Positions 1-64,000 of a stretch of 64,000 nt of DNA are shown here, one piece after another. The stretch is from Aureispira sp. CCB-E. Its GTDB lineage: Bacteria > Bacteroidota > Bacteroidia > Chitinophagales > Saprospiraceae. Position 1 is the first letter of the stretch. Each line of letters begins with the position of its first letter. The DNA is taken from NCBI RefSeq assembly GCF_031326345.1, contig NZ_CP133671.1, positions 1,674,001 through 1,738,000 of the forward strand, in the 5' to 3' direction. Below the pieces are notes generated by a model that made no database searches, was not told the DNA's origin, and saw nothing but the letters and a program-made list of their open reading frames with translations. Both the position numbers and the translations under genes were made by a program.

Positions 1-8
1 AATTTATT

Positions 9-533
9 TTAAGGATTGGCAATAGGCGGAGAGAGATGCAGACCTTGTTGTTCTAGAAAAGTGTGGACTTCTACTAATATTCGAGCAGCTTCTTTGGGGA
101 ATTCAATAGTAATTGGGACAGGTTCAGTTACTCGATTATTGTACAGATGAAAGACCAAAAAATCATTGTTAGTAGATAAACGAACTTTATTAATGGCCCT
201 TATGGGATGTGTAATTTGGGTATAGCCTAGGTGATAAAATTTATAAGTAAGTTCTTGGTCGGTTAGAGATAAAAAACAGTCTGTTCCGATGGGGACACTA
301 AGTATTGTTTTGAGTAAAAAACTGTATAATATAATAATGAAAAATATAGAAGCATGAACAAAATATTCCAACGAAATCAATTTAAGACCAAAATAAAGTG
401 CAATCCAAGTTACGGTTAATAAAAAATAGCCCAATGTCAGAAACCAACCCGTGTGTTTGTTGGCACAGACGATACTAAAAGAACTATCGTCCTGATATGT
501 TTCGATGTCTGAATTCCAGTGTCTAGTCTTCAT
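9..533 (-). CDS. Small two-helix membrane protein, possible immunity protein
   Basis: I do not recognise this 174-residue protein. It has a short N-terminal cytoplasmic stretch, two hydrophobic segments (about residues 30-50 and 58-80), and a soluble C-terminal part of about 90 residues rich in beta-type sequence, which could be a PH-like fold. The ATG start overlaps the end of the upstream gene by 11 bp, so the two are probably translationally coupled. It is the last gene of a four-gene minus-strand run whose larger members look like effector or toxin proteins. Small two-helix membrane proteins in that position are often immunity proteins, but this role is inferred only from layout. Confidence 0.6.
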   Translation of the reverse strand: MKTRHWNSDIETYQDDSSFSIVCANKHTGWFLTLGYFLLTVTWIALYFGLKLISLEYFVHASIFFIIILYSFLLKTILSVPIGTDCFLSLTDQELTYKFYHLGYTQITHPIRAINKVRLSTNNDFLVFHLYNNRVTEPVPITIEFPKEAARILVEVHTFLEQQGLHLSPPIANP

Positions 534-1056
534 GCTTGAGTTTGGATGTGTTGGTTGGTTGTTTCTTATTATAAGGAATATTATAAAATTGGAGGATGGC
601 GTTCGTATACATATAAGCAGGGAGTATTAATACTTGGTTGACATTGTCCAAATAAGGCACCTTATGTTCTTTAGAAAAAAAGATTTTTTGTATCGGAAAC
701 TCCCACCTTATCACATTGAGTGGTTTGCGTTTTTGCTTGGGATAAAAGGTAATTTGATGGAGTTCTAATTTAATTTGCCGATACCCTATGATGTAATCTT
801 TGATAAAAAGACCGATAAAAAGAAAAAATGCACAGGTTAGCCAAAAGTGCAAAATATAGGGTGTGATGTAGGTGCCTACCCAAATTATTGTATCCAAAAC
901 AGTAGTAGGGTCTATTAGACCTAAATAAAACGTTACCAGAAAATAAATTACGTACATTCCAAACCCGATAATTGTTATATAAGTTGGAAATGTATCCGCA
1001 AGTGGGCGATACGATAGAGTAATAATAGTATGTGGTTGCCAATTCTCTGTGCTCAT
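523..1056 (-). CDS. Small membrane protein, companion of the preceding gene
   Basis: This is an unrecognised 177-residue protein with the same architecture as its downstream neighbour. There are hydrophobic segments at about residues 26-48 and 66-86, possibly with a third between them, then a basic soluble tail ending in a charged Lys/Glu stretch. It starts with ATG 8 bp after the stop of the 585-residue gene and overlaps the next gene by 11 bp, so the three are almost certainly co-transcribed. The paired similar membrane proteins could be duplicated immunity proteins or a two-component membrane complex. No catalytic motif is visible. Confidence 0.6.
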   Translation of the reverse strand: MSTENWQPHTIITLSYRPLADTFPTYITIIGFGMYVIYFLVTFYLGLIDPTTVLDTIIWVGTYITPYILHFWLTCAFFLFIGLFIKDYIIGYRQIKLELHQITFYPKQKRKPLNVIRWEFPIQKIFFSKEHKVPYLDNVNQVLILPAYMYTNAILQFYNIPYNKKQPTNTSKLKHED

Positions 1057-1064
1057 AAATACAC

Positions 1065-2822
1065 TTAGCTTTTCATATACCGATCAAATCGCTTGAACCA
1101 CTGCCCAAACGTACTTTTCTCCATACTACTTCCAAAGGCAATAAAATAATCTTGCCAGACAGTAGCGTCCACACTATTGAACCAAGTTATAAAGTCATAA
1201 ATATAAGTGCTCACTTCAACAACTGTTAAGATCGCATTGACACCAGGCATTAAACGAGCCAAAGGCTTCGCATATTTTAGTGCTTTGGTCAACTTGCTAA
1301 CTGGACCAGCTACTTTTTTATAGACCTTTTCGGCTGTTTCATTCAATAAATCAGCGGCCTTATTTTTAATAGATTTATCCTTCCAATTATGATCTTCTAG
1401 TAGTTCATACGCCTCTTGCGCCGTATTTTGGAATTCACCAGCTGCTTTTTTTAGTCGGTCTAAATCCTTTTTGTCAACCGCATCTGCTAATTGATCTGCC
1501 TTTTTTACTAAATCTTTATTTTTTTCTTGAATTTGACGAAGTCTCTTATTGTCTTTTTCCAAGGAAGGCTTGTCCACATCATCAGGTGTAGGGGACGTTT
1601 TTTTACCATCTACTTTAGGCTTAGCTTTAGGAGGATTGATGGTAACATTAAAGCCAATGCTAATACTAATATTACAGGCTGCAAAATCAACACCAGGGAA
1701 ATTAAAGTCACTACCAAGACTATCCATTAATTTGACACAATTGATAGCTCCTTGAAAGCGGATCGAAATAGGATTAAATTTGGAACGATTTTTTATTTTT
1801 TGAATTATACCTGCTTTCTTTTCATTTCCATTTTCATCTATTGTTACATCACTCTCTGATAGACCTGGGGTAAAGCTATATTTGGCAACATCTGTTTTTA
1901 ACGTTAATAATACAAATCCCAAATCCAAGGTAAGCCCTTTGCTAAATAATGTAGTAGAACCAGCGCCCATAGATGGCATTTTGGAGCGAAGCATTTTGAG
2001 GTTGATACTGCTTTTTAGAACCTGTTCAAAATCAACAATAAAACCATTTAGAAATTTTTGTTGATTGGTAATTGTAATAGGATCAATTAAGGCAAGTTTG
2101 CCACTAATCTGACCTTTTCCTCCAGTAAAATTAACGTATTTTCCATTAAAATGATCTGGAATTAGGGGAAATTCATAAACATCTATTTTGAGTTGGCTAG
2201 GAGCTGTTTTGATATCATTAGCTGAATCAAGCCATGATTTTTTGCCTTTGAAAATTTTATCAAAAGAAACGTGTAAATTATTGGCCTTAGTACTCCAACC
2301 ATTAGCAGAAAGGACTTTTATTTCTTTTAACAAAGCCTCTTTCGCAGAATTTTGATAAGCGGTTGCTAAAAGGTTGAGATCATATTTTCCCTCTCCAAAT
2401 ATTTTTTCCCATTCCCCCTGCATTCTACTATTAACAGTAACAGCAGAAACATTATCTACATTCGCCACATAGTATTTGTCAAAAACTTGAAGGACGTCCC
2501 ATAACTTTTTACGGCTTAACCCATCGGCTACATAATTCTTAGCAACAACATCTGTCAATGCTTGACGAATATCAGCACTACAAGCAGAAGTATCAATAAG
2601 TTGGAATAAATCATCGGCAGAATTAACAGGAACCGTATAGTCAGCCACCATTTCTTCTCCAAAACCAGCAGCATCTGCTTTTTGTTTGAGTTGAGTCGTG
2701 ATGGTTTCTAATTGAGCCAGTTGAATTGCTTCTCCTTCCGATAAGGTATGGCCACTATTTTTGATTTTATGAATGCTGGCAAGCATTTCTTGATAAATAG
2801 CAATAATTTTATACTTATTCAT
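1065..2822 (-). CDS. Uncharacterised 585-aa protein with coiled coil and hydrophobic C-terminal segment
   Basis: The family is not recognised. The protein has no signal peptide. Residues 1-200 are mainly helical, and residues about 210-410 are predicted beta-rich with many Asn/Ile/Ser. A proline/lysine-rich linker (about 415-430) leads into a strongly charged coiled coil (about 430-480, many Lys/Asp/Glu). Near the C-terminus there is one hydrophobic stretch at about 526-548, then an aromatic tail ending at 585. A soluble protein with a late hydrophobic helix, followed directly by two small membrane proteins, is a layout seen for contact-dependent or contractile-injection toxins and their immunity genes. 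That is an inference. The ATG start is clear, 53 bp after the upstream gene. Confidence 0.55.
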   Translation of the reverse strand: MNKYKIIAIYQEMLASIHKIKNSGHTLSEGEAIQLAQLETITTQLKQKADAAGFGEEMVADYTVPVNSADDLFQLIDTSACSADIRQALTDVVAKNYVADGLSRKKLWDVLQVFDKYYVANVDNVSAVTVNSRMQGEWEKIFGEGKYDLNLLATAYQNSAKEALLKEIKVLSANGWSTKANNLHVSFDKIFKGKKSWLDSANDIKTAPSQLKIDVYEFPLIPDHFNGKYVNFTGGKGQISGKLALIDPITITNQQKFLNGFIVDFEQVLKSSINLKMLRSKMPSMGAGSTTLFSKGLTLDLGFVLLTLKTDVAKYSFTPGLSESDVTIDENGNEKKAGIIQKIKNRSKFNPISIRFQGAINCVKLMDSLGSDFNFPGVDFAACNISISIGFNVTINPPKAKPKVDGKKTSPTPDDVDKPSLEKDNKRLRQIQEKNKDLVKKADQLADAVDKKDLDRLKKAAGEFQNTAQEAYELLEDHNWKDKSIKNKAADLLNETAEKVYKKVAGPVSKLTKALKYAKPLARLMPGVNAILTVVEVSTYIYDFITWFNSVDATVWQDYFIAFGSSMEKSTFGQWFKRFDRYMKS

Positions 2823-2875
2823 GGTAACCTAATTTAGGGATTACTTTTGACAATTTATGTTACAATAGACTTAGA

Positions 2876-3793
2876 TTACAACAAAGAATCTAAATATTTT
2901 AATGCTTTTTCTGCTTGTATTTTTAGCGAATTTAATTTCTCAAACTCTTTATCTAGTACGTGCAGTGATTTTTTGAGATCATCTGTTTGTTCTTGAGACG
3001 AGTCAGTATTATCTATCTCAATATCTACAACATTACTAGCCATCAAAGCTTGTTTGATTTTAGCTGCAATGCGTTTGAGTTTTGGATATTCTGAACGAAC
3101 GGTTTGAATATCTTTTTGATACAGCGTTTGCGTTTTTTCATTTACTTCATCAAACTTATTCAAAAAACTTGCGGCACTTTTTAGGCAAACTTTGGCAATT
3201 TTAAAATGTTGATTGGTGTAAGCACTATCCAAGGTTTCTTTATTACTAACCAAGGGCAAAACACGATCTTGCAAGACTTTTCTGGATTTAAGATAATTGT
3301 TTTTTACCAACTTGATGGCTTGCGTATTATTTTCTGTATCGGCTAATTTTAACAACTCCGTTTCACCAACATTAACCTGATCTAAAGCGGCATCTAAAAA
3401 AGGAAGCTTTTTGTCGTGAAAATGTGGTGTTATAGCTGCTTTTGCCCACAACTTTTTACCTGCTTTAGAGATTCGGTCAGGCTTCCCTTTTCCTGCATTA
3501 ATTGCAATGTGCATTTTGGTACCACTGTCCGTTGTTTCAAAAAAACATTTCCCTTTGGCAAAGCCAACTTGAGCTTTATTCTTTTTAAAAAAATTTGCCA
3601 AATCTCCCACAAAAGCTCCCATTAAAATAAGAGCCGATTCTTTGCCATCAGCAAATTTGTGGTTGCCACAAATAACAGCGTCCAATTCACCGAGTTTTGC
3701 AGCCCGCAAAATTTCTTTTTTTAGAAACTTAGCATAAGTTTCAAAATCCATCTCTAGAATTTCATGAATTTTCTTTTTGTGTTTGAATGGCAT
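2876..3793 (-). CDS. Uncharacterised 305-aa soluble helical protein
   Basis: This is the first gene of the minus-strand run. It is lysine-rich with no signal peptide or membrane segment. The N-terminal half carries alternating hydrophobic and charged segments and an 'HFHDKKLPFLDAAL' stretch. The C-terminal third (about 215-300) is strongly helical and probably coiled-coil, with a short acidic spacer near 265. It starts at ATG and is followed after 53 bp by the 585-residue protein. I recognise no family. It could be a chaperone or adaptor for the following protein, given its size, charge and position, but there is no direct evidence. Confidence 0.55.
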   Translation of the reverse strand: MPFKHKKKIHEILEMDFETYAKFLKKEILRAAKLGELDAVICGNHKFADGKESALILMGAFVGDLANFFKKNKAQVGFAKGKCFFETTDSGTKMHIAINAGKGKPDRISKAGKKLWAKAAITPHFHDKKLPFLDAALDQVNVGETELLKLADTENNTQAIKLVKNNYLKSRKVLQDRVLPLVSNKETLDSAYTNQHFKIAKVCLKSAASFLNKFDEVNEKTQTLYQKDIQTVRSEYPKLKRIAAKIKQALMASNVVDIEIDNTDSSQEQTDDLKKSLHVLDKEFEKLNSLKIQAEKALKYLDSLL

Positions 3794-4128
3794 GGTTACT
3801 GTTTCAGAATTTTAAATTAATTTTAGCTAGAAAAACAAACAGCAATAATACAAAAAAATACCCAAAAAAGCAAGGGTTTTTCTTAATAGCCTTATTTAAT
3901 TTATAGAGAATTGTATTATTCTATAGCGAGATAGTAGTTCCATAAAAAACAAAAGGATTAGGGATTTTTGGTTGGAAAAACAAAAAATCAAGGAAGTACT
4001 TGTTATCTTTGATAAGTAATACCTTGGGAGATGCTTGGGCAAAAATAATTGGCGTTTTTTATAACATTGTTTTGTAGCACATAGTAGCAGCGCCATTAAC
4101 TACAAACGAAACATACTAATTATCAATA
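3794..4128. other. Divergent intergenic region with weak promoter-like box
   Basis: 335 bp separate the minus-strand operon from the plus-strand lipoprotein/MscS pair. At 4004-4011 the plus strand reads TATCTTTG, which matches the Bacteroidota -7 consensus TAnnTTTG, but I see no TTG at the right distance upstream, so promoter activity is uncertain. At about 4074-4095 there is a short stretch (GTAGCAC..AGTAGCAGCGCC) resembling the arm of the dispersed repeats at 8188, 19203 and 23333. Confidence 0.3.
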
Positions 4129-4662
4129 ATGACAATGAAAAAATATCTGTTGCATCCTTATTTTAGAATAATATTGGTGGCAACTATCGTACTACTTTTG
4201 TTGAACAGTTGTGAATATGGACTGGAGCAAGGCAATGTGGCTCAAAATCCTACGGTCACAGCGAACAAAAATACTGCACCTGAAACAGCTGATGATCATG
4301 GAACCAATGGCGCATCAAGAAATGAGTCGATCGAAGAACCTTCCGTTCCTGTTGCGCCCAAAGAATTTACCGAAAGAGATTTGAAGTTTAAAGGAAAACC
4401 AATTGTTATTACACGACACGCTCGTTGCCGAATGGGATGCCGAGAAATTGATGCTTTTGAAATTCAAGAAGTGATTGATCAAGATCATATTAATTATAAA
4501 AAGACAAGACCAGCGCAGCCTGGAAAATGCCCATCTATTGCTTATGAGGGGACAACTAGAGATCAGCAACATGTGCGTGTTATTGTTGGGGATTGTGAGC
4601 GTGATCCTATTATTATCACTGTAATTGACTTGGGAAATAAATACAATTGTACTTGTGATTAA
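4129..4662 (+). CDS. DUF4258-domain lipoprotein
   Basis: The 177-residue protein begins with a hydrophobic signal (about residues 12-27) and a lipobox LNSC at 25-28, so it should be lipidated at Cys28. A low-complexity Asn/Thr/Glu linker follows. The C-terminal domain (about 75-177) resembles DUF4258, with the 'HARCRMGCREI' block at its start and several further cysteines, including GKC, GDC and a terminal CTC. DUF4258 proteins are small and sometimes compared with toxin-type RNases, but their function is unsettled. A second ATG lies two codons downstream. The mscS-type gene follows after 9 bp, so the two form an operon. Confidence 0.75.
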   Translation: MTMKKYLLHPYFRIILVATIVLLLLNSCEYGLEQGNVAQNPTVTANKNTAPETADDHGTNGASRNESIEEPSVPVAPKEFTERDLKFKGKPIVITRHARCRMGCREIDAFEIQEVIDQDHINYKKTRPAQPGKCPSIAYEGTTRDQQHVRVIVGDCERDPIIITVIDLGNKYNCTCD

Positions 4663-4671
4663 GCTTAAAAA

Positions 4672-5592
4672 ATGGATACGATAATAGAATGGTTTCATCG
4701 ATTTTCTGATGGACTAACAGAAACAGAAAGCAAAGCTTTAACAACTTTTGTGTTGGTGATTCTTTTGTGGGTAATACAACGAATTGTGACACGCTCTATT
4801 ATGAAACTACAGAGCGATTTAGCGGTTCGTTATACTTGGCGAAAGAGTGCAACGTATGGTATTTATGTAATTGGAATTATTGGTATTGCCTTAGTTTGGG
4901 CGAATCACTTTGGTGATTTTGCTACTTATTTGGGTTTGCTATCCGCAGGTCTAGCAATTGCTTTTCAAGACCCTATTGTCAACATGGCAGGATGGTATTT
5001 TATCTTGGTACAAAAGCCATTTAAGGTAGGAGATCGGATTCAAGTCGAGAATCAAATTGGTGATGTTGTAGACATCAACTTGTTTCAGTTTTCGATTGTA
5101 GAAGTTGGCAATTGGGTAGGAGACGAGCAAAGTACAGGTCGGATTATACACATTCCTAATTCTAAAATTTTTAAAGCTCCTTTGGCAAATTACAATGAGG
5201 GGTTGGATTACATTTGGAATGAAATTCAGGTTTTGGTGACATTCGAAAGCAATTGGAGAAAGTGCAAAGAGGTATTGCAGGAAACATTGAACGAACACGC
5301 ACCTAAGGTCAGTGAGCATGCTAGAAAAGAACTACAGTCAGCTTCTGGACAGTATTTGATTTATTATCATAAGGTAACACCAATTGTTTATACAAGTGTC
5401 GAAGCTAGTGGTGTTTTGTTAACAATGCGTTATTTGTGCGAGCCCAAACGACGACGAAATACGACAAGCTATTTGTGGGAAAAAATCTTAGATCAATTTA
5501 ACGATCCAGCCAATGTTGATATGGATTTCGCTTATCCTACTCGACGAGCAGTTACGACTGGAGATGGTGTAAAAGCAGCTACAGGCGATTGA
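4672..5592 (+). CDS. MscS-family mechanosensitive ion channel
   Basis: 306 residues with the classic small-MscS plan: TM1 about 24-40, TM2 61-77, and pore helix TM3 86-112 containing the Gly/Ala-rich 'GLLSAGLAIAFQDPI' stretch. The MscS beta domain follows, with 'KPFKVGDRI' and later 'IHIPNSKIF', then a C-terminal alpha/beta domain. Such channels open in the inner membrane under hypo-osmotic stress and release small solutes. It lies 9 bp behind the DUF4258 lipoprotein and is likely co-transcribed with it. The family is certain, but the specific subfamily (MscS, YbdG or YnaI type) is not resolved. Confidence 0.92.
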   Translation: MDTIIEWFHRFSDGLTETESKALTTFVLVILLWVIQRIVTRSIMKLQSDLAVRYTWRKSATYGIYVIGIIGIALVWANHFGDFATYLGLLSAGLAIAFQDPIVNMAGWYFILVQKPFKVGDRIQVENQIGDVVDINLFQFSIVEVGNWVGDEQSTGRIIHIPNSKIFKAPLANYNEGLDYIWNEIQVLVTFESNWRKCKEVLQETLNEHAPKVSEHARKELQSASGQYLIYYHKVTPIVYTSVEASGVLLTMRYLCEPKRRRNTTSYLWEKILDQFNDPANVDMDFAYPTRRAVTTGDGVKAATGD

Positions 5593-6219
5593 TGTTACTA
5601 AAATGATTGAAAATTGAAACAGAAACCTGTGATTTTTGAAACGTTTAGAATCGTTAGTTTTAACAAAATAAAAACAAAAGAGATGAATTATAATTCTTTG
5701 GAGCGTCGTTTTTTTGTTTAATTTGTTTTTCTTAAAAAGAATCTTTTTGTTTGAATAATAAACCTACTTTTATTCTTCTCGACTCTTAAATGATTGCCCA
5801 ACAGTTCTTGTATTAAAAATGACTATTTTGCTCGCTCTCAATCTTATAAAACAATAGATAATCATTATTGGTAATCATAGGTTTTTCATTTCTTATATCG
5901 TGTGCCTTTGATACACTGCGATAGCCAACAAAATTAGGATGTTTTTATACGTAATAATGCTTTTGTGTTTTTTATTTAGAAACTAAAAAGACCTTCTTTG
6001 ATGTTGACTAATTAGTGTTATTGCTATTGGGATTAGCTGTATAGAACCTAATAATAACCTAGCTGGAATGTACGTTAAACTAGGTGTAAAATTATTTTGT
6101 GATACAGTTGTTTTGTGTTGATTTAGATTTGTAAAATATCAAAAAAACAATGCTATAGGATAGTGAGAGAAGTAAACGTAGACTACAATCTATAAATTAC
6201 CAAATAAATATAAAATAAA
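5593..6219. other. Intergenic region, nothing recognised
   Basis: 627 AT-rich bases between mscS and the M42 peptidase. I see no open reading frame of convincing composition, no tRNA and none of the dispersed repeats. Confidence 0.5.
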
Positions 6220-7281
6220 ATGATTGATATTGCTTTATTAAGCGAATTTTGTAAAATCCCTGCTGCACCTGGCTTTGAGCAGCGATTGCGAGCTGTAATA
6301 ATGGAAATGATTGCTCCTTTAGTGGATGAGGTGTCTACCGACGCAATGGGAAATGTATATGCAGTGAAAAAGGGAACGAAGAAGGGGAAAGATGCCAAAA
6401 AGGTAATGATTGGAGCGCATATGGATGAAATTGGCTTCATTGTAACGCATATAGAAGAAGGTGGGTTCATTCGTTTTCACACCTTAGGAGGGTTTGATCC
6501 CAAAACTTTGACCGCTCAACGTGTTATTATCCACGGAAAGAAAGACATTGTAGGTTGTATGGGGTGTAAACCTATTCACTTGTTAAGTGCTGCTGAACGA
6601 GGTAAGCCATTGGGAATTAAAGATTATTTCATTGATACAGGAATGACACAAGAAGAAGTGGAGTTGTTGGTTAGTGTTGGTGATCCAATTACTAGAGAGC
6701 GAGAGTTGATAGAAATGGGAAATTGTGTTAATTCAAAATCTTTGGACAATCGTTTGGCTGTTTATATGCTTTACGAAACTTTGAGAGAATTAAAAGATAC
6801 TCCTGTCCCGTACGATGTATACGGCGTATTTACGGTACAAGAAGAAGTAGGAATTAGGGGGGCTAATGTTGCTGCTCAACAGGTTAATCCTGATTTTGGA
6901 TTTGGAATTGATGTAACGATTGCTTTTGATGTGCCTGGTTCACAAGCACATGAACGCATTACTTCTTTGGGTAAGGGCTGTGCTATTAAAATCATGGATA
7001 GCTCGACAATTTGCGACTATAGAATGGTTAATTTTATGAAGCAAACGGCTGATAATTACAAAATTCAATGGCAACCTGAAGTGTTAACAGGAGGAGGAAC
7101 CGATACGGCTGGTATTCAACGTAGAGGAATTAATGGCGCCATCGCAGGATGTGTTTCTATTCCTTGTCGGAATGTGCATCAAGTTATTGAAATGGCGGAT
7201 AAAAGCGATATTCGAAATGGTATTGATTTGCTTAAAAAATGCCTCCTAGAAATGGATCAATACGATTGGAGTTTTAGATAA
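6220..7281 (+). CDS. M42-family metalloaminopeptidase
   Basis: 353 residues, the normal length for family M42 (glutamyl aminopeptidase/tetrahedral aminopeptidase, formerly annotated as endoglucanase). The two-metal site is visible: His67 in GAHMDEIGF, Asp176 in KSLDNR, the catalytic base pair Glu208-Glu209 in VQEEVGIRGA, Asp231 in GIDVT, and His320 in RNVHQVIE. The GGGTDTAG block at 291-298 is also typical. These cytosolic enzymes form 12-subunit tetrahedra and trim N-terminal residues from peptides left by the proteasome or other proteases. The gene stands alone with its own terminator downstream. Confidence 0.95.
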   Translation: MIDIALLSEFCKIPAAPGFEQRLRAVIMEMIAPLVDEVSTDAMGNVYAVKKGTKKGKDAKKVMIGAHMDEIGFIVTHIEEGGFIRFHTLGGFDPKTLTAQRVIIHGKKDIVGCMGCKPIHLLSAAERGKPLGIKDYFIDTGMTQEEVELLVSVGDPITRERELIEMGNCVNSKSLDNRLAVYMLYETLRELKDTPVPYDVYGVFTVQEEVGIRGANVAAQQVNPDFGFGIDVTIAFDVPGSQAHERITSLGKGCAIKIMDSSTICDYRMVNFMKQTADNYKIQWQPEVLTGGGTDTAGIQRRGINGAIAGCVSIPCRNVHQVIEMADKSDIRNGIDLLKKCLLEMDQYDWSFR

Positions 7282-7316
7282 ACTATTTCCGTCATTGTTT
7301 AGGTACTAAAAATAAT

Positions 7317-7340
7317 GTAGCAGTATTTTGCTGCCTTTTT
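7317..7340 (+). terminator. Rho-independent terminator after M42 peptidase
   Basis: GTAGCA (7317-7322) pairs with TGCTGC (7329-7334) around a 6-base loop, followed directly by CTTTTT. It sits 35 bp behind the M42 stop codon. Confidence 0.6.
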
Positions 7341-7355
7341 GAAAATATAAGATAT

Positions 7356-7428
7356 TAGGTTGGTTGTCAGTTGTTCTATGTTTGTAAATTACAAATAAAG
7401 ATACTAATAACCAACCTACTGTTTTTTT
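7356..7428 (+). terminator. Second, long-looped terminator-like hairpin
   Basis: TAGGTTGGTT (7356-7365) is exactly complementary to AACCAACCTA (7409-7418), and a run of seven T starts at 7422. A small inner hairpin (TTTGTAAATTACAAA) fills part of the loop. It lies between the convergent M42 and esterase genes and may back up the first terminator. Confidence 0.4.
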
Positions 7429-7459
7429 AGAGGGCGATTTGACTTGAATGGCTGCGACT

Positions 7460-8104
7460 TTACAATTTTGCTACCAACTCATGTAAGACAGTTCGATCTA
7501 TGACGTGTTTGCCTTCGAACCAAATCATTTCAAATTGAATGCCTTGTTGTTGAGTAAACATATCATGCATCTGAATTTTTTCGGCACTTAAATACTCGTC
7601 TTCCTTTCCATAGACAACATACAGCTTCTTTTGTGCCAAGTAATCTTTCATAGGCAAATAGCTTAAATCCGTAGGAAAGGCAGCACCCCACAAAATAAGA
7701 TTATGAAAGAAAGGTCGATTGCGTTCTATCCAACGCACGACAGTTGCCCCTCCTTGCGAAAAGCCCAGAATGTTAATCTCTACGTTTTCAGGAAGTTGGT
7801 TTTTGTATTTGTAATAAAGATGTTCTATATAATTACAATAATCCTCAATTTCAGACAAACGATCTGCTTTGGTCATCCAAGAAGCTCCTACGCTGCCCTT
7901 CTTTTCGTTCCAATAAAAGCGAGAAAATCCTTCAGGGGCAACGATAAAACAATCGTCTCCTAATTGATTGAATTTATGAATGATTTGGCTGGCCAACTGA
8001 CCATAACCATGACAGACAATAAAAAACTTCTTCGTAGAGGAAGAAGGAGTTCCTAAGGTGTAATAATGAGCGGTTTTAGGAAATTTGATTTTGTGTGATT
8101 GCAT
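7460..8104 (-). CDS. Alpha/beta-hydrolase, phospholipase/carboxylesterase family
   Basis: 214 residues of the COG0400 serine-esterase family. The nucleophile elbow GFSQGG carries Ser116. The acid is Asp169 in YGKEDEY and the base His200 in EGKH, giving the full triad. An N-terminal HGYG motif (32-35) forms the oxyanion region. There is no signal peptide, so it is probably a cytosolic esterase or lysophospholipase acting on acyl esters; the substrate cannot be told. It starts at ATG and is transcribed towards the M42 gene. Confidence 0.88.
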   Translation of the reverse strand: MQSHKIKFPKTAHYYTLGTPSSSTKKFFIVCHGYGQLASQIIHKFNQLGDDCFIVAPEGFSRFYWNEKKGSVGASWMTKADRLSEIEDYCNYIEHLYYKYKNQLPENVEINILGFSQGGATVVRWIERNRPFFHNLILWGAAFPTDLSYLPMKDYLAQKKLYVVYGKEDEYLSAEKIQMHDMFTQQQGIQFEMIWFEGKHVIDRTVLHELVAKL

Positions 8105-8187
8105 AACAAAAGAGTTTTTTGACTTTTACACGAAAAAACTATATTTTGGGTGGAATTAGAAATAATTATAAAATTATTTTTTTGAAC

Positions 8188-8410
8188 AATAGTTCGTTGA
8201 AACCACGTAGTAGCAGCGCAACTAAACTTTATTAGTTTACTTCGTAAGTGCTGCGCAGTTGATAGTCAATTAGTCGTGAATTTGTTGTGTCTTGTGTTAA
8301 AATATTGATTATTAAACTAATATAAACGTGCTTTTTTGTCTTTTTGGTGAAAAAGTAAACAACTAAGCGATAGCGATCTCATGACCGCAGGGAATAATCA
8401 ACGAACTACT
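8188..8410. repeat. Dispersed intergenic repeat, copy A, with terminal inverted repeats
   Basis: The unit is bounded by AGTTCGTTGA (8191-8200) and its exact inverse TCAACGAACT (8398-8407). Next to the left end is the arm CCACGTAGTAGCAGC and next to the right end CTCATGACCGCAGGGAATAA. The same two ends recur at 19203-19345. The centre differs from that copy, so only the ends and structured arms are conserved. It fills much of the 482-bp gap upstream of the YfhO gene. No coding capacity is visible. Confidence 0.7.
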
Positions 8411-8586
8411 ATTTGAATACATTGCTTTAAAAAATTAATGCTTTGTAAGTAATGGAATTATGCTTGTTTTGTTTTTACTTTGTCGGACAAAAGAACCAAT
8501 ACAAGCATAATTTTAGAGTTTACAATTTGTGATGCAAGAGGAGTAATAAAAATCAACAGTACACTTTCAATATTATAACCTATCTA

Positions 8587-11244
8587 ATGGCCAAAAATAA
8601 CAATACTAAAAAAGCAAAGGAATCTAATAGAGGTTCTTCAACAAATACAAATAGCTTGTTAGCTCGATTTGGAAAACATCTTGTCGCTTATTTTGTTTTG
8701 ATTGCAGCAACAATGTTGTATTTAAAACCAGTGGCTTTTGATGGTATGTCTTTGCAACAGCATGATAATGTTCAGGCAGTGTACCAACAGAAAGAAATTA
8801 ACGATTATCAAGAAAAGCAAGGCTCTGTTATTCGGTGGACGAACCATATGTTTGGTGGGATGCCAACGGCTATGATGAGAAGCAATAATTATAATTATGC
8901 AGGAACTTATGTGGGCAAAGCGATTACTGTGTTTACGCAAAAAAGCGAGCTTAGGACGCTTTTTCTAATTATGATTTGCGGATACATAGGTCTTGTGCTA
9001 GTGGGCGTCAATTGGGTCTTGAGTTTGTGTTTGTCTATTATGCTAGGCTTTTTTACAGCCAATACGTTATATATTGCCGCAGGACATACTGGAAAAATGG
9101 ATGTTTTGGCCATTACCCCAGTTATTGTAGGAGCATTTATTTATGCTTACCGTAAAAATATGTTGTTAGGAACAACCTTTTTCACAATAGGCATCAGTTA
9201 TAGCATTATGAGAAATCACGTGCAAATGACTTACTACACCTATTTCGCACTAGGAATTATAGGGCTTTTGTTTTTAATTGACGCTATCAAAAAACAACAA
9301 ATTCCTCATTTTGGTAAGTTTGCTTTAAGCATGCTTGTGGGAACTTTGTTGGGAATCGCCTCCAACTTAGGAAGCTTATGGGCTATTTACGAATATGGTC
9401 AAGCTTCTACACGAGGAAAGTCAGAGCTGACCGTCAAGAAAGAGGCACCTGTTGCTGATCCAAGAAATAAAGCAGAAAAACCAAATGCATCGAGCGGTTT
9501 GCCTTACGATTATGTCTTTGGATTGAGTATGGAAAAAATGGAAGTTGCTAGCTTGATGTTTCCAAATTTCCACGGTGGAACACAAGGAAAATCATTTTAT
9601 TCTGACCCCAAATCAGAGACTTATGCTGCCTTTAACAATCCTGCCATACAACAAGAGTTGATAGCTGCTGCTAGAAAGAATGGCATCAAGGATCCCAATC
9701 AATTTATGAATCAATTGATCAATCAGTATACTCGACAGTATCGAGGAAGTCAAACTATGAGTGGTGGTCCTATCTATTATGGTGTGGTCACTTGCCTATT
9801 GCTTTTCTTAGCTTTATTACTATTACGAGGCGCGGTGAAATGGGCTTTTATCAGCACCTTTGCCTTTTTTATCCTATTAGCATGGGGAAAACATTTTGCT
9901 GCTTTTAATGATTTGATGTATTACTATTTCCCATTGTACTCTAAGTTTAGAGATACCAAGATGACACTTTTAGTTGCTCAGCCTATCGTAATTTTGGCAA
10001 TAGGGTTAGGTTTGATGAAATTAGTGCGTTTTAATGCAGAAGAATATGCTAATACTTGGTCAGCTAAAGTATTGCCAAAGATAAAGCAAACAGTATCTAA
10101 AGAAGGTTATGTTTTGTTAGCTGGTTTGATTGGTTTGGGGATTTGTGTATTGGCTTATCTATATCTAAGTATGGGAGCAATATCAGCACCTACTGATGCT
10201 GGTTTGGCAATGATTAGCCCTAAGTTGGTTGCTGCATTAGAAGCTGACCGAGCAGCATTGGCAAAAGCAGATGTTTTGAGAGCAATTGGGTTTATTTTGG
10301 TAACAACAGGCGTTTTATACGCTTATACGAAAGAAAAATTATCTATAGAAATTGCTGGAATTGTAGTCGCCTTAATTGCTGTTATAGACTTAGGAATGAT
10401 AAATTCTGATTATTTGAATAAGAATAGTTATACAGCAAAAAATTATCAAGTAGCCAGTAAAGAACAAGTACTTCAAAAATCAGATCGTGATATCTTAAAA
10501 GATAAGTCCATTTATAAGGTGGTCGATTATTCTAGAGGAGCGCCTAGTCAGACGGCGGCTACTTCGGGGATTCATAAAAGTTTAGGAGGGTATTCTGCGG
10601 CTAAGCCTTTGTTGTATCAAGAATTTTGGAATTATTATCAATTGGATAATGGAAATGTTGCCCTAAAACAACACAGCAATTTGATGAACATGATGAATGT
10701 GAAATACATCATTGTGAGTCCTGACCGATTTATGGATAATCCAACTGCTTTAGGAAATGTTTGGTTTGTACAAAATATTCAACAAGTCAAAAATGCCGAT
10801 GCAGAATTAGCTGCTTTGGATGATCTAAATCCTACGTTGAATGCTGTTGTACAAGAAAAATATGCAGATTATGTAAAGGGTTTAGAAACCGATTATCAAG
10901 CAGGAGATAAGATTAGCTTAAAATCATATCATCCTGATACAATGGTGTATCAGTCCGAAACTGCTAAAGATCGATTTGCTGTTTTTTCTGAAATGTATTA
11001 TCCCAAAGGTTGGAATGTGTATATAGATGGGGAAAAAGTGGCTCCTTTCATCAAGACAAACTATATCCTTAGAGGGCTAAAAATTCCAGCAGGTAAGCAT
11101 GAAATCAAAATGATTTATGAGCCTAAATCTGTCTTTTTAGGAGCAAAGATTGGCCTTATTGCGAACTGCATGATATTACTGCTTTTTTTAGGAGCTATCT
11201 ACTCGATTAGGGTAAAAAAAGATGATAAAATTGCTAAGAATTAG
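8587..11244 (+). CDS. YfhO-family multi-spanning membrane protein
   Basis: 885 residues. After a Ser/Asn/Lys-rich cytosolic leader (1-25) come about a dozen hydrophobic segments between residues 30 and 620, then a large soluble domain, and one last membrane span near 855-875. The acidic motif 'MSLQQHDNVQAVYQQKEI' after the first span matches the Bacteroidota YfhO-like family, whose members resemble GT-C-fold glycosyltransferases. YfhO in Firmicutes is linked to glycosylation of cell-wall polymers. This gene leads the glycan region, so a role in transferring a lipid-linked sugar across the membrane is reasonable but unproven. Confidence 0.8.
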   Translation: MAKNNNTKKAKESNRGSSTNTNSLLARFGKHLVAYFVLIAATMLYLKPVAFDGMSLQQHDNVQAVYQQKEINDYQEKQGSVIRWTNHMFGGMPTAMMRSNNYNYAGTYVGKAITVFTQKSELRTLFLIMICGYIGLVLVGVNWVLSLCLSIMLGFFTANTLYIAAGHTGKMDVLAITPVIVGAFIYAYRKNMLLGTTFFTIGISYSIMRNHVQMTYYTYFALGIIGLLFLIDAIKKQQIPHFGKFALSMLVGTLLGIASNLGSLWAIYEYGQASTRGKSELTVKKEAPVADPRNKAEKPNASSGLPYDYVFGLSMEKMEVASLMFPNFHGGTQGKSFYSDPKSETYAAFNNPAIQQELIAAARKNGIKDPNQFMNQLINQYTRQYRGSQTMSGGPIYYGVVTCLLLFLALLLLRGAVKWAFISTFAFFILLAWGKHFAAFNDLMYYYFPLYSKFRDTKMTLLVAQPIVILAIGLGLMKLVRFNAEEYANTWSAKVLPKIKQTVSKEGYVLLAGLIGLGICVLAYLYLSMGAISAPTDAGLAMISPKLVAALEADRAALAKADVLRAIGFILVTTGVLYAYTKEKLSIEIAGIVVALIAVIDLGMINSDYLNKNSYTAKNYQVASKEQVLQKSDRDILKDKSIYKVVDYSRGAPSQTAATSGIHKSLGGYSAAKPLLYQEFWNYYQLDNGNVALKQHSNLMNMMNVKYIIVSPDRFMDNPTALGNVWFVQNIQQVKNADAELAALDDLNPTLNAVVQEKYADYVKGLETDYQAGDKISLKSYHPDTMVYQSETAKDRFAVFSEMYYPKGWNVYIDGEKVAPFIKTNYILRGLKIPAGKHEIKMIYEPKSVFLGAKIGLIANCMILLLFLGAIYSIRVKKDDKIAKN

Positions 11245-11411
11245 TAGTTACATATTAGCTATATTGCTACTAATATAATACCATTTGTCATAATTTGGTT
11301 CTTATTTTAAGCATCTATTTCAAAGTAAAAGGAACAGTAGGATGGTAAAATTATTCTCTACTGCTAGAAAGCTAACAAACTGCGTATTAATGCCTCTATT
11401 GGTGATGCTGT

Positions 11412-12284
11412 TTGGATTTTAAGAATTTATTTTATAAATTAATTATTATCTTTTCTAAAGAGAGGATAAGAGGTTTTAATAGTGAATTGATGAGAAATAG
11501 ATTAGTAAATATGCGAAAAAATAGTCAAGGAGAAAACTTGATTAAATATGGATATAAAGTTCTAAAAAGAAGATTTACAAAGTGGATTTTGCATACGGAT
11601 TTGTTTTACGTGTTTAGTAAACCAAGACGAAAAACAAAAGCTTATATAAGTGATATTCCTCCCATTAATCGGAATCACCTTCAAGCTGCTAATTACTTTA
11701 TAGATACTCGCATGCCACTCAATGATAAAAGTGTTGTTTATTCTTTGGGAATTTCTGTAGACTCTTCATTTGATGAGTTTTTAACAAAAAATTATGGATG
11801 TGAAGTCTACATGTATGATCCTACTCCTGCTTCTATAGAATATATGGCTAAACAAAAGAATGAGTTATTCAAGTTTTTTCCTATTGCTGTATGGATAGAG
11901 AATACTACATTGAAATTTTCAACACCAAGTTTTGGAGGGTCTTCTTCTTCTTTTATTGAAACCAATGATTTTTTCTATGCTGAAGCACGAACGATATCAA
12001 AATTAATGGAAGATAACGGTCATAGCCATATTGATCTTTTTAAAGCAGATATAGAAGGGGCAGCACTTCCTATTTTGTTACAAATGATTGAATTGGATAT
12101 TATACCTAGACAGCTTATTGTTGAGTTTGAGCGTTATGAAACAGAGGATTCTAAGATTGACGAGTTTTTTAAAAAAATTACATTTGTTCGTAATATACTT
12201 CGTGAAAAAGGGTATGAAGAATTTTTATTGCCAAGAGAGAAGCAAAAATACTTTTCCTTAGAAATGTTATTCATAAAAATATAA
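11412..12284 (+). CDS. FkbM-type methyltransferase
   Basis: 290 residues. The region from about residue 108 to 270 fits the FkbM S-adenosylmethionine methyltransferase family: a Rossmann-like 'VVYSLGISVDSSFDEF' stretch, 'VYMYDPTPASIEYM', and a downstream 'FKADIEGAALPIL' block with the conserved D-x-E-G-x-E-like motif. Such enzymes methylate hydroxyl groups of sugars. The start shown is TTG; the next in-frame ATG is at 11490, 26 codons in, and could be the true start. It precedes the PhyH-type gene by 9 bp and the pair likely tailors a surface glycan. Confidence 0.78.
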   Translation: MDFKNLFYKLIIIFSKERIRGFNSELMRNRLVNMRKNSQGENLIKYGYKVLKRRFTKWILHTDLFYVFSKPRRKTKAYISDIPPINRNHLQAANYFIDTRMPLNDKSVVYSLGISVDSSFDEFLTKNYGCEVYMYDPTPASIEYMAKQKNELFKFFPIAVWIENTTLKFSTPSFGGSSSSFIETNDFFYAEARTISKLMEDNGHSHIDLFKADIEGAALPILLQMIELDIIPRQLIVEFERYETEDSKIDEFFKKITFVRNILREKGYEEFLLPREKQKYFSLEMLFIKI

Positions 12285-12293
12285 AAATAATTA

Positions 12294-13115
12294 ATGGGAA
12301 AATATATTAATTGGGCAAGGACAGTAAGGAGATTAGGAATTAATAAAATTAAAGAATTCTTATTTTCTAAAAAGCAACAAGTTGATAATCATTTGGTTAA
12401 CGAGATTTTGGGAGTGGTGCGAAAGGAAGGGGTGTATGTCTATGAAAATTTTTTATCGAAAGAAAAGTGTGAGATGTTTAAGAAGGAAATAGATGCTGTT
12501 CTTGAAAAGGAAAATCCCAAAATTTGGAAAGACTCTCTTGGGTCAGATACTCGATGTTTTGGAATTAATCGGCTATCTAAATTTATTGATGTGCATTTTT
12601 ATAATGAGCCTAGAATAGTTGCTTTGAGGGAAGCATTTCTTGCTCAAAAAGATGAGCGCATTTTAGGATTTTCGATGGCTAATAAGCTAGTTGTTAAAGA
12701 AAATAATTTAGGCTCAGGGTTAGGCTGGCATCGAGATACAGTAAACGAATCACAGTTTAAGGTGATTCTTTACGTAACAGATGTAGGAGAAAAGAATGGA
12801 GCATTTCAATATTTAAAAGGTTCACATAAAAAACAATCTGTTTTAGATGGAATTTTAGAATACAATTTTGACTATAATCATAATAGATTAAAAGATATAG
12901 ATATTGATAACTATTTAAAAACAGGAAAATATAACTTGATTACTCCTGTTGGCAAAGCAGGTACTTTACTAGTCGTAGATACATCAGGAATTCATCGTGG
13001 AATGCCTATAGAAGAAGGAGAGCGTTATGCACTAACAAATTATTATGCTTTACCTAAAAAAATAGGAGGAAGTGGGCTACCTAAGCATATTTTAAATTTA
13101 TTGGTAGAAAATTAA
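12294..13115 (+). CDS. Phytanoyl-CoA dioxygenase (PhyH)-family oxygenase
   Basis: 273 residues with a non-haem Fe(II)/2-oxoglutarate site: His146 and Asp148 in GWHRDTV, distal His234 in SGIHRG, and Arg244 in GERYALTNY to bind 2-oxoglutarate. 'GSHK' after the first strand pair is also typical. Family members hydroxylate lipids, sugars or small molecules. Its position 9 bp behind the FkbM methyltransferase and upstream of gmd suggests hydroxylation of a glycan residue or lipid. The N-terminal 45 residues are basic and carry no signal peptide. The ATG start is well placed. Confidence 0.85.
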   Translation: MGKYINWARTVRRLGINKIKEFLFSKKQQVDNHLVNEILGVVRKEGVYVYENFLSKEKCEMFKKEIDAVLEKENPKIWKDSLGSDTRCFGINRLSKFIDVHFYNEPRIVALREAFLAQKDERILGFSMANKLVVKENNLGSGLGWHRDTVNESQFKVILYVTDVGEKNGAFQYLKGSHKKQSVLDGILEYNFDYNHNRLKDIDIDNYLKTGKYNLITPVGKAGTLLVVDTSGIHRGMPIEEGERYALTNYYALPKKIGGSGLPKHILNLLVEN

Positions 13116-13146
13116 TAATTATAGCTTTTCGGTTGTTGTTATCAAT

Positions 13147-13683
13147 AGTTTGTTGAAGACAACAAATAGCAGTTGCAGTTCACTACTATTCAGGGGCTTA
13201 ATTTAGCTGTGCTGCTACTTCGTGGTGCACTTGGGGGGGCGCTACTCGAATACTGCATTTGTCAAATGATTGTTCCTTCTTTACAACTGACAAATGTGGA
13301 CGCATTCTTCGTAGGCTTATTCTTTTATACTGCTAGTACAAGACATCCGATTTTCGAAGCTTCGATATGCCCTTCCAAGTAGGGCATGAGCTCTTTTTGG
13401 GGATAGACGCTGTTTTTATTCTTAAAAAATAAAATCTGTACGGTTTTGTATTTGTAAAAACATAGTTATTAGACTCATAAGATTAATCTAATATCTAGAG
13501 GTAAAATCGTATCCATGTACTTCGTGAGTATGGTAAAGGAGATTGTGAGCAAAATTGAATTTTTTTCTTATCATTTAAGGGGGGGGAGTCGGTATGAAAG
13601 TATTGTTTTTGTTATAAAAATGATACTAGAGAACTAATTGAGTAATAGTGCCTCATAAGAGCAGGGAATAATCTACGAAGTAC
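13147..13683. repeat. Degenerate dispersed repeat, copy E
   Basis: The left end AGTTTGTTGA (13147-13156) and the right end GCAGGGAATAATCTACGAAG (13661-13680) are diverged forms of the ends seen at 8188 and 19203. The internal stretch GCTGCTACTTCGTGG at about 13213 matches the arm of the copies at 23333 and 33360. The rest is unique sequence, including an eight-G run near 13581. A 69-codon open frame at 13173-13382 lies wholly inside and is not gene-like. Confidence 0.5.
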
Positions 13684-13878
13684 ATTATATTTACAATCAT
13701 CTTAAAAGATACTAAATCTAAGTTTATAGACCTGTTTTGTAATCTATACTAATTTGTTTTGAAAGTTCTATGAAGCGATGGTTGTCAGAGAAAAATTACT
13801 TTCCTTTATTGTATATGAAAGGTATAATGTTTATACTTTGAAGTATATATTTACCTAGCACTTGAGTTTGTGTAAAAG

Positions 13879-14088
13879 ATGTTTTTAATAAAATTGCCTG
13901 CCTATAAAGATATATTGCAGATTGAAAATGAGCTAATGCTTGTATTCGATTCTAAAATACAAGAGGCTATCTTTCTGTCAGAAGATTATTTGGATTTCAC
14001 TAAGGAAAAGACTAGTTTTACCTATACTGATGGCAATGACTTGTATAAAAAATCAGGTGCTGTTGTGTCTCGAAAAATTGCTAATTGA
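13879..14088 (+). CDS. Hypothetical small protein or gene remnant
   Basis: An ATG-started frame of 69 residues with ordinary amino-acid composition (acidic, about half hydrophobic) lies 115 bp upstream of gmd. I recognise no family. It sits in a 1.1-kb gap otherwise filled by a decayed repeat, so it could be the tail of a lost glycan gene. The region around it shows no clear ribosome-binding site. Treat as doubtful. Confidence 0.25.
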   Translation: MFLIKLPAYKDILQIENELMLVFDSKIQEAIFLSEDYLDFTKEKTSFTYTDGNDLYKKSGAVVSRKIAN

Positions 14089-14203
14089 ATAAAGGAACGA
14101 TAGGCTTTTTAACAGAAGAAAAAGCACCATCACTATAAGGGAACAACGTAGGTAGATATACACAACGTATTAACAGAACAAAACAAGCAGACAAACACAT
14201 TTT

Positions 14204-15316
14204 ATGAAAGTAGCATTAATTACTGGAGTAACGGGGCAGGATGGAGCCTATTTGAGCGAATTTTTATTAAAAAAGGGATACCAAGTGCACGGCATGAAGC
14301 GTCGATCGTCTCTTTTTAACACCGATAGAATTGATCATCTTTATCAAGATCCTCATATTGATAATCGCAATTTCTTTTTGCATTATGGGGATATGACGGA
14401 TAGCACTAATATTACTCGTTTGATCAAAGAAATCCAACCAGATGAGATTTATAATTTAGCCGCAATGAGCCATGTACATGTTTCTTTTGAAACACCCGAG
14501 TATACAGGTAATGTTGATGGTTTAGGAACACTGAGAATCTTAGATGCAGTGCGGTTGTTGGGCATGGAAAAGAAAGTTAGAATTTATCAAGCTTCAACTT
14601 CTGAATTGTATGGAAAAGTTCAAGAAGTACCACAATCAGAAACAACTCCTTTTTATCCTAGGTCGCCTTATGCTGTTGCGAAAATGTATGCTTATTGGAT
14701 TACCGTCAATTATAGAGAAGCTTATGGTATGTATGCTTGCAATGGCATTCTTTTCAACCATGAATCTCCCCTTCGTGGAGAGACATTTGTAACTAGAAAA
14801 ATTACTAGAGCAACTTCTAAAATTGCCTTAGGGTTGCAAGATAAGCTTTATTTAGGAAATCTAGATGCTAAGAGAGATTGGGGACATGCCAAGGATTATG
14901 TACGCATGATGTGGATGATTCTACAAGCGAATGAAGCAGAAGATTGGGTAATAGCAACAGGCAAAACAACTACGGTAAGAGATTTTGTTCGCATGAGTTT
15001 CCAAGAGGTCGGAGTTGAGTTAGAATTTAAAGGAGAAGGTGTTGATGAGAAAGCTTATGTCAAATCCTGTAATAATCCTGATTATCAATTGGAAATAGGA
15101 AAAGAGGTGTTGGCAGTGGATCCTAAATATTTCCGACCAACAGAAGTTGATTTATTGATTGGTGATCCTACCAAAGCAAATGAAAAACTAGGATGGATTC
15201 CAGAGCATGATTTGCAGTCTTTGGTCAAAGATATGATGACGAGTGACCTTAAATTAATGCGTAAAGAACAATACCTAAAAGAGGGGGGCTATATCACCAT
15301 GAATTATTTTGAGTAA
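14204..15316 (+). CDS. gmd: GDP-mannose 4,6-dehydratase
   Basis: 370 residues, full length for the family. The NAD(P)-binding motif [10 protein letters not shown] is at 8-17, followed by the MKRRSS block that binds the nucleotide. Catalytic residues are visible: Thr132 and Glu134 in STSELYG, Tyr156 and Lys160 in SPYAVAK. The enzyme converts GDP-D-mannose to GDP-4-keto-6-deoxy-D-mannose, the precursor of GDP-fucose, GDP-rhamnose or GDP-perosamine. No fcl/GMER-type epimerase-reductase or perosamine synthase specific to it is adjacent, so the end sugar is unknown. It is followed after 97 bp by the nonulosonate operon. Confidence 0.95.
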
Positions 15317-15413
15317 GTCGTTTGCCGCTAATAACGCAGAACAAATCTATTCTGAAAATATTTCGTAAGGCACTAATTTTAAATGGATAGGAAAACCAAA
15401 AAACACCCAATTA

Positions 15414-16442
15414 ATGATGATAAAAAATAATGGCAAAACGTATATTATTGCTGAAGTAGGTGTCAACCATAATGGAGATCCAGCTTTGGCTAAGAAATTA
15501 ATAAAAGAGGCAAAAAATGCAGGTGCTGATTGTGTTAAATTTCAGACATTTAAAGCTTCTCAAATTGTTACTCGAACTTCTCCAAAAGCGAAGTACCAAC
15601 TGGAAGTGACTGACAAGTCTGAAAGCCAATATGAGATGCTCAAAAAGCTAGAATTAGATTTTCAGGTTTACCAAGAGCTTATCCGTTATTGTGAAGAAGT
15701 AGACATTGATTTTTTGTCAACACCTTACAATATTGAAGATTTAGACTTTTTAGAAAAACTAGATGTAGGTGCTTACAAAATAGCTTCAGGGCAATTAACA
15801 GAACTGCCCTTCTTGAGGGCGGTAGCTAAGAAACAAAAAACAATGTTAGTTTCTACAGGGATGGCAACCTTGAGCAATGTTTTTGAAGCAGTAGAGGCAA
15901 TTCGAGAAGAAGGTAATGAGGACATTATTGTGTTGCAATGTACAACCAATTACCCTTCAAAAATAGAAGATGCTAATATTTTAGCTATGACATCTATTCG
16001 AGATGCTTGTGGTGTCAGAGTAGGGTATTCTGATCATGTAACCAATAATTTTGCTTGCTTTGCTTCGGTAGCGTTGGGGGCAGAAGTAGTAGAAAAACAT
16101 TTTACCTTAGATAAGAATATGGACGGTCCTGACCATTCTTGTTCTTTGACACCTTCGGAGTTTCGAGACTTAGTTGATGGTATTCGAAATATAGAATTGT
16201 CTTTGGGGAGCAAAGTTAAAAGACCTTCGAAGATAGAACTAGATAATAGTTTAGGAATGAAGCGAGGTATGGTTATTATTAAAGATATTAAAGAAGGTGA
16301 AGTATTGACCCCAGCTCACATTGGTTTTAAAAGACCTTTGCAAGGCATTCCTATTAATATGTTGGATGAAATTATAGGGAAAAAAGTCTCTAAGTCATTG
16401 TCATTAGATGAAACTATTGATTACAATTGCATTCTATGGTAG
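15414..16442 (+). CDS. neuB: NeuB-family nonulosonic acid synthase
   Basis: 342 residues. The N-terminal TIM-barrel domain (about 1-280) starts with YIIAEVGVNHNGD and has FQTFKASQ, 'KIASGQLTELPF', 'LVSTGMAT', 'GYSDHV' and 'VVEKHFTLD', all family hallmarks. The C-terminal SAF/antifreeze-like domain (about 285-342) carries GEVLTPAHIGFKRP. The enzyme condenses a six-carbon sugar with phosphoenolpyruvate to give a nine-carbon sialic-acid-like sugar. NeuB, LegI and PseI cannot be separated with certainty by eye. The next gene overlaps its stop, so it is an operon. Confidence 0.9.
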   Translation: MMIKNNGKTYIIAEVGVNHNGDPALAKKLIKEAKNAGADCVKFQTFKASQIVTRTSPKAKYQLEVTDKSESQYEMLKKLELDFQVYQELIRYCEEVDIDFLSTPYNIEDLDFLEKLDVGAYKIASGQLTELPFLRAVAKKQKTMLVSTGMATLSNVFEAVEAIREEGNEDIIVLQCTTNYPSKIEDANILAMTSIRDACGVRVGYSDHVTNNFACFASVALGAEVVEKHFTLDKNMDGPDHSCSLTPSEFRDLVDGIRNIELSLGSKVKRPSKIELDNSLGMKRGMVIIKDIKEGEVLTPAHIGFKRPLQGIPINMLDEIIGKKVSKSLSLDETIDYNCILW

Positions 16443-16870
16443 AAAAACTATCGATTAAAGAAATCAATAAATCAGACGGCTCAGTATTGCAAGAGTTTAT
16501 TGATAGTGCTGGTAATTCGGCAAAAACATTTCGATACTTTGATAAGCGCTCAATTGATGTACTAGATAATCATCAATTGACTTTGCTTGCTTTTATTGGC
16601 AGCAAGCCCGTTGGGTATGGCCATTTAGATTATGAAGATGGGCGGACATGGTTGGGAATTGCCATGATAGAGGGGTATACAGGAAAAGGTTTTGGAAAAC
16701 AAATCATGAATTATTTACTGAATTATGCAGATACACATCATTTGCCCGAAATCTACTTATCGGTAGATAAAGATAATATGGCAGCGGTATCCTTGTATAA
16801 TCAATTGAATTTTGAACAAGTTAAAGAGCTCAATAATGCTGTTCTTATCATGAAAAGATTGAAACAATAA
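16436..16870 (+). CDS. GNAT-family N-acetyltransferase
   Basis: 144 residues from the ATG chosen here; a TTG three codons earlier also reads in frame. The ATG overlaps the stop codon of the synthase gene, which supports coupling. The acetyl-CoA-binding block 'GYTGKGFGKQIMNYLL' (Q/R-x-x-G-x-G/A type) is at about 84-99 and the C-terminal 'AVSLYNQLNFE' is typical. In nonulosonate pathways a GNAT enzyme acetylates the 4-amino sugar (as in LegH or PseH), which would fit here with the DegT aminotransferase two genes on. That assignment is inferred from context. Confidence 0.82.
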   Translation: MVEKLSIKEINKSDGSVLQEFIDSAGNSAKTFRYFDKRSIDVLDNHQLTLLAFIGSKPVGYGHLDYEDGRTWLGIAMIEGYTGKGFGKQIMNYLLNYADTHHLPEIYLSVDKDNMAAVSLYNQLNFEQVKELNNAVLIMKRLKQ

Positions 16871-17722
16871 ATGAATTCTAATATATATGTTAGCTCGTTA
16901 GCTTTTTTAGGACAACCTGTTGAAGCTGTTGTTAAGTGCTGTGAAAAAGAAACCATTAACTTGGAATTTAGTTCAGGAATGCCATATCGCCAAGACATGG
17001 AATTAATCTATAAAGCCTGTCGTTTTCCAAGAATGCCGCATAATTACTTTCCTGCACCCCAAATTCCCTTTGTTTTGAACTTGGCAAGTACAGATGAAAC
17101 AATCAGGCGAATGTCTATAGAGCATTGTAAGAATGGCTTGCATTTGGCAAAATCGAGTTCATCTCCCTTCTTTGCTGCTCATGCAGGTTTTTGTGTGGAT
17201 CCAAATCCAGCAGAATTAGGTCAGAAAATAAAAGTTCCAGCTAATTTAGATAAAAAGTTAAGTAAGCAGCATTTTCTGGATTCTGTGAACGAGTTATTGG
17301 TGCTTGCAGAGGAGTTAGATATAGATTTTCTCATAGAGAACAATGTAATTGCTCCATTTAACTATGATAATAAGGTGAATTTTCTGCTATGCACAGAATA
17401 TGAGGAGATTAATTGGTTGTTTGAGATGATAGAACACGATCGATTGGGCTTGTTGTTAGATACCGCGCACCTAAAAGTAAGCTGTCAAACGCTTGGTTTG
17501 GATCTAAAGCAGGAGTTTCAGAAAATTAAGCCATTTATAAAAGCATTTCACCATAGTGATAATGATGGAACGAAAGATAATAATTTACCCTTGCCGAAAG
17601 ATTATTGGTTTTTAGAATATTTTGATGAATTTAGAAATTATGTGCATGTTTTAGAAGTTAAGTCTTTAGAACTATTCGAAATTAAAGCACAAATAAAATT
17701 ATTGACAGGAGATGGAAATTAA
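16871..17722 (+). CDS. Sugar isomerase/epimerase-like TIM-barrel protein
   Basis: 283 residues, starting immediately after the previous stop codon and overlapping the next gene by 11 bp. The pattern suits the AP-endonuclease-2/xylose-isomerase-like TIM barrel: 'AAHAGF' about 100, 'DFLIENNVIAP' about 153 with a metal-type Glu, 'LLLDTAHLKVSC' about 197 with Asp and His, 'AFHHSDNDG' about 233, and a late 'VLEVKSL'. These give a plausible metal site. Family members isomerise or epimerise sugars. Since no UDP-sugar 2-epimerase is present in the operon, this may supply the needed stereochemical step, but that is speculation. Confidence 0.75.
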   Translation: MNSNIYVSSLAFLGQPVEAVVKCCEKETINLEFSSGMPYRQDMELIYKACRFPRMPHNYFPAPQIPFVLNLASTDETIRRMSIEHCKNGLHLAKSSSSPFFAAHAGFCVDPNPAELGQKIKVPANLDKKLSKQHFLDSVNELLVLAEELDIDFLIENNVIAPFNYDNKVNFLLCTEYEEINWLFEMIEHDRLGLLLDTAHLKVSCQTLGLDLKQEFQKIKPFIKAFHHSDNDGTKDNNLPLPKDYWFLEYFDEFRNYVHVLEVKSLELFEIKAQIKLLTGDGN

Positions 17723-19160
17723 AGATTTAATCATCAATAAAAACTCTAATTTAAGAGAAGCCCTTCACCATTTAGATAATAAAGGCTCTGGAGTTTTATT
17801 CATCGTAGATGATAATGATACCAATAAGTTATTGGGTATATTAACCGATGGCGATGTTCGTCGATTTTTACTTTCAGAAGTGAATTTAGAGACAGCTGTG
17901 ACCAATGTAATGAATGCTAATTTTGTATCCTTGCCTTCGAATGCTGATAATTCAAAAATTTTGGAATGTTTAAATAATAGAATTAAGATTATCCCATTAT
18001 TGAATGACAGAGGAGAAGTCGTTGATTATGCTTCTCTGAATCGATTGCGACGCATTTCAATTGCCTCTCCATTATTGGAGGGAAACGAGTTGACTTATTT
18101 AACAGAGTGCATCAAAACGAACTGGATTTCTTCTCAAGGAAAATATGTTCGAAAATTTGAAGCTTTGTTTAAAGAATATCATGAAAATTATGAGGCCTTG
18201 GCGGTAAGTAATGGAACCGTAGCTTTGCACTTAGCTTTAGCCGCTTTGGATATAGGCAAAGGAGATGAGGTAATTGTGCCTAATATGACTTTTGCTGCTT
18301 CTATCAATGCAATTATTTATACCGGTGCCACGCCTGTATTGGCTGAAATTGAAGCGGATACTTTGAACATAGATGCTCGTAAAATTGAGGAGTTGATTAC
18401 CGATAGAACCAAGGCTATTATGCCCGTTCATTTGTATGGGCAGGCTTGTGACATGAATGAAATTATGCGAATTGCAGAAAAGCATGACTTATTGGTAGTA
18501 GAGGACTGTGCAGAGGCCTTGGGCTCTACTTACGAGGGAAAGCCTCTAGGGGCATTTGGAGATGCGGCAACGTTTAGTTTTTATGGCAACAAAACCATTA
18601 CAACTGGAGAAGGAGGGATGGTTTTGTTTAAGAACTTTGACATTGCAGATAAAGGAGCTGTTTTGCGTGATCATGGAATGAGCAAAGAAAAACGCTACTG
18701 GCACGATTATGTTGGGTTTAATTACCGATTAACAAACCTACAAGCAGCGATAGGAGTTGCTCAATTTGAGCGATTGGATGAGTTTGTTAATGCCAAAAAA
18801 ACATTGGCTCAAAAATACAATGAAGTTCTTTCTAAGTATGATTTCTTCCAAACTCCTATTGAAAAAGAAAATGTTACGAACTCTTATTGGTTGTATACTT
18901 TCTTAATAAATGAAACAGCTCCTTTTACACGAAAAGATTTAATGGACTTTTTGAATGAAAAAGGAGTAGAAACAAGACCCATCTTTTTTCCTTTGAATGT
19001 AATGCCTCCATACGTTGAGTATGCTCAAAATAATACTTTTGATATTTCTGAACGTGTTTCTAAAGCTGGGATGAGTTTGCCTTCTGCGGTCAATTTATCT
19101 GCCTTAGAGGTTGATTATATTTGTGATTGTCTTAATGAGTTTGTTTCGATGTACTCATAA
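17712..19160 (+). CDS. CBS-domain / DegT aminotransferase fusion
   Basis: 482 residues, about 115 longer than ordinary DegT/DnrJ/EryC1/StrS enzymes because of an N-terminal pair of CBS motifs (about 10-115; note 'LLGILTDGDVRRFLL' at 40-54). The aminotransferase part (120-482) is complete: 'AVSNGTVALHLAL', 'EVIVPNMTFAAS', 'VVEDCAEALGS', and the PLP lysine Lys294 in FSFYGNKTITTGEGG. It would transfer an amino group from glutamate to a 4-keto sugar, as LegC or PseC do. CBS pairs usually bind adenine nucleotides, so the fusion suggests allosteric control. In Campylobacter the CBS pair is instead on the sugar nucleotidyltransferase PtmE. Confidence 0.88.
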   Translation: MEIKDLIINKNSNLREALHHLDNKGSGVLFIVDDNDTNKLLGILTDGDVRRFLLSEVNLETAVTNVMNANFVSLPSNADNSKILECLNNRIKIIPLLNDRGEVVDYASLNRLRRISIASPLLEGNELTYLTECIKTNWISSQGKYVRKFEALFKEYHENYEALAVSNGTVALHLALAALDIGKGDEVIVPNMTFAASINAIIYTGATPVLAEIEADTLNIDARKIEELITDRTKAIMPVHLYGQACDMNEIMRIAEKHDLLVVEDCAEALGSTYEGKPLGAFGDAATFSFYGNKTITTGEGGMVLFKNFDIADKGAVLRDHGMSKEKRYWHDYVGFNYRLTNLQAAIGVAQFERLDEFVNAKKTLAQKYNEVLSKYDFFQTPIEKENVTNSYWLYTFLINETAPFTRKDLMDFLNEKGVETRPIFFPLNVMPPYVEYAQNNTFDISERVSKAGMSLPSAVNLSALEVDYICDCLNEFVSMYS

Positions 19161-19202
19161 GTAAGGATGGAAGGAAGTAATCTTTGAATTATATAATACA
19201 AT

Positions 19203-19345
19203 AGTTCGTTGAAACCACGAAGTAGCAGCAAACCGAGCTGTGCGAGCTCACGACCGAAGGGAGTAACAAAGCTAAACTACCACGTAGTAGCACCGCAAGT
19301 AACTAAGCTTGCGACCTCATGACCGCAGGGAATAATCAACGAACT
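19203..19345. repeat. Dispersed intergenic repeat, copy B
   Basis: The ends AGTTCGTTGA (19203-19212) and TCAACGAACT (19336-19345) are perfect inverted repeats identical to copy A. Inside are two related sub-units, each made of CCACG(A/T)AGTAGCA, a small stem, then CTCA(C/T)GACCG(A/C)AGGGA. The 59 bases at 19215-19273 are nearly the exact reverse complement of 23333-23391. It splits the nonulosonate operon between the aminotransferase and the CMP-sugar synthetase. Confidence 0.75.
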
Positions 19346-19503
19346 ACTAATATTAGGTAATAGTAGTTAGCCGTGTTGCTACTGGGGCGTGTCTTATTTA
19401 CTTCATTAACTTTATTTCATGAGATCATTATGGCTTAGTTAAAATTGTGTTGATACGGTATAGTATAAAAAAGTATAATAGATGTCATTAAAAAAAATTG
19501 ACA

Positions 19504-20232
19504 ATGAATAATATGAATGTATTAATAACAATCTGTGCTAGAGGAGGGTCAAAAGGATTGCCAGGCAAGAATGTTAAAGAAATTGCAGGGAAACCACTGA
19601 TTGCTTATTCTATCGCAACAGCAAATAAGTTTGCTAAAAGTTATGGGGGAAAAGTTATCATAACACTAAGTACAGATAGCAAAGAAATACGAACAATAGC
19701 TTCTGAGCATGGTTTGGTAACTGATTATATTCGACCTGCTGCATTGGCAACAGATAAAATTAGTAAAACGCCTGCGTTAAAAGATATATTAAAATATGAA
19801 GAAGAAAGAAATCAAATAAAGTTTGACTTGCTTATAGATTTTGATATCACTTCTCCAATGAGAACAATAGAAGATATAGAGACAGCCATTAAAATTATTG
19901 AAAATGATCGTAATGCAGTAAATCTAGTAACCGTAAATACTGCCCATCGAAACCCTTATTTTAATATGTTGGAAGAAAAGGAAGATGGTTATTTTGGCGT
20001 ATCCAAAAAAACTGCTACTCCTTTTTACTCTCGTCAAGGTGCTCCCATCGTATATGACATGAACTCGTCTTTTTATATCTTTAAACGGCATTATTTTGAG
20101 AATAATTATAATGGATCTTTGACAGATAGAACATTGGTATACAAAATGCCACATGCTTGTTTTGATGTCGATAGTTTAGATGATTTTGAATACATGGAAT
20201 ACTTGATTACTACAGGCAAATGGGAGTTCTAA
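19504..20232 (+). CDS. CMP-nonulosonate cytidylyltransferase (NeuA/LegF-like)
   Basis: 242 residues from the ATG at 19504; a TTG two codons earlier is also open. The nucleotidyltransferase signature ARGGSKGLPGKN lies at 12-23, followed by 'GKPLIAYSI', 'LSTDSKEIRTIA', 'DFDITSPMRT' and 'YDMNSSFYIFKR', as in CMP-N-acetylneuraminate synthetases. It activates the nine-carbon sugar with CTP. This is the required partner of the NeuB-type synthase upstream. Its stop shares one base with the next start. Confidence 0.88.
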   Translation: MNNMNVLITICARGGSKGLPGKNVKEIAGKPLIAYSIATANKFAKSYGGKVIITLSTDSKEIRTIASEHGLVTDYIRPAALATDKISKTPALKDILKYEEERNQIKFDLLIDFDITSPMRTIEDIETAIKIIENDRNAVNLVTVNTAHRNPYFNMLEEKEDGYFGVSKKTATPFYSRQGAPIVYDMNSSFYIFKRHYFENNYNGSLTDRTLVYKMPHACFDVDSLDDFEYMEYLITTGKWEF

Positions 20233-21155
20233 TGAAGGTTGTGATAATTGGTTTAGGGAGTATTGGGAAAAAACATGTTGATGCTCTGATGCAAATAGAG
20301 GAGCATAACTTTGATATATATGCACTTCGAAGTTCCATGAACAAAACAAAAACGTATAAAAATGTTAACAACATTTACTCTTTAGAAGTACTACCTTTTG
20401 AGCCTGATTTTTTTATTATCTCTAATCCTACATTTCTTCATTTTCAAACGTTGCAAACATTAATTTTATTTGAAAAGCCTTTGTTAATTGAGAAACCTGC
20501 TGTTATGCTTTTGAAAGAAGCAGCTATTATTGAACCTATTCTTAGGAAAAAAAATATTTTAAATTATGTAGGGTGCAATCTTAGGTTTTTGGAAGTTTTG
20601 ACCTTTTCAAAAGATTTTCTTAGAAAGAAAAACTTGAGAATTAATGAAGTCAATATCTATGCAGGGTCTTATTTGCCGAGTTGGCGTCCCAGCCAAAACT
20701 TTAGAGAGGTTTATAGTGCCAATGCAAAAATGGGGGGAGGAATTCATCTTGATTTTATCCATGAAATTGATTATTTATATTGGTTTTTTGGTAAGCCTAA
20801 AATGCAACATAGTATTTTGAGGAATAATTCCTCCCTTGAAATCTCAGCAATAGATTATGCTAATTATAGCTATGTATATAATGAATTTGTGGCTTCTGTT
20901 GTCCTGAATTACTATCGAAAAGATAGAAAACGTACTTTTGAAATCGTTGCAGAAGAAGGGACGCTTCTAATTGAAGTCGAGAAGGGAAAGGTTTTTTTTA
21001 AACAAGAATTGATTTTTCAAACAGATCAATCTATATTGGATACTTATTTTAAACAAATGCGATACTTTGTAAATTGTATTAAAAGTAATGAAAAAACGAT
21101 GAATACTTTTTCCGAAGCATTCGAAGTTTTACAAATGTGTTTAGATGATGAATAA
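20232..21155 (+). CDS. Gfo/Idh/MocA-family sugar oxidoreductase
   Basis: 307 residues from the ATG that overlaps the preceding TAA by one base; another ATG 12 bp earlier is less likely. The Rossmann motif VIIGLGSIGKKH lies at the N-terminus. 'IEKPAV' holds the conserved E-K-P lysine, and 'GGIHLDFIHEIDYLYWFFG' carries the Asp/His pair expected at the active site. Such enzymes oxidise or reduce hydroxyl groups of sugars with NAD(P). Equivalent genes sit in many nonulosonate clusters, where they may modify the activated sugar. The exact substrate is unknown. Confidence 0.85.
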   Translation: MKVVIIGLGSIGKKHVDALMQIEEHNFDIYALRSSMNKTKTYKNVNNIYSLEVLPFEPDFFIISNPTFLHFQTLQTLILFEKPLLIEKPAVMLLKEAAIIEPILRKKNILNYVGCNLRFLEVLTFSKDFLRKKNLRINEVNIYAGSYLPSWRPSQNFREVYSANAKMGGGIHLDFIHEIDYLYWFFGKPKMQHSILRNNSSLEISAIDYANYSYVYNEFVASVVLNYYRKDRKRTFEIVAEEGTLLIEVEKGKVFFKQELIFQTDQSILDTYFKQMRYFVNCIKSNEKTMNTFSEAFEVLQMCLDDE

Positions 21156-21891
21156 ATTAGAAGGAAAGATAATTTTGGTAACTGGAGGAAGTGGATTGTT
21201 AGGGAAAGCAATGTTAAAGCACATTGTAGAAAATGGAGGAATAGCAATAAACGGTGATGTATCGGCAACAGATGATATTCAAAATGGGGTGTTGTCACTT
21301 GATGTAACAAATTTTGCATCTATCAAAAAATGTGTTGATACAATAATAGATTATTATGGAAGAATTGATGGTTTAGTTAACAATGCTTACCCTAGAACAA
21401 AAGATTGGAGCAATAAATTTGAAGATGTTACAATAGAGAGCTGGCGTAAAAATGTAGACATTCAGTTAAATAGTGTTTTTGAAATTACTCAGTTGGTCTT
21501 ATCTAAAATGGTGACACAAAAAAATAAAGGGGCTATTGTTAATATTGCATCTATTTATGGAGTTTTAGGAAATGATTTTACTGTTTATGAAGGAACTAAT
21601 TTAACATCTCCTGCTGCATATGCAGCCATTAAAGGAGGAATTGTTAATTTTACTAAATACCTTGCGTCTTATTATGGACCTCAACAGATTCGAGTAAATT
21701 GTGTTTCTCCAGGAGGAATATTTAATCATCAACCTACTACGTTTGTTGAGAATTATGAAAAAAAAGTCCCTTTGCAAAGAATGGGGATGCCTGAGGATAT
21801 TGCACCAGCAGTTTCTTTTCTATTGTCAGAAGAAGCCAAATATATAACAGGACACAATATTATGGTTGACGGTGGCTGGTCTATCATTTAA
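21145..21891 (+). CDS. Short-chain dehydrogenase/reductase (PtmA-like)
   Basis: 248 residues, overlapping the preceding gene by 11 bp; ATG-ATG gives two possible starts. It has the cofactor motif VTGGSGLLGKA, 'NNAYPR' in place of NNAG, catalytic Ser in NIASIYG, and Tyr-x-x-x-Lys in YAAIKGG. The C-terminus 'ITGHNIMVDGGWSI' is typical. It resembles PtmA-type reductases of flagellin-glycosylation loci. Together with the Gfo/Idh gene it probably carries out a redox step on the nonulosonic acid or its CMP form, which is an inference from neighbourhood. Confidence 0.87.
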   Translation: MMNKLEGKIILVTGGSGLLGKAMLKHIVENGGIAINGDVSATDDIQNGVLSLDVTNFASIKKCVDTIIDYYGRIDGLVNNAYPRTKDWSNKFEDVTIESWRKNVDIQLNSVFEITQLVLSKMVTQKNKGAIVNIASIYGVLGNDFTVYEGTNLTSPAAYAAIKGGIVNFTKYLASYYGPQQIRVNCVSPGGIFNHQPTTFVENYEKKVPLQRMGMPEDIAPAVSFLLSEEAKYITGHNIMVDGGWSII

Positions 21892-21902
21892 GTTGTATAA
21901 AA

Positions 21903-23222
21903 ATGAACAATAGAAAGAAGTCTATTTCTAAAATAAAAATATCCCCCAAAATTGAGGTCTATATTTCAATCTTGAAGTTTGGCTTTAGTGGTTTATTAGA
22001 AGCAACTACACCAAATGTTCGAGCCATTTTTACAGCTAAAACAATTTGGAAGAAATGGATAAATATTATAGGTCGTTTTTTTTTACTTCCAATAAAAGAA
22101 ATTTATTATCGTTTTAAGTATTCAAAACAAATATCTTATACTAAAATAATAGGGAAACCATGTTTGCTTATTACTAGTGAAAACAATAGGAACACATTAA
22201 ATTTTATAAAACAGCAAGAAAAAGAGGCTGTTTATTTAGCTAGTGAGGGGTATGTGTCTAGCAAAGACGATATTGTTGTATTATTGCACAGGGTTATATG
22301 GTTTAGAATATATTTATATCCTTGGATGCTTTGGCATTTTTATAAATATTATGGCAAGCAAGCGTTGAGTTATATGGATTATGTTTTTAAGGGAGTGGGG
22401 CAGTATGAGGCTTGTTTACAATTTTTAGAAAAGTATAAACCTAGATATATTGTTTGGGCAAATGATCACAGTATTTTTCCTCGGGCACTTCTTATGGCCG
22501 CTAAGACATTAGAAATACCAACTATTTACATTCAACATGCGAGTGTTACACCCTATTTCCCTCCTTTGGACTTTGATTTAAGTTTATTAGAAGGGCAAGC
22601 AACATTAGACCAATATCAATCGAATGGGCGGGTTAATGGCTTGGTGAAATTTGTTGGGATGCCAAAATTTGATTCCTATATCAATTGCCGTAATACTAAG
22701 ATTCGTGTACAAAACATAGGTGTTTGTTCCAATAAAATGGATGAGCAAGTAGTCGTAGAAACTTTTTTGAGAGAGCTTAGCAATACTTTTCCTACTATCA
22801 CAATTACATTTAGACCGCATCCTGCTGATGATACAAGCTTTAATATACCTAACAAAGTTTTAAGATCTACGAAAGAAGAAAATGCATTTGACTTTCTAAA
22901 AAAACAAGATTTGATTATAGCAGGAAATACGTCCATTCATTTAGAAGCCGTACTGTTAAACGTTGTTAGTATTTATTATGAGTTTATCCCTTTTGAGGAG
23001 GATATACGAGATATGTATCGTTATTGCAAAAATGGATTGGCTAGTCATGCCTTAGATTATGAACACCTTTTGGAACTAATAAAAAAAGAAATAGAAGCCA
23101 AAGATACGGAGGTCTACAAAAAAGCGGCTTATTATAACGCTGTTTTAGGAACGGAAAATGAAGGAAAAAGCGGTGCATTGGCAATTCAGTATATTAATGA
23201 GTTCATGCAAGGCAGGAGTTAA
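21903..23222 (+). CDS. Putative GT-B glycosyltransferase of surface glycan
   Basis: 439 residues, no signal peptide, basic N-terminus. The second half shows a GT-B pattern: 'PTIYIQHASVTPYFPP', 'FRPHPADD', and 'LIIAGNTSIHLEAVLLN'. This resembles polysialyltransferase- and CDP-glycerol-transferase-like capsule enzymes, in which the R-P-H-P motif contacts the nucleotide. Being last in the operon behind a CMP-sugar synthetase, it is the natural candidate to transfer the CMP-nonulosonate to an acceptor. The exact family remains uncertain. It starts 11 bp after the SDR stop. Confidence 0.68.
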   Translation: MNNRKKSISKIKISPKIEVYISILKFGFSGLLEATTPNVRAIFTAKTIWKKWINIIGRFFLLPIKEIYYRFKYSKQISYTKIIGKPCLLITSENNRNTLNFIKQQEKEAVYLASEGYVSSKDDIVVLLHRVIWFRIYLYPWMLWHFYKYYGKQALSYMDYVFKGVGQYEACLQFLEKYKPRYIVWANDHSIFPRALLMAAKTLEIPTIYIQHASVTPYFPPLDFDLSLLEGQATLDQYQSNGRVNGLVKFVGMPKFDSYINCRNTKIRVQNIGVCSNKMDEQVVVETFLRELSNTFPTITITFRPHPADDTSFNIPNKVLRSTKEENAFDFLKKQDLIIAGNTSIHLEAVLLNVVSIYYEFIPFEEDIRDMYRYCKNGLASHALDYEHLLELIKKEIEAKDTEVYKKAAYYNAVLGTENEGKSGALAIQYINEFMQGRS

Positions 23223-23244
23223 TTGCTATAAATTAACTGCTTAG

Positions 23245-23420
23245 TTAATATAATACTCTGTTGGTTTTTTAGTTTTTCTACGAACCCGTAGGCGCACGAA
23301 GTAAAAACGTAAAAAGCATCTTGCATTAGTTTAGCTTTGTTACTTCCTTCGGTCGTGAGCTCGCACAGCTCGGTTCGCTGCTACTCCGTGGTACCGTGTG
23401 AGGGCTTCGCCGTTGATTAT
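23245..23420. repeat. Dispersed intergenic repeat, copy C, inverted orientation
   Basis: 23333-23391 is the reverse complement of 19215-19273 with only a few changes. To its left, TTTTTAGTTTTTCTACGAAC and the CATCTTGCATTAGTTTA stretch are repeated at about 33465-33540. To its right, GGTACCGTGTGAGGGCTT and GTTGATTAT are shared with 33581-33611. The similarity to the 33-kb copy continues weakly up to the following coding region. Confidence 0.65.
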
Positions 23421-23521
23421 CACTCTTTTAGTACAAAGATTGGCTAAGGTGTATCTTGCTGATAATCAAAATGGTGCGATTTTTTAGCGGAGTAATGTTA
23501 ATAATGTTAATAGACAACCAA

Positions 23522-24670
23522 ATGAAAATACTATTTATAACGCATTATACACAATATTACGGAGCAAACCGGTCTTTAGTTAATATGATAGAAGGGTTTG
23601 CAAAGTTGGATTATTCTATAAAAGTAATTGTACCAGGAATTGGTGAAATTACCAATGTTTTGGAACAAATTAATTGTGCATACGAAGTAGTAGCTTTTTA
23701 CCCTTTTGTTTATAGGGAGGGTAGACCTAGTTTTTTTCGTAGAAAAAAAAGAGCTCAAAAGAATAAACAAGCTTTGATACAAATGAGGCATATTGCCAAA
23801 GAATTTCAAGCGCAGTGTATCTATAGTAATAGTTCTGTCTTTGATATTGGTTTTAAGTTGGCAAAAATAGAAGAATTGCCACATGTATGGCACATTCGAG
23901 AAATGGCAGAATTACATTATAATTATAAATTCTATCCTAATAAAGCAGCTTTTGTAACAGCTTTGAAAAAAACAGATTTAGTTGTTGCTATATCAAAGGC
24001 AATAGGACAAAGAGTTTTAGAAGAAAATGGTATTGTTGATTACAATATAGTCTATAATGCGGTTTTTTCAAGAGAACAGTTCAATGCTTTAGATACCGTC
24101 AAGAGCTCAAAGGATGATACCGTTATTTTTACAGTTGTTGGAATGTTACATCCATCTAAGCAACAAGCTAAAATTATTAAAGCGTTTGCAAAATTAATTA
24201 AAAAATTCCCGAATACCAAGCTTTTAGTGGTAGGTGACGGTCAGTATTTATATACATTGTACCTTAAAATATTAGTACAATATTTAAACTTGAAAGATAG
24301 TGTGCAATTGCTAGGGTATCTTCCTAATCTAAAAGAAATTTATCGAGAAACAGATATTGTGATTACAGCTTCTTTATACGAAGGATTAGGGCGATCTACT
24401 GTTGAGGGTATGGCTTATGAAAAACCAATTATCGGTGTGAGAAGTGGTGCGACCCCCGAATTAGTAGAGCATGGTAAGAGAGGTTTATTATTTGATAACA
24501 AAAAGGAAGGAGAGTTATTGGCAGCTATGGAAGATATGGTTCGATATCCTGAAAAACGAAAAAGGATGGGAAAAGCTGGTAGAACCTTTGTCGCCTCTAA
24601 TTTTATGACCGATGATTATACTTATAAAATGCATGAAATTTTGAAAAAACTTGCGAAGCAAGATATCTAA
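23522..24670 (+). CDS. Family-4-type glycosyltransferase
   Basis: 382 residues from the ATG beginning MKILFITHYTQYYGANRSL; longer TTG or ATG starts exist upstream but lie in repeat-derived DNA. The GT4 pattern is clear: N-terminal 'GANRSLVNMI' acceptor loop, 'VGMLHPSKQQAKIIKAF' at the domain junction, 'LVVGDGQ', and the donor-site block 'SLYEGLGRSTVEGMAYEKPI' with its E-x7-E spacing. It should transfer a sugar from a nucleotide donor at the cytosolic face during surface-polysaccharide assembly. It is the last gene of the glycan region. Confidence 0.9.
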   Translation: MKILFITHYTQYYGANRSLVNMIEGFAKLDYSIKVIVPGIGEITNVLEQINCAYEVVAFYPFVYREGRPSFFRRKKRAQKNKQALIQMRHIAKEFQAQCIYSNSSVFDIGFKLAKIEELPHVWHIREMAELHYNYKFYPNKAAFVTALKKTDLVVAISKAIGQRVLEENGIVDYNIVYNAVFSREQFNALDTVKSSKDDTVIFTVVGMLHPSKQQAKIIKAFAKLIKKFPNTKLLVVGDGQYLYTLYLKILVQYLNLKDSVQLLGYLPNLKEIYRETDIVITASLYEGLGRSTVEGMAYEKPIIGVRSGATPELVEHGKRGLLFDNKKEGELLAAMEDMVRYPEKRKRMGKAGRTFVASNFMTDDYTYKMHEILKKLAKQDI

Positions 24671-24763
24671 GCCTTAATTTTATCATGCAAGAATTGAAAC
24701 ATTCCAAATAACTTTCCCGTTTCAGCTAATTCCAAATTATTTCACCAATAAAAACGAATTAGC

Positions 24764-26074
24764 ATGACTACCCCAATCCCATTTTCAGAAGCTTTTTTAC
24801 ACTATATCTGGCAATTTAAATTGTTTGATTTTAAAGATCTTAAGACGGTTGATGGAGAGTCGATTGAATTAATTCGGGTAGGCAGACAAAACGATCATGC
24901 GGGACCTGATTTTAGTGATGCTCGTATTCGAATAGGAGGAACTTTATGGGCTGGAAGTGTAGAAATTCATAAAAAATCCTCCGATTGGTTGGTGCACCAG
25001 CATCAAAAAGACAAGGCTTATAAGAATACCATATTACATGTCGTTTATGAGCACGATCAGTCTATTTATAGAGCAGATGGCACCACAGTTCCTACGTTAA
25101 TACTAAAAAATAAAATTCCCAATCAATACATAGAACGCTACTGGGCATTGGAGACCAATCAACAAAGCATACCTTGCGAACAGCAATTTTTTGAGGTCTC
25201 TATTCATTTAAAAAAAATGTGGTTGGATCGTTTGGTTGTCGAACGACTAGAAGATAAAACAGCAGAAATTATAACTTGTTTAGAACAAACGCAGTACAAT
25301 TGGGAAGTCGTATTTTATCAATTCTTGGCTCGAAATTTTGGAATGAAGCAAAATACTAGTGCTTTTGAGGCTTTGGCGCAATCACTGCCATTGATGGTGC
25401 TAGCGAAACATAAACAGGATCTGTTTCAATTAGAGGCTTTGCTATTCGGACAAGCAGGTTTTTTGTTTGAATTGAATGGGGAAGAGGTAGAAGACAAATA
25501 TCTCCAGAAGCTAGAAAAAGAGTACCAGTACTTAGCGCATAAATACGAATTAATAGCTTTGAATGCTTCTAGTTGGAAATTTGGAAGAATGCGCCCTGCT
25601 AATTTTCCAACGATTCGTTTGGCTCAATTTGCGGTTCTGATTCATCAATCAAGCCACTTATTCTCCAAAATTTTAGCCACACAACATGTGGTAGACTGCA
25701 AAAAAATGTTTCATTTGGAACTGAATGGTTATTGGGATACCCATTATAGATTAGGAGAATCTTCTAGCCACCGTAAGAAAAGACTGGGCAGCAAAACAAT
25801 CGATTTGATTTTAATAAATACCATTGCCCCTTTTCTTTTTGTTTATGGTGTTTATAAGGGCGAAGATAGATATAAAAAACGAGCATTGGAGTTGCTGCAA
25901 TTGGTGAAGCCAGAAGTAAATATGGTTGTTGCACAATGGCAGAATTTGGGCATGAAGCCTCATTCAGCTTATGACACACAGGGGCTTATTCAGCTAAAAA
26001 ATAAATACTGTCGAGCCAAGCGTTGTTTGTCGTGTGCCATAGGTCATAAAATATTGCAAAGATCTTCATCTTGA
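24764..26074 (+). CDS. DUF2851 family protein
   Basis: 436 residues. The opening 'FLHYIWQFKLFDFKDLKT', then 'RVGRQNDHAGPDFSDARI' and 'WAGSVEIHKKSSDW', is the DUF2851 hallmark, a family almost confined to Bacteroidota and of unknown role. The C-terminus holds a conserved cysteine set 'KYCRAKRCLSCAIG' that could bind metal. The acidic and histidine residues in the N-terminal block recall nuclease-like sites, but this is only an impression. The gene stands alone with 93 bp upstream and no visible operon partner. Confidence 0.85.
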   Translation: MTTPIPFSEAFLHYIWQFKLFDFKDLKTVDGESIELIRVGRQNDHAGPDFSDARIRIGGTLWAGSVEIHKKSSDWLVHQHQKDKAYKNTILHVVYEHDQSIYRADGTTVPTLILKNKIPNQYIERYWALETNQQSIPCEQQFFEVSIHLKKMWLDRLVVERLEDKTAEIITCLEQTQYNWEVVFYQFLARNFGMKQNTSAFEALAQSLPLMVLAKHKQDLFQLEALLFGQAGFLFELNGEEVEDKYLQKLEKEYQYLAHKYELIALNASSWKFGRMRPANFPTIRLAQFAVLIHQSSHLFSKILATQHVVDCKKMFHLELNGYWDTHYRLGESSSHRKKRLGSKTIDLILINTIAPFLFVYGVYKGEDRYKKRALELLQLVKPEVNMVVAQWQNLGMKPHSAYDTQGLIQLKNKYCRAKRCLSCAIGHKILQRSSS

Positions 26075-26393
26075 CTTTATATATTTATAAAATTGCCACA
26101 AAAAGCTAATAGTCCTAACTAGAACTCTTGTTCAAAAGTTGGAAGGAGAATAGTTAAAATGCTGTGTTATATGTCTCGTCTAACTTTGAAGAAAATCAAC
26201 TGTTTTCTAAACTTTTAGTTTAATTTTTAGGATATAAAATAAGGCGATTATTTATTTGTTGTGTAATTCAAAAATTGTATCTTGTTTAGATAGTCAATTA
26301 ATAAGAATTACTTTTTTTTCATTGGTTTTTAATTCTTATTTGTTGACCAATAGATTTAGAATTAACCAATTATCTCACAAAAAAAATCGCTCC
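26075..26393. other. Intergenic region, nothing recognised
   Basis: 319 AT-rich bases. The reading frame of the next gene is open through the right part (a TTG at 26256), but the translated sequence there is low-complexity and unlike protein, so I take it as untranslated leader. Confidence 0.4.
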
Positions 26394-26834
26394 ATGATTG
26401 ATTTAAAAGAAGTGTTAAAAGAATACGCAGAGGCAAAAAAATACAAGCTAAAAGAACTAGATGACGGCAAGTTAGGAATTGATATAGCCATGAAGTTGCA
26501 AGATGGTAGTTTTAGATATCAGTTTGTATGGCTTTGGGTTGTTCCAGGTAGAGGAAAAGGGAAAGATTGTGTGTATTTTACCAGTAGGGCAGGAACATAT
26601 ACGCCAAATGTTAACTTATACCAGTTGATGAAAGAATCTGGATATGGCGTATATAGTACGGTTACAATTGTACCAGATAAAGATAAGGACGGGAATCCTT
26701 GTGAAACTGTAGTGGTGCAAGCTAGCCCTGTTCATGAGTTTTTGACGAAAGAGGAGTTTTTATACATTTTGTGGGAGGTGGCTGAAGTAGCAGATATCCT
26801 AGAAGAGCGACACTTTGGAGGAGATTTAAACTAA
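26394..26834 (+). CDS. Uncharacterised 146-aa cytosolic protein
   Basis: Begins at ATG with 'MIDLKEVLKEYAEAKKYKL'. The middle is beta-rich ('GSFRYQFVWLWVVPGRGKGK', 'CVYFTSRAGTYTP'), and the end is acidic and helical ('FLTKEEFLYILWEVAEVADI'). The size, acidic pI and alpha-beta-alpha plan are reminiscent of YbjN- or secretion-chaperone-like folds, but I cannot assign it. It has its own terminator 30 bp downstream. Confidence 0.6.
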   Translation: MIDLKEVLKEYAEAKKYKLKELDDGKLGIDIAMKLQDGSFRYQFVWLWVVPGRGKGKDCVYFTSRAGTYTPNVNLYQLMKESGYGVYSTVTIVPDKDKDGNPCETVVVQASPVHEFLTKEEFLYILWEVAEVADILEERHFGGDLN

Positions 26835-26864
26835 AAGTAAATATAAAGATATTGTTTTGAAAAG

Positions 26865-26898
26865 CCTTTGCAGAATATAGTCTTGCAAAGGTTTTTTT
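26865..26898 (+). terminator. Rho-independent terminator
   Basis: CCTTTGCA (26865-26872) pairs with TGCAAAGG (26884-26891), followed by seven T (26892-26898). It ends the 146-residue gene. Confidence 0.8.
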
Positions 26899-26930
26899 AT
26901 TGGTAGGGTTGAGCTTATAGAGGCAAGAAA

Positions 26931-26964
26931 CAAAAAAGCCTCAAAACCAATTGTGGTTTTGAGA
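26931..26964 (-). terminator. Terminator of the first initiator tRNA unit
   Basis: CTCAAAACCA (26940-26949) pairs perfectly with TGGTTTTGAG (26954-26963). On the minus strand the hairpin is followed by GGC and a T-run (the A-run at 26932-26937). Confidence 0.8.
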
Positions 26965-26975
26965 CTTTGAAATAG

Positions 26976-27047
26976 TTGCAGAGGTAGGACTCGAACCTAC
27001 GACCTACGGGTTATGAGCCCGCCGAGCTACCGCTGCTCCACTCTGCG
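26976..27047 (-). tRNA. tRNA-fMet (initiator, anticodon CAT), copy 1
   Basis: The 72-nt cloverleaf folds fully: 7-bp acceptor stem, D arm GAGC/GCTC, anticodon loop CTCATAA with anticodon CAT, and T arm GTAGG/CCTAC with TTCGAGT. Two features mark it as the initiator rather than elongator tRNA-Met: the mismatched first acceptor pair (C1 opposite A72), and three consecutive G:C pairs (GGG/CCC) below the anticodon loop. The 3' CCA is not encoded. Confidence 0.95.
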
Positions 27048-27058
27048 TTTTGTGAATA

Positions 27059-27090
27059 CAAATGTATAACTTTTATTTTGTAAATGCAAA
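27059..27090 (-). promoter_or_regulatory. Bacteroidota promoter of tRNA copy 1
   Basis: On the minus strand, TTTG (27090-27087) is followed after exactly 20 bases by TACATTTG (27066-27059). This is a perfect match to the Bacteroidota primary-sigma pattern TTTG / TAnnTTTG. Transcription would begin a few bases before the tRNA 5' end at 27047. Confidence 0.85.
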
Positions 27091-27136
27091 TTTATGAATA
27101 AAAAAATATTAATTTTTAGTAAATAAAGAGCAAGAA

Positions 27137-27170
27137 ACAAAAAAGTCTCAAAACCAATTGTAGTTTTGAG
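27137..27170 (-). terminator. Terminator of the second initiator tRNA unit
   Basis: CTCAAAAC..GTTTTGAG hairpin (27147-27170) with an A-run at 27139-27144 that reads as T-run on the minus strand. It is the duplicate of the terminator at 26931, with one mismatch in the stem. Confidence 0.75.
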
Positions 27171-27182
27171 ACTTTAAAATAG

Positions 27183-27254
27183 TTGCAGAGGTAGGACTCG
27201 AACCTACGACCTACGGGTTATGAGCCCGCCGAGCTACCGCTGCTCCACTCTGCG
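27183..27254 (-). tRNA. tRNA-fMet (initiator, anticodon CAT), copy 2
   Basis: The sequence is identical over all 72 nt to the copy at 26976-27047, including the C1:A72 mismatch, the three G:C pairs next to the anticodon loop and the CAT anticodon. It has its own promoter and terminator, so both copies should be functional. Confidence 0.95.
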
Positions 27255-27265
27255 TTTTGTGAGTA

Positions 27266-27297
27266 CAAATGTATAACTTTTATTTTGTAAATGCAAA
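27266..27297 (-). promoter_or_regulatory. Bacteroidota promoter of tRNA copy 2
   Basis: Minus-strand TTTG (27297-27294), 20 bases, then TACATTTG (27273-27266), the same as for copy 1. Confidence 0.85.
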
Positions 27298-27366
27298 TTT
27301 ATACATCGTTTTATTTGAAAAAATATAGCAACTTGAATGTAGTTGCTTGAAAATTAGAGTCTTATT

Positions 27367-27807
27367 TTATTGGTGTGGAACGAAATTTTCTTGATTAGTA
27401 TTTAACGTTTCAATATAATCAACTGTTTCGGGAATATGAATTTTGTAAGTAACGGCTTCTTGACATTCTTCTCCCTTGACCAAAAGTACTTTGTTGCTTT
27501 TTGGGGGAGACAATGTTAATATATTGGTTTGACCATCTACAATGACATCCAATTCATAACGACCACTTTTGATAAGATAATCAAGTAATGGTAGTGTTCC
27601 TGCATTAATTCGAATAGCTGTTTCAATAGAAATACGCGTTCCTTTTGTCTTTAACACTTGTATACGATTGCTAGGTGCATTGATCCTGATTTTGGTAACT
27701 CCTGTTGGTAAAATCGCTATTTGAGATGTCTTATTACTCGCCTGTCCACGCATTTCTGCAAAAAAACACAGAAAAAACAAAAGGGGAATGATGTTTAAAA
27801 GTTTCAT
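27367..27807 (-). CDS. Secreted/periplasmic hypothetical protein
   Basis: 146 residues. A signal peptide is evident (hydrophobic 5-17, likely cleavage after about residue 21). The mature part of about 125 residues is beta-rich with repeated short strand patterns such as 'GVTKIRINAPSNRIQVL', resembling DUF4097-like adhesin folds. No catalytic residues are apparent. It starts at ATG and is transcribed away from the DUF4157 gene, with no operon partner. Confidence 0.65.
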   Translation of the reverse strand: MKLLNIIPLLFFLCFFAEMRGQASNKTSQIAILPTGVTKIRINAPSNRIQVLKTKGTRISIETAIRINAGTLPLLDYLIKSGRYELDVIVDGQTNILTLSPPKSNKVLLVKGEECQEAVTYKIHIPETVDYIETLNTNQENFVPHQ

Positions 27808-28275
27808 TTTTTCTTTTTTATACCTAAATAGATTAGGGAGGTTTTTGCAAATAGATTAAGGACGTGCGGTATGATTACTTTAGTTATTTATGACTATAAA
27901 TAGCAAATTGTTACCTCTAAATAAGAATAAAATAGAAGTATTTTGCATATAACATAGAACTGGCTGAACGCAAGGAGTGAGAGATGAGAAAAATTATTCC
28001 TTGATCTTGTATTCGAAAAAAGATATTTCGCTTGAAGTAGCCTGTTTATAGGAGGTTGCTTTGTGATAGGGTAGAAATTATTAAATGAATGTTAAGGAAA
28101 CTTGTTTTGTTGTAGAAAAAGGAAATATCCATAGTTTTTATAGAAAAAAAAGTCTATATTTAAGCTCGAATATCACCACATGACTTGATTCATATAAGAC
28201 TTGTCCTTTTGTTGGGTGCTGTTCACTTGTAACCAATTGTTAGTCACATCATCACCCTATTAAAAACCTAAAATT
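27808..28275. other. Divergent intergenic region upstream of the DUF4157 gene
   Basis: 468 AT-rich bases between the minus-strand secreted protein and the plus-strand DUF4157 gene. It must hold both promoters, but I find no confident -33/-7 pair. No repeats or RNA genes were seen. Confidence 0.4.
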
Positions 28276-31200
28276 ATGGCTTTTGAAGAGGAACAAATAA
28301 AAGAACAACAATCTAGTCAAAATATCAACGATAGACAAGATACTTCAAATACCAATCCAACTGATACCAATCCCGTCAACAATAATCCACCGCCACCAGA
28401 GTTGAATAATAATGGAGAATCTGTTCGTGTTCACACAAAATTTATTCAAGTAGGGGAGTCTGAGATATTTACACCTAGTTCGCATGACGAGTTAGATGAC
28501 TTAGTTTCTAAGTCTCTTATCACAGAAACTCAAAAAATGTTGTTTGTACTGAAATATGAAGCTTGGCACGGTGCCTTGCCCAAGACAAAAGATATTTCAA
28601 AAAACGACCCTCAAAAAGAAGAAGGAAACAAAGAGCAGTTAATTGACCTAAAGAGTCTTTTACATTCTTCAGAAAATACCGATCCTCAAGAAACTGAAGG
28701 CGAGCAGATTGACTTAGATTCTTTACGCAAGCACCAGTCTTCAAGCAAAGGTAATGTTCCTCAAGGATTAAAAAATAAAATAGAACAAGAATCTGGAGTC
28801 TTGTTGGATGATGTTATCATTCATTACAATTCTTTAGAACCTTTTAAGTTTCATGCGAATGCATTTACAAGAGGAAACGAAATTTTCTTAGCTCCAGGAC
28901 AAGAAAAGTATTTAAGTGAGGAATTGTGGCATGTTGTACAGCAAAAACAAGGTTTGGTCAAGCCTACGGGGATGGAAAATGGTGAGCCAGTTAATAATGC
29001 TCCAGATTTAGAACGTTTGGCAAAAAGTGGTCAAGCTCCTATAGGGCTGAATAAAAAGGATGAAAAAGAACAGGAAGTTATCCAAAAGAATGATGATGAA
29101 CTAACCTTTCTTGTCGTCGTAAAGGGAAAACTGAGCGGTAAAGAATGGATGATATTGATTGAAAATCAAATTTATGGTCAAGTAGTTAATTCTAGTTGGA
29201 AAATTAATGGCGTCAGTGTCGACCCAACGGCAACGATAGGAGAAGAGGGCAAAACGATCCGATATCATGTAACGGTTCCCGCCGCAGAATACCGACGCTA
29301 TCGATCACAGAGTACAACAGGAGCTGGGGTTGAGGTAGATGACAAAGGAGCTGTTAAAGGAGCTTCTGATAGAAGCAAAGAATTGGAAGGACTTCCGAAA
29401 GGAACAAAAGATGCCTTAATAGAAGAAATTAACCGTAGATTTCAAGAGGCTTCGGGCAAGGCTAAGAAAGAAGCTGGTGATGAGGCTTTGTGGAATGTCT
29501 ATAGGGATGAGGTATTGGCGCAACGAGAGAAAATTATGAACCTCTCTGAAAAAGCAAAACAACTCATTACAATAGGAGAAGACAATGGAGGCATCGTTTT
29601 AAGTCCTAAGGATTATCCCAAAGCAATTGCCTTGATTCAAAAAATAGAGGGCTTAAATGATGCTTTGGTTGCCGAATATGCTAGCCGAGTGACGGGCAAA
29701 GCGACTTCTATAGAGCAAATGGAAAAAAGTTTGGATGTATTTGTTAAAGAGCAAGAGGAGCGAGGTCAAAACAAAAAGAAACGGACGGATATTGAGAATG
29801 AGCTATTTGCTACCGAAGGAATTTTTAGTGATATGCAAACTTTTGAATCGCTCTCTATCGCAGGGGCAATGGGAGGTGGTGCACAAGCTTCTTTGACGTT
29901 CTATAATAAAGCTAATGATGCTGCTAAAAAGCATGGGTTTAAGGATCTAACCGATTATGAAAATAAAACAAAGGAATATTTAGCTTCTTTTCAGCAAGAA
30001 GCAGTAGCTACAGGAGTTGGTCTATTGCAACAATATGAGCACTTTTTGTATAAAGAAGAGCAACGCTACTTATCAACAGTAGATGCTAAGAAGTTGGGGG
30101 ATCAGGTGGCTCAAAGTGGTGCCAAAAAGAAATATGCAGAGTCTGATAAAAATGCCTCTTATGCTTCTATGGCTAGCATGGCAATGGGGACAACTACGAG
30201 GTCTAGTGAGCAAGTAGAGAAAAATATTCAAGGTTATAGAGATAAATCCAAACAACAAAAAGCGGAAGCAACGGCTACCATGGAAGGGTTTGGGAAAGAC
30301 CATCCCTTACTCAAAGATCCGGCTTTTGATCTAAAAAAACTAAGCCAACAATCTCCTGAGGAGACCAAGGCATTTTTGTTGGCTTATATACAAAAGCAAA
30401 GAGAAAATATTGCCAATACAAAAGCCAAAATGCAAGAGGACAAGGAATTTGTCTTTACCTTGGACAACTTGATGAAGAAAATGTACGAGCAAGAGGGCAT
30501 TTCTAAAGGCTCTATTCAAGATAAGGTAATTCAAGATCATATTGGAGATATTAAACTCAAAGATGCTTTAATTAGTATTGGTATTGCCTTGCTGGCAATT
30601 AGTTTGGGCTTGGTTAGTGGCGGTGGTGGTACCGTTGGTGTTATGGCAGCAGTTGGTGGGGTTGGTTTGAGTGTTTATGATGTCACTAGAGAATTTGGTA
30701 AATATGCCGATGAAAAAGCAGCGCACGATGTTGGTTTGATGTCTAAAGATCCTAGTTTTGCTTGGGTAATCTTGGCTATGGTAGGAGTAGGATTGGATTT
30801 TGCAGCAGTTGCCAAGCTGCTCAAGCCTCTGAAAGCACCTGTTGAAGGGTTTAACGAATTGGCAAAAACGGATCCCGCCAAGGCTTTGTCTGAGTTAGAA
30901 GCAAAATTAGCCAAAATAGATGGGATAGATGATAAGTTAAAGGCTAATATTTTGAAGCGGGCAGAGCATAAGAGTGAGTTTTGGAAAAAGATTCGCTCTA
31001 CCAATATGGCTCAAATGCAACTAGTCCCTGGATCTAAAGAATTGCTAGATTTGGCTGTTTATGCTGTGAAAAGTGGCATTACTCGAGTAGAAGATTTCTT
31101 TAATTTGTTGAAAAAAAATGGCTTAAAGAAAAGTCTTGGCGATCTAACACCAGACGAAACAAAGGCTTTGAGAGAAGCGTTGGAGTCTGCTGTGACCAAA

Positions 31201-31890
31201 AATCAATTGGTGGAATCTCTACCTTCTATGCACTATTTTGACGATTTGGAAAATATGACCTTGCCTTCTGCTTTGGGAGAAGGACAGGACAAAATAACGT
31301 ATGCTCTGGGCACGGATCGTGTTATTAGTGTGTTGAAAGAAACAGACCCAAGTGTTATTATTAAAGAAATCCAGTATATGGAAACTTTAAAAGGTTATAA
31401 TATGCCAATTGGAGAAATTCTAGGAATTACATCGGTTAATGGAAAACCTGCTATGGTGATGAAACGTTATGCTGGTTCTTGGAAACCAACTGCTTTTGGT
31501 ACACAAGATAGCCATTTGCTTAATTTAGAAAGTATAAAGAGCCTTGAAGAAATCAAACGCATTATAACTAAAGAGGAGCTCTTTATAGATGATCTACAGT
31601 TTTTAATACAGAAAGATGGTCGATTGGTTGTAGCAGATCCTTTAGGAGTGAAAGCAAGTTCTGAAACCCCTAGCATTCAAATTGTTAATACAGCAATAGA
31701 AGACGCTATGACAAATATTATCACGTCCAATATTAGTAAAAATGTTAACTATACCTCCGATGATTTATTCAACTTACTAGGCAATACGGTCTCTCGAGAA
31801 TCTTTTGACGAATTCTTAGAAATGGCTGCACATCCTAGAGTTGGTTTTCTGTCAAAATCTGGATCTCATTACACTTTAAAACCTGAATAA
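28276..31890 (+). CDS. DUF4157 protein with C-terminal kinase-like domain, putative injected effector
   Basis: 1204 residues. The Asn/Pro-rich disordered N-terminus (1-55) is followed by a DUF4157 domain (about 170-230) with 'DDVIIHYNS', 'AFTRGNEIFLAPGQ' and 'LWHVVQQKQG'. The usual HExxH metal motif is changed to E215-E-L-W-H219, so protease activity is probably lost. Long charged helical regions follow, then Gly-rich hydrophobic stretches at about 765-800 and 828-848. The last 200 residues look like a small protein kinase: Gly-rich loop L1000-GEGQDK, Lys1021 in VISVLK, catalytic-loop-like IDDLQF (Asp1105/1106), and metal-binding-like Asp1121-Pro. DUF4157 marks effectors of extracellular contractile injection systems and polymorphic toxins, so an injected kinase-like toxin is the best guess. 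Confidence 0.75.
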   Translation: MAFEEEQIKEQQSSQNINDRQDTSNTNPTDTNPVNNNPPPPELNNNGESVRVHTKFIQVGESEIFTPSSHDELDDLVSKSLITETQKMLFVLKYEAWHGALPKTKDISKNDPQKEEGNKEQLIDLKSLLHSSENTDPQETEGEQIDLDSLRKHQSSSKGNVPQGLKNKIEQESGVLLDDVIIHYNSLEPFKFHANAFTRGNEIFLAPGQEKYLSEELWHVVQQKQGLVKPTGMENGEPVNNAPDLERLAKSGQAPIGLNKKDEKEQEVIQKNDDELTFLVVVKGKLSGKEWMILIENQIYGQVVNSSWKINGVSVDPTATIGEEGKTIRYHVTVPAAEYRRYRSQSTTGAGVEVDDKGAVKGASDRSKELEGLPKGTKDALIEEINRRFQEASGKAKKEAGDEALWNVYRDEVLAQREKIMNLSEKAKQLITIGEDNGGIVLSPKDYPKAIALIQKIEGLNDALVAEYASRVTGKATSIEQMEKSLDVFVKEQEERGQNKKKRTDIENELFATEGIFSDMQTFESLSIAGAMGGGAQASLTFYNKANDAAKKHGFKDLTDYENKTKEYLASFQQEAVATGVGLLQQYEHFLYKEEQRYLSTVDAKKLGDQVAQSGAKKKYAESDKNASYASMASMAMGTTTRSSEQVEKNIQGYRDKSKQQKAEATATMEGFGKDHPLLKDPAFDLKKLSQQSPEETKAFLLAYIQKQRENIANTKAKMQEDKEFVFTLDNLMKKMYEQEGISKGSIQDKVIQDHIGDIKLKDALISIGIALLAISLGLVSGGGGTVGVMAAVGGVGLSVYDVTREFGKYADEKAAHDVGLMSKDPSFAWVILAMVGVGLDFAAVAKLLKPLKAPVEGFNELAKTDPAKALSELEAKLAKIDGIDDKLKANILKRAEHKSEFWKKIRSTNMAQMQLVPGSKELLDLAVYAVKSGITRVEDFFNLLKKNGLKKSLGDLTPDETKALREALESAVTKNQLVESLPSMHYFDDLENMTLPSALGEGQDKITYALGTDRVISVLKETDPSVIIKEIQYMETLKGYNMPIGEILGITSVNGKPAMVMKRYAGSWKPTAFGTQDSHLLNLESIKSLEEIKRIITKEELFIDDLQFLIQKDGRLVVADPLGVKASSETPSIQIVNTAIEDAMTNIITSNISKNVNYTSDDLFNLLGNTVSRESFDEFLEMAAHPRVGFLSKSGSHYTLKPE

Positions 31891-31895
31891 CAATA

Positions 31896-32744
31896 ATGAA
31901 AGTAGAAAAATACTTTGCCCAACTTAAGTTATCAAATAGAATAAAATTATTTCAGTTTTTGATAGGGGCGAAAATTACAAATATTCAAAGGCACTTTAAA
32001 TCTAAAACTGCTTTTGAAGAAAGTCGCACTCAATTTGCTAAATACAATGTATCGAAGGATTTTTTTGCCAATTATAACGATGCGCCTATTTCTATTGTTT
32101 TAAATAATAAACTTACAATTACATTTTCGTATTTTTCTTATACAAGAGATGTAATTGCTCGTGTCAATAATAACGGAGTCTTTCATCTTGGATTGGAAGG
32201 TTTGTTTATCAGCGACTATGCATTGTCTTTAACAGAAAGCGAGCGGCACTTAGCAGACTGTTTAGAGGTGCCCATAGTAGGGCTTAAGTTAATAAAGAAA
32301 GAAAATGCAGATGTGGGACTTCAAATTGATTTTAAGAACCAATCATCCTTAATTTTGGGCAATCAAGGTAAGGCTGGAATTCAACTAGGAGGGGACGACG
32401 AATTGAATGGATTAGGATATGAAATAGTGGGTGTTAGTGACTTAGGATATGAGGGGTTATTGTGTGAGAATTTGATTGAATATGATTTAGATAAGAAGGG
32501 CAAAATATATGTCGGAGCATTAAATAATTCTATTGCTACCTTAAAAAATATAGATTATTTGAAGCAAATAAAAGAAGCTCTAAGGCAAGATGGAGTTGAT
32601 ATTCTAGATGTGCAATTTTTGGTTAATCAGGAAAATGAAATTAAGTTACTAGAGCCTTATGATATAAACCGCAATGGCGATACACAGGTAACAGAAAAAG
32701 TACTGGACGCCATTATTACAAAAATGCAACACCGAAAAAACTAA
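31896..32744 (+). CDS. Partner of the DUF4157/kinase-like protein, possible immunity protein
   Basis: 282 residues, starting 5 bp after the preceding stop, so co-transcribed. There is no signal peptide or membrane segment. I recognise no family. Near the C-terminus 'ILDVQFLVNQENEIKLLEPYD' parallels 'IDDLQFLIQKDGRLVVADPLG' in the kinase-like end of the gene before it, suggesting a related fold without the first catalytic Asp. Position and possible kinship suggest an immunity or pseudokinase partner, or a second domain split from the same toxin. All of this is inference. Confidence 0.55.
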   Translation: MKVEKYFAQLKLSNRIKLFQFLIGAKITNIQRHFKSKTAFEESRTQFAKYNVSKDFFANYNDAPISIVLNNKLTITFSYFSYTRDVIARVNNNGVFHLGLEGLFISDYALSLTESERHLADCLEVPIVGLKLIKKENADVGLQIDFKNQSSLILGNQGKAGIQLGGDDELNGLGYEIVGVSDLGYEGLLCENLIEYDLDKKGKIYVGALNNSIATLKNIDYLKQIKEALRQDGVDILDVQFLVNQENEIKLLEPYDINRNGDTQVTEKVLDAIITKMQHRKN

Positions 32745-32821
32745 GTACGTTACCAAGAGATCCTATTTTAGGCATCAAAATATACCATTTAATCAAGGCC
32801 TAAATCGTTAATTATCCATCA

Positions 32822-33310
32822 GTGAGTTTGTTCCGAAATTATAAAGAGTATAAAAGTATATTTTTTCAAAATGATGTTACAGAGTTATCCAAAGAACATC
32901 AGAAAAAAAGATTTGTTAGAGCCTATTTTGATGCATCTTTGGATACAAAGGTGACAGAAAGTTGGTCGAATGGAAAGGTGATAAAAGTATTTTATCATGA
33001 AATTAACCATATAAAACAGGTTCATTCTTTTCATAAAGCACATTATGCGACCTTACCTTTTAGTTTGTTTCAAATCAAAAATAGCCATACATTTTTTGTG
33101 GAAAATTATAAAAATTTTGAATTTCAATCCTTAGAAATTTTTAGATTTGATGCGTTTGGTCGAGAAATAGAAGCCTTGCTTTTTCTTAAAGATTTTAGTT
33201 TGTCTCAATACAATGAGTCTATTTATGAAAATGATGACGATGAATTGCCTGTAAAGGAAAAAACATTTTATCCAAAACTTTGGCAAATAGAGGAAGAGGA
33301 TATGGACTAA
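32822..33310 (+). CDS. Uncharacterised 162-aa acidic-tailed protein
   Basis: Starts with GTG. The protein is rich in Phe, Tyr and His and ends in an acidic tail 'NESIYENDDDELPVKEK' followed by 'FYPKLW'. It is clearly paralogous to the broken gene at 33698-34169: 'LSQYNESIYENDDDELPVKE' is shared exactly, and the DNA there is almost identical. Lying behind the DUF4157 pair and duplicated nearby, it behaves like an immunity-gene family, but no family is recognised. Confidence 0.6.
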   Translation: MSLFRNYKEYKSIFFQNDVTELSKEHQKKRFVRAYFDASLDTKVTESWSNGKVIKVFYHEINHIKQVHSFHKAHYATLPFSLFQIKNSHTFFVENYKNFEFQSLEIFRFDAFGREIEALLFLKDFSLSQYNESIYENDDDELPVKEKTFYPKLWQIEEEDMD

Positions 33311-33354
33311 CCAATAATTTTTAATAGTTGGTTATGATGATGCAACTTATAAAT

Positions 33355-33690
33355 ATAATACTCCGTTGATTATTATTCGCTACGCTCATGAGAGCGCAAG
33401 GCTAGTTCCCTCTGGTCATGAGCTTGGGCTTTTGTGCTACTAGCACAAGCCTACTCGGCAAGCTTAGTTTTTTAGTTTTTCCACGAACCCGCAGGCTTAT
33501 GAAAGAAAAACGTAAAAAATCATCTTGCATTAGTTTATTACATGAGCGCTTTGCTTTTAGTTAGCTTCGCTGCTACTTCGTGGTACCGTGTGAGGGCTTA
33601 GTTGTTGATTATTAATTTGGGTATAGGAAATCAATAAAGATGTATATTGTTGGCAATTAAATTGATATGACTTTTTAACGGAGTGATGTA
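33355..33690. repeat. Dispersed intergenic repeat, copy D
   Basis: It shares with copy C (23245-23420) the AATATAATACTC start, TTTTTAGTTTTTC-ACGAACCCG, CATCTTGCATTAGTTTA, GCTGCTACT-CGTGGTACC and GTGTGAGGGCTT, in the same order and orientation. The left part adds a palindromic segment around GGGCTTTTGTGCTACTAGCACAAGCCTAC (33427-33455). It lies between two paralogous genes. Confidence 0.65.
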
Positions 33691-33697
33691 AATAGCT

Positions 33698-34169
33698 ATG
33701 AAAGAATATGAGTTTCCTTTTTTTCAAAAGAAAGAGGATGTTTTACCAGTAGGGCATCAAAAAGATTTTTTTGTAAGAAAATTTTTTAATGAAGCATTAA
33801 ATTTAAGCTTGTCGGAACGTGTCTGTGCTGGAGTAGTGACAGAGGTGTATTATCACGAATGTAAGGACATAAAAAAAGTACGAGACTTTCACGAAGAAAA
33901 TTATAAGATTCAAAAACTAGTACTTCTGCAAGAAAAAATCGACAGGCGTTTTTTTCTTGGAATCTTATGTTTCTTTTGAGTTAGAATCGTTTCAAATTCT
34001 CAAATTTAATAGGACTCAACAAGAAGTAGTATCACTTTTATTTGATAAAAACTATCAATTGTCTCAATACAATGAGTCTATTTATGAAAATGATGACGAT
34101 GAATTGCCCGTAAAGGAAAAGTTATTCTACCCTAATATCTGGAAAATTCATCAAGAGGATATGGACTAA
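33698..34169 (+). pseudogene. Frameshifted paralogue of the 162-aa protein
   Basis: The first part (33698 onward, ATG) and the second part (to the stop at 34169) are in different frames, yet together align along the full length of the 162-residue neighbour. The shift lies in an A6 run at 33933-33938. Removing one A restores 'LLQEKSTGVFFLESY', which matches 'LFQIKNSHTFFVENY' of the paralogue without gaps, and the repaired protein would have 156 residues. The tail NESIYENDDDELPVKEK is intact and the DNA near it almost unchanged, so the break is recent, a phase-variable site, or a sequencing error in a homopolymer. Confidence 0.75.
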
Positions 34170-34250
34170 TTAAACCCCAAAGGGCTCCATAGAATAGTTG
34201 TTGGAGGACAACAACTACACAAGAAAATAACATTACAAGACATAAAAACG

Positions 34251-34973
34251 ATGCGCTATATAGATTCATTCAACATTACAGACGCTCATATCATTGGTAA
34301 AAGCCATCAACGATTGTTATACAACAATCAAGATGCTTTTAGTTGGGGAAGTAATGCTTCTCTGACAGTAGGAGTCGTTTGCGACGGCTGTGGCTCTCGA
34401 CCGAATAGTGAAGTAGGGGCAAAATTAGGAGCTAGATTTATTACCAATTATCTACTTAAAAATGCTTCGAATCCAAGTTTTGAAATAAGTCAACTACAGA
34501 CCGCATTGGAAGCCTTTATGCTTAGAATAGCCCAACAACTAGCCGATGATTCGCAAGATGATTGGAAAGAAGTTCTTCGGGACTATTTTCTATTTACAAT
34601 AGTAGGTTTTGTTGCGAATAGCGCAGGAGTTACCTTTTTTTCTATGGGAGATGGAGTTATTTTGCACGATACTACTTGGGTGGATTTGTCTACCAATAAT
34701 AAGCCCAATTATTTATGTTATAACTTGTTGAAATCTCAATTAGGCTTACAGTTTAAGACGTTTTATCAAGCCAATCCTATTCAAAGAATATTAATTGCAA
34801 CCGATGGTCTTCAGGATATATTGGAGTCATTGACAGCAAAAAAAGCTTTTGAGAATTGTCTCAATAGAAAGGACCTATTTGATAGCCCTATTGTTTTTAA
34901 TCAATTGTTGATGACGGATTTTTTGGAATGGATTTATGATGATACTACTTTGATTTTTATGCAGCAGAAGTGA
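34251..34973 (+). CDS. PP2C-type protein phosphatase
   Basis: 240 residues. The metal-binding motifs of the PPM/PP2C family are in order: Asp28 in NNQDAF, 'VVCDGCGS' with Asp45-Gly46, 'FFSMGDGV', 'LIATDGLQD', and the final 'YDDTTLIFM'. It should be a soluble Mn/Mg-dependent Ser/Thr phosphatase. There is no regulatory domain. The close position behind a kinase-like effector and its putative immunity genes is suggestive, because a phosphatase could reverse the kinase's action. A short inverted repeat (GTTGTTGGAGGACAACAAC) lies about 50 bp upstream. Confidence 0.85.
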   Translation: MRYIDSFNITDAHIIGKSHQRLLYNNQDAFSWGSNASLTVGVVCDGCGSRPNSEVGAKLGARFITNYLLKNASNPSFEISQLQTALEAFMLRIAQQLADDSQDDWKEVLRDYFLFTIVGFVANSAGVTFFSMGDGVILHDTTWVDLSTNNKPNYLCYNLLKSQLGLQFKTFYQANPIQRILIATDGLQDILESLTAKKAFENCLNRKDLFDSPIVFNQLLMTDFLEWIYDDTTLIFMQQK

Positions 34974-35013
34974 CAATGATAAGGATGTTATTATCCTTCT
35001 TAATAGGTAAAAT

Positions 35014-36864
35014 ATGAAACAACTGATCACTATTATTAGTGTGTTTATAATACAAATAGGTTATAGTCAAGACTGTGCCTCAGATATTCCTTATGAGCCT
35101 TGTTCTTGGGAGTTTAACGCTTGTTATTATAAGGAAAAAATGCCTTCTTATAAGCATCAAAAAGTAGTTGATATCAGCAACTTTTTATTTATAGAAGATT
35201 GTGCTGCTTGCTGCTCAACAGATTTTCAATTGGATACGATTGCGCCTAATTTTGTACAAGATTTGCCAGAAATTGAAGTGTTAAAATTGCCCTTAGTAAG
35301 CCAGTTTCCTAAACATGTCAATGCATTAAAAAGCTTAAAGAAGGTCGTTCAATATCCTTTTGAATCTTTAACATCTAACCAGTACTTTTATACCAAACTG
35401 CCTTTAATCCCTACTGCTTTGTGGAACACAAAAACATTAGAAGAGTTAACCATCTATACAACACAATTGCCAGTTGGAATTCAACAATTAAATCGTTTGC
35501 GATATTTAGAATTGCATCTTGAAAATCATCGTTCAAGCAAAACCGTTTTACCTATTTCTACTACATGGAAAGAGCTAATAAACTTAGAAAAGGTTCGTCT
35601 ATATGCAACGACTTTAAATACAAAAGATATCGAATCGCTATCTGGTTTGAGTGGCTTAACTTCTTTTGGTCTGTCAACGAATCATAAAGTAGATCATTTT
35701 GTTGATGCTTGTTTGGAGGCTTTAAGGTCGAATAGTTCAACACTTCAAGAATTATTTTTAACGACGAATACTTACCGATACCAGACATTTTATAGACCTC
35801 ATTTGAGGGGGAAAACGCTCTCTATAGATGCAGAAAAAGAGTGGCAGAATGAGGAAGAAAAATCTATACTAACAACCACAATTTTTCCTCAGTTAACCCA
35901 ATTATCTTTAAAGGATTGTTCCCTATCCAATTTTGCTTTTAATAGCACCTATTTGCCCCAATTACAAATACTAGATTTGAGTTTGAATCGCTTGTCAAAC
36001 ATAAAGATAGAGGCGGGGGAGGCTGCTGCTTTAAAACAGTTGAATTTGTCGTATAATTATTTGACGACCTTGCCAAATTCTATTACAAAATTAATTCATT
36101 TAGAAGAACTTGATTTGAGAGGGAATCCAATACTAGGTTTGCCGAAAGGAATAGAAAAAATGCCTTCTTTAAAAAGAGTTTTAGTAGATGATAGAACGTC
36201 TTTATCTGCAATTATAGCCCTAAAAGAGCAATTGGGAGAAAAGTTGATAGAATCAAAAACTAAACTTTATGATAATCAAGGGACTGGCTGGATGAGTGAT
36301 CATTTTTTAGAGCTTAAAAATTCGCTTAAAAGAGATTTTTCGAATCAAAAATGGGACAATAAACTACCATTAAAAGAATTTGAATGGGTGGAAAGTATTT
36401 CTTTAGCTAAGAATAATTTGGAGAAGATACCGCAGCAAGTTTTTATTAGTGAAAATTTGAAGTATTTAGATTTGAGTGATAACCAATTGAAAGGAAAATT
36501 GCCAGTTAAAGTTGCTCAACTGCGGGAATTAAAGGAGCTAGTATTGGCGAAAAATTATTTGCAAAAATTGCCTTGTTCAATAGAGAAAATAAAGCATTTG
36601 AAGCGTTTGGATTTATCGTTTAATTGCTTGATAAATTTGCCTACCACTATTGCAAAATTGAGCAATTTGGAATACCTTTCGTTAGTTCAAAATCCTATCC
36701 AAACACTTCCCAAAGAGATACAAAATTTGAAGCAAATAAAAGAAATTCGCATTAGTAGGGATCTACCTGATGGGCTAAAAAAACAACTTCAGCAGTGGTT
36801 TGGTAAAGAACGGGTGGTGGTTACTGATGCTCCTGTTTTGATAGGAACTCCAGATATGGAATAG
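35014..36864 (+). CDS. Secreted leucine-rich repeat protein
   Basis: 616 residues. A signal peptide (about 1-18, ...IGYSQ) is followed by a Cys-rich segment (20-75) and then many leucine-rich repeats with the pattern L-x-x-L-x-L-x-x-N-x-L-x-x-L-P, clearest at about 300-390 and 445-585 (for example 'LKYLDLSDNQLKGKLP'). No T9SS sorting domain is visible at the C-terminus. It is likely an exported binding protein. The gene follows the phosphatase by 40 bp and may be co-transcribed. Confidence 0.85.
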   Translation: MKQLITIISVFIIQIGYSQDCASDIPYEPCSWEFNACYYKEKMPSYKHQKVVDISNFLFIEDCAACCSTDFQLDTIAPNFVQDLPEIEVLKLPLVSQFPKHVNALKSLKKVVQYPFESLTSNQYFYTKLPLIPTALWNTKTLEELTIYTTQLPVGIQQLNRLRYLELHLENHRSSKTVLPISTTWKELINLEKVRLYATTLNTKDIESLSGLSGLTSFGLSTNHKVDHFVDACLEALRSNSSTLQELFLTTNTYRYQTFYRPHLRGKTLSIDAEKEWQNEEEKSILTTTIFPQLTQLSLKDCSLSNFAFNSTYLPQLQILDLSLNRLSNIKIEAGEAAALKQLNLSYNYLTTLPNSITKLIHLEELDLRGNPILGLPKGIEKMPSLKRVLVDDRTSLSAIIALKEQLGEKLIESKTKLYDNQGTGWMSDHFLELKNSLKRDFSNQKWDNKLPLKEFEWVESISLAKNNLEKIPQQVFISENLKYLDLSDNQLKGKLPVKVAQLRELKELVLAKNYLQKLPCSIEKIKHLKRLDLSFNCLINLPTTIAKLSNLEYLSLVQNPIQTLPKEIQNLKQIKEIRISRDLPDGLKKQLQQWFGKERVVVTDAPVLIGTPDME

Positions 36865-36948
36865 GTGTTATTGAAATTTGATGTTTCTCTAAAATAATGA
36901 CCTCTCTAGGACTTTTTAACGTGTCTTACAGGAAGTATATGGTTGCTT

Positions 36949-36968
36949 TTACTTTCCGATACAGAAAG
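36949..36968. other. Distal attachment-site repeat of the mnmE element
   Basis: TTACTTTCCGATACAGAAAG at this place is identical over 20 bp to the last 20 bp of mnmE at 41874-41893. It has arms CTTTC and GAAAG around the 7-bp centre CGATACA, the usual geometry of a tyrosine-recombinase core site. It lies in non-coding DNA behind the LRR gene, where no function for a piece of mnmE is expected. Confidence 0.8.
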
Positions 36969-37067
36969 TGATTTTTGTTGATTATTAAATGTTTATGATT
37001 AATGAGGTACAAATAAGATACAAAAATGATCTAAAAGCTTAAAAAGCGTTGTCTATAAAGGACAAAA

Positions 37068-37331
37068 CTACTTAGGTTTATAAGAATTTTTGTTTGGATG
37101 ATTTAAATATTCTTTAATTGTAAATTCAATCTCCTTATTTGTTCCTATATTAATAACGGTTACTTTTTTCTCTTCTAAATCTTTTTGTAAGACTAAAAAT
37201 GCAAGCTCTTTAATTTCTTCAATTCCTTTTACAAGTCTATTAATTTTCCAGTACCACATAACGAGTTCTCTCATAATTAGCATAAAGACAAAAGTTATAA
37301 CTAGAGCCAATACAAGGTGTAAGATTTCCAT
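37068..37331 (-). CDS. Small single-span membrane protein
   Basis: 87 residues with one N-terminal transmembrane helix (about 4-26) and a charged cytosolic tail containing 'GIEEIKELAFLVLQKDLEEKK'. There is no recognised family. It is the first gene inside the left attachment repeat, transcribed towards it, and has no operon partner. Confidence 0.5.
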   Translation of the reverse strand: MEILHLVLALVITFVFMLIMRELVMWYWKINRLVKGIEEIKELAFLVLQKDLEEKKVTVINIGTNKEIEFTIKEYLNHPNKNSYKPK

Positions 37332-37505
37332 AATTTTAGTTTTAGTATGAAATTAATATTTTTTGAAATTTAATATTATTGATGAATATACATAAAACTT
37401 TGTTTAATATTCTTGGAAAAGAACTTTTAAAATGCATTCTATCGCCTAAAAATCGTATTTTGTGTATAGAGGTACATTGCCTCTAAAGTAGGGAAAAGTA
37501 GAGGA

Positions 37506-37757
37506 ATGAACGAGACTAAAGGACAATTCCAAAAAGGAAAAACAAAAACAGGCGGACGCACAAAAGGAACGCCCAACAAAGTAAACGGACTGCTCAAAGA
37601 AAAACTAAGCAACTACATTGAGGAAAACTTTGAAACGATCTTAGAGGACGTACAAGCGTCAAGGCGTTCAGACCGTATCAAGTTTTATTTAAAGATAATG
37701 GAATACGTTTTACCCAAGGCGAAACCAACCGAACCCACAACAGAAGCCCCCCTCTAA
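37506..37757 (+). CDS. DUF5681-like small basic protein
   Basis: 83 residues. The N-terminal 'FQKGKTKTGGRTKGTPNKV' is the pattern of DUF5681-type proteins common in phages and integrated elements, followed by a helical segment ending in a Pro/Thr tail. Its role is unknown; the basic N-terminus would suit DNA binding. It starts at ATG 27 bp ahead of the next gene's start region, probably in one operon. Confidence 0.6.
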   Translation: MNETKGQFQKGKTKTGGRTKGTPNKVNGLLKEKLSNYIEENFETILEDVQASRRSDRIKFYLKIMEYVLPKAKPTEPTTEAPL

Positions 37758-37784
37758 AACACAAACCTTAAATCAGTACATTTA

Positions 37785-38396
37785 ATGGGTAGAATAGGCA
37801 ATTTTGCACCCTCTTACGAAGGTTGCCACACATTAGATATAAGAATGCTAAATCCCTCTAAAAGCTTTGCTCTAAACAAGAATTTAAGCGCAACTTTAGA
37901 AGTATCTAAATATTGGGAACTAACAGATAATCTAATTTTTCTTAAATACAAGGCAGAAACCCACATTTTAGAGCTGTGCTTCTTTAGAGAAGGGAAACGT
38001 TACGATCAAAAAATAGGCATCACAAGATTAAAAACGAATCTAAAGAATGGATATAGATATTATTTTGTTTGTGGGCATACGGGGAAACGTTGTACTAAAT
38101 TAATACGCCCTTTTGGGAACGCACACTTTGTACATCGTACAGCATTTAAAAACCTCTACTACGAAAAGCAGAAGGAATCAAAACTGTACAGGGCTATCAG
38201 TAATAGTTCCTTTGGTATAAGTTGCCGCTTGGATAACCTACGAAACGAATTATACTATAATCGTCCTAAGTATCAAAAGACGCATTACAGAGGCAAACCC
38301 ACACCCAAATATCAAAAGTTAAAGAAGTTAGAAGAGAAGTATTATAATGCGAATAATGATGCTATTAGGCATTTGAAAGGGTTTAGAATAACCTAA
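37785..38396 (+). CDS. Zinc-ribbon-like mobile-element protein
   Basis: 203 residues, very basic at the C-terminus. The centre 'YYFVCGHTGKRCTKLIRPFG' followed by 'FVHRTAFKNLYYEKQKESK' resembles the degenerate zinc-ribbon family of uncharacterised proteins often found near integrated elements ('CGxxGxRC...Y...SQ' plan). Only two cysteines of a normal four remain visible in the ribbon. The stop codon lies inside the first copy of the island's direct repeat (38387-38409), so the 3' end may have been set by recombination. Confidence 0.55.
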   Translation: MGRIGNFAPSYEGCHTLDIRMLNPSKSFALNKNLSATLEVSKYWELTDNLIFLKYKAETHILELCFFREGKRYDQKIGITRLKTNLKNGYRYYFVCGHTGKRCTKLIRPFGNAHFVHRTAFKNLYYEKQKESKLYRAISNSSFGISCRLDNLRNELYYNRPKYQKTHYRGKPTPKYQKLKKLEEKYYNANNDAIRHLKGFRIT

Positions 38397-38409
38397 ATCT
38401 TTAGAGAAA
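38387..38409 (+). repeat. Island direct repeat, copy 1
   Basis: The 23-bp sequence starting AATAACCTAAATC and ending TTTAGAGAAA is identical to 39634-39656 and nearly identical to 41632-41658. It covers the last codons and stop of the zinc-ribbon-like gene. Confidence 0.85.
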
Positions 38410-38414
38410 ATAAG

Positions 38415-38527
38415 AACGTGTTAGAAAAATGCAGTTTTCTTAACACGTTTATTTCTCATGTTAGAAAAATCACTTTTTTCTAACACGTTATTGTTTCATG
38501 TTAGAAAAGGAGTGTTTTTTTAACATG
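38415..38527. terminator. Array of three consecutive hairpins between convergent genes
   Basis: Three inverted repeats follow one another: 38415-38449 (AACGTGTTA..TAACACGTT), 38457-38488 (CATGTTAG..CTAACACG) and 38497-38527 (CATGTTA..TAACATG). Each has an inner A-run opposite a T-run. They lie between the plus-strand zinc-ribbon-like gene and the minus-strand fic gene, so bidirectional termination is the simple reading. Three related copies in a row is unusual for a terminator. Confidence 0.55.
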
Positions 38528-38528
38528 A

Positions 38529-39599
38529 CTATTGAGTAAACAAAGCAAATAGCTCTTTATTGATATAATAATTACTTTTTCCATGCTTTATTTTTTCCAT
38601 TAGACCAATATCAACAAGTGCATCTAAATAGATAGCTGCTGTTTGCCTGACTTTGTCAATGTCTTGTTGCAAAAACTCAATCTTAGTGTAAGGATGCTTA
38701 AACAAGTTCTCTAATAAGTCCTTACTATAAATTTTAGGCAGTTTGGTTCTAATTTCTTGCTTGAATTTCAACATTAAAGCACTAATAGACTTAATAATTT
38801 GAATAGATTCTAAAGCAGTTTCTTCAACGCCTTTTAGAATGTACAAAATCCATTCCTCCCAATTATCATTGTCTCTAACATCTTGCAATAGCTCGTAGTA
38901 TTTAGCCTTATTTTGTATGATAAAGCGACTTAAATACAAAATAGGATTATCCAATAAGCCTTTTAAGCACAGGTATAAGATATTGATAATACGCCCCGTT
39001 CTACCATTGCCATCATAAAAAGGATGGATACTTTCAAATTGAAAATGAATGATTGCCATTTTTACCAAATGATCTAAATCATCTAAAGAATCATCGTTGA
39101 TATACTGTTCTAAATTTTCCATTAAACGTTCAATTTCTTGAATGTCTTGTGGTGGCGTATAAACAACGTTTCCTTCTCCATCTTTTAGGGTTGTACCTGC
39201 TTGAGTTCTGAACCCTGCTGCATTGCCTTCTAGTTCTTCTTGGATAGAAAGAATATAACGATTAATCAATAAGTCATTACTACGTACTAAATTGAATCCT
39301 TGACGCAAAGCACTTGCATAGTTCATTACTTCTTTGGTGTTCAAATTCTTTACCTTTTCCTCTAAAACATCCGCTTTGAATAGTTCATCGTGTGTGGTAA
39401 CAATGTTTTCAATAGCTGAACTTTCTTTTGCTTCTGTTAAGATCAAGGTATTCACTAAGATACTTTCATTAGGAATTGTTCTAGCAACTCCTTTGAGTTC
39501 GGCTAATGCTTTGTTGGCTTTAATCGCCTGTTTTAGAATTGCCTTTGTTTCTAAGTCAGAGGATAATGGTAAGGATTGTATTTTGTAATTTGGGTTCAT
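38529..39599 (-). CDS. Fic-domain protein (AMPylase-type) with winged-helix C-terminus
   Basis: 356 residues. The Fic core motif HPFYDGNGRTGR begins at His192 and is intact. An N-terminal inhibitory motif SSAIEN (residues 60-65, S/T-x-x-x-E-G/N) marks a class II, self-inhibited Fic protein. The C-terminal part (about 300-356) looks like a winged helix ('TAAIYLDALVDIGLMEKIKHG'), giving a DNA-binding function typical of chromosomal and island Fic genes. Such enzymes transfer AMP to target proteins. The gene lies alone between direct-repeat copies 1 and 2, with the repeat 35 bp before its start. Confidence 0.92.
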   Translation of the reverse strand: MNPNYKIQSLPLSSDLETKAILKQAIKANKALAELKGVARTIPNESILVNTLILTEAKESSAIENIVTTHDELFKADVLEEKVKNLNTKEVMNYASALRQGFNLVRSNDLLINRYILSIQEELEGNAAGFRTQAGTTLKDGEGNVVYTPPQDIQEIERLMENLEQYINDDSLDDLDHLVKMAIIHFQFESIHPFYDGNGRTGRIINILYLCLKGLLDNPILYLSRFIIQNKAKYYELLQDVRDNDNWEEWILYILKGVEETALESIQIIKSISALMLKFKQEIRTKLPKIYSKDLLENLFKHPYTKIEFLQQDIDKVRQTAAIYLDALVDIGLMEKIKHGKSNYYINKELFALFTQ

Positions 39600-39633
39600 T
39601 GCTTGGATTGCTTATTGATCCTATTCATTCAAA

Positions 39634-39656
39634 AATAACCTAAATCTTTAGAGAAA
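39634..39656 (+). repeat. Island direct repeat, copy 2
   Basis: An exact 23-bp match to copy 1 (38387-38409). It lies between the start of fic and the end of the DUF4276 gene. Confidence 0.85.
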
Positions 39657-39719
39657 TAGGCTATTTGAGGTTTCTTTTCATTATGTATTTTTGAACTGTT
39701 GCATTTTTTGCAATAGTTA

Positions 39720-40400
39720 CTATTCTTTGTCTTCTATCACTCGCTCCACTAATGTTTCTATCCATGCCTTAAATCGTGGACATTTTTCTAACATTTTGTT
39801 GATACCTACATCCTCTGCAATTAAATTTCCTTCTGTTACTTTATCGTATGTATCACCATATTCATTAAGAATACGAATCAATCTCTTAGATGGAGAAGTA
39901 TCTGGGTTATTATTTATTTCTTCTGGATTAGGATATGATTCAATGATTGCTTGTGTTTTAGTATAGATTTTTTTTTCGTAAAGCTCTTCAAATCCACAAT
40001 TGTCAGAAAAAAGTAAGGCTTCAAATTCATGTTTTTGAATGTAGGGTATAAATTTATTACTCTTTATATCTTTTGAAAATCCATCCTCTAGTATTGATAT
40101 TTTTTTATCAATATTTGATTCTTTGAGCATCTTCTGATATTCAGGGACAGAATTTGGTAATCTAAAAAAATCTAAAAATGTTGTAACAATTACATTAGTA
40201 TTACCTCCCCTAATGATTCTCTGAATGTCATCTTTTAGCTGTTTATACTTACCAAAACCACCTTTGTTTCCTGTACTTGTTTGGAGACAAAATGCTTCTA
40301 TTTGATAAAATTGGTAGTGCTCGGCAAAATAAGGGCGTACTAATTTATCTATAAATTCTAATTCGCTATACCCTTCAACAATAAATACTAATCTTTTCAT
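39720..40400 (-). CDS. DUF4276 (TOPRIM-like) protein
   Basis: 226 residues from the ATG whose last bases overlap the TGA of the ATPase gene (ATGA), which fixes the start over an upstream GTG. The N-terminus 'RLVFIVEGYSELEF' has Glu9-Gly10, the TOPRIM-type catalytic Glu, and later 'VTTFLDFFRLP' and 'QKHEFEALLFSD' fit the DUF4276 family. DUF4276 genes are usually next to AAA ATPases, in a layout like the ATPase/TOPRIM pairs of the PARIS (AriA/AriB) and split-OLD defence systems. It would be the nuclease or effector subunit. Confidence 0.85.
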   Translation of the reverse strand: MKRLVFIVEGYSELEFIDKLVRPYFAEHYQFYQIEAFCLQTSTGNKGGFGKYKQLKDDIQRIIRGGNTNVIVTTFLDFFRLPNSVPEYQKMLKESNIDKKISILEDGFSKDIKSNKFIPYIQKHEFEALLFSDNCGFEELYEKKIYTKTQAIIESYPNPEEINNNPDTSPSKRLIRILNEYGDTYDKVTEGNLIAEDVGINKMLEKCPRFKAWIETLVERVIEDKE

Positions 40401-41479
40401 GGTTGCCCCCCTATAACACTTTTTGTCCACAAATCACCTAAAGAATAATCCTCTAACCAATTCTTTAAATCTTGACTATCTAGTCGTTTAAAAACAGACT
40501 GTCCATCTGCTCTATCTACCGTTATTACGCTTTCAGGTTCAAAGTTACTAACTAAGTTAACAGATTGAGTTGATAAGATAATTTGACTTTTGACAGAAGC
40601 TTTTTTGATTAAACCTGCGAGTTTGTTAATGGCAAAAGGATGCAAGCCAAGTTCAGGTTCATCTATGATGATAGTACTAGGAGGTTCTGGTTGTAATAGC
40701 AAGGTTGCTAAAGCTATGAAACGTATTGTTCCATCTGATAAGTTTTGGGCATTTAGGTACATATCTGAACCTTTTTCTTCCCAAACTAACTCTATCATAT
40801 CAGGGCTAAGTTCATCAGGTTCTAATGAAAAACCTTTAAAAAAAGGAGCTATAGATTGTACAGTACGAGTAATGAATTTAAAACTCTTAGGGTGTTTTTC
40901 TTGTAATAAGTATAAAAAAGCGGCAAGATTTGAACCATCTTCTTTCAATAATCTATTATCTTTCAAATTACAGGGAGTGCGTAATGCTGCTGTACGACTT
41001 GTGTCATGGAAATGATATATTTTGAAACTTCTAAAATGGTCACGTAAATACTTATCTCTATAGGAGGTACTATTTGTTAATACATGACTATTGTATTCTA
41101 AATCCCAATAGTTATAGTAACTTATATTTGAGTACTTAGAACCATAGCCACTATCTTCCTTATTTATAATTAAGTTGGAGGCTTGATTAGGAATTAATTC
41201 AAAAGCATAACTGTTAATGTTATTAAATTGTTTGAAATAAATTTCCCCTTTTAAATGATCTGAAACTTTACGTCCAAAATGCAAAAAACTATCCGCTTTG
41301 CCATGAGTTGCAATATATTTTTGGAGTTCATCTTTATACAAAACATTAAGCAACTTAAAAAAACCTATAAAATTAGTCTTACCTACACCATTAGCACCTA
41401 TTAAAACATTGATAGGTTTTAATGTGAGATCTAATTCTCTTATAGATTTGAAGTTATTGATTTCGATGCTATCTATCAT
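40397..41479 (-). CDS. SMC/OLD-like AAA ATPase
   Basis: 360 residues. 'IEINNFKSIRELDLTL' opens the ABC-type ATPase fold, and Walker A GANGVGKT ends at Lys34-Thr35. The signature region 'NLSDGTIRFIALATLLL' and Walker B 'TIIIDEPELGLHP' follow, then the D/H-loop region 'IILSTQSVNLV'. It belongs to the AAA_15/AAA_21 group used in many anti-phage systems. It overlaps the DUF4276 gene by 4 bp, so the two subunits are made together. It probably senses a phage cue and controls the TOPRIM partner, which is an inference. Confidence 0.9.
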   Translation of the reverse strand: MIDSIEINNFKSIRELDLTLKPINVLIGANGVGKTNFIGFFKLLNVLYKDELQKYIATHGKADSFLHFGRKVSDHLKGEIYFKQFNNINSYAFELIPNQASNLIINKEDSGYGSKYSNISYYNYWDLEYNSHVLTNSTSYRDKYLRDHFRSFKIYHFHDTSRTAALRTPCNLKDNRLLKEDGSNLAAFLYLLQEKHPKSFKFITRTVQSIAPFFKGFSLEPDELSPDMIELVWEEKGSDMYLNAQNLSDGTIRFIALATLLLQPEPPSTIIIDEPELGLHPFAINKLAGLIKKASVKSQIILSTQSVNLVSNFEPESVITVDRADGQSVFKRLDSQDLKNWLEDYSLGDLWTKSVIGGQP

Positions 41480-41631
41480 TAATTGAGTGCTTTTAAAACT
41501 TCTACTTTGGGAAATTATAAACGAAACTTATCTAGGGCTTTACCTTTACGCAATATTTTACTTAAAGTTGCAAAGCTTACAAGTTGTACTCTTAGTACAA
41601 AATTTATAATCTTTTTGTTTTATGAGAAGAA

Positions 41632-41658
41632 AATAACCTAAATCCTTAGAAGAAATAA
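41632..41658 (+). repeat. Island direct repeat, copy 3
   Basis: Matches copies 1 and 2 with one T-to-C change and a one-base insertion (AATAACCTAAATCC then TTAGAAGAAATAAG). It lies 153 bp upstream of the ATPase gene. The remainder of the 394-bp gap up to mnmE shows nothing else recognisable. Confidence 0.75.
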
Positions 41659-41873
41659 GCTTAAATCACAAAATACAATAATATTCCAATTATAAAAACA
41701 AGCCAATCAATTGAAACGACAAAAAGGAAAAAGCAAGGCTCAAATATGAACCTGTTTTTCTACTATATTACAAGTTAGAAAAGTGCTATCTGATGATTAA
41801 GTGAACAACTGCGTTATGTCTTAGATAATAGAATAACTTTATTCACGCCAGATTTGACTTTATTTTGCAGCAA

Positions 41874-41893
41874 TTACTTTCCGATACAGAAAG
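41874..41893. other. mnmE-proximal attachment-site repeat
   Basis: TTACTTTCCGATACAGAAAG includes the TAA stop and the final Phe-Cys-Ile-Gly-Lys codons of mnmE. It is identical to 36949-36968. The element therefore leaves the mnmE reading frame intact, as expected for integration at a gene 3' end. Confidence 0.8.
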
Positions 41894-43295
41894 AAGAAAA
41901 AATATTCCCCAACAAATCATCCGTAGAGATTTCGCCAGTAATTTCACCCAAGTAATTTAAAGCGTGGCGAATGTCCATGGCTAAAAAATCGTTAGAAATG
42001 CCAATTTCCAATCCTTCCAAAACAGCATCCAAAGACTGTAGAGCAGATTGAAGCGCTTCGTAGTGGCGAGAATTAGAGACAATGCTACTATCCTGTTGCA
42101 ATTGCCCAGAAGCGACCAAGTCAAAAAGCAATTGTTTGAGCTGATCAATTTGCGTTTTGTCCTTGGCAGAAAGCGATAGAGTAGTGTATGGCGTCGTCAA
42201 ATTTTGTGTAACTTTTTCTAGAGTATCGTTCTCTTCAAGAGAGGATGGAGCTTGATTTTGAGAATGCAAATCTGCTTTGTTGGCAACAACAATGATATTC
42301 ATATCCGCTGTCGCCAATTTTTGAAGATCAGCTTGTGCCTCTAAAGGGCTTAATGTCGTTTGGTCGTAGACGTAAATTAGAATGGCAGATTTGGCAACCT
42401 GTTCCAACGTTTTTTCGACCCCAATAGCCTCTATTTGGTCGGTTGCTTCTCGAATGCCTGCGGTATCAATTAAGCGATATTGAACCCCTTGAATATTGAG
42501 TATTTCTTCGATGGTATCCCTTGTTGTTCCCGCAATGTCAGAAACAATGGCTCGTTCTTCATTGAGCAGAGCGTTTAGAAGCGTTGATTTTCCTGCATTG
42601 GGGCGACCAGCCAATACCGTATGGACGCCATGTTTGATGGCATTGCCCAATTGAAAGGAATCTAAAAGGCGCTTGATAATCCGAACAATTTGTTGAACGA
42701 GTTCTTGCAGTTTTTCTCTATTGGCAAATTCTACATCTTCCTCACCAAAATCCAATTCTAGTTCTATCATGGAGGCAAAATGAATTAATTCGCTTCGGAG
42801 CTCCTTAATTTGATCCGAAAAACCTCCCCGCATTTGAGACAAAGCCAATTGGTGTGCTGATTCAGATTCGGCAGCAATTAAATCAGCCACAGCTTCAGCT
42901 TGAGACAAGTCCATTTGACCATTCAAAAAAGCACGCAATGTAAATTCCCCTTCTCTAGCCATTCTAGCACCTTTGCGAATAAACAGTTCAATCAGTTGTT
43001 GCTGAATATAACGAGAACCATGACAAGAAACCTCTATAACATCCTCCTTTGTGTAAGAATGTGGGTTTTTAAAAACAGAAACTAAAGCTTGATCAATGAT
43101 TTTATTTTGTTCATCGCGAATATATCCCAAATGAATCGTGTGAGAATCAACTTGTTGTAAGTCTTTAGCTTGAAAGACTTCATTGGTAATTGAGATAGCT
43201 TGGTTGCCAGAAAGGCGGACAATTCCAATAGCGCCACTACCAGCAGGAGTAGCTAAGGCAACTATAGTGTCTTGGAGATCAATGAAGTTGTACAA
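41874..43295 (-). CDS. mnmE: tRNA modification GTPase MnmE
   Basis: 473 residues, usual length. The N-terminal folate-binding domain opens with DTIVALATPAGSGAIG. The G domain carries G1 GRPNAGKS (230-237), 'DIAGTTRD', G3 DTAG (277-280) and G4 NKAD. The C-terminus is the obligatory FCIGK. With MnmG it makes the 5-carboxymethylaminomethyl modification of wobble uridine in tRNA. The start appears to be TTG, since no ATG fits the conserved N-terminus. The 3' end is duplicated at 36949 as an attachment site. Confidence 0.95.
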   Translation of the reverse strand: MYNFIDLQDTIVALATPAGSGAIGIVRLSGNQAISITNEVFQAKDLQQVDSHTIHLGYIRDEQNKIIDQALVSVFKNPHSYTKEDVIEVSCHGSRYIQQQLIELFIRKGARMAREGEFTLRAFLNGQMDLSQAEAVADLIAAESESAHQLALSQMRGGFSDQIKELRSELIHFASMIELELDFGEEDVEFANREKLQELVQQIVRIIKRLLDSFQLGNAIKHGVHTVLAGRPNAGKSTLLNALLNEERAIVSDIAGTTRDTIEEILNIQGVQYRLIDTAGIREATDQIEAIGVEKTLEQVAKSAILIYVYDQTTLSPLEAQADLQKLATADMNIIVVANKADLHSQNQAPSSLEENDTLEKVTQNLTTPYTTLSLSAKDKTQIDQLKQLLFDLVASGQLQQDSSIVSNSRHYEALQSALQSLDAVLEGLEIGISNDFLAMDIRHALNYLGEITGEISTDDLLGNIFSSFCIGK

Positions 43296-43464
43296 AGTGA
43301 AGTGTATTATAAATAAAGAACAAGGTATCGATTTTTATAGCTATTGAATGGTCTTCTATACCTTGAATAAATGAAAAATAATTCAAGAACAAAGTTAAAA
43401 CTAAAAACTTAAACTAGGAATGAATTGCTCTAAAAACAATGGAACGCCAATTTTGTACGAAGTA

Positions 43465-43809
43465 CTATTCTTTCCATTCAATATAGGTAACCTTCAAGTT
43501 TTCAATACGAATTTGAACCCAAGCCTGTTTGTTCGAACCATCACTAGTCTGGTAAGCAACTTTTCTATAGACTGTTTCATTGTTTTGGTAGCCTAGGTTT
43601 TGGTATAAATTATCCCCTTGATGGTCATAATACTCGTCTTCAAAAGGACCCGAATTATTGGGTCTATCTACGCCGACCAATAAACCATTTTTTTTGTCCA
43701 GGAAATCATTGATTACAGCATGAATAAGTTTATTTTTTTGACCATTTCTATACAACGAAAAAGTCCCTAGTATAGCAATCAAGCCCAGTACAAAAAATCC
43801 TACTTCCAT
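43465..43809 (-). CDS. Small membrane-anchored hypothetical protein
   Basis: 114 residues with an N-terminal transmembrane helix (about 4-20) and a polar, Asn/Tyr-rich soluble part ending 'VTYIEWKE'. No family is recognised. It starts at ATG 6 bp behind the stop of the next upstream gene, so the two are co-transcribed. Confidence 0.6.
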   Translation of the reverse strand: MEVGFFVLGLIAILGTFSLYRNGQKNKLIHAVINDFLDKKNGLLVGVDRPNNSGPFEDEYYDHQGDNLYQNLGYQNNETVYRKVAYQTSDGSNKQAWVQIRIENLKVTYIEWKE

Positions 43810-43815
43810 TCTTAT

Positions 43816-44307
43816 TTAAATCGGTTTAATACTTTTTATAATTTTGTCTAGCACCTTATTATTTTTTTGTAAGGTTTGCTCATGTCCCATCCCCAAGACC
43901 AATAATACATTTTGTGGACTATCTATAATAAACACTCCCAATTGGACTGGACTACCATTAATGCTACCTTCTAATTCAGATACAACTCCCATCATCCCAT
44001 TTAACTCTATAATTTCGGGTTCTGTCGTAATATTAGGCTGTGTCAATTGAGTCTGAATAATTGCTTCCAACTCAATTAGGGCTTCTTCTATTTGATCAGC
44101 TTCCATGATAGAAAACGTAATCGATAGAGAACCATCATCATTTTGCAATGTTGCTACTTTATCCTCCTCGTCTATTTGCCACTCACTGGGATACCAAAAT
44201 TCGACTTGAGCAGCTTGATAAGTGTATAAATTGCGTTTGATTTGAGCCTGCAAACCAGTATTCATTAATATAAAACTAAACAAAAAGATACAAAAAAAAG
44301 TTTTCAT
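43816..44307 (-). CDS. Secreted PsbP/DcrB-like hypothetical protein
   Basis: 163 residues. A signal peptide (1 to about 22, ...TGLQA) is followed by a beta-rich fold with 'AAQVEFWYPSEWQIDEED', the strand-turn seen in PsbP/DcrB-like (DUF1795-type) proteins, then a hydrophobic 'VFIIDSPQNVLLVLGMG' strand pair. It is probably periplasmic or surface-exposed, function unknown. It forms a two-gene operon with the membrane-anchored protein downstream. Confidence 0.65.
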   Translation of the reverse strand: MKTFFCIFLFSFILMNTGLQAQIKRNLYTYQAAQVEFWYPSEWQIDEEDKVATLQNDDGSLSITFSIMEADQIEEALIELEAIIQTQLTQPNITTEPEIIELNGMMGVVSELEGSINGSPVQLGVFIIDSPQNVLLVLGMGHEQTLQKNNKVLDKIIKSIKPI

Positions 44308-44625
44308 TGGTATTTTTATGGTGGACTAAATTTTAAGATATTATCATAACAATGATTGAACGGAATGTATGAGAAGCGAACTATGCTGCTTTTTTTCTTC
44401 ATCAAAAAAGCAAAACAGAGGTTACGCGTCTTTTGATGATAGGTTAGACAAAGGAAAAAAGGCTATAGCAAACCAATTGTTTTATTCTTAATAAGAATTA
44501 CATTCGTGATAATCATTAATACATAGCCAATAACACAAATTTTATTCCTATCGTTTTAGTAAGTCGATATTTTATTGAAGGATGATTGTTTGTAGTAATT
44601 GCACTGTTAGCTATTGTCTTTAAGT

Positions 44626-44659
44626 ATTCAACCTTATTGATCAATCAATAAGGTTGAAT
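44626..44659. terminator. Perfect 15-bp palindromic hairpin
   Basis: ATTCAACCTTATTGA (44626-44640) and its exact complement (44645-44659) enclose a 4-base loop. It lies 65 bp past the end of galE in the 416-bp gap, with no T-run on either side, so it may be a factor-dependent terminator or a protein-binding site. The rest of the gap is unremarkable. Confidence 0.5.
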
Positions 44660-44723
44660 TTAGCCATAATGGGAAAGCAAGTGCTTGCCAGCTAGAATGA
44701 AATGGTGGAAAGTAATAAAAGAG

Positions 44724-45755
44724 CTATTGTTTTACAAAAGTAGATCCATTTTGAAACCATTGCCAAGCAGTAGACAGGATGTCGTCAACATTATATTTTG
44801 GCGTCCAGCCCAACAGTTTGTTTGCTTTTGAGTAGTCAGAATAGATGGCCGAAACGTCACCTGCTCTACGAGGACCAATTTTGTAATCTAATTTTTGCCC
44901 AGTCGCTTTGTCAAAGGCGGTAATTAATTCTAAGACAGAAATACCTTTCCCTATGCCTACATTAAAGGCTTCACAATTAGCATTATTTTTATTGTTAAGC
45001 AAATATTGTAAGGATTTTGTATGCGCATTACCAACATCCATAACATGGATATAGTCTCGGATGCAGCTACCATCTCTAGTGTCGTGATCATTGCCTGTAA
45101 CCGTAAACTGATCTCTAGCTCCTGTTAATGCTTCCATCAAAATTGGAACAACATTGTAGGCTCCCGCTTGAGGAATTTCTCCCATCAAACCACTAGGATG
45201 GGCACCCGCAGGGTTGAAATAACGCAATAAGATGCTATTAATGTTAGGATTGGCAACAGAAAAATCTTCAATAATTCTCTCCGCCATTTGTTTGGTACTA
45301 GCATAAGGACTTTCTGCTCTTGACATAGGAGTGTCTTCCGTTACAGGTAGAACAGAGGTGTTGCCATAAATAGAACAAGAAGAAGAGAATATAAAGTTAG
45401 GAATCTGATACTGATGAATGCAAGTTAATACATTGAGCAAACTGTTTAGGTTGTTCTGATAGTATTTTAATGGTTCTTGAACCGATTCAGGCACACTTTT
45501 GTATGCTGCAAAATGTATGATGCCGACAATATCTTGATGTGATTCGAAGACCGTTTTAATGGCTTCTAAATTGCAAAGGTCAACAGCATAGTTAGGAATC
45601 GTTTTACCTGTAATTTGGGCAACAACATCCAAAATTTCAGGATTAGATCGGACATTGTTGTCGATAGAAATTACATCAAAACCATTTTCTACTAAATCAA
45701 TAATGGTGTGACTACCAATATAACCACACCCACCAGTTACCAATATTTTAGACAT
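44724..45755 (-). CDS. galE: UDP-glucose 4-epimerase
   Basis: 343 residues, full length. The NAD-binding motif VTGGCGYIGSH is at 6-16. The catalytic Ser lies in FSSSCSIYG (124-131), and Tyr151 and Lys155 are in SPYASTK. 'RYFNPAGAHPSG' and 'RDYIHVMDVGNAH' are typical GalE blocks. It interconverts UDP-glucose and UDP-galactose (or the N-acetyl forms) for glycan synthesis. It starts at ATG and stands alone. Confidence 0.95.
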   Translation of the reverse strand: MSKILVTGGCGYIGSHTIIDLVENGFDVISIDNNVRSNPEILDVVAQITGKTIPNYAVDLCNLEAIKTVFESHQDIVGIIHFAAYKSVPESVQEPLKYYQNNLNSLLNVLTCIHQYQIPNFIFSSSCSIYGNTSVLPVTEDTPMSRAESPYASTKQMAERIIEDFSVANPNINSILLRYFNPAGAHPSGLMGEIPQAGAYNVVPILMEALTGARDQFTVTGNDHDTRDGSCIRDYIHVMDVGNAHTKSLQYLLNNKNNANCEAFNVGIGKGISVLELITAFDKATGQKLDYKIGPRRAGDVSAIYSDYSKANKLLGWTPKYNVDDILSTAWQWFQNGSTFVKQ

Positions 45756-45982
45756 TTCTAAAAGGTATCAATTTTCTTGTAAACAAAAAATTTAAGTAAT
45801 TACTAAACAGGACACAGTGTATTCAATACATGCAAATACTATATAGTATTGCTAGTTCGTTGATTTTTACCAAAAAGATAAAAAAGTACATTCGTAAATT
45901 AAAACAAACTAAAGTAGGGAATGTGCTGCGAACCTGTAAGAACCTAAATTATATTTTAATAATGGATTACTTGTCGTGTTAC

Positions 45983-46105
45983 TTACTTACTAATTTCTAG
46001 TGAAAAGTTACTAGGACATCCTTGCTGGGTTCTACAACTGCTCATACCTACTACCATGGCGATTGCTAATAAAACCACAACTATTTTCTTTGCAGCTAAT
46101 TTCAT
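45983..46105 (-). CDS. Tiny lipoprotein, 40 aa
   Basis: A 40-codon gene: MKLAAKKIVVVLLAIAMVV, then a GMSSC lipobox and a 17-residue mature tail with Cys-Arg-Thr-Gln-Gln and a later Gly-Cys-Pro. Signal peptide, lipobox and stop are all in order. It is paralogous in plan to the next tiny gene, including the V-V-G-M-x-x-C and G-C-P elements. Confidence 0.65.
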   Translation of the reverse strand: MKLAAKKIVVVLLAIAMVVGMSSCRTQQGCPSNFSLEISK

Positions 46106-46176
46106 ACTTGAACTATTTTATTTATTGTGTTAATTGATTTGTCTGGGAATGGTTTTAACGAAGTGTTGGAGATGGG

Positions 46177-46275
46177 CTACCAATGAGGACAACCGCAACC
46201 AGCTTTACAGCCTGTCATTCCAACAACAAGCACCAAGGCAACAAATAGAACTAAAAGCTTTTTTGTATTTTTCAT
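46177..46275 (-). CDS. Tiny lipoprotein, 32 aa
   Basis: A 32-codon gene: MKNTKKLLVLFVALVLVVG, then MTGC as lipobox and a nine-residue tail KAGCGCPHW. The mature peptide is cysteine-rich (four Cys with the lipidated one). It shares the VVGM-x-x-C...G-C-P pattern with the 40-residue gene 71 bp downstream, and both read in the same direction. Confidence 0.65.
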   Translation of the reverse strand: MKNTKKLLVLFVALVLVVGMTGCKAGCGCPHW

Positions 46276-46598
46276 AGTCTTTACAATTTTATACACTTAG
46301 CTGCATGAAATAACATTTTGAACAACTAAGTTAAATTTTTTTTATTAAAAAGGCAGGTTTTGTGGTGTAGAATCCAAATGATTGCTGTAAAATTACACAG
46401 TTGTAATGATGAGTTAATCTAGTTATGATAAGTAGTTACTCTTTATTGCGAAGCTGTTGTGTCTTGTTATTTGTTATCAATGATTGTGTCTGCCCTAACA
46501 AGCACCTAATGCTAAATGTTCGTAATATTACCAACAAAAAGTATCCCACTTTGTCCTCTACACGAAGTGCTATTGAACTATTATTATAATTAAATCTT
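46276..46598. other. Intergenic region, nothing recognised
   Basis: 323 bp between the tiny lipoproteins (minus) and the glycosyltransferase (plus). No RNA gene, repeat or promoter pair was identified. To the left, 45756-45982 carries a single repeat-like AGTTCGTTGA at 45851. Confidence 0.35.
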
Positions 46599-47666
46599 TT
46601 GGAAACATCTAAAAATATACTTGTTGCTGTTTTGAATTGGGGATTAGGACATGCCACTCGTTGCATTCCAATTATTGATGAATTAGAACAACAAGGCGCC
46701 AATGTTGTTTTAGCTTCTGATGGAGAAGCATTGATCCTTCTTCGTCAGCAATATCCCCATTTGAATACGATTGAATTACCTACTTACGGTATTCACTACA
46801 AGGGGAGCAATATGTTTTTAAACATCTTACCTCAGGTACCCAAAATTCTAAGAGCAATACGTTTAGAACGTAGAAAGTTGAATTCTATTATCAAGGAATA
46901 TAAAATTACGACAATTATTTCTGATAATCGTTATGGAATGTATCATCATAAAATTCAGTCTATTTTTATAACACATCAACTTAATATTCAGGTTCCCAAT
47001 CGATATATAGAAGCGTTTGTAGCAAAGTGCAATCATTTTTTTATTCAAAAATTTAATGCTTGTTGGGTGCCAGATTATGAATTAGAACCTAATATAGCAG
47101 GGGATTTAGCACACAAAACTAGTTTAAAAAATATCGCCTATTTGGGACCATTGTCTAGATTGTCTAAGATGTCAAAACGCCCTGCCCGTCAAGATGTAAT
47201 TGTTGTTTTATCAGGTCCCGAGCCACAACGCACGTATTTGGAAGAGAAAGTTATAAAACAAGCCACTCAATTGCCATATCAGTTTTTGATTGTTGGAGGA
47301 AAACCCAAATCAGTAGAGGAAAAACAATTGGCTGTTAATATTCGATGGCAATCTTTTTTAGATTCGGATGCCTTACAAATTGCAATTGAAGAGAGTAGAA
47401 TAGTTATTGCTCGTTCAGGTTATAGTACCATCATGGATCTATTGACCTTAGGTTGCTCAAAAGTTCTATTAATTCCAACACCAGGACAGACAGAGCAAGA
47501 ATATTTGGCAAGAAGATTAGCCCAAAAAGGATTTTTTATAACTCAACAACAAGCCAATTTAGATTTGAAACAAAGCATTGATTCTTTGGCGAAAAAGGAA
47601 TCTAAACCTTTTATCAAATATACACCAAAACAATTGGGAAATATAATTTCAAGCTATATAAAATAG
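46599..47666 (+). CDS. GT28-like (MurG-type) glycosyltransferase
   Basis: 355 residues with a TTG start; an in-frame stop four codons upstream leaves no alternative nearby. The N-terminal domain begins 'ILVAVLNWGLGHATRCIPII', the acceptor-domain pattern of this Bacteroidota family. The C-terminal donor domain has 'VVLSGPEPQRTYLE', 'FLIVGGKP' and 'IARSGYSTIMDLLTLG' with 'LIPTPGQTEQEYLA', equivalent to the UDP-sugar-binding region of MurG. It would transfer a hexose or HexNAc in the cytosol. Acceptor unknown. Confidence 0.82.
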   Translation: METSKNILVAVLNWGLGHATRCIPIIDELEQQGANVVLASDGEALILLRQQYPHLNTIELPTYGIHYKGSNMFLNILPQVPKILRAIRLERRKLNSIIKEYKITTIISDNRYGMYHHKIQSIFITHQLNIQVPNRYIEAFVAKCNHFFIQKFNACWVPDYELEPNIAGDLAHKTSLKNIAYLGPLSRLSKMSKRPARQDVIVVLSGPEPQRTYLEEKVIKQATQLPYQFLIVGGKPKSVEEKQLAVNIRWQSFLDSDALQIAIEESRIVIARSGYSTIMDLLTLGCSKVLLIPTPGQTEQEYLARRLAQKGFFITQQQANLDLKQSIDSLAKKESKPFIKYTPKQLGNIISSYIK

Positions 47667-47949
47667 AGCAATTTTAATATGTTTTTAGACTTGTGATAGA
47701 AACATTTTTTTATTGTAAAAAAAATATTAAAGCCTTGTGTTCAAGGGATTTCTACTCTATCTTGTGCCCGAAAAATAGAACAGATTCAACAAGGTAAATT
47801 TGTTTTGGCAAGAATGGTTGTTTTTTGGCAAGAACTACACTTCATCTGTTTGAACTTTCGCATAAATTTGCACCTCATTAATCAATTAATAGAGCTAACA
47901 CGTTTGTCAATCAGACGTCTTTTAATTATTTTTTACAATCCCCCTTTGT

Positions 47950-50900
47950 ATGAAAAAGTTATTTACACTTCTTTTTTGTTTGTACACCACCATTAATCTT
48001 TTTGCACAACCTGGACATGATTATTACTGGGTCGGAACTAGTTCCAATACAGTGCAAGGTAGTGGAGAATGGACCGATTTGAACTCATGGAGATTAGACA
48101 GTTTAACAGGAGCAATTCCATCGCAAGTCCCTATTTCTAATAATAGTGTGTATTTCATGGCAGATGCTTTTCCAACGACATTAACTGGATCAGATTCTGT
48201 TGTAATAACAGTAAGCAACAATGCCAACTGTGGTACATTTTATTGGGATACAAATATCCCAACATTGGCTAAGAAAATTGCCTTTCAGACCAATACCTTA
48301 GGAGTGACAGGTCCTTCAAGTATCAATCTAGACGTATATGGAATTTTTCAGTTGCCATCTACAGAGAAATTAGATTTTGATTTCAACGGTTCTTTGCGTT
48401 TTCGTTCTCATGATAAATTAGCAACAATCCAAACCAATGGGCACAAATTACTGGTAAAACAAGTGGTATTTGAAGGAAGTGATACCACAGAATTTCGATT
48501 GTTAAGTTTTTTGTACATAGATGATCCCAAAGAATACCACTACAGTCGACGATTAGATATAGACGGAGGGTTTTGCTACTTTTATAGGGGGTATTTAAAT
48601 TTTAATGGACAAGATGCGATATTAGATCGCTTTGATGCTTATCGTACTAGTTTTTCAGCGCGACAATTGAATATAGCAGGTTCCCACATTCAACTAATTG
48701 GTCATGCAGATTATGTATGGATATGTAATTTTAATACAGCAGGAACCAATTATAGTTTCTTTGATGCAACAGGATCGCATATTTTGGTCAAAGACCCACA
48801 AGAATTAGCCTATGCACAACAACTTTGGTTGGGTGATGTGAATTATGATACCATAACAACAGATGTTCGTTACTATACTTATTTAAGACGTAGTAGTCCA
48901 ACCATTCAGCATTTATTTTTGCATAATGACAATTATTTTTATGACAACTTAAATGCAACTATTGAAAATCTTTATCTATATGGTGGACATTTTTATCGTT
49001 TTAATCATCGCTCACCTAAAATTACAGTAGAAAACGTTTTTGTAGATTCAGATTGCGACGATTTTGCAGTGATAATGAGTTGGCAAGGCACACCTGGGAA
49101 AATTATCAAAAAAACACCAGGGACAACATTGGTATTGGATAAAGTAATCCTAAATGGAATAGAGGGAGATGTGAGTAATGGTCAAAGTTATGTTGCTAAT
49201 AATAGTATTGATGGGGGAGGGAATACGAATTGGACAATTAATAGCCCCACGGCTAGAAGAATGCGTTTTCAATATAGCAATGCAACCGCCTCAACGCATT
49301 ATTGGCACAACATTTTGAACTGGCAAGAGTGGAATGGGACAACTTGGGTTGCATCAGGATGTCTACCAACACCAGCCGATGATGTGTATTTTGATGGCGC
49401 TTCTTTCCCTGTATCAGGCAATCATAGGATGAGAATTGATTCGATGGCTTATTGCCACGATATGCGTTGGCTGTCAGGAATAGACCATCGAATTCAGATG
49501 TATCCGCAGTTATATACCAATCAAACGACACAAGCACTAAATATATTTGGAACGCTTGAGCTAGATGAAGATATGAGTGTGCGTTGTATTGGTCGTAATT
49601 TCAATTTGTGGGGGGCTGATCCAGATAGTATTATTACAAAAGGAGTCTATGTATACCCTACATTACAATTACAACCTTATGCCAATTATCATGTTGTAGA
49701 TACCTTGGCAGCTCGATTGTTGCAAGGCTTGGTTAATTCTTACATCCATGCCGACAACATTACCATGAACTTAGGACAGTTGTACATTCATCAGCGTCAA
49801 TTTGATAGTGTGGAATGTCATTTGACTTACCACCGTGCCTATCCTTTTAGAGATTATGGCGGTTACCAACATGGTGTTTCTTATACAGGGACAACTACCT
49901 TTCATTTTTGGGGAAATAACAATTATTCGAATTGTAGCAATGTAACCAATGGTGATGGAAGAATCTATCTATATGGATCTTCTTGTGGGAATTGTACTGG
50001 TGCACAACCAGCAGCACATTTTCCAAATACAGTTTTTCATAGCCAACTATATGGTTTGGCGCATCATATGACTGTTCATGGTGATTTGACGATGTTGGAG
50101 GATGGAAATTTCCACTATTGGAATAGTAATCCTACTTATTATACACAAATAAGAGTATTGGGAGATCAGCCCAATGGACCATACAATGGTGATATGAATT
50201 TAACGGCAGGCAAAGAATACGTCTTTGATTCATATCGTTCTAATTATTATGCTCCTACGCATGCAAATGCAGGTTTAAATTCTAAAATAGAGGTCTTGGG
50301 AACATTAAATGCAGTTGGTGATTGTAGAGAACCCATTACGATTCGAACATTTAATGGAAACCCAATGACATTGAGTGTGGGAAGTTCCAATGTAGAGTAT
50401 GCTTTTATCCAAGGAATGGACAATTCGGGTAATCCTGTTATCAATGCAGTGAATTCTGTTGATGGAGGTGGAAATTCTGCGATCAATTTTACGACTTCTC
50501 CGACAGCTACAACGCTATATTGGAGGGCACATTATGGTGATCCTGCTAATTTTGAAGGAGATTGGAGTGATCCAGGGCATTGGACCAGTAATCCTGCTAG
50601 TTTGGTAGGGGATAGTGTTTGTATCCCTTCTAGTGCTGATACCGTTGTTTTTGATGCGTTATCATTTTCTGGAACAAGCAATAGTTGTTTTATAGAAGGA
50701 GCTGCATTTTGTAAAACCATTTGGGTTAAAGCCGATATTCGATTGGCGAGTCGTAGTTTTACCGCACCAACAGGCAATCTGTTTATCAATGAAAGTTTAT
50801 TGATTGATCTACCAATGACGCAGTATGATTATACGGGCAAAATAACGTTTATTGGAAGTGGAGGTATTGTTAAAACAAGTAATACAATGTTGATTAATAG

Positions 50901-53172
50901 CTACCTTACGTTTAGAGGAACAAATGGTGTTTGGGATTTGGTAGATGATTTTACACTGCAGAATGTTCACCGAGCTTGGCATGGTATCTTAGAGTTAAAA
51001 GAAGGAACCTTGAGAACCAACAATCACACGCTTAATTTGTATAATGCATTTTACTCTTATGGACAATCAGAGCGAGAATTAGACTTGGGAACATCTACTG
51101 TAAATATGCACTGTTTGGGACGTAATCCTGATAATGGTTATACCAATGTTTGGTTTATTCCCAATGGTCACCGCAATATAGATGTGAAAGGAGCCAGTAG
51201 TACGATTAATTTTTATGATAATAATATAACCGCTTACAACTTGCGTATGTACATGGGATACGATTCTTTAACTTGGCGTACGGTAAGAAACAGTGGTAGC
51301 TACGATGCCAATAGAATTCAATATGGGGTAGTTAACTTTATGGGAGCTAATGAGATTTCTAATATTACAAGTTATGCGGATTATCAACACCTCAATTTTT
51401 TAGGGACTGTTTACTTGAGAGGAGATAATTTGATGGATAGCATCGAGTTTGCAGGAGGGCATTTTTATTATTTATATCAAAATACAGAGCAACACCTCAA
51501 AGCCCCTCATGGACGAATTATATCCAATGGTTCAGGAACTAATTTTGTTAATATAGAAACCTATCCAAGTAGCCGAAAATCTTATTTCCACAAGGAGTGG
51601 GGCGATCATTCATGCTTGGATTTTGTAAAAATAAAAGACAACGAAGCGACACGAGGAATCAACCCTAATACAGGTACGGCAGATAATGATCTGTTTTTCT
51701 ATACAGGAACCAATAGTGACAATATCAATGGAACGGCTACAGGTATTTGGAACTTCTCGTTGTTATTTTCTACGCATACTGCACAAGCACCAATTGTAAC
51801 GGTGTGTGATGGACAAGATAGTGTTGATATTACAGTTGCTATTACAGGAAATGATTTTTATGATATTCGTTACAATTGGTACGATAGCTTAGGCAATACA
51901 GGAGCCGATACCATTCAAGTAAACGATGATGACAATGACCCCAGCACACCTTATATCTTTAGCCTTCGTCGTCCTGTCGTTGCTTCTGGATTTTATGCCT
52001 TTGATATTGCGACTTATCGTTGTGACAACCGAACTGCTCCAGCGATAGATACAGCTTGGGTGTACAAAAATGTACCGAATACTTTAGTAGAGGTAGACCG
52101 AACTGCAAGTTGTTATCTAACCAATGCAGGAACATGGGTTGATTTTTACGATGATATTGATGCCAAACCAATTTTATCCATACAAGATTCTTTAAATGCT
52201 GGTGATGCAGACTCGTTACAAAATGTAGATGTATCTGTATTTTTTGAATCATCGGTACAGTACTATGCTGGTCGCCCTTATCTGCCTCGCCATTGGAAAA
52301 TTACTCCTTCTAACAATGTGGGAGCTAAAGTACGCTTGTATTTTACTCAGGCAGAGTTGGATTCGTTGTATGTCAAAACGTTTCATGGAGTTAATGGGAT
52401 GGCATTTGGTCCGAGCGATGCTTATTTGGAACTTTGGAAATTTGATGCAGTGCCACATATTAATGCGGCGATAGGATCTAGTGCACCAACTATTGTTCCA
52501 CATACGGTTATTCCATTGACAGGAGCCAACCGAAAAGCATTGACTTCTACAGCAGCTGTTTTAGCAATAGAGTTTGAAGTAGCTTCTTTTTCTCATTTTA
52601 TTTTAACTGTTCGAGAGCCTGTTTTATTACCCATAGATTTATTGAGCTTTGATGCCATTGCTAACGATCAAAAACAAGTCGATTTAACATGGGAAGTAGG
52701 AACAATTCAAGACTTAGATTATTTTGAGGTATTAAAAAGTACTGATGGTCAAGAGTTTGAATTTTTAGAAACAGTGTTGGCAAGCAATGCGTTGCATTAT
52801 CAAACAACAGACAAAGCACCACAAGGAGGTTATAATTACTACAGGTTGCGTATTTATGAAACAGATGGAAGTTCTTACTTATCATCTATCCGAGTTGTTG
52901 ACCTTCCTTCAACTCAAATTTTAGAGGTTTATCCGAATCCAATAAGAGAAGATAACTTAACCATTCGTTTGTCTTCAGAAACAAGTCAACCGTTAATGGT
53001 AGAGCTGATTAATCCTCTAGGACAAATTGTACAAACGAGCCTACAAACAGTAGATAAAGGACAGAATATCTTCACATTAAATACTCAACCATTAGAGCAA
53101 GGTATTTATATTCTTAGAATTCGTCAAGGGCAAGTTTTAGTTGGGCAACGAAAAATATCTAAATTAGAATAA
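47950..53172 (+). CDS. Giant secreted protein with three repeated modules and T9SS sorting domain
   Basis: 1740 residues. A signal peptide (1-19, ...TINLFA) is followed by three homologous modules of about 410-430 residues, starting near residues 25, 450 and 855 with a 'YYWVG/HYWHN/LYWRA' block and a 'W..W' element. The first two end in '(S)(I/V)DGGGN'. They look like beta-solenoid or jelly-roll surface modules. After them come an Ig-like part, a ZU5-like 'HFILTVRE' end, and a fibronectin-like 'LDYFEVLKSTDG'. The last 80 residues hold 'EVYPNPIREDNLTIRL' and 'GIYILRIRQGQ', the type-A T9SS sorting signal. It is exported across the outer membrane and anchored or released there. Confidence 0.88.
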   Translation: MKKLFTLLFCLYTTINLFAQPGHDYYWVGTSSNTVQGSGEWTDLNSWRLDSLTGAIPSQVPISNNSVYFMADAFPTTLTGSDSVVITVSNNANCGTFYWDTNIPTLAKKIAFQTNTLGVTGPSSINLDVYGIFQLPSTEKLDFDFNGSLRFRSHDKLATIQTNGHKLLVKQVVFEGSDTTEFRLLSFLYIDDPKEYHYSRRLDIDGGFCYFYRGYLNFNGQDAILDRFDAYRTSFSARQLNIAGSHIQLIGHADYVWICNFNTAGTNYSFFDATGSHILVKDPQELAYAQQLWLGDVNYDTITTDVRYYTYLRRSSPTIQHLFLHNDNYFYDNLNATIENLYLYGGHFYRFNHRSPKITVENVFVDSDCDDFAVIMSWQGTPGKIIKKTPGTTLVLDKVILNGIEGDVSNGQSYVANNSIDGGGNTNWTINSPTARRMRFQYSNATASTHYWHNILNWQEWNGTTWVASGCLPTPADDVYFDGASFPVSGNHRMRIDSMAYCHDMRWLSGIDHRIQMYPQLYTNQTTQALNIFGTLELDEDMSVRCIGRNFNLWGADPDSIITKGVYVYPTLQLQPYANYHVVDTLAARLLQGLVNSYIHADNITMNLGQLYIHQRQFDSVECHLTYHRAYPFRDYGGYQHGVSYTGTTTFHFWGNNNYSNCSNVTNGDGRIYLYGSSCGNCTGAQPAAHFPNTVFHSQLYGLAHHMTVHGDLTMLEDGNFHYWNSNPTYYTQIRVLGDQPNGPYNGDMNLTAGKEYVFDSYRSNYYAPTHANAGLNSKIEVLGTLNAVGDCREPITIRTFNGNPMTLSVGSSNVEYAFIQGMDNSGNPVINAVNSVDGGGNSAINFTTSPTATTLYWRAHYGDPANFEGDWSDPGHWTSNPASLVGDSVCIPSSADTVVFDALSFSGTSNSCFIEGAAFCKTIWVKADIRLASRSFTAPTGNLFINESLLIDLPMTQYDYTGKITFIGSGGIVKTSNTMLINSYLTFRGTNGVWDLVDDFTLQNVHRAWHGILELKEGTLRTNNHTLNLYNAFYSYGQSERELDLGTSTVNMHCLGRNPDNGYTNVWFIPNGHRNIDVKGASSTINFYDNNITAYNLRMYMGYDSLTWRTVRNSGSYDANRIQYGVVNFMGANEISNITSYADYQHLNFLGTVYLRGDNLMDSIEFAGGHFYYLYQNTEQHLKAPHGRIISNGSGTNFVNIETYPSSRKSYFHKEWGDHSCLDFVKIKDNEATRGINPNTGTADNDLFFYTGTNSDNINGTATGIWNFSLLFSTHTAQAPIVTVCDGQDSVDITVAITGNDFYDIRYNWYDSLGNTGADTIQVNDDDNDPSTPYIFSLRRPVVASGFYAFDIATYRCDNRTAPAIDTAWVYKNVPNTLVEVDRTASCYLTNAGTWVDFYDDIDAKPILSIQDSLNAGDADSLQNVDVSVFFESSVQYYAGRPYLPRHWKITPSNNVGAKVRLYFTQAELDSLYVKTFHGVNGMAFGPSDAYLELWKFDAVPHINAAIGSSAPTIVPHTVIPLTGANRKALTSTAAVLAIEFEVASFSHFILTVREPVLLPIDLLSFDAIANDQKQVDLTWEVGTIQDLDYFEVLKSTDGQEFEFLETVLASNALHYQTTDKAPQGGYNYYRLRIYETDGSSYLSSIRVVDLPSTQILEVYPNPIREDNLTIRLSSETSQPLMVELINPLGQIVQTSLQTVDKGQNIFTLNTQPLEQGIYILRIRQGQVLVGQRKISKLE

Positions 53173-53201
53173 CATTTCTACCGAATAGTAAACCTTACAC
53201 C

Positions 53202-53264
53202 AATTGTTCTTTGACGATTTTATTAGAATGCCAACAAAATTCTAAGAATTGTCAAAGAACAATT
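53202..53264. repeat. Long perfect-stem hairpin behind the giant gene
   Basis: AATTGTTCTTTGAC (53202-53215) and its exact complement (53251-53264) form a 14-bp stem. The loop holds a second inverted pair (TTAGAAT..ATTCTAA). It sits 30 bp after the stop codon and just before a separate terminator. Confidence 0.6.
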
Positions 53265-53270
53265 TTATCG

Positions 53271-53297
53271 AAGAGCACCCTAAATGGGGCTCTTTTT
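53271..53297 (+). terminator. Rho-independent terminator
   Basis: AAGAGC-A-CCC pairs with GGG-GCTCTT around TAAAT, followed by a T5 run. It closes the giant T9SS gene. Confidence 0.75.
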
Positions 53298-53465
53298 GTG
53301 TTTTAGAGATAAAGAGTAGTGCAAAAAGAAATATAGTTTACTTGTTATTTTTTTGAACGATTACTTATATTAGCTAACAACGTACTAAGGCGTTTCTAAG
53401 TGATAACTGACACACAATCTTATATTGTGCACTCAAACTATACATTGTCCTAAAACAAGAAATCA

Positions 53466-54215
53466 ATGAAAGCATTACTGTTGTTATTATCTATACTGCC
53501 AGGATTATTAATTGTATTGTATATCTATTGGCGAGATAGACACGATAGAGAGCCGATTATATACCTAACAATTTGCTTTGTTTTTGGGATGTTTAGTACT
53601 TATCCTGCCATCAAGATGGAAGAGTTTGGTATGCGAGATTTAGGAATCTACAATGCTATCAACGATCCGTTTATGACCTTTACTTTTACGTTTGCAGTAG
53701 TAGCCTTTAGTGAGGAGTTTGTGAAGTATATTTTTTTGCGATATTATATTTTCCCAAAAAAAGAATTTGACGAACCCATGGATGGAATTGTCTATTCAGT
53801 GATGATTAGTATGGGATTTGCAACCCTTGAAAATATTCTCTACGTAGTTGTGCGAGCTGCGAATATAGAAGTTGCCTTTCAGATTGGTTTGTTGAGAATG
53901 ATCACCGCCGTACCAGGACATGCTATTTTTGCGATACTAATGGGATATTTTGTTGGTTTGGCAAAATTCTCAGAAGAAAAAGGCAATTTGTATTTGGTAA
54001 TTGGTTTGGTGAGTGCCATTTTGCTACATGGAACCTATGATTTTTTTATTTTTATGCAAATGAAAGAATTCCTAGTTTGGTTTACCTTAATCTTTGGAGT
54101 TTTATCTTCTTTAATTTTTCTTCGCAGACACTCTAATAATTCTCCTTATGCAACAGGGAATAGCACCGAAATTGATTTAGATGCTTTTGACAAAGAGGAA
54201 GATGGAGGCATTTGA
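53466..54215 (+). CDS. PrsW-family intramembrane metalloprotease
   Basis: 249 residues with about seven hydrophobic segments. The family signature residues are all present: Glu83-Glu84 in FSEEFVKY, Glu122 in GFATLENILY after the 'PMDGIVYSVMISMG' block, His152 in GHAIFA, and His188/Asp192 in LLHGTYDF. PrsW of Bacillus cleaves the anti-sigma factor RsiW, and the wider family (abortive-infection/CPBP-related) does proteolysis inside the membrane. No anti-sigma gene is adjacent, so the substrate is unknown. The ATG start follows a terminator, so it is monocistronic. Confidence 0.9.
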   Translation: MKALLLLLSILPGLLIVLYIYWRDRHDREPIIYLTICFVFGMFSTYPAIKMEEFGMRDLGIYNAINDPFMTFTFTFAVVAFSEEFVKYIFLRYYIFPKKEFDEPMDGIVYSVMISMGFATLENILYVVVRAANIEVAFQIGLLRMITAVPGHAIFAILMGYFVGLAKFSEEKGNLYLVIGLVSAILLHGTYDFFIFMQMKEFLVWFTLIFGVLSSLIFLRRHSNNSPYATGNSTEIDLDAFDKEEDGGI

Positions 54216-54418
54216 GGAACGAAGAACAAAGGCTTTTTACATTTCTAGTTAATGAGGCATAGCATTTGCATGGATATATTGTATAGAAAAAAAATAGTAC
54301 GCCTAATTTTTTTCTTATAGGCAGAAAATCAATATTTTATTAGATCCCAATCGGGAATCTAACTGCCCCCAAATATTATCATATCAATCAATAACAAAGA
54401 AGTAATATCCCCTTATAT

Positions 54419-55873
54419 ATGAATCGTAGAAATTTTCTTAAATTGTCTTCAACAGCCTTGAGTGCTGCTTTATTCTCTAATCCTTTAGACTTGTTAGGAA
54501 TGCCAATGAATACCCCTAGTTTTACCAAAGCAGATTTTGGACCTGATTTTAAATGGGGAGTGGCAGCTTCTGCTTATCAAATAGAAGGCGCTTGGAACGA
54601 GGATGGGAAAGGTCCTTCTATTTGGGATACCTTTACACACAACAAACCCCATAAAATACGAAACAAACATAATTCGGATACTTCGTACAACTTTTATCAT
54701 AATTATAAAGAAGATATTGCACTAATCAAAGCACTCAATTTTGATGTTTTTCGATTTTCATTTTCTTGGTCTCGAATATTTCCAGAAGGTATCGGACGTG
54801 TAAATCAAAAAGGAATCGACTTTTATCATCGAGTGATTGATCGTTGTTTAGAAAAAGGAATTGAGCCTTGGGCGTTGATGTATCATTTTGATCTGCCCCA
54901 AGCTTTAGAAGACAAAGGAGGTTGGGCAAATCGAGACATCATCAATTGGTTTGATGAATACGCTCAAAAAGTAACCACAGAATATGGGGATAAGGTAAAA
55001 ACTTGGTTTGGACAGAATGAACCAATTGGCTTTACATTAGGAGGCTATTTGGCGATGTATCATGCCCCAGGTTATTTTGCCCCTCAAAAATTTTTGAAGG
55101 CTATTCATCATGCCTTGATGTGCCAAGCATCCTCTGGACGGATTATGCGAGAGAATGTAAAGGATGGTCAGGTTGGAGCAGCGCTTTCTTGTGCATATGT
55201 AAGCCCTAAAAACCAAAAAAAGAAACACGTAGAAGCGGCACATCGAATGGATATTCTCCTTAATAGATTGTGCATTGAACCTCATTTGGGGTTGGGTTAC
55301 CCAACGGAACGCTTCCCGTTTTTAGATAAAATTCACCGTTATGTTCAAGAGGGCGATTTAGAAAAGTTGAAATTTGATTTTGACTTTATAGGCTTACAAA
55401 ACTATACACAATTTGTTGCTAGGCATGCTTTGCTGCCTTGTGTTTGGGCCTTTGAGCAAAAGCCAGAAAATAGAGGGGTGCCACCAGAAATGATTACAGA
55501 AATGGGGTGGGAGGTTTGCCCAGAAGGTATTTACAAAATTATTAAGCAGTATGCTGCTTATGAAAATCTTCCTCCTATTATGATTACAGAAAATGGCTGT
55601 GCCATGCCCGATAAATTGGAAAATGGGCGGGTACACGATACACGTAGAATTGAGTTTTATAAGAGCTATCTAGAACAAGTGTTAAAGGCTAAAAATGAAG
55701 GGGTAGATATAAGAGGATATTTTGCGTGGACGATTATGGATAATTTTGAATGGGCAGAAGGTTTTGATCCTCGGTTTGGGTTGGTTCATGTCGATTGGGA
55801 TACTCAAAAAAGAACGATAAAAGATTCTGGACTTTGGTTTCAGGAGTTTTTAAAAGATGAACTGTACGACTAG
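54419..55873 (+). CDS. GH1 beta-glucosidase, exported
   Basis: 484 residues. The N-terminus MNRRNFLKLSS with a short Ala/Leu-rich stretch is a Tat-type signal. The GH1 fold begins 'FKWGVAASAYQIEGAWNEDG'. The acid/base is Glu201 in QNEP and the nucleophile Glu391 in ITENG. 'FRFSFSWSRIFPEG' and 'FEWAEGFDPRFGLVHVD' are also diagnostic. It hydrolyses beta-glucosides or related oligosaccharides in the periplasm. The AraC-type gene starts on the base after its stop codon, so the enzyme and regulator are one operon. Confidence 0.94.
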   Translation: MNRRNFLKLSSTALSAALFSNPLDLLGMPMNTPSFTKADFGPDFKWGVAASAYQIEGAWNEDGKGPSIWDTFTHNKPHKIRNKHNSDTSYNFYHNYKEDIALIKALNFDVFRFSFSWSRIFPEGIGRVNQKGIDFYHRVIDRCLEKGIEPWALMYHFDLPQALEDKGGWANRDIINWFDEYAQKVTTEYGDKVKTWFGQNEPIGFTLGGYLAMYHAPGYFAPQKFLKAIHHALMCQASSGRIMRENVKDGQVGAALSCAYVSPKNQKKKHVEAAHRMDILLNRLCIEPHLGLGYPTERFPFLDKIHRYVQEGDLEKLKFDFDFIGLQNYTQFVARHALLPCVWAFEQKPENRGVPPEMITEMGWEVCPEGIYKIIKQYAAYENLPPIMITENGCAMPDKLENGRVHDTRRIEFYKSYLEQVLKAKNEGVDIRGYFAWTIMDNFEWAEGFDPRFGLVHVDWDTQKRTIKDSGLWFQEFLKDELYD

Positions 55874-56638
55874 ATGTTTGAGGAGGAACCTAAATTTTAC
55901 ATAGAGCAAAATTGGGGCGTGTTTTGGGGGCGTTTTATCAACAATGCGTTTCATAAGCATTATGCTATTCAATTGAGCTTTGCCGAAGAAATGCCAGTAC
56001 AAGTGATGACAACAGATGGGCATAAGCATATTTATGATTGTACATTGGTCAAAAGTAACGTGACGCATCAGCTGGTTTGTAATGGGCGACATTTAATCCT
56101 TTTATTTAGTCCAATTACTTCTATGGGACAATTTCTTTCTCAATTGAGTGCTGATGACGTAATTTTATTAAAACACTCTATTGCAGAGGAAGTTCAATTA
56201 CTTTTGTCCCAATTAGTTCGCCGTCAAATTGATTTTAAAAAATTTATAGAATTAATTAAGGTTCGTTTAGAGCAATTTAATGGTGCTTGTTTGACGCAAC
56301 GACATTTAGTAGATGAGCGGATAGAGCGTGCTTTGTCGTATCTCGAAGCGAATAAGAATAGAGTCGTTCCTCTTGCCGAAATTGCCAAAGAAAACTTTTT
56401 GTCTCCGAGTAGGTTTCTACACCTGTTCAAAGATGTCTTGGGAATTACTTATCGTAGGGCGCAGCTATGGATTAAAATTTGCCATTCCTTCGCCTACCTT
56501 CAAAAACATAGTATTACAGATACTGCTTATCAATACGGCTTTGCGGATAGTGCCCATTATTCCAAAGTATTTAAACAAAACTTTGGCTTTTCGCCTAAGT
56601 TTATAAAAACTGCCCTTCGCGAAGAAATACCCAAATAG
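55874..56638 (+). CDS. AraC-family transcriptional regulator
   Basis: 254 residues. The N-terminal half (about 1-150) is a cupin-like sensing region starting 'FYIEQNWGVFWG'. The last 100 residues carry the two helix-turn-helix motifs ('VVPLAEIAKENFLSPSRFLHLFKDVLGI' and 'ITDTAYQYGFADSAHYSKVFKQNFGFSP'), typical of AraC/XylS. The start codon abuts the stop of the GH1 gene with no spacer, so translation is probably coupled. It likely controls the beta-glucosidase or a sugar-use regulon in response to a sugar ligand. Confidence 0.9.
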   Translation: MFEEEPKFYIEQNWGVFWGRFINNAFHKHYAIQLSFAEEMPVQVMTTDGHKHIYDCTLVKSNVTHQLVCNGRHLILLFSPITSMGQFLSQLSADDVILLKHSIAEEVQLLLSQLVRRQIDFKKFIELIKVRLEQFNGACLTQRHLVDERIERALSYLEANKNRVVPLAEIAKENFLSPSRFLHLFKDVLGITYRRAQLWIKICHSFAYLQKHSITDTAYQYGFADSAHYSKVFKQNFGFSPKFIKTALREEIPK

Positions 56639-56797
56639 AGAATAGCCATTTTGTACATGTTTTCTCTTTTTATTCATCGGATATTTGTGTAAGAATTATA
56701 GTTTGATAACACAAGTTACACGATTGTCATAGTGATAATATCCCAACGAATTCTATTCTGTTGATATGGCGAATAAGTAGCAACAAATGAATAAAAA

Positions 56798-57535
56798 ATG
56801 AAATACACAGTTGTACTGACACCTCAAATGCAAAATACGTTATTGCGCCCTACTCGTATTTTGGATTATAATCACCCATCTATACAAGCATTAATTGCTC
56901 AACAAAATTGGAATGCATTGGATACGATCAACAAAGTGAAGTCTATTTATAACTACGTGCGAGATGAAATTCTGTTTGGGTATAATACCAGTGACGATAT
57001 TAAAGCCTCTGAAGTTCTGAAAGATGGCTATGGGCAATGCAATACCAAATCAAGCTTGCTAATGGCTTTGTTGAGAGGTGTTGGAGTGCCGAATCGAATT
57101 CATGGCTTTACAATTGATAAAGCTTTGCAAAAAGGAGCCGTTCAAGGCTTGTGGTATTGGTTAACCCCACAAAATATTCTGCATAGTTGGGTAGAAGTGT
57201 ATATCGATGGAAGCTGGTATTTTTTGGAAGGCGTTATTTTGGATAAAACCTATTTAGGAGCTTTGCAAGAGCAAAATCGGGATTGTTCAACTACTTTTTG
57301 TGGTTATGGAGCTTATACAGATTCGTTTCAAAACCCTCCTATTGACTGGAATTTAAATCACACCTACATTCAGAAAAAAGGCATCAACCAAGATTTTGGT
57401 CGCTTTGATACACCCGATGCGTTTTATGCCAAGCACCAACAAAAACTAGGAAAATTGAAAGCATTTGTCTTTCAACACGTAGTTCGGCATACTATGAATA
57501 AAAATGTACAGAATATACGGAAAAGGAAAAAGTAG
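56798..57535 (+). CDS. Transglutaminase-like protein
   Basis: 245 residues without signal peptide. The transglutaminase core shows Cys81 in GYGQCNTKSSLL, His129 in ILHSWVEVY and a following acidic residue in 'FLEGVILDK', giving the Cys-His-Asp plan of the papain-like fold. The C-terminus is basic. Such cytosolic homologues act as peptidases or amidases of unknown substrate. It lies convergent to recQ with a shared terminator. Confidence 0.85.
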   Translation: MKYTVVLTPQMQNTLLRPTRILDYNHPSIQALIAQQNWNALDTINKVKSIYNYVRDEILFGYNTSDDIKASEVLKDGYGQCNTKSSLLMALLRGVGVPNRIHGFTIDKALQKGAVQGLWYWLTPQNILHSWVEVYIDGSWYFLEGVILDKTYLGALQEQNRDCSTTFCGYGAYTDSFQNPPIDWNLNHTYIQKKGINQDFGRFDTPDAFYAKHQQKLGKLKAFVFQHVVRHTMNKNVQNIRKRKK

Positions 57536-57766
57536 TTGTTTTTGGGGGAATTGAATTTATAGAGTAAGGAAGAATCAAGTTACTACATTTCCAAATCCAT
57601 TTAGCTACGAAACCACCATCAAAGTAGAGAGTCTACGAATTAAGAGATGATGGCGAATTGTTGAATAACTTCTACAGGAAAAGTGATGGTTCGATAAATC
57701 TTTGTAAGCATTTTTTGCTCTAAGAGGATAAAAGAGTAAAAAAAGCACCCTAATGTTTTATAAAAA

Positions 57767-57800
57767 AGAAGCTGTCAGGATACGTTTCCTGGCAGCTTCT
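57767..57800. terminator. Bidirectional terminator between the transglutaminase-like gene and recQ
   Basis: AGAAGCTGTCAGGA (57767-57780) pairs with TCCTGGCAGCTTCT (57787-57800), one G-T pair, around a 6-base loop. An A-run lies on the left, giving a T-run for minus-strand transcripts. The rest of the 289-bp gap is unremarkable. Confidence 0.75.
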
Positions 57801-57824
57801 AATAGATTTATTTTTGCTTAGATA

Positions 57825-60038
57825 TTAATTGGCTTTCTCCGATAAGAAGGTCAAACGAACCAAAGCAATTTCTTCCATTGAAATGTCATCCTCTTCCAGC
57901 TCTTTTAATGCTTCGTCAAGCGAATCAGAAGTGGCCGTTGACATGAAATAATCCATAATATCCTCAAAAATCTCTTCGTCGAGCATTTCTTCTGTATAAT
58001 AGTTAATATCTAGTTTGGTTCCAGAATTAACAATCATATACATTTCATGCAATAAGTCTTCCATAGACAAGCCCAACGTCTCGGCAATGTCCTCAAAAGG
58101 AATTTTTTTATCAATACTTTGAATGATCGTGACTTTGTTTTTAGATTTTTTAGCAACGGACTTAATGACAAAATCAACAGGGCGTATAATATCGTTGTCA
58201 TCTACATATTTCTGAATTGCTTTGATAAACTCACGACCGTATCGGCGAGCTTTTCCTTCACTTACACCAGAGATATTTTTCATTTCTTCAATAGAAAGAG
58301 GGTAACGTGTCGCCATTTCCTCGATAGAGGGCTCTTGAAAAACAACAAAAGGAGGTACATCTTTTTGTTGCGCTACTTTTTTGCGAACAGCCATCAAGAT
58401 ATTAAACAATGCTTTGTCCAAAACAGATGTATTGGCTTCAGCAGCAGCAGCTTCTTCTTCCTCTGCTTCTTTGATAAAATCATGATTCAACGCAATTTTG
58501 AAAGAGGTAGGTTGTTCTATAAACGTTCGACCAGCAGGAGTTAGTTTTATAATGCCATACGTTTCAATATCTTTGACAAGTAAGTTATTAAGCAATGCTT
58601 GTCTCAATATAGAGTTCCAATAATGCGCGTCTTTATCTTTTCCAGTACCAAAAAGAGATAATTTGTCGTATTTAAAATCTAAAATATTTTTGGTTTTATT
58701 AGCAACGATAAAATCAACAATCTCTTTGATATGGCAATTTTCTAAAAGTTGCTCTACTACTCTTAGGGCTAGTTGAACATCTTGTTTGGCTTCGATGGTT
58801 TCGCGAGGATACTTGCAATTATCACACATTTTTTCTTCACTACAACTACTATCGGTATATTCTTCCCCAAAGTAATGTAACAAGAATCGACGTCTGCAAG
58901 AAGACGTTTCGGAGTAGGCTATAATTTCAGATAGCAACTGACTACCCATTTCTCGTTCAGAAACAGGTTTGTCTCGCAAGAATTTTTCTAGTCGCAAAAT
59001 ATCTTTGTGCGAATAATAGGCAATGCATTTGCCTTCTAAACCATCTCGACCAGCACGACCTGTTTCTTGATAATAATTTTCAATACTTTTAGGAATGTCA
59101 TAATGGACAACAAATCGAACATCAGGTTTGTCAATTCCCATTCCAAAAGCGATGGTAGCACAAATGACGTCAATTTTTTCCATCAAAAAAGCGTCTTGCG
59201 TATCACTTCTTACTTTGGCATCTAAACCAGCGTGATAAGGAGCAGCATTAATGTCATTGACATTAAGTAGTTGAGCAATTTCTTCTGTTGCCTTTCTACT
59301 TTGAACATAAATGATTCCCGATTTGCCATTCATACTTTTGACAAATTGAACAATATTTTTTAGAACATCTTCTTTTTTTGCTTTCGGGCGGACTTCGTAG
59401 TATAAATTGTCACGATTAAAAGAAGAGACAAATTCGTTGTGATTGCTCATTCTAAGGGTTTTGATAATATCCATGCGAACCTTAGGAGTAGCAGTAGCTG
59501 TTAGGGCAATAATAGGAATTTGTTTTTCCATGGTTTCAATCATCGAACGAATGCGACGATACTCAGGACGAAAATCATGTCCCCACTCTGAGATACAATG
59601 CGCCTCATCAATAGCGATAAATGAAATATTGGTATTGGCAAAGAAAGTTAAGTTTTCTTCCTTGGTTAATGTTTCAGGAGCAACATATAATAATTTGGTA
59701 CGTCCTTCTGTAATATCTTTTTTGACCGCTTTGATTTGTGTGCGTGTCAAAGAAGAATTTAAAAAGTGTGCAATAGAATCTGAATCGGCAAAAGATCGGA
59801 TAGAATCTACTTGATTTTTCATTAACGCAATCAATGGAGAGATAACAAGCGCTGTTCCCTCTACCATCAATGCTGGAAGTTGATAGCACAATGATTTTCC
59901 ACCACCAGTAGGCATTATAACAAAGGTGTCGTGCCCACTCAAGATACTTTCTATAACTTCCTGTTGAGTGCCTTTAAATTTGCTAAAACCAAAGAATTTT
60001 TTCAGCGAATCGTGCAAGCTTATATTTTCTGTTTCCAT
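57825..60038 (-). CDS. recQ: ATP-dependent DNA helicase RecQ
   Basis: 737 residues. Helicase motif I MPTGGGKS (42-49), DEAH at 144-147 with 'CISEWGHDFRPEY' (aromatic-rich loop), 'ALTATAT', and the HRxGRAGRDG motif VI as 'YYQETGRAGRDG'. The RQC zinc cysteines follow in 'SCRRRFLLHYFGE' and 'CSEEKMCDNCKYP', then an HRDC-type domain (about 540-620). A C-terminal acidic extension of about 100 residues is longer than in E. coli. It unwinds DNA 3' to 5' in recombination and repair. Confidence 0.95.
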   Translation of the reverse strand: METENISLHDSLKKFFGFSKFKGTQQEVIESILSGHDTFVIMPTGGGKSLCYQLPALMVEGTALVISPLIALMKNQVDSIRSFADSDSIAHFLNSSLTRTQIKAVKKDITEGRTKLLYVAPETLTKEENLTFFANTNISFIAIDEAHCISEWGHDFRPEYRRIRSMIETMEKQIPIIALTATATPKVRMDIIKTLRMSNHNEFVSSFNRDNLYYEVRPKAKKEDVLKNIVQFVKSMNGKSGIIYVQSRKATEEIAQLLNVNDINAAPYHAGLDAKVRSDTQDAFLMEKIDVICATIAFGMGIDKPDVRFVVHYDIPKSIENYYQETGRAGRDGLEGKCIAYYSHKDILRLEKFLRDKPVSEREMGSQLLSEIIAYSETSSCRRRFLLHYFGEEYTDSSCSEEKMCDNCKYPRETIEAKQDVQLALRVVEQLLENCHIKEIVDFIVANKTKNILDFKYDKLSLFGTGKDKDAHYWNSILRQALLNNLLVKDIETYGIIKLTPAGRTFIEQPTSFKIALNHDFIKEAEEEEAAAAEANTSVLDKALFNILMAVRKKVAQQKDVPPFVVFQEPSIEEMATRYPLSIEEMKNISGVSEGKARRYGREFIKAIQKYVDDNDIIRPVDFVIKSVAKKSKNKVTIIQSIDKKIPFEDIAETLGLSMEDLLHEMYMIVNSGTKLDINYYTEEMLDEEIFEDIMDYFMSTATSDSLDEALKELEEDDISMEEIALVRLTFLSEKAN

Positions 60039-60892
60039 ACTCGAAAAGAGTTTCTTATTTGTTTTTCTCCATAAAGAGAAGGTAATCTATATCTTAAATA
60101 TATAGAAAAAATGTTTGGCATGCTAGCGTGGGGAATTTTGCATTATTACATCTTTTAGCGCCCAAAACCGGGGTATTGAAAGTACAAAAAAATAACTAGC
60201 AATTCAAAATTAAATGTATAATTTTCAACTTAATAAAACTCAAAAAAATAGCTTCATAGACACACTCATAAACTGATTTAAGACCTTTAAGGAATAGGAC
60301 AGGCTTCAAAGATACCAACAATTCTATGGAATAAGGACAGTTTCTAAACCAGGTAATAAAGGACTATCATAGTGTAGCCAAAGCATCACTACAGCTTTTT
60401 TTGAGTTCAAAAAATCACTGATTTGCTATCAAAAATTATTCCTAAGTGGATAAGTGTCTAATCTAAATAAATAATAAGTTATTGATGATTTAATTTTGCC
60501 CTCAATTTCTTTGAGTAATCGCGTTATATAGGCTATAATTAAGTTGTTCCAGTTGGATGTATAGTCACGTTATTTTTGTTTATACTATTCCTTTTTGGTA
60601 CCACATGGGTTCCATTCCATTTTATGGCAAGGATTAACATCTCAAAAGTTAAAAAAAATAGTACCTAATAGATAAAAGCAGGGCAATACTCGGTATTCGA
60701 CATATATTCAAAAATAAAAAGTATAAGCTTAAGTTGTTATTTTATACATAGCTTATAGTTTTATTATAATCATTTTATTATTTTTATAATGAAAATTAGC
60801 GTTCTTTAGACTTAAAGAGAGTGAGTTATGTCTTTTTTATAAGCCCTAGAATGGGTTGAAGGATACGAAACAATTAAAAAATAAGAAATATA
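60039..60892. other. Intergenic region, nothing recognised
   Basis: 854 AT-rich bases between recQ (minus) and the monooxygenase (plus). I find no gene-like frame, RNA gene or member of the dispersed repeat family. Confidence 0.4.
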
Positions 60893-61189
60893 ATGATTAT
60901 TAGATTTGTAAAAATGACTTTTCAAGAACAATATGTAGAAGGTTTTTTAAAAGCTGTTGACGAACGAAAAGAACGGATTCGAAATTTTGAAGGCTGTACC
61001 TATCTTCAAATTGTTCAAGATATTCACCAGCCCAATGTTATTTTTTCTCATAGTTATTGGGATAGTGAGGAAGATTTGAATAATTACCGACACTCTGATT
61101 TTTTTGGTGAAATATGGAAAGAAACAAAACCAAAATTTGCTGCAAAAGCAGAAGCTTGGAGCGTACAGAATGTTTACGAATTGCCTTAA
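60893..61189 (+). CDS. ABM-domain monooxygenase-like protein
   Basis: 98 residues with the antibiotic-biosynthesis-monooxygenase plan: beta strand 'MIIRFVKMTF', helix with 'FLKAVDERKERIRNFEGC', 'SHSYWDSEEDLNNYRHSDFF' and a final strand. Members are small dimeric cofactor-free oxygenases or haem-degrading enzymes (HmoA/IsdG-like). It starts at ATG and ends before a strong terminator. No partner gene hints at the substrate. Confidence 0.8.
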   Translation: MIIRFVKMTFQEQYVEGFLKAVDERKERIRNFEGCTYLQIVQDIHQPNVIFSHSYWDSEEDLNNYRHSDFFGEIWKETKPKFAAKAEAWSVQNVYELP

Positions 61190-61208
61190 AGTTTATGGCA
61201 TTAGTTTG

Positions 61209-61317
61209 AACCTTATTTTATATGAAAATAGTACCACATTGGTTGTTCGTAAGATGTTTTTGAAATTATAGCTTTTTTAAGCTTTAATAACCAATGTAGT
61301 ATAAGGTGCTTTTTTTG
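61209..61317 (+). terminator. Long terminator hairpin
   Basis: ACCACATTGGTT (61233-61244) pairs with AACCAATGTAGT (61289-61300), one mismatch. An outer pair ACCTTAT/ATAAGGT extends the stem, and a run of seven T follows the closing GC. It ends the monooxygenase gene. The remaining sequence up to 61587 shows nothing else. Confidence 0.6.
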
Positions 61318-61587
61318 TGTTTTTACCAGCCAAGCTTTTTGCCAATTGAGCTTGTTGAGTAGCCCTGTCTAAGTCACACAAAAGCCAAAGGACAGGTCTA
61401 CTTAGTAGTAATGTAGCTAAATATCACTTGAACAGAACAACTTTTTTTTTGTTTAACAGACATCAACCCTTTCTGTTGATTTGTTCTGAAAAAGCATTTT
61501 GGGAATGTTCCTTATTCTTATTAAAAGTAGCTCTTAAGCAACGACACTTATAGACCAACAAATTAACACAAATTAAAACTAAATGTT

Positions 61588-64000
61588 ATGAAGCAAATTT
61601 TATTTACACTATTACTACTTTGTAGTTTTTGGAACTATGGAAGTGGACAGATTCAGTATACAGGGTGCACTGGGGCTTTAGCAGGTCCTTACCCTTTTAC
61701 CTTAAATCAAACAGGAACGACTAATGATGGAGGAACAATAAGAAATACTTATAATAATCCATTTCCTAATTCTCTTTGCGGCATGTCTTGTGCCTACAGA
61801 GTAATTTGGAATGTGACACTTAATCAGTGGGAAATCAGATATGACAATGATGGTTCTGGCACTTTCCCAAATCTTTTATACTTCAATACGACAGCCTCTT
61901 TTCCTGATCCACCAGATTTAACCTTGGGGACTTGGGTTGATAATTTAGGTATATGTGGAGGTAATGGAAATACATCAATAACAACATTCTCAGGAAATGT
62001 TCAAAGCACAGTTTCTTCGGGGGCACCAGAAATAGATGTCTTAGGAAATGGTTTATCTATTGTAGATGGTGACGTGACACCTAGTGCTGGCGACGATACG
62101 GACTTTGGAAACGTTACTGTCGGAGGAAATACAGCGCGAACATTCACTATTTCAAACACAGGTGGTACTGCAGCCTTGGATGTAAGTAGTATTAATTTGA
62201 GCGGAGCAAATGCAGGCGATTTTGCAGTGAGCGGTATTACATTGCCAGCCAATATAGCTGCTGGAGCGACTACAACATTTACACTAACATTTACGCCTGG
62301 AGCAGCTGGCGTTCGGAATGCAACGGTAACGATTAATAACAATGATGCCGATGAAGGAACGTATGCATACGCTGTTCAAGGTACTGGCGTTGCAAACCCA
62401 GAGATAGATATATTAGGAAATGGTTTGTCTATTGTCAATGGAGATATTACACCTAGTGTTGGTGACGATACCGATTTTGGGAGCGTTAATGCTGGTGCAA
62501 ATACAGTAAGAACATTTACCATTTCTAATGTAGCAGGAACAGGGGTATTGAATGTGTCTAGTATTGTGGTAAGTGGAGCGGATGCAGGGGACTTTGTAAT
62601 TGGTGGAATTACATTGCCTGCTAGTGTGGCAGCAGGGGCTACAGCTACTTTTACAGCAACATTTACGCCATCAGCAGGTGGGGTGCGAAATGCAACAGTT
62701 ACTGTCAATAATGATGATGCAGACGAAGGAACATATAGTTTTGCAATACGTGGAACGGGCATATTACCATCCGTTGCAATTACAGAATGGATCGCCGACC
62801 CTTTGGCCAATGATTTGACAGATGAGTGGGTAGAGCTGCATAACTTTGGAGCTACTCCAATTGATATTCAGAATTGGGAAATTGAAGATGAAGGCGTAGA
62901 CGATGATGTTATTACAACGACTAGTTTTATTATTCCCGCAGGAGGTTATGTTATTCTAGCTAGAAATAAAGCAATTTTTGAAGCACAGTGGTTGAATGGT
63001 TGCCCTTCTGCGAATGTAATTGAGGTAGCCGGTTTGACTTTAGGAAATGGTGCGGATGAAATTATTATAAAAGACAATAACGATATTGTTATTTGGTCTG
63101 TTGCTTATCAAAATGATGATGTAACGGGAATTGCAGCACATTATACCGAAGCACCAACTTTTACGAATAGAATCTGGGGATCTGCTGCTAGTCCAGGAGT
63201 AGATCGAACAGGAAATGATCCTGCAACGGGAACATTAGGCTATGAAAATAATAACGCAACAGCCGACCCCAACGTAATGACTTCGACAACAGGAGATATG
63301 GGAAGTCCTTTTAATGGTACGTATACACCACCTACAAAAGATCTTGTTCGTGGCGATGTACTAGATTTTGATGGTACCGATGATTTGGTGAGCGTTGCTG
63401 ATAATGCTTCTCTGGACATAACAGGAGATGTTACGTTTGAAGCATGGGTATTGATAAAAGGAAATGCAGCTACTGGATTCCATACTATTTTGGATAAAAC
63501 AGAAATAGCTGACAATGCCAACTACAGACCCTACATCAACAGTCCTGCTAACACAATGGGTTTTTATAATGGAACAACTGCCGTTAATGCTTCTGCGGCT
63601 ATTACTGCCAATGAATGGACGCATGTTTGTTGGGCTTATGACAATGGAACAGGGTTAATGACTTTTTATATGAATGGTGCTTCTGTTTTTACAGCAGCCA
63701 CTAGTATGGGGGCAACCAATGATGGAATTTTGAGAATAGGTACAGATATTTTAGGACGATTTAGCAATGTCTTATTGGATGAAGTTCGCATATGGAATAC
63801 TACCCGTACGGCAACAGAAGTTCGTGAAAATATGCACCTAACTTTAGAAGATTGTCCAACGGGCTTGGTGGCTTATTATCAAATGAATGATGGAACAGGT
63901 TCAAGTGCTTTGACAGATCATTCTGGAAACTCTAATACTGGTACATTAACAAACATGGACCCTGCGACAGATTGGGTCAATTCAGGAGTTAATATAGGGA
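61588..64000 (+). CDS. Large secreted multidomain protein, 3' end outside the window
   Basis: The frame is open from the ATG at 61588 to the window end, over 800 codons without a stop. A signal peptide (about residues 1-20, ...WNYGSG) comes first, then a Cys-containing domain (to about 140). Two tandem HYDIN/ASPM-like beta domains follow (see the repeat entry). Next is a lamin-tail domain (about 393-530, 'ITEWIADPLAND..DEWVELHN'), then a LamG/concanavalin-like domain (about 590-800, 'LDFDGTDDLVSVAD..VTFEAWV'). This is a typical Bacteroidota cell-surface plan and predicts a T9SS C-terminal domain beyond the window. The role may be adhesion or glycan binding. Confidence 0.85.
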   Translation, partial: MKQILFTLLLLCSFWNYGSGQIQYTGCTGALAGPYPFTLNQTGTTNDGGTIRNTYNNPFPNSLCGMSCAYRVIWNVTLNQWEIRYDNDGSGTFPNLLYFNTTASFPDPPDLTLGTWVDNLGICGGNGNTSITTFSGNVQSTVSSGAPEIDVLGNGLSIVDGDVTPSAGDDTDFGNVTVGGNTARTFTISNTGGTAALDVSSINLSGANAGDFAVSGITLPANIAAGATTTFTLTFTPGAAGVRNATVTINNNDADEGTYAYAVQGTGVANPEIDILGNGLSIVNGDITPSVGDDTDFGSVNAGANTVRTFTISNVAGTGVLNVSSIVVSGADAGDFVIGGITLPASVAAGATATFTATFTPSAGGVRNATVTVNNDDADEGTYSFAIRGTGILPSVAITEWIADPLANDLTDEWVELHNFGATPIDIQNWEIEDEGVDDDVITTTSFIIPAGGYVILARNKAIFEAQWLNGCPSANVIEVAGLTLGNGADEIIIKDNNDIVIWSVAYQNDDVTGIAAHYTEAPTFTNRIWGSAASPGVDRTGNDPATGTLGYENNNATADPNVMTSTTGDMGSPFNGTYTPPTKDLVRGDVLDFDGTDDLVSVADNASLDITGDVTFEAWVLIKGNAATGFHTILDKTEIADNANYRPYINSPANTMGFYNGTTAVNASAAITANEWTHVCWAYDNGTGLMTFYMNGASVFTAATSMGATNDGILRIGTDILGRFSNVLLDEVRIWNTTRTATEVRENMHLTLEDCPTGLVAYYQMNDGTGSSALTDHSGNSNTGTLTNMDPATDWVNSGVNIG
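62026..62769 (+). repeat. Two tandem 124-codon HYDIN-like modules
   Basis: The unit at 62026-62397 recurs at 62398-62769 with high nucleotide identity; both open with CCAGA(A/G)ATAGAT and contain GGAAATGGTTT(A/G)TCTATTGT. Each encodes a choice-of-anchor-D/HYDIN-type beta sandwich ('DTDFG.V...TFTISN...G.L.VSS', ending '(V/I)(Q/R)GTG'). The period of 372 bp keeps the frame. Confidence 0.85.

Follow-up and report, generated by a model that had tools for sequence, protein, structure and literature searches.

An integrase-less island at the 3′ end of mnmE in Aureispira sp. CCB-E bears attachment signals of a Bacteroidota mobile-element family

Introduction

Integron gene cassettes and CALINs are integrase-less units of one to a few genes that have a recombination site at the end and accumulate at one place. 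CIMEs, as described in PMC5704250, have kept attL and attR but lost the genes for integration and transfer, and they form tandem arrays with elements that use the same site and do encode an integrase. Tandem arrangement at a single housekeeping locus is also seen for the Dehalococcoides islands at ssrA, which have a 20-bp repeat; of these islands, 15 are described as being without an integration module and were suggested to be cis-mobilizable (PMC3146451). SGI1-related elements have 18-bp att sites and integrate at the 3′ end of trmE/mnmE; those in the account of PMC9035990 belong to gammaproteobacteria, carry int and xis, and have backbones of 16.5-30.7 kb. Their mobilization by IncA and IncC plasmids is described in PMC8409611. 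Among the matches listed from the open-licence PMC literature, none described Bacteroidota elements that integrate at mnmE.

Here we analyze an island in a 64,000-nucleotide stretch of the Aureispira sp. CCB-E chromosome (the window; contig NZ_CP133671.1). An initial annotation had proposed that the island was integrated at the 3′ end of mnmE and lacked its own integrase. To that annotation we add an arm-type site that links the island to one integrase subclade, a sister island carrying different cargo, and integrase-less units arranged in tandem in other genomes.

Results

The island is precisely inserted at the 3′ end of mnmE, which encodes a tRNA modification GTPase (41874..43295, minus strand), and leaves this target gene intact. 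The 20-bp repeat TTACTTTCCGATACAGAAAG is identical at 36949-36968 and 41874-41893, as first annotated, and the right copy, the mnmE-side attachment core (minus strand), constitutes the final 20 bp of mnmE with its last codons (CIGK) and the stop codon. The left copy is the distal attachment core (36949..36968, minus strand), which in mnmE orientation reads CTTTCTGTATCGGAAAGTAA and has the form ACTTTC-N7-GAAAGT. This sequence, ACTTTC-CGATACA-GAAAGT, contains the predicted 5-7-5 layout CTTTC-CGATACA-GAAAG. Further copies of the site, for which a genome-wide search had been suggested, are absent, since the whole 7.39-Mb genome holds just these two with up to three mismatches allowed, and a reversed control none. 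The inserted DNA measures 4925 bp and has a GC content of 0.312, lower than the 0.346 and 0.357 of the 20-kb regions on either side.

An empty site, which the initial annotation had proposed to seek in close relatives, is found in G144, a genome labeled as the same species. The alignments ending at 36968 and beginning at 41874 overlap there by exactly one 20-bp copy, and blastn detected no island DNA at the G144 mnmE locus. The single G144 core (L149, 16782-16801) has one synonymous difference from the window. We dropped this A/G difference as a crossover marker because G003, a genome of the same genus, shares the window's base, so that the single position cannot map the crossover. The two flanks are not equally similar to G144: most of the left one is 97.3-97.6% identical, the right one 99.5-99.6%. 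Such unevenness would fit an island that travels with its mnmE flanks, whether through homologous recombination or natural transformation, with the att sites as relics, but this is improbable in light of the sister island and the site geometry described below.

Six ORFs of the island were scanned. Those nearest the distal core encode an 87-residue product that belongs to no Pfam family (37068..37331, minus strand) and a small protein of 83 residues (37506..37757, plus strand) that weakly matches phrog_8771, a phage family of unknown function (E = 1.6e-6). They are followed by p203, a 203-residue protein named here (37785..38396, plus strand), which matched no Pfam, PADLOC or NCBIfam family and for which a single-sequence AlphaFold model was poor (mean pLDDT 42.1). 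The remaining three genes lie on the minus strand and, judged by their sequence matches, are likely phage-defence genes. The first encodes a 356-residue SoFic-like Fic protein (38529..39599) with the Pfam families Fic_N, Fic and SoFic-like_C and a PADLOC SoFic match (E = 1.6e-117), and it scores below the NCBIfam SoFic cut-off (NF046030, 383.8 versus 550 bits). The other two, a DUF4276 protein (39720..40430; HEC-01B, E = 3.3e-72) and an AAA_21 ATPase (40397..41479; HEC-01A, E = 4.8e-143), are candidate defence genes that are adjacent to each other, as PADLOC specifies for HEC-01. None of the island ORFs of at least 100 residues matched the integrase profile, in agreement with the annotated lack of an integrase, and the six ORFs contained no Pfam families for integration or transfer or typical of mobile backbones.

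The island also has repeats of its own. The sequence AATAACCTAAATCTTTAGA occurs three times on the plus strand, at the p203 stop codon (38387..38405), upstream of the oppositely oriented Fic gene (39634..39652) and upstream of the HEC-01A gene (41632..41650). These are its three copies in the 64 kb, and none of 100 shuffles gave three or more. The p203 and Fic genes converge on three 40-bp repeats that form AT-rich hairpins (38419..38538), and similar hairpins are present in G003. Sites of the type AATAACCTAAATC(C/T)TTAGA recur ahead of both p203-like genes and cargo operons; under the more tentative idea discussed below, p203 or a regulator of p203 might act through them on the cargo in the window's branch.

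G003 carries a sister island at mnmE whose p203 is 85% identical in amino-acid sequence, whereas its defence cargo is different and its distal core has decayed. Hence the 4.9 kb is not core DNA shared among relatives, the outcome that would have spoken against an insertion: p203 is the conserved backbone, and the cargo (Fic, HEC-01AB) varies between related islands. More distant relatives of p203 are genes of elements in G075 and G953, and any relative at all was found in 16 of 298 genomes of the family; a pattern scan of GTDB contigs and IMG/VR confirmed no close ones. Comparison of the window genome (G000) with G003 gave identity at 40 of 50 fourfold sites in p203 versus 71 of 157 in mnmE (Fisher p = 1.7e-5), which indicates that the backbone moved between the species after their chromosomes diverged. 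Since mnmE and five neighbors are 36-45% identical at fourfold sites, no long flank traveled with p203, contrary to what recombination through the flanks would predict.

The distal core is accompanied by a paired arm-type motif, TGTATCTTATTTGTACC (37006..37022, minus strand), 56 bp away. The same spacing is seen in the elements of one integrase subclade, where the paired arm motif lies 54-56 bp from the core. In the genome, TGTATCTTATTTGTACC has this single zero-mismatch match, and two mismatches yield 10 more, against 8 in a reversed control. A composite arm-plus-core pattern gave 22 distinct matches in 18 genomes and none in the reversed control, using two partly overlapping samples of 395 class and 396 order genomes; the window's match is G000:C1:1710956-1711022. 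All matches were 65-67 bp long, although 48-78 bp were permitted. IMG/VR contained one composite match, whose contig includes a gene for a clade-like integrase. That this geometry is kept across genomes is a second argument against att sites that are mere relics of flank recombination.

The proximal side is different. In six integrase-bearing elements, another arm pair follows the proximal core at 139-148 bp, whereas the best arm match within 700 bp of the core in the window is weak: a possible decayed arm, TTTGAGCCTTGCTTTTTCC, matching at 13 of 19 positions at offset 147 (41726..41744, minus strand). Among rows without an integrase, 12 of 14 had no proximal arm match of at least 15/19 in 700 bp. 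With so weak a proximal arm, the island might be recombined poorly. By contrast, the 6-kb unit of G449 has both arms.

The initial annotation had raised independent use of mnmE in Bacteroidota, and a Bacteroidota integrase clade does insert at the mnmE 3′ end. The mnmE C-terminus lies upstream on the same strand at 75 of 80 named loci, a sample that favors mnmE linkage because it comprises the best 80 of 573 confirmed relatives of mnmE-adjacent integrases. It is 39-195 bp away in 13 loci, 563-630 bp in 61 and 2472 bp in one. Truncation at a contig start accounts for its absence from two of the other five loci, L202 and L217, but no such explanation was found for L251, L253 and L254. The mnmE-adjacent integrase tested contains PF17293, PF13102 and PF00589, and the mnmE-linked integrases form their own clade relative to eight integrases of the window genome, the only ones from that genome in a tree built without an SGI1 integrase. 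In this tree, 10 of 11 rows labeled TTGTACC fall into one clade (support 99/95); G598 and G742 are among the genomes with a TTGTACC-arm integrase. The label is imperfect: L252 lies outside the clade and has a single TTGTACC, and L161 and L333 were labeled from their distal ends only, the proximal repeats of L161 being of the TTGTTGC type. Among these best 80 of 573, L270 alone has two TTGTACC motifs before the integrase, against 54 loci with two or more TTGTTGC motifs, and the helper subclade is thus minor in that sample.

The initial annotation thus holds up in part, but its suggested link to an SGI1-type recombinase is not supported. The target is the same trmE/mnmE 3′ end as that given in PMC9035990, but no int gene or other SGI1-type genes were seen in the island, and the cognate integrases, with the domains named above, form their own clade, although they may be deeply related to that of SGI1. 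An SGI1-family element or direct relative is thus very improbable, and we set that origin aside on gene content, integrase domains and the tree, in which no SGI1 integrase was among the compared sequences.

As anticipated, movement would require a helper in trans, and no clade-level integrase was found in the island or the rest of its genome. The best clade-profile match in the window genome reaches 106.6 bits, whereas a truncated clade member from G449 scores 303.6, and a resident helper was rejected. Profile A4, run on nine genomes of the genus (several of them fragmented drafts) and seven others, found no helper in the genus and a clade-level match in G449 alone. Matches of 138-149 bits in G642, G557 and G566 are not among the tree rows. 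In G449, mnmE occurs on two contigs, and the genome may be a mixed bin.

Integrase-less units are present at mnmE in other genomes. The gene is in view at 13 of the 22 composite matches, and six of these 13 units have no integrase; some such units consist of one or two genes and stand in tandem. In G634, two integrase-bearing units flank a 1.6-kb unit that has none, and the ends of these neighbors match its own at 84% and 76%. Five further integrase-less intervals at mnmE (G029, G047, G442, G557 and G642) have no clear TTGTACC arms. This interval set is a lower bound, containing at least these cases; G046, with 0.2 kb between cores and no cargo, was left out.

Discussion

The island carries the landing signals of a Bacteroidota mobile-element family and therefore probably hitch-hikes on its integrase. 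We favor a CIME-like island that is moved in trans by an integrase of the TTGTACC-arm subclade. A visiting autonomous element of this subclade would supply the integrase, which would pair the arm-and-core end of the island with the mnmE core and catalyze integration or excision, presumably through a circular intermediate, leaving mnmE undamaged. The cargo would then serve in defence.

The island might instead be an immobile remnant of an autonomous mnmE element that lost its integrase and proximal arms and kept its cargo, with G144 having lost the island through the 20-bp repeats. Recombination between these repeats by host enzymes would also give a precise empty site, and the degenerate proximal arm, the decayed core of the G003 sister and the lack of a helper in the nine genus genomes searched are all compatible with decay. 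Nevertheless, the cores at both ends of the island are intact and identical to each other, similar integrase-less units stand in tandem with integrase-bearing ones that have like ends, and p203 moved between species after chromosome divergence, possibly before any integrase loss. On balance we consider such a remnant unlikely. If mobilization in trans is correct, it would account for the arrival of defence genes at, and their departure from, a fixed chromosomal site in Bacteroidota when they bring no integrase of their own. With the helper class named as TTGTACC-arm integrases, it can be tested directly, and the arm-plus-core string of about 66 bp is a search tag for units missed by integrase searches.

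A broader and more tentative idea, which we rate as possible though doubtful, is that the 3′ end of mnmE serves Bacteroidota as the docking platform for a system of cassettes. Integrase-less units of one to a few genes, each closed by a fixed arm-plus-core site of about 66 bp, would be added, stacked and removed by a tyrosine integrase from autonomous elements, and p203 or its regulator might control the cargo. The resulting arrays, often with Fic, toxin-antitoxin and restriction genes, would be the tyrosine-integrase counterpart of those of integrons. The two would differ in that integrons use attC hairpins and an integrase in a fixed platform, whereas the mnmE units have core and arm sites for an Arm-DNA-bind_5 integrase carried on separate mobile elements.

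Among described systems, SGI1-family elements share integration at the trmE/mnmE 3′ end but have an int/xis module that is absent from the island, and IMEs likewise encode an integration module of their own. The Dehalococcoides ssrA islands, as described, depend on a serine recombinase related to CcrB and carry reductive dehalogenase genes, in contrast to the tyrosine integrase and arm sites of the mnmE units. The island most resembles a CIME: it has the core at both ends and a distal TTGTACC-type arm pair, with a degenerate proximal arm, thus keeping attL and attR; it is without integration or transfer genes, and tandem units occur in other genomes. Compared with the CIMEs described in PMC5704250, it resides in another phylum and target, has no adjacent helper in its genome, belongs with small defence or toxin-antitoxin units, and has arms that match a defined integrase subclade.

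Precise insertion at the mnmE 3' end

The final 20 bp of mnmE (41874-41893, the proximal core) recur exactly at 36949-36968 (the distal core), as the initial annotation had claimed, and the 7.39-Mb genome contains no further copy at up to three mismatches, a reversed control likewise giving none. The same annotation had suggested looking for an empty site in a close relative, and one is present in G144, a genome labelled as the same species: the left flank ending at 36968 (97.3%) and the right flank from 41874 (99.5%) join there across a single 20-bp copy, with no island sequence detected by blastn at that mnmE locus. The island is a precise insertion of 4925 bp.

The G144 locus (L149) also differs elsewhere. 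Window positions 19200-21977 (~2.8 kb) correspond to 0.8 kb (L149 1888-2704), a second strain-specific difference, and tandem copies of an immunity-like gene family are collapsed by ~0.6-0.9 kb in G144 (window 33311-33933 against L149 around 13766-13999). These copies (32822-33310, 33698-33979 and 33957-34169; family named by eye) lie downstream of a 1204-aa protein. The window additionally carries tandem tRNA-Met genes (26975-27047 and 27182-27254).

Island content and the sister island

The island has a GC content of 0.312, lower than that of its 20-kb flanks (0.346 and 0.357), and encodes an 87-aa ORF, an 83-aa protein, a 203-aa backbone protein (p203; 37785-38396, + strand), a Fic protein, and an ATPase paired with a DUF4276 protein (HEC-01A/B in PADLOC). 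Since the Fic protein falls under the NCBIfam SoFic cut-off, 'SoFic-like' is the safe name. The integrase profile finds no match among island ORFs of at least 100 aa, in line with the absence of an integrase noted initially.

G144 has no close homologue of p203, only a 37% relative at another locus. The equivalent site in G003, of the same genus, encodes a 203-aa protein with 85% identity to p203 among unlike cargo (PADLOC PDC-M66A/B, a RadC protein and PDC-M62A/B); at its distal end the arm motif recurs, 55 bp away from a core that has decayed. Identity between the window and G003 at fourfold-degenerate sites is 40/50 for p203 and 71/157 for mnmE (Fisher p=1.7e-5), with 36-44% in five further neighbour genes. 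It follows from this excess over the chromosomal neighbours that p203 moved between the two species after their chromosomes diverged.

The window has three copies of a 19-bp repeat, AATAACCTAAATC(C/T)TTAGA, each of them within the island, and the G003 island has two (at one and three mismatches). It precedes Fic by 35 bp, HEC-01A by 153 bp and the G003 PDC-M66A by 31 bp, and the first window copy coincides with the p203 stop. Of 22 p203-like genes, eight (L054, L104, L107, L108, L109, L112, L117 and L316) are preceded at 3-34 bp by a copy on the opposite strand with no more than four mismatches, where ~0.03 are expected from the rate in other fetched loci (P=6e-18, the 22 loci not being fully independent). 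The window and G003 p203 genes are among the 14 without it. The pattern suggests a putative operator.

Integrases and arm sites at mnmE

A degenerate CIGK-stop pattern, searched in overlapping samples of 398 family and 396 order genomes, indicated second cores near mnmE among the matches listed. In fetched loci, an integrase lies directly downstream of mnmE in six genomes (G023, G598, G640, G634, G554 and G543), downstream of a cut mnmE in G279, and next to a core at a contig end in G095. The alignment of eight such integrases (A4; one from an inner unit of G634) has invariant R, H-x-x-R, H and Y positions, which we take to be catalytic, and the G023 enzyme comprises Arm-DNA-bind_5, Phage_int_SAM_5 and Phage_integrase domains. 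The 80 best of 573 related loci all come from named genomes; in 75 of these 80 the integrase is preceded, on its own strand, by the mnmE C-terminus (at a distance of 39-630 bp in 74 and 2472 bp in one, measured to the integrase start), and in 54 at least two TTGTTGC motifs come before the integrase.

Just inside the distal core, the island carries the arm pair TGTATCTTATTTGTACC (37006-37022). A distal pair together with a second pair 139-141 bp past the proximal core is found in integrase-bearing G598, G742 and G467, and the first unit of G634 is arranged identically. The arm alone is not rare with two mismatches allowed (11 matches in the window genome vs 8 for the reversed control). A composite of arm pair, 20-50 bases and core matches 10 times in 9 of 395 class genomes and 13 times in 10 of 396 order genomes, and its reversal never in these samples. 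Every one of the 22 distinct pooled matches (18 genomes) is 65-67 bp long where 48-78 bp was permitted, the matches not being independent (three from G634, two each from G005 and G873).

In a tree of 46 integrases, 10 of 11 TTGTACC-labelled rows fall in one clade (support 99/95), the labels of L161 and L333 resting on distal ends only and the proximal repeats of L161 being TTGTTGC. L252, with a single TTGTACC, falls outside, and eight window-genome integrases form a separate clade. The arm site of the island thus indicates one helper subclade.

Units lacking an integrase

mnmE is visible on the arm side of 13 of the 22 matches (11 genomes); for the other nine (G873 twice, G857, G819, G665, G019, G005 twice, G119; 7 genomes) the contig ends first, after 17 kb in G665. 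Seven of the 13 units contain a clade integrase (G742, G953, G598, G467, two in G634, a partial one in G1020). Six do not: the window's island and units in G1018 (2.6 kb), G449 (6.0 kb), G565 (1.3 kb), G566 (1.2 kb) and the middle of G634 (1.6 kb). The G449 bin may be mixed, because a second contig has mnmE and a clade integrase. The G634 middle unit is flanked by two integrase-bearing units, to whose ends its own shows 84% and 76% similarity, and neither of its two genes matches a Pfam family; the three tandem units downstream of mnmE measure 46.6, 1.6 and 19.8 kb (L159-L163).

Arm-bearing units with no integrase seen also occur in G003, G075 (13.4 kb) and G005, and integrase-less intervals without clear arms are present at mnmE in G029, G047, G442, G557 and G642. 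G005 has three arm-core ends on two contigs (L170 9342-10618, L171 438) whose genes have a common Lcl_C C-terminal domain, probably such units arrayed in tandem at mnmE. In G029 (L041 9188-9388, 17936-17953) the second mnmE tail spans 66 codons, suggesting that the island there carried in a substitute mnmE 3' end and not a core alone.

Cargo includes Fic-domain proteins (G000, the window's genome, and G565, G566, G449, G442), type I restriction genes with AbiE (G047) or an AbiLi-like protein (G075), a type IIG enzyme (G029), HigB + HTH (G1018) and mobile mystery proteins A/B (G442). Non-defence cargo comprises propionate-cycle-like (G557) and SusCD-like (G642) genes, both named by eye, Lcl_C proteins (G005) and secreted proteins (G449 6-kb unit).

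Probable movement in trans

The island would probably move in trans, using a TTGTACC-arm subclade integrase brought in by a visiting element. A profile search for a resident helper does return integrases, all distant: the A4 profile finds none at the level of the mnmE clade in G000, G144, G003 and six further genus genomes (best 106.6, 102 and 104.2 bits in the first three, against 303.6 for a 254-aa truncated clade member in G449). If the island is mobile, its helper arrived and left, or has to come anew.

The main doubt is the poor proximal arm, which matches at only 13/19 positions (offset 147). The chief rival, that the island is a remnant no longer able to move, is rather unlikely in our judgement. 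Among other integrase-less units, the proximal arm matches at 16/19 in the G449 6-kb unit (offset 140), at 15/19 in G1018 (offset 115), and more poorly in the remaining rows.

The island shares its gene end with the SGI1-related elements, but these have int and xis (PMC9035990). Closest in working are the CIMEs, which have lost integration and transfer genes and retained attL and attR (PMC5704250), and the Dehalococcoides ssrA islands, 15 of which are without integration modules (PMC3146451).
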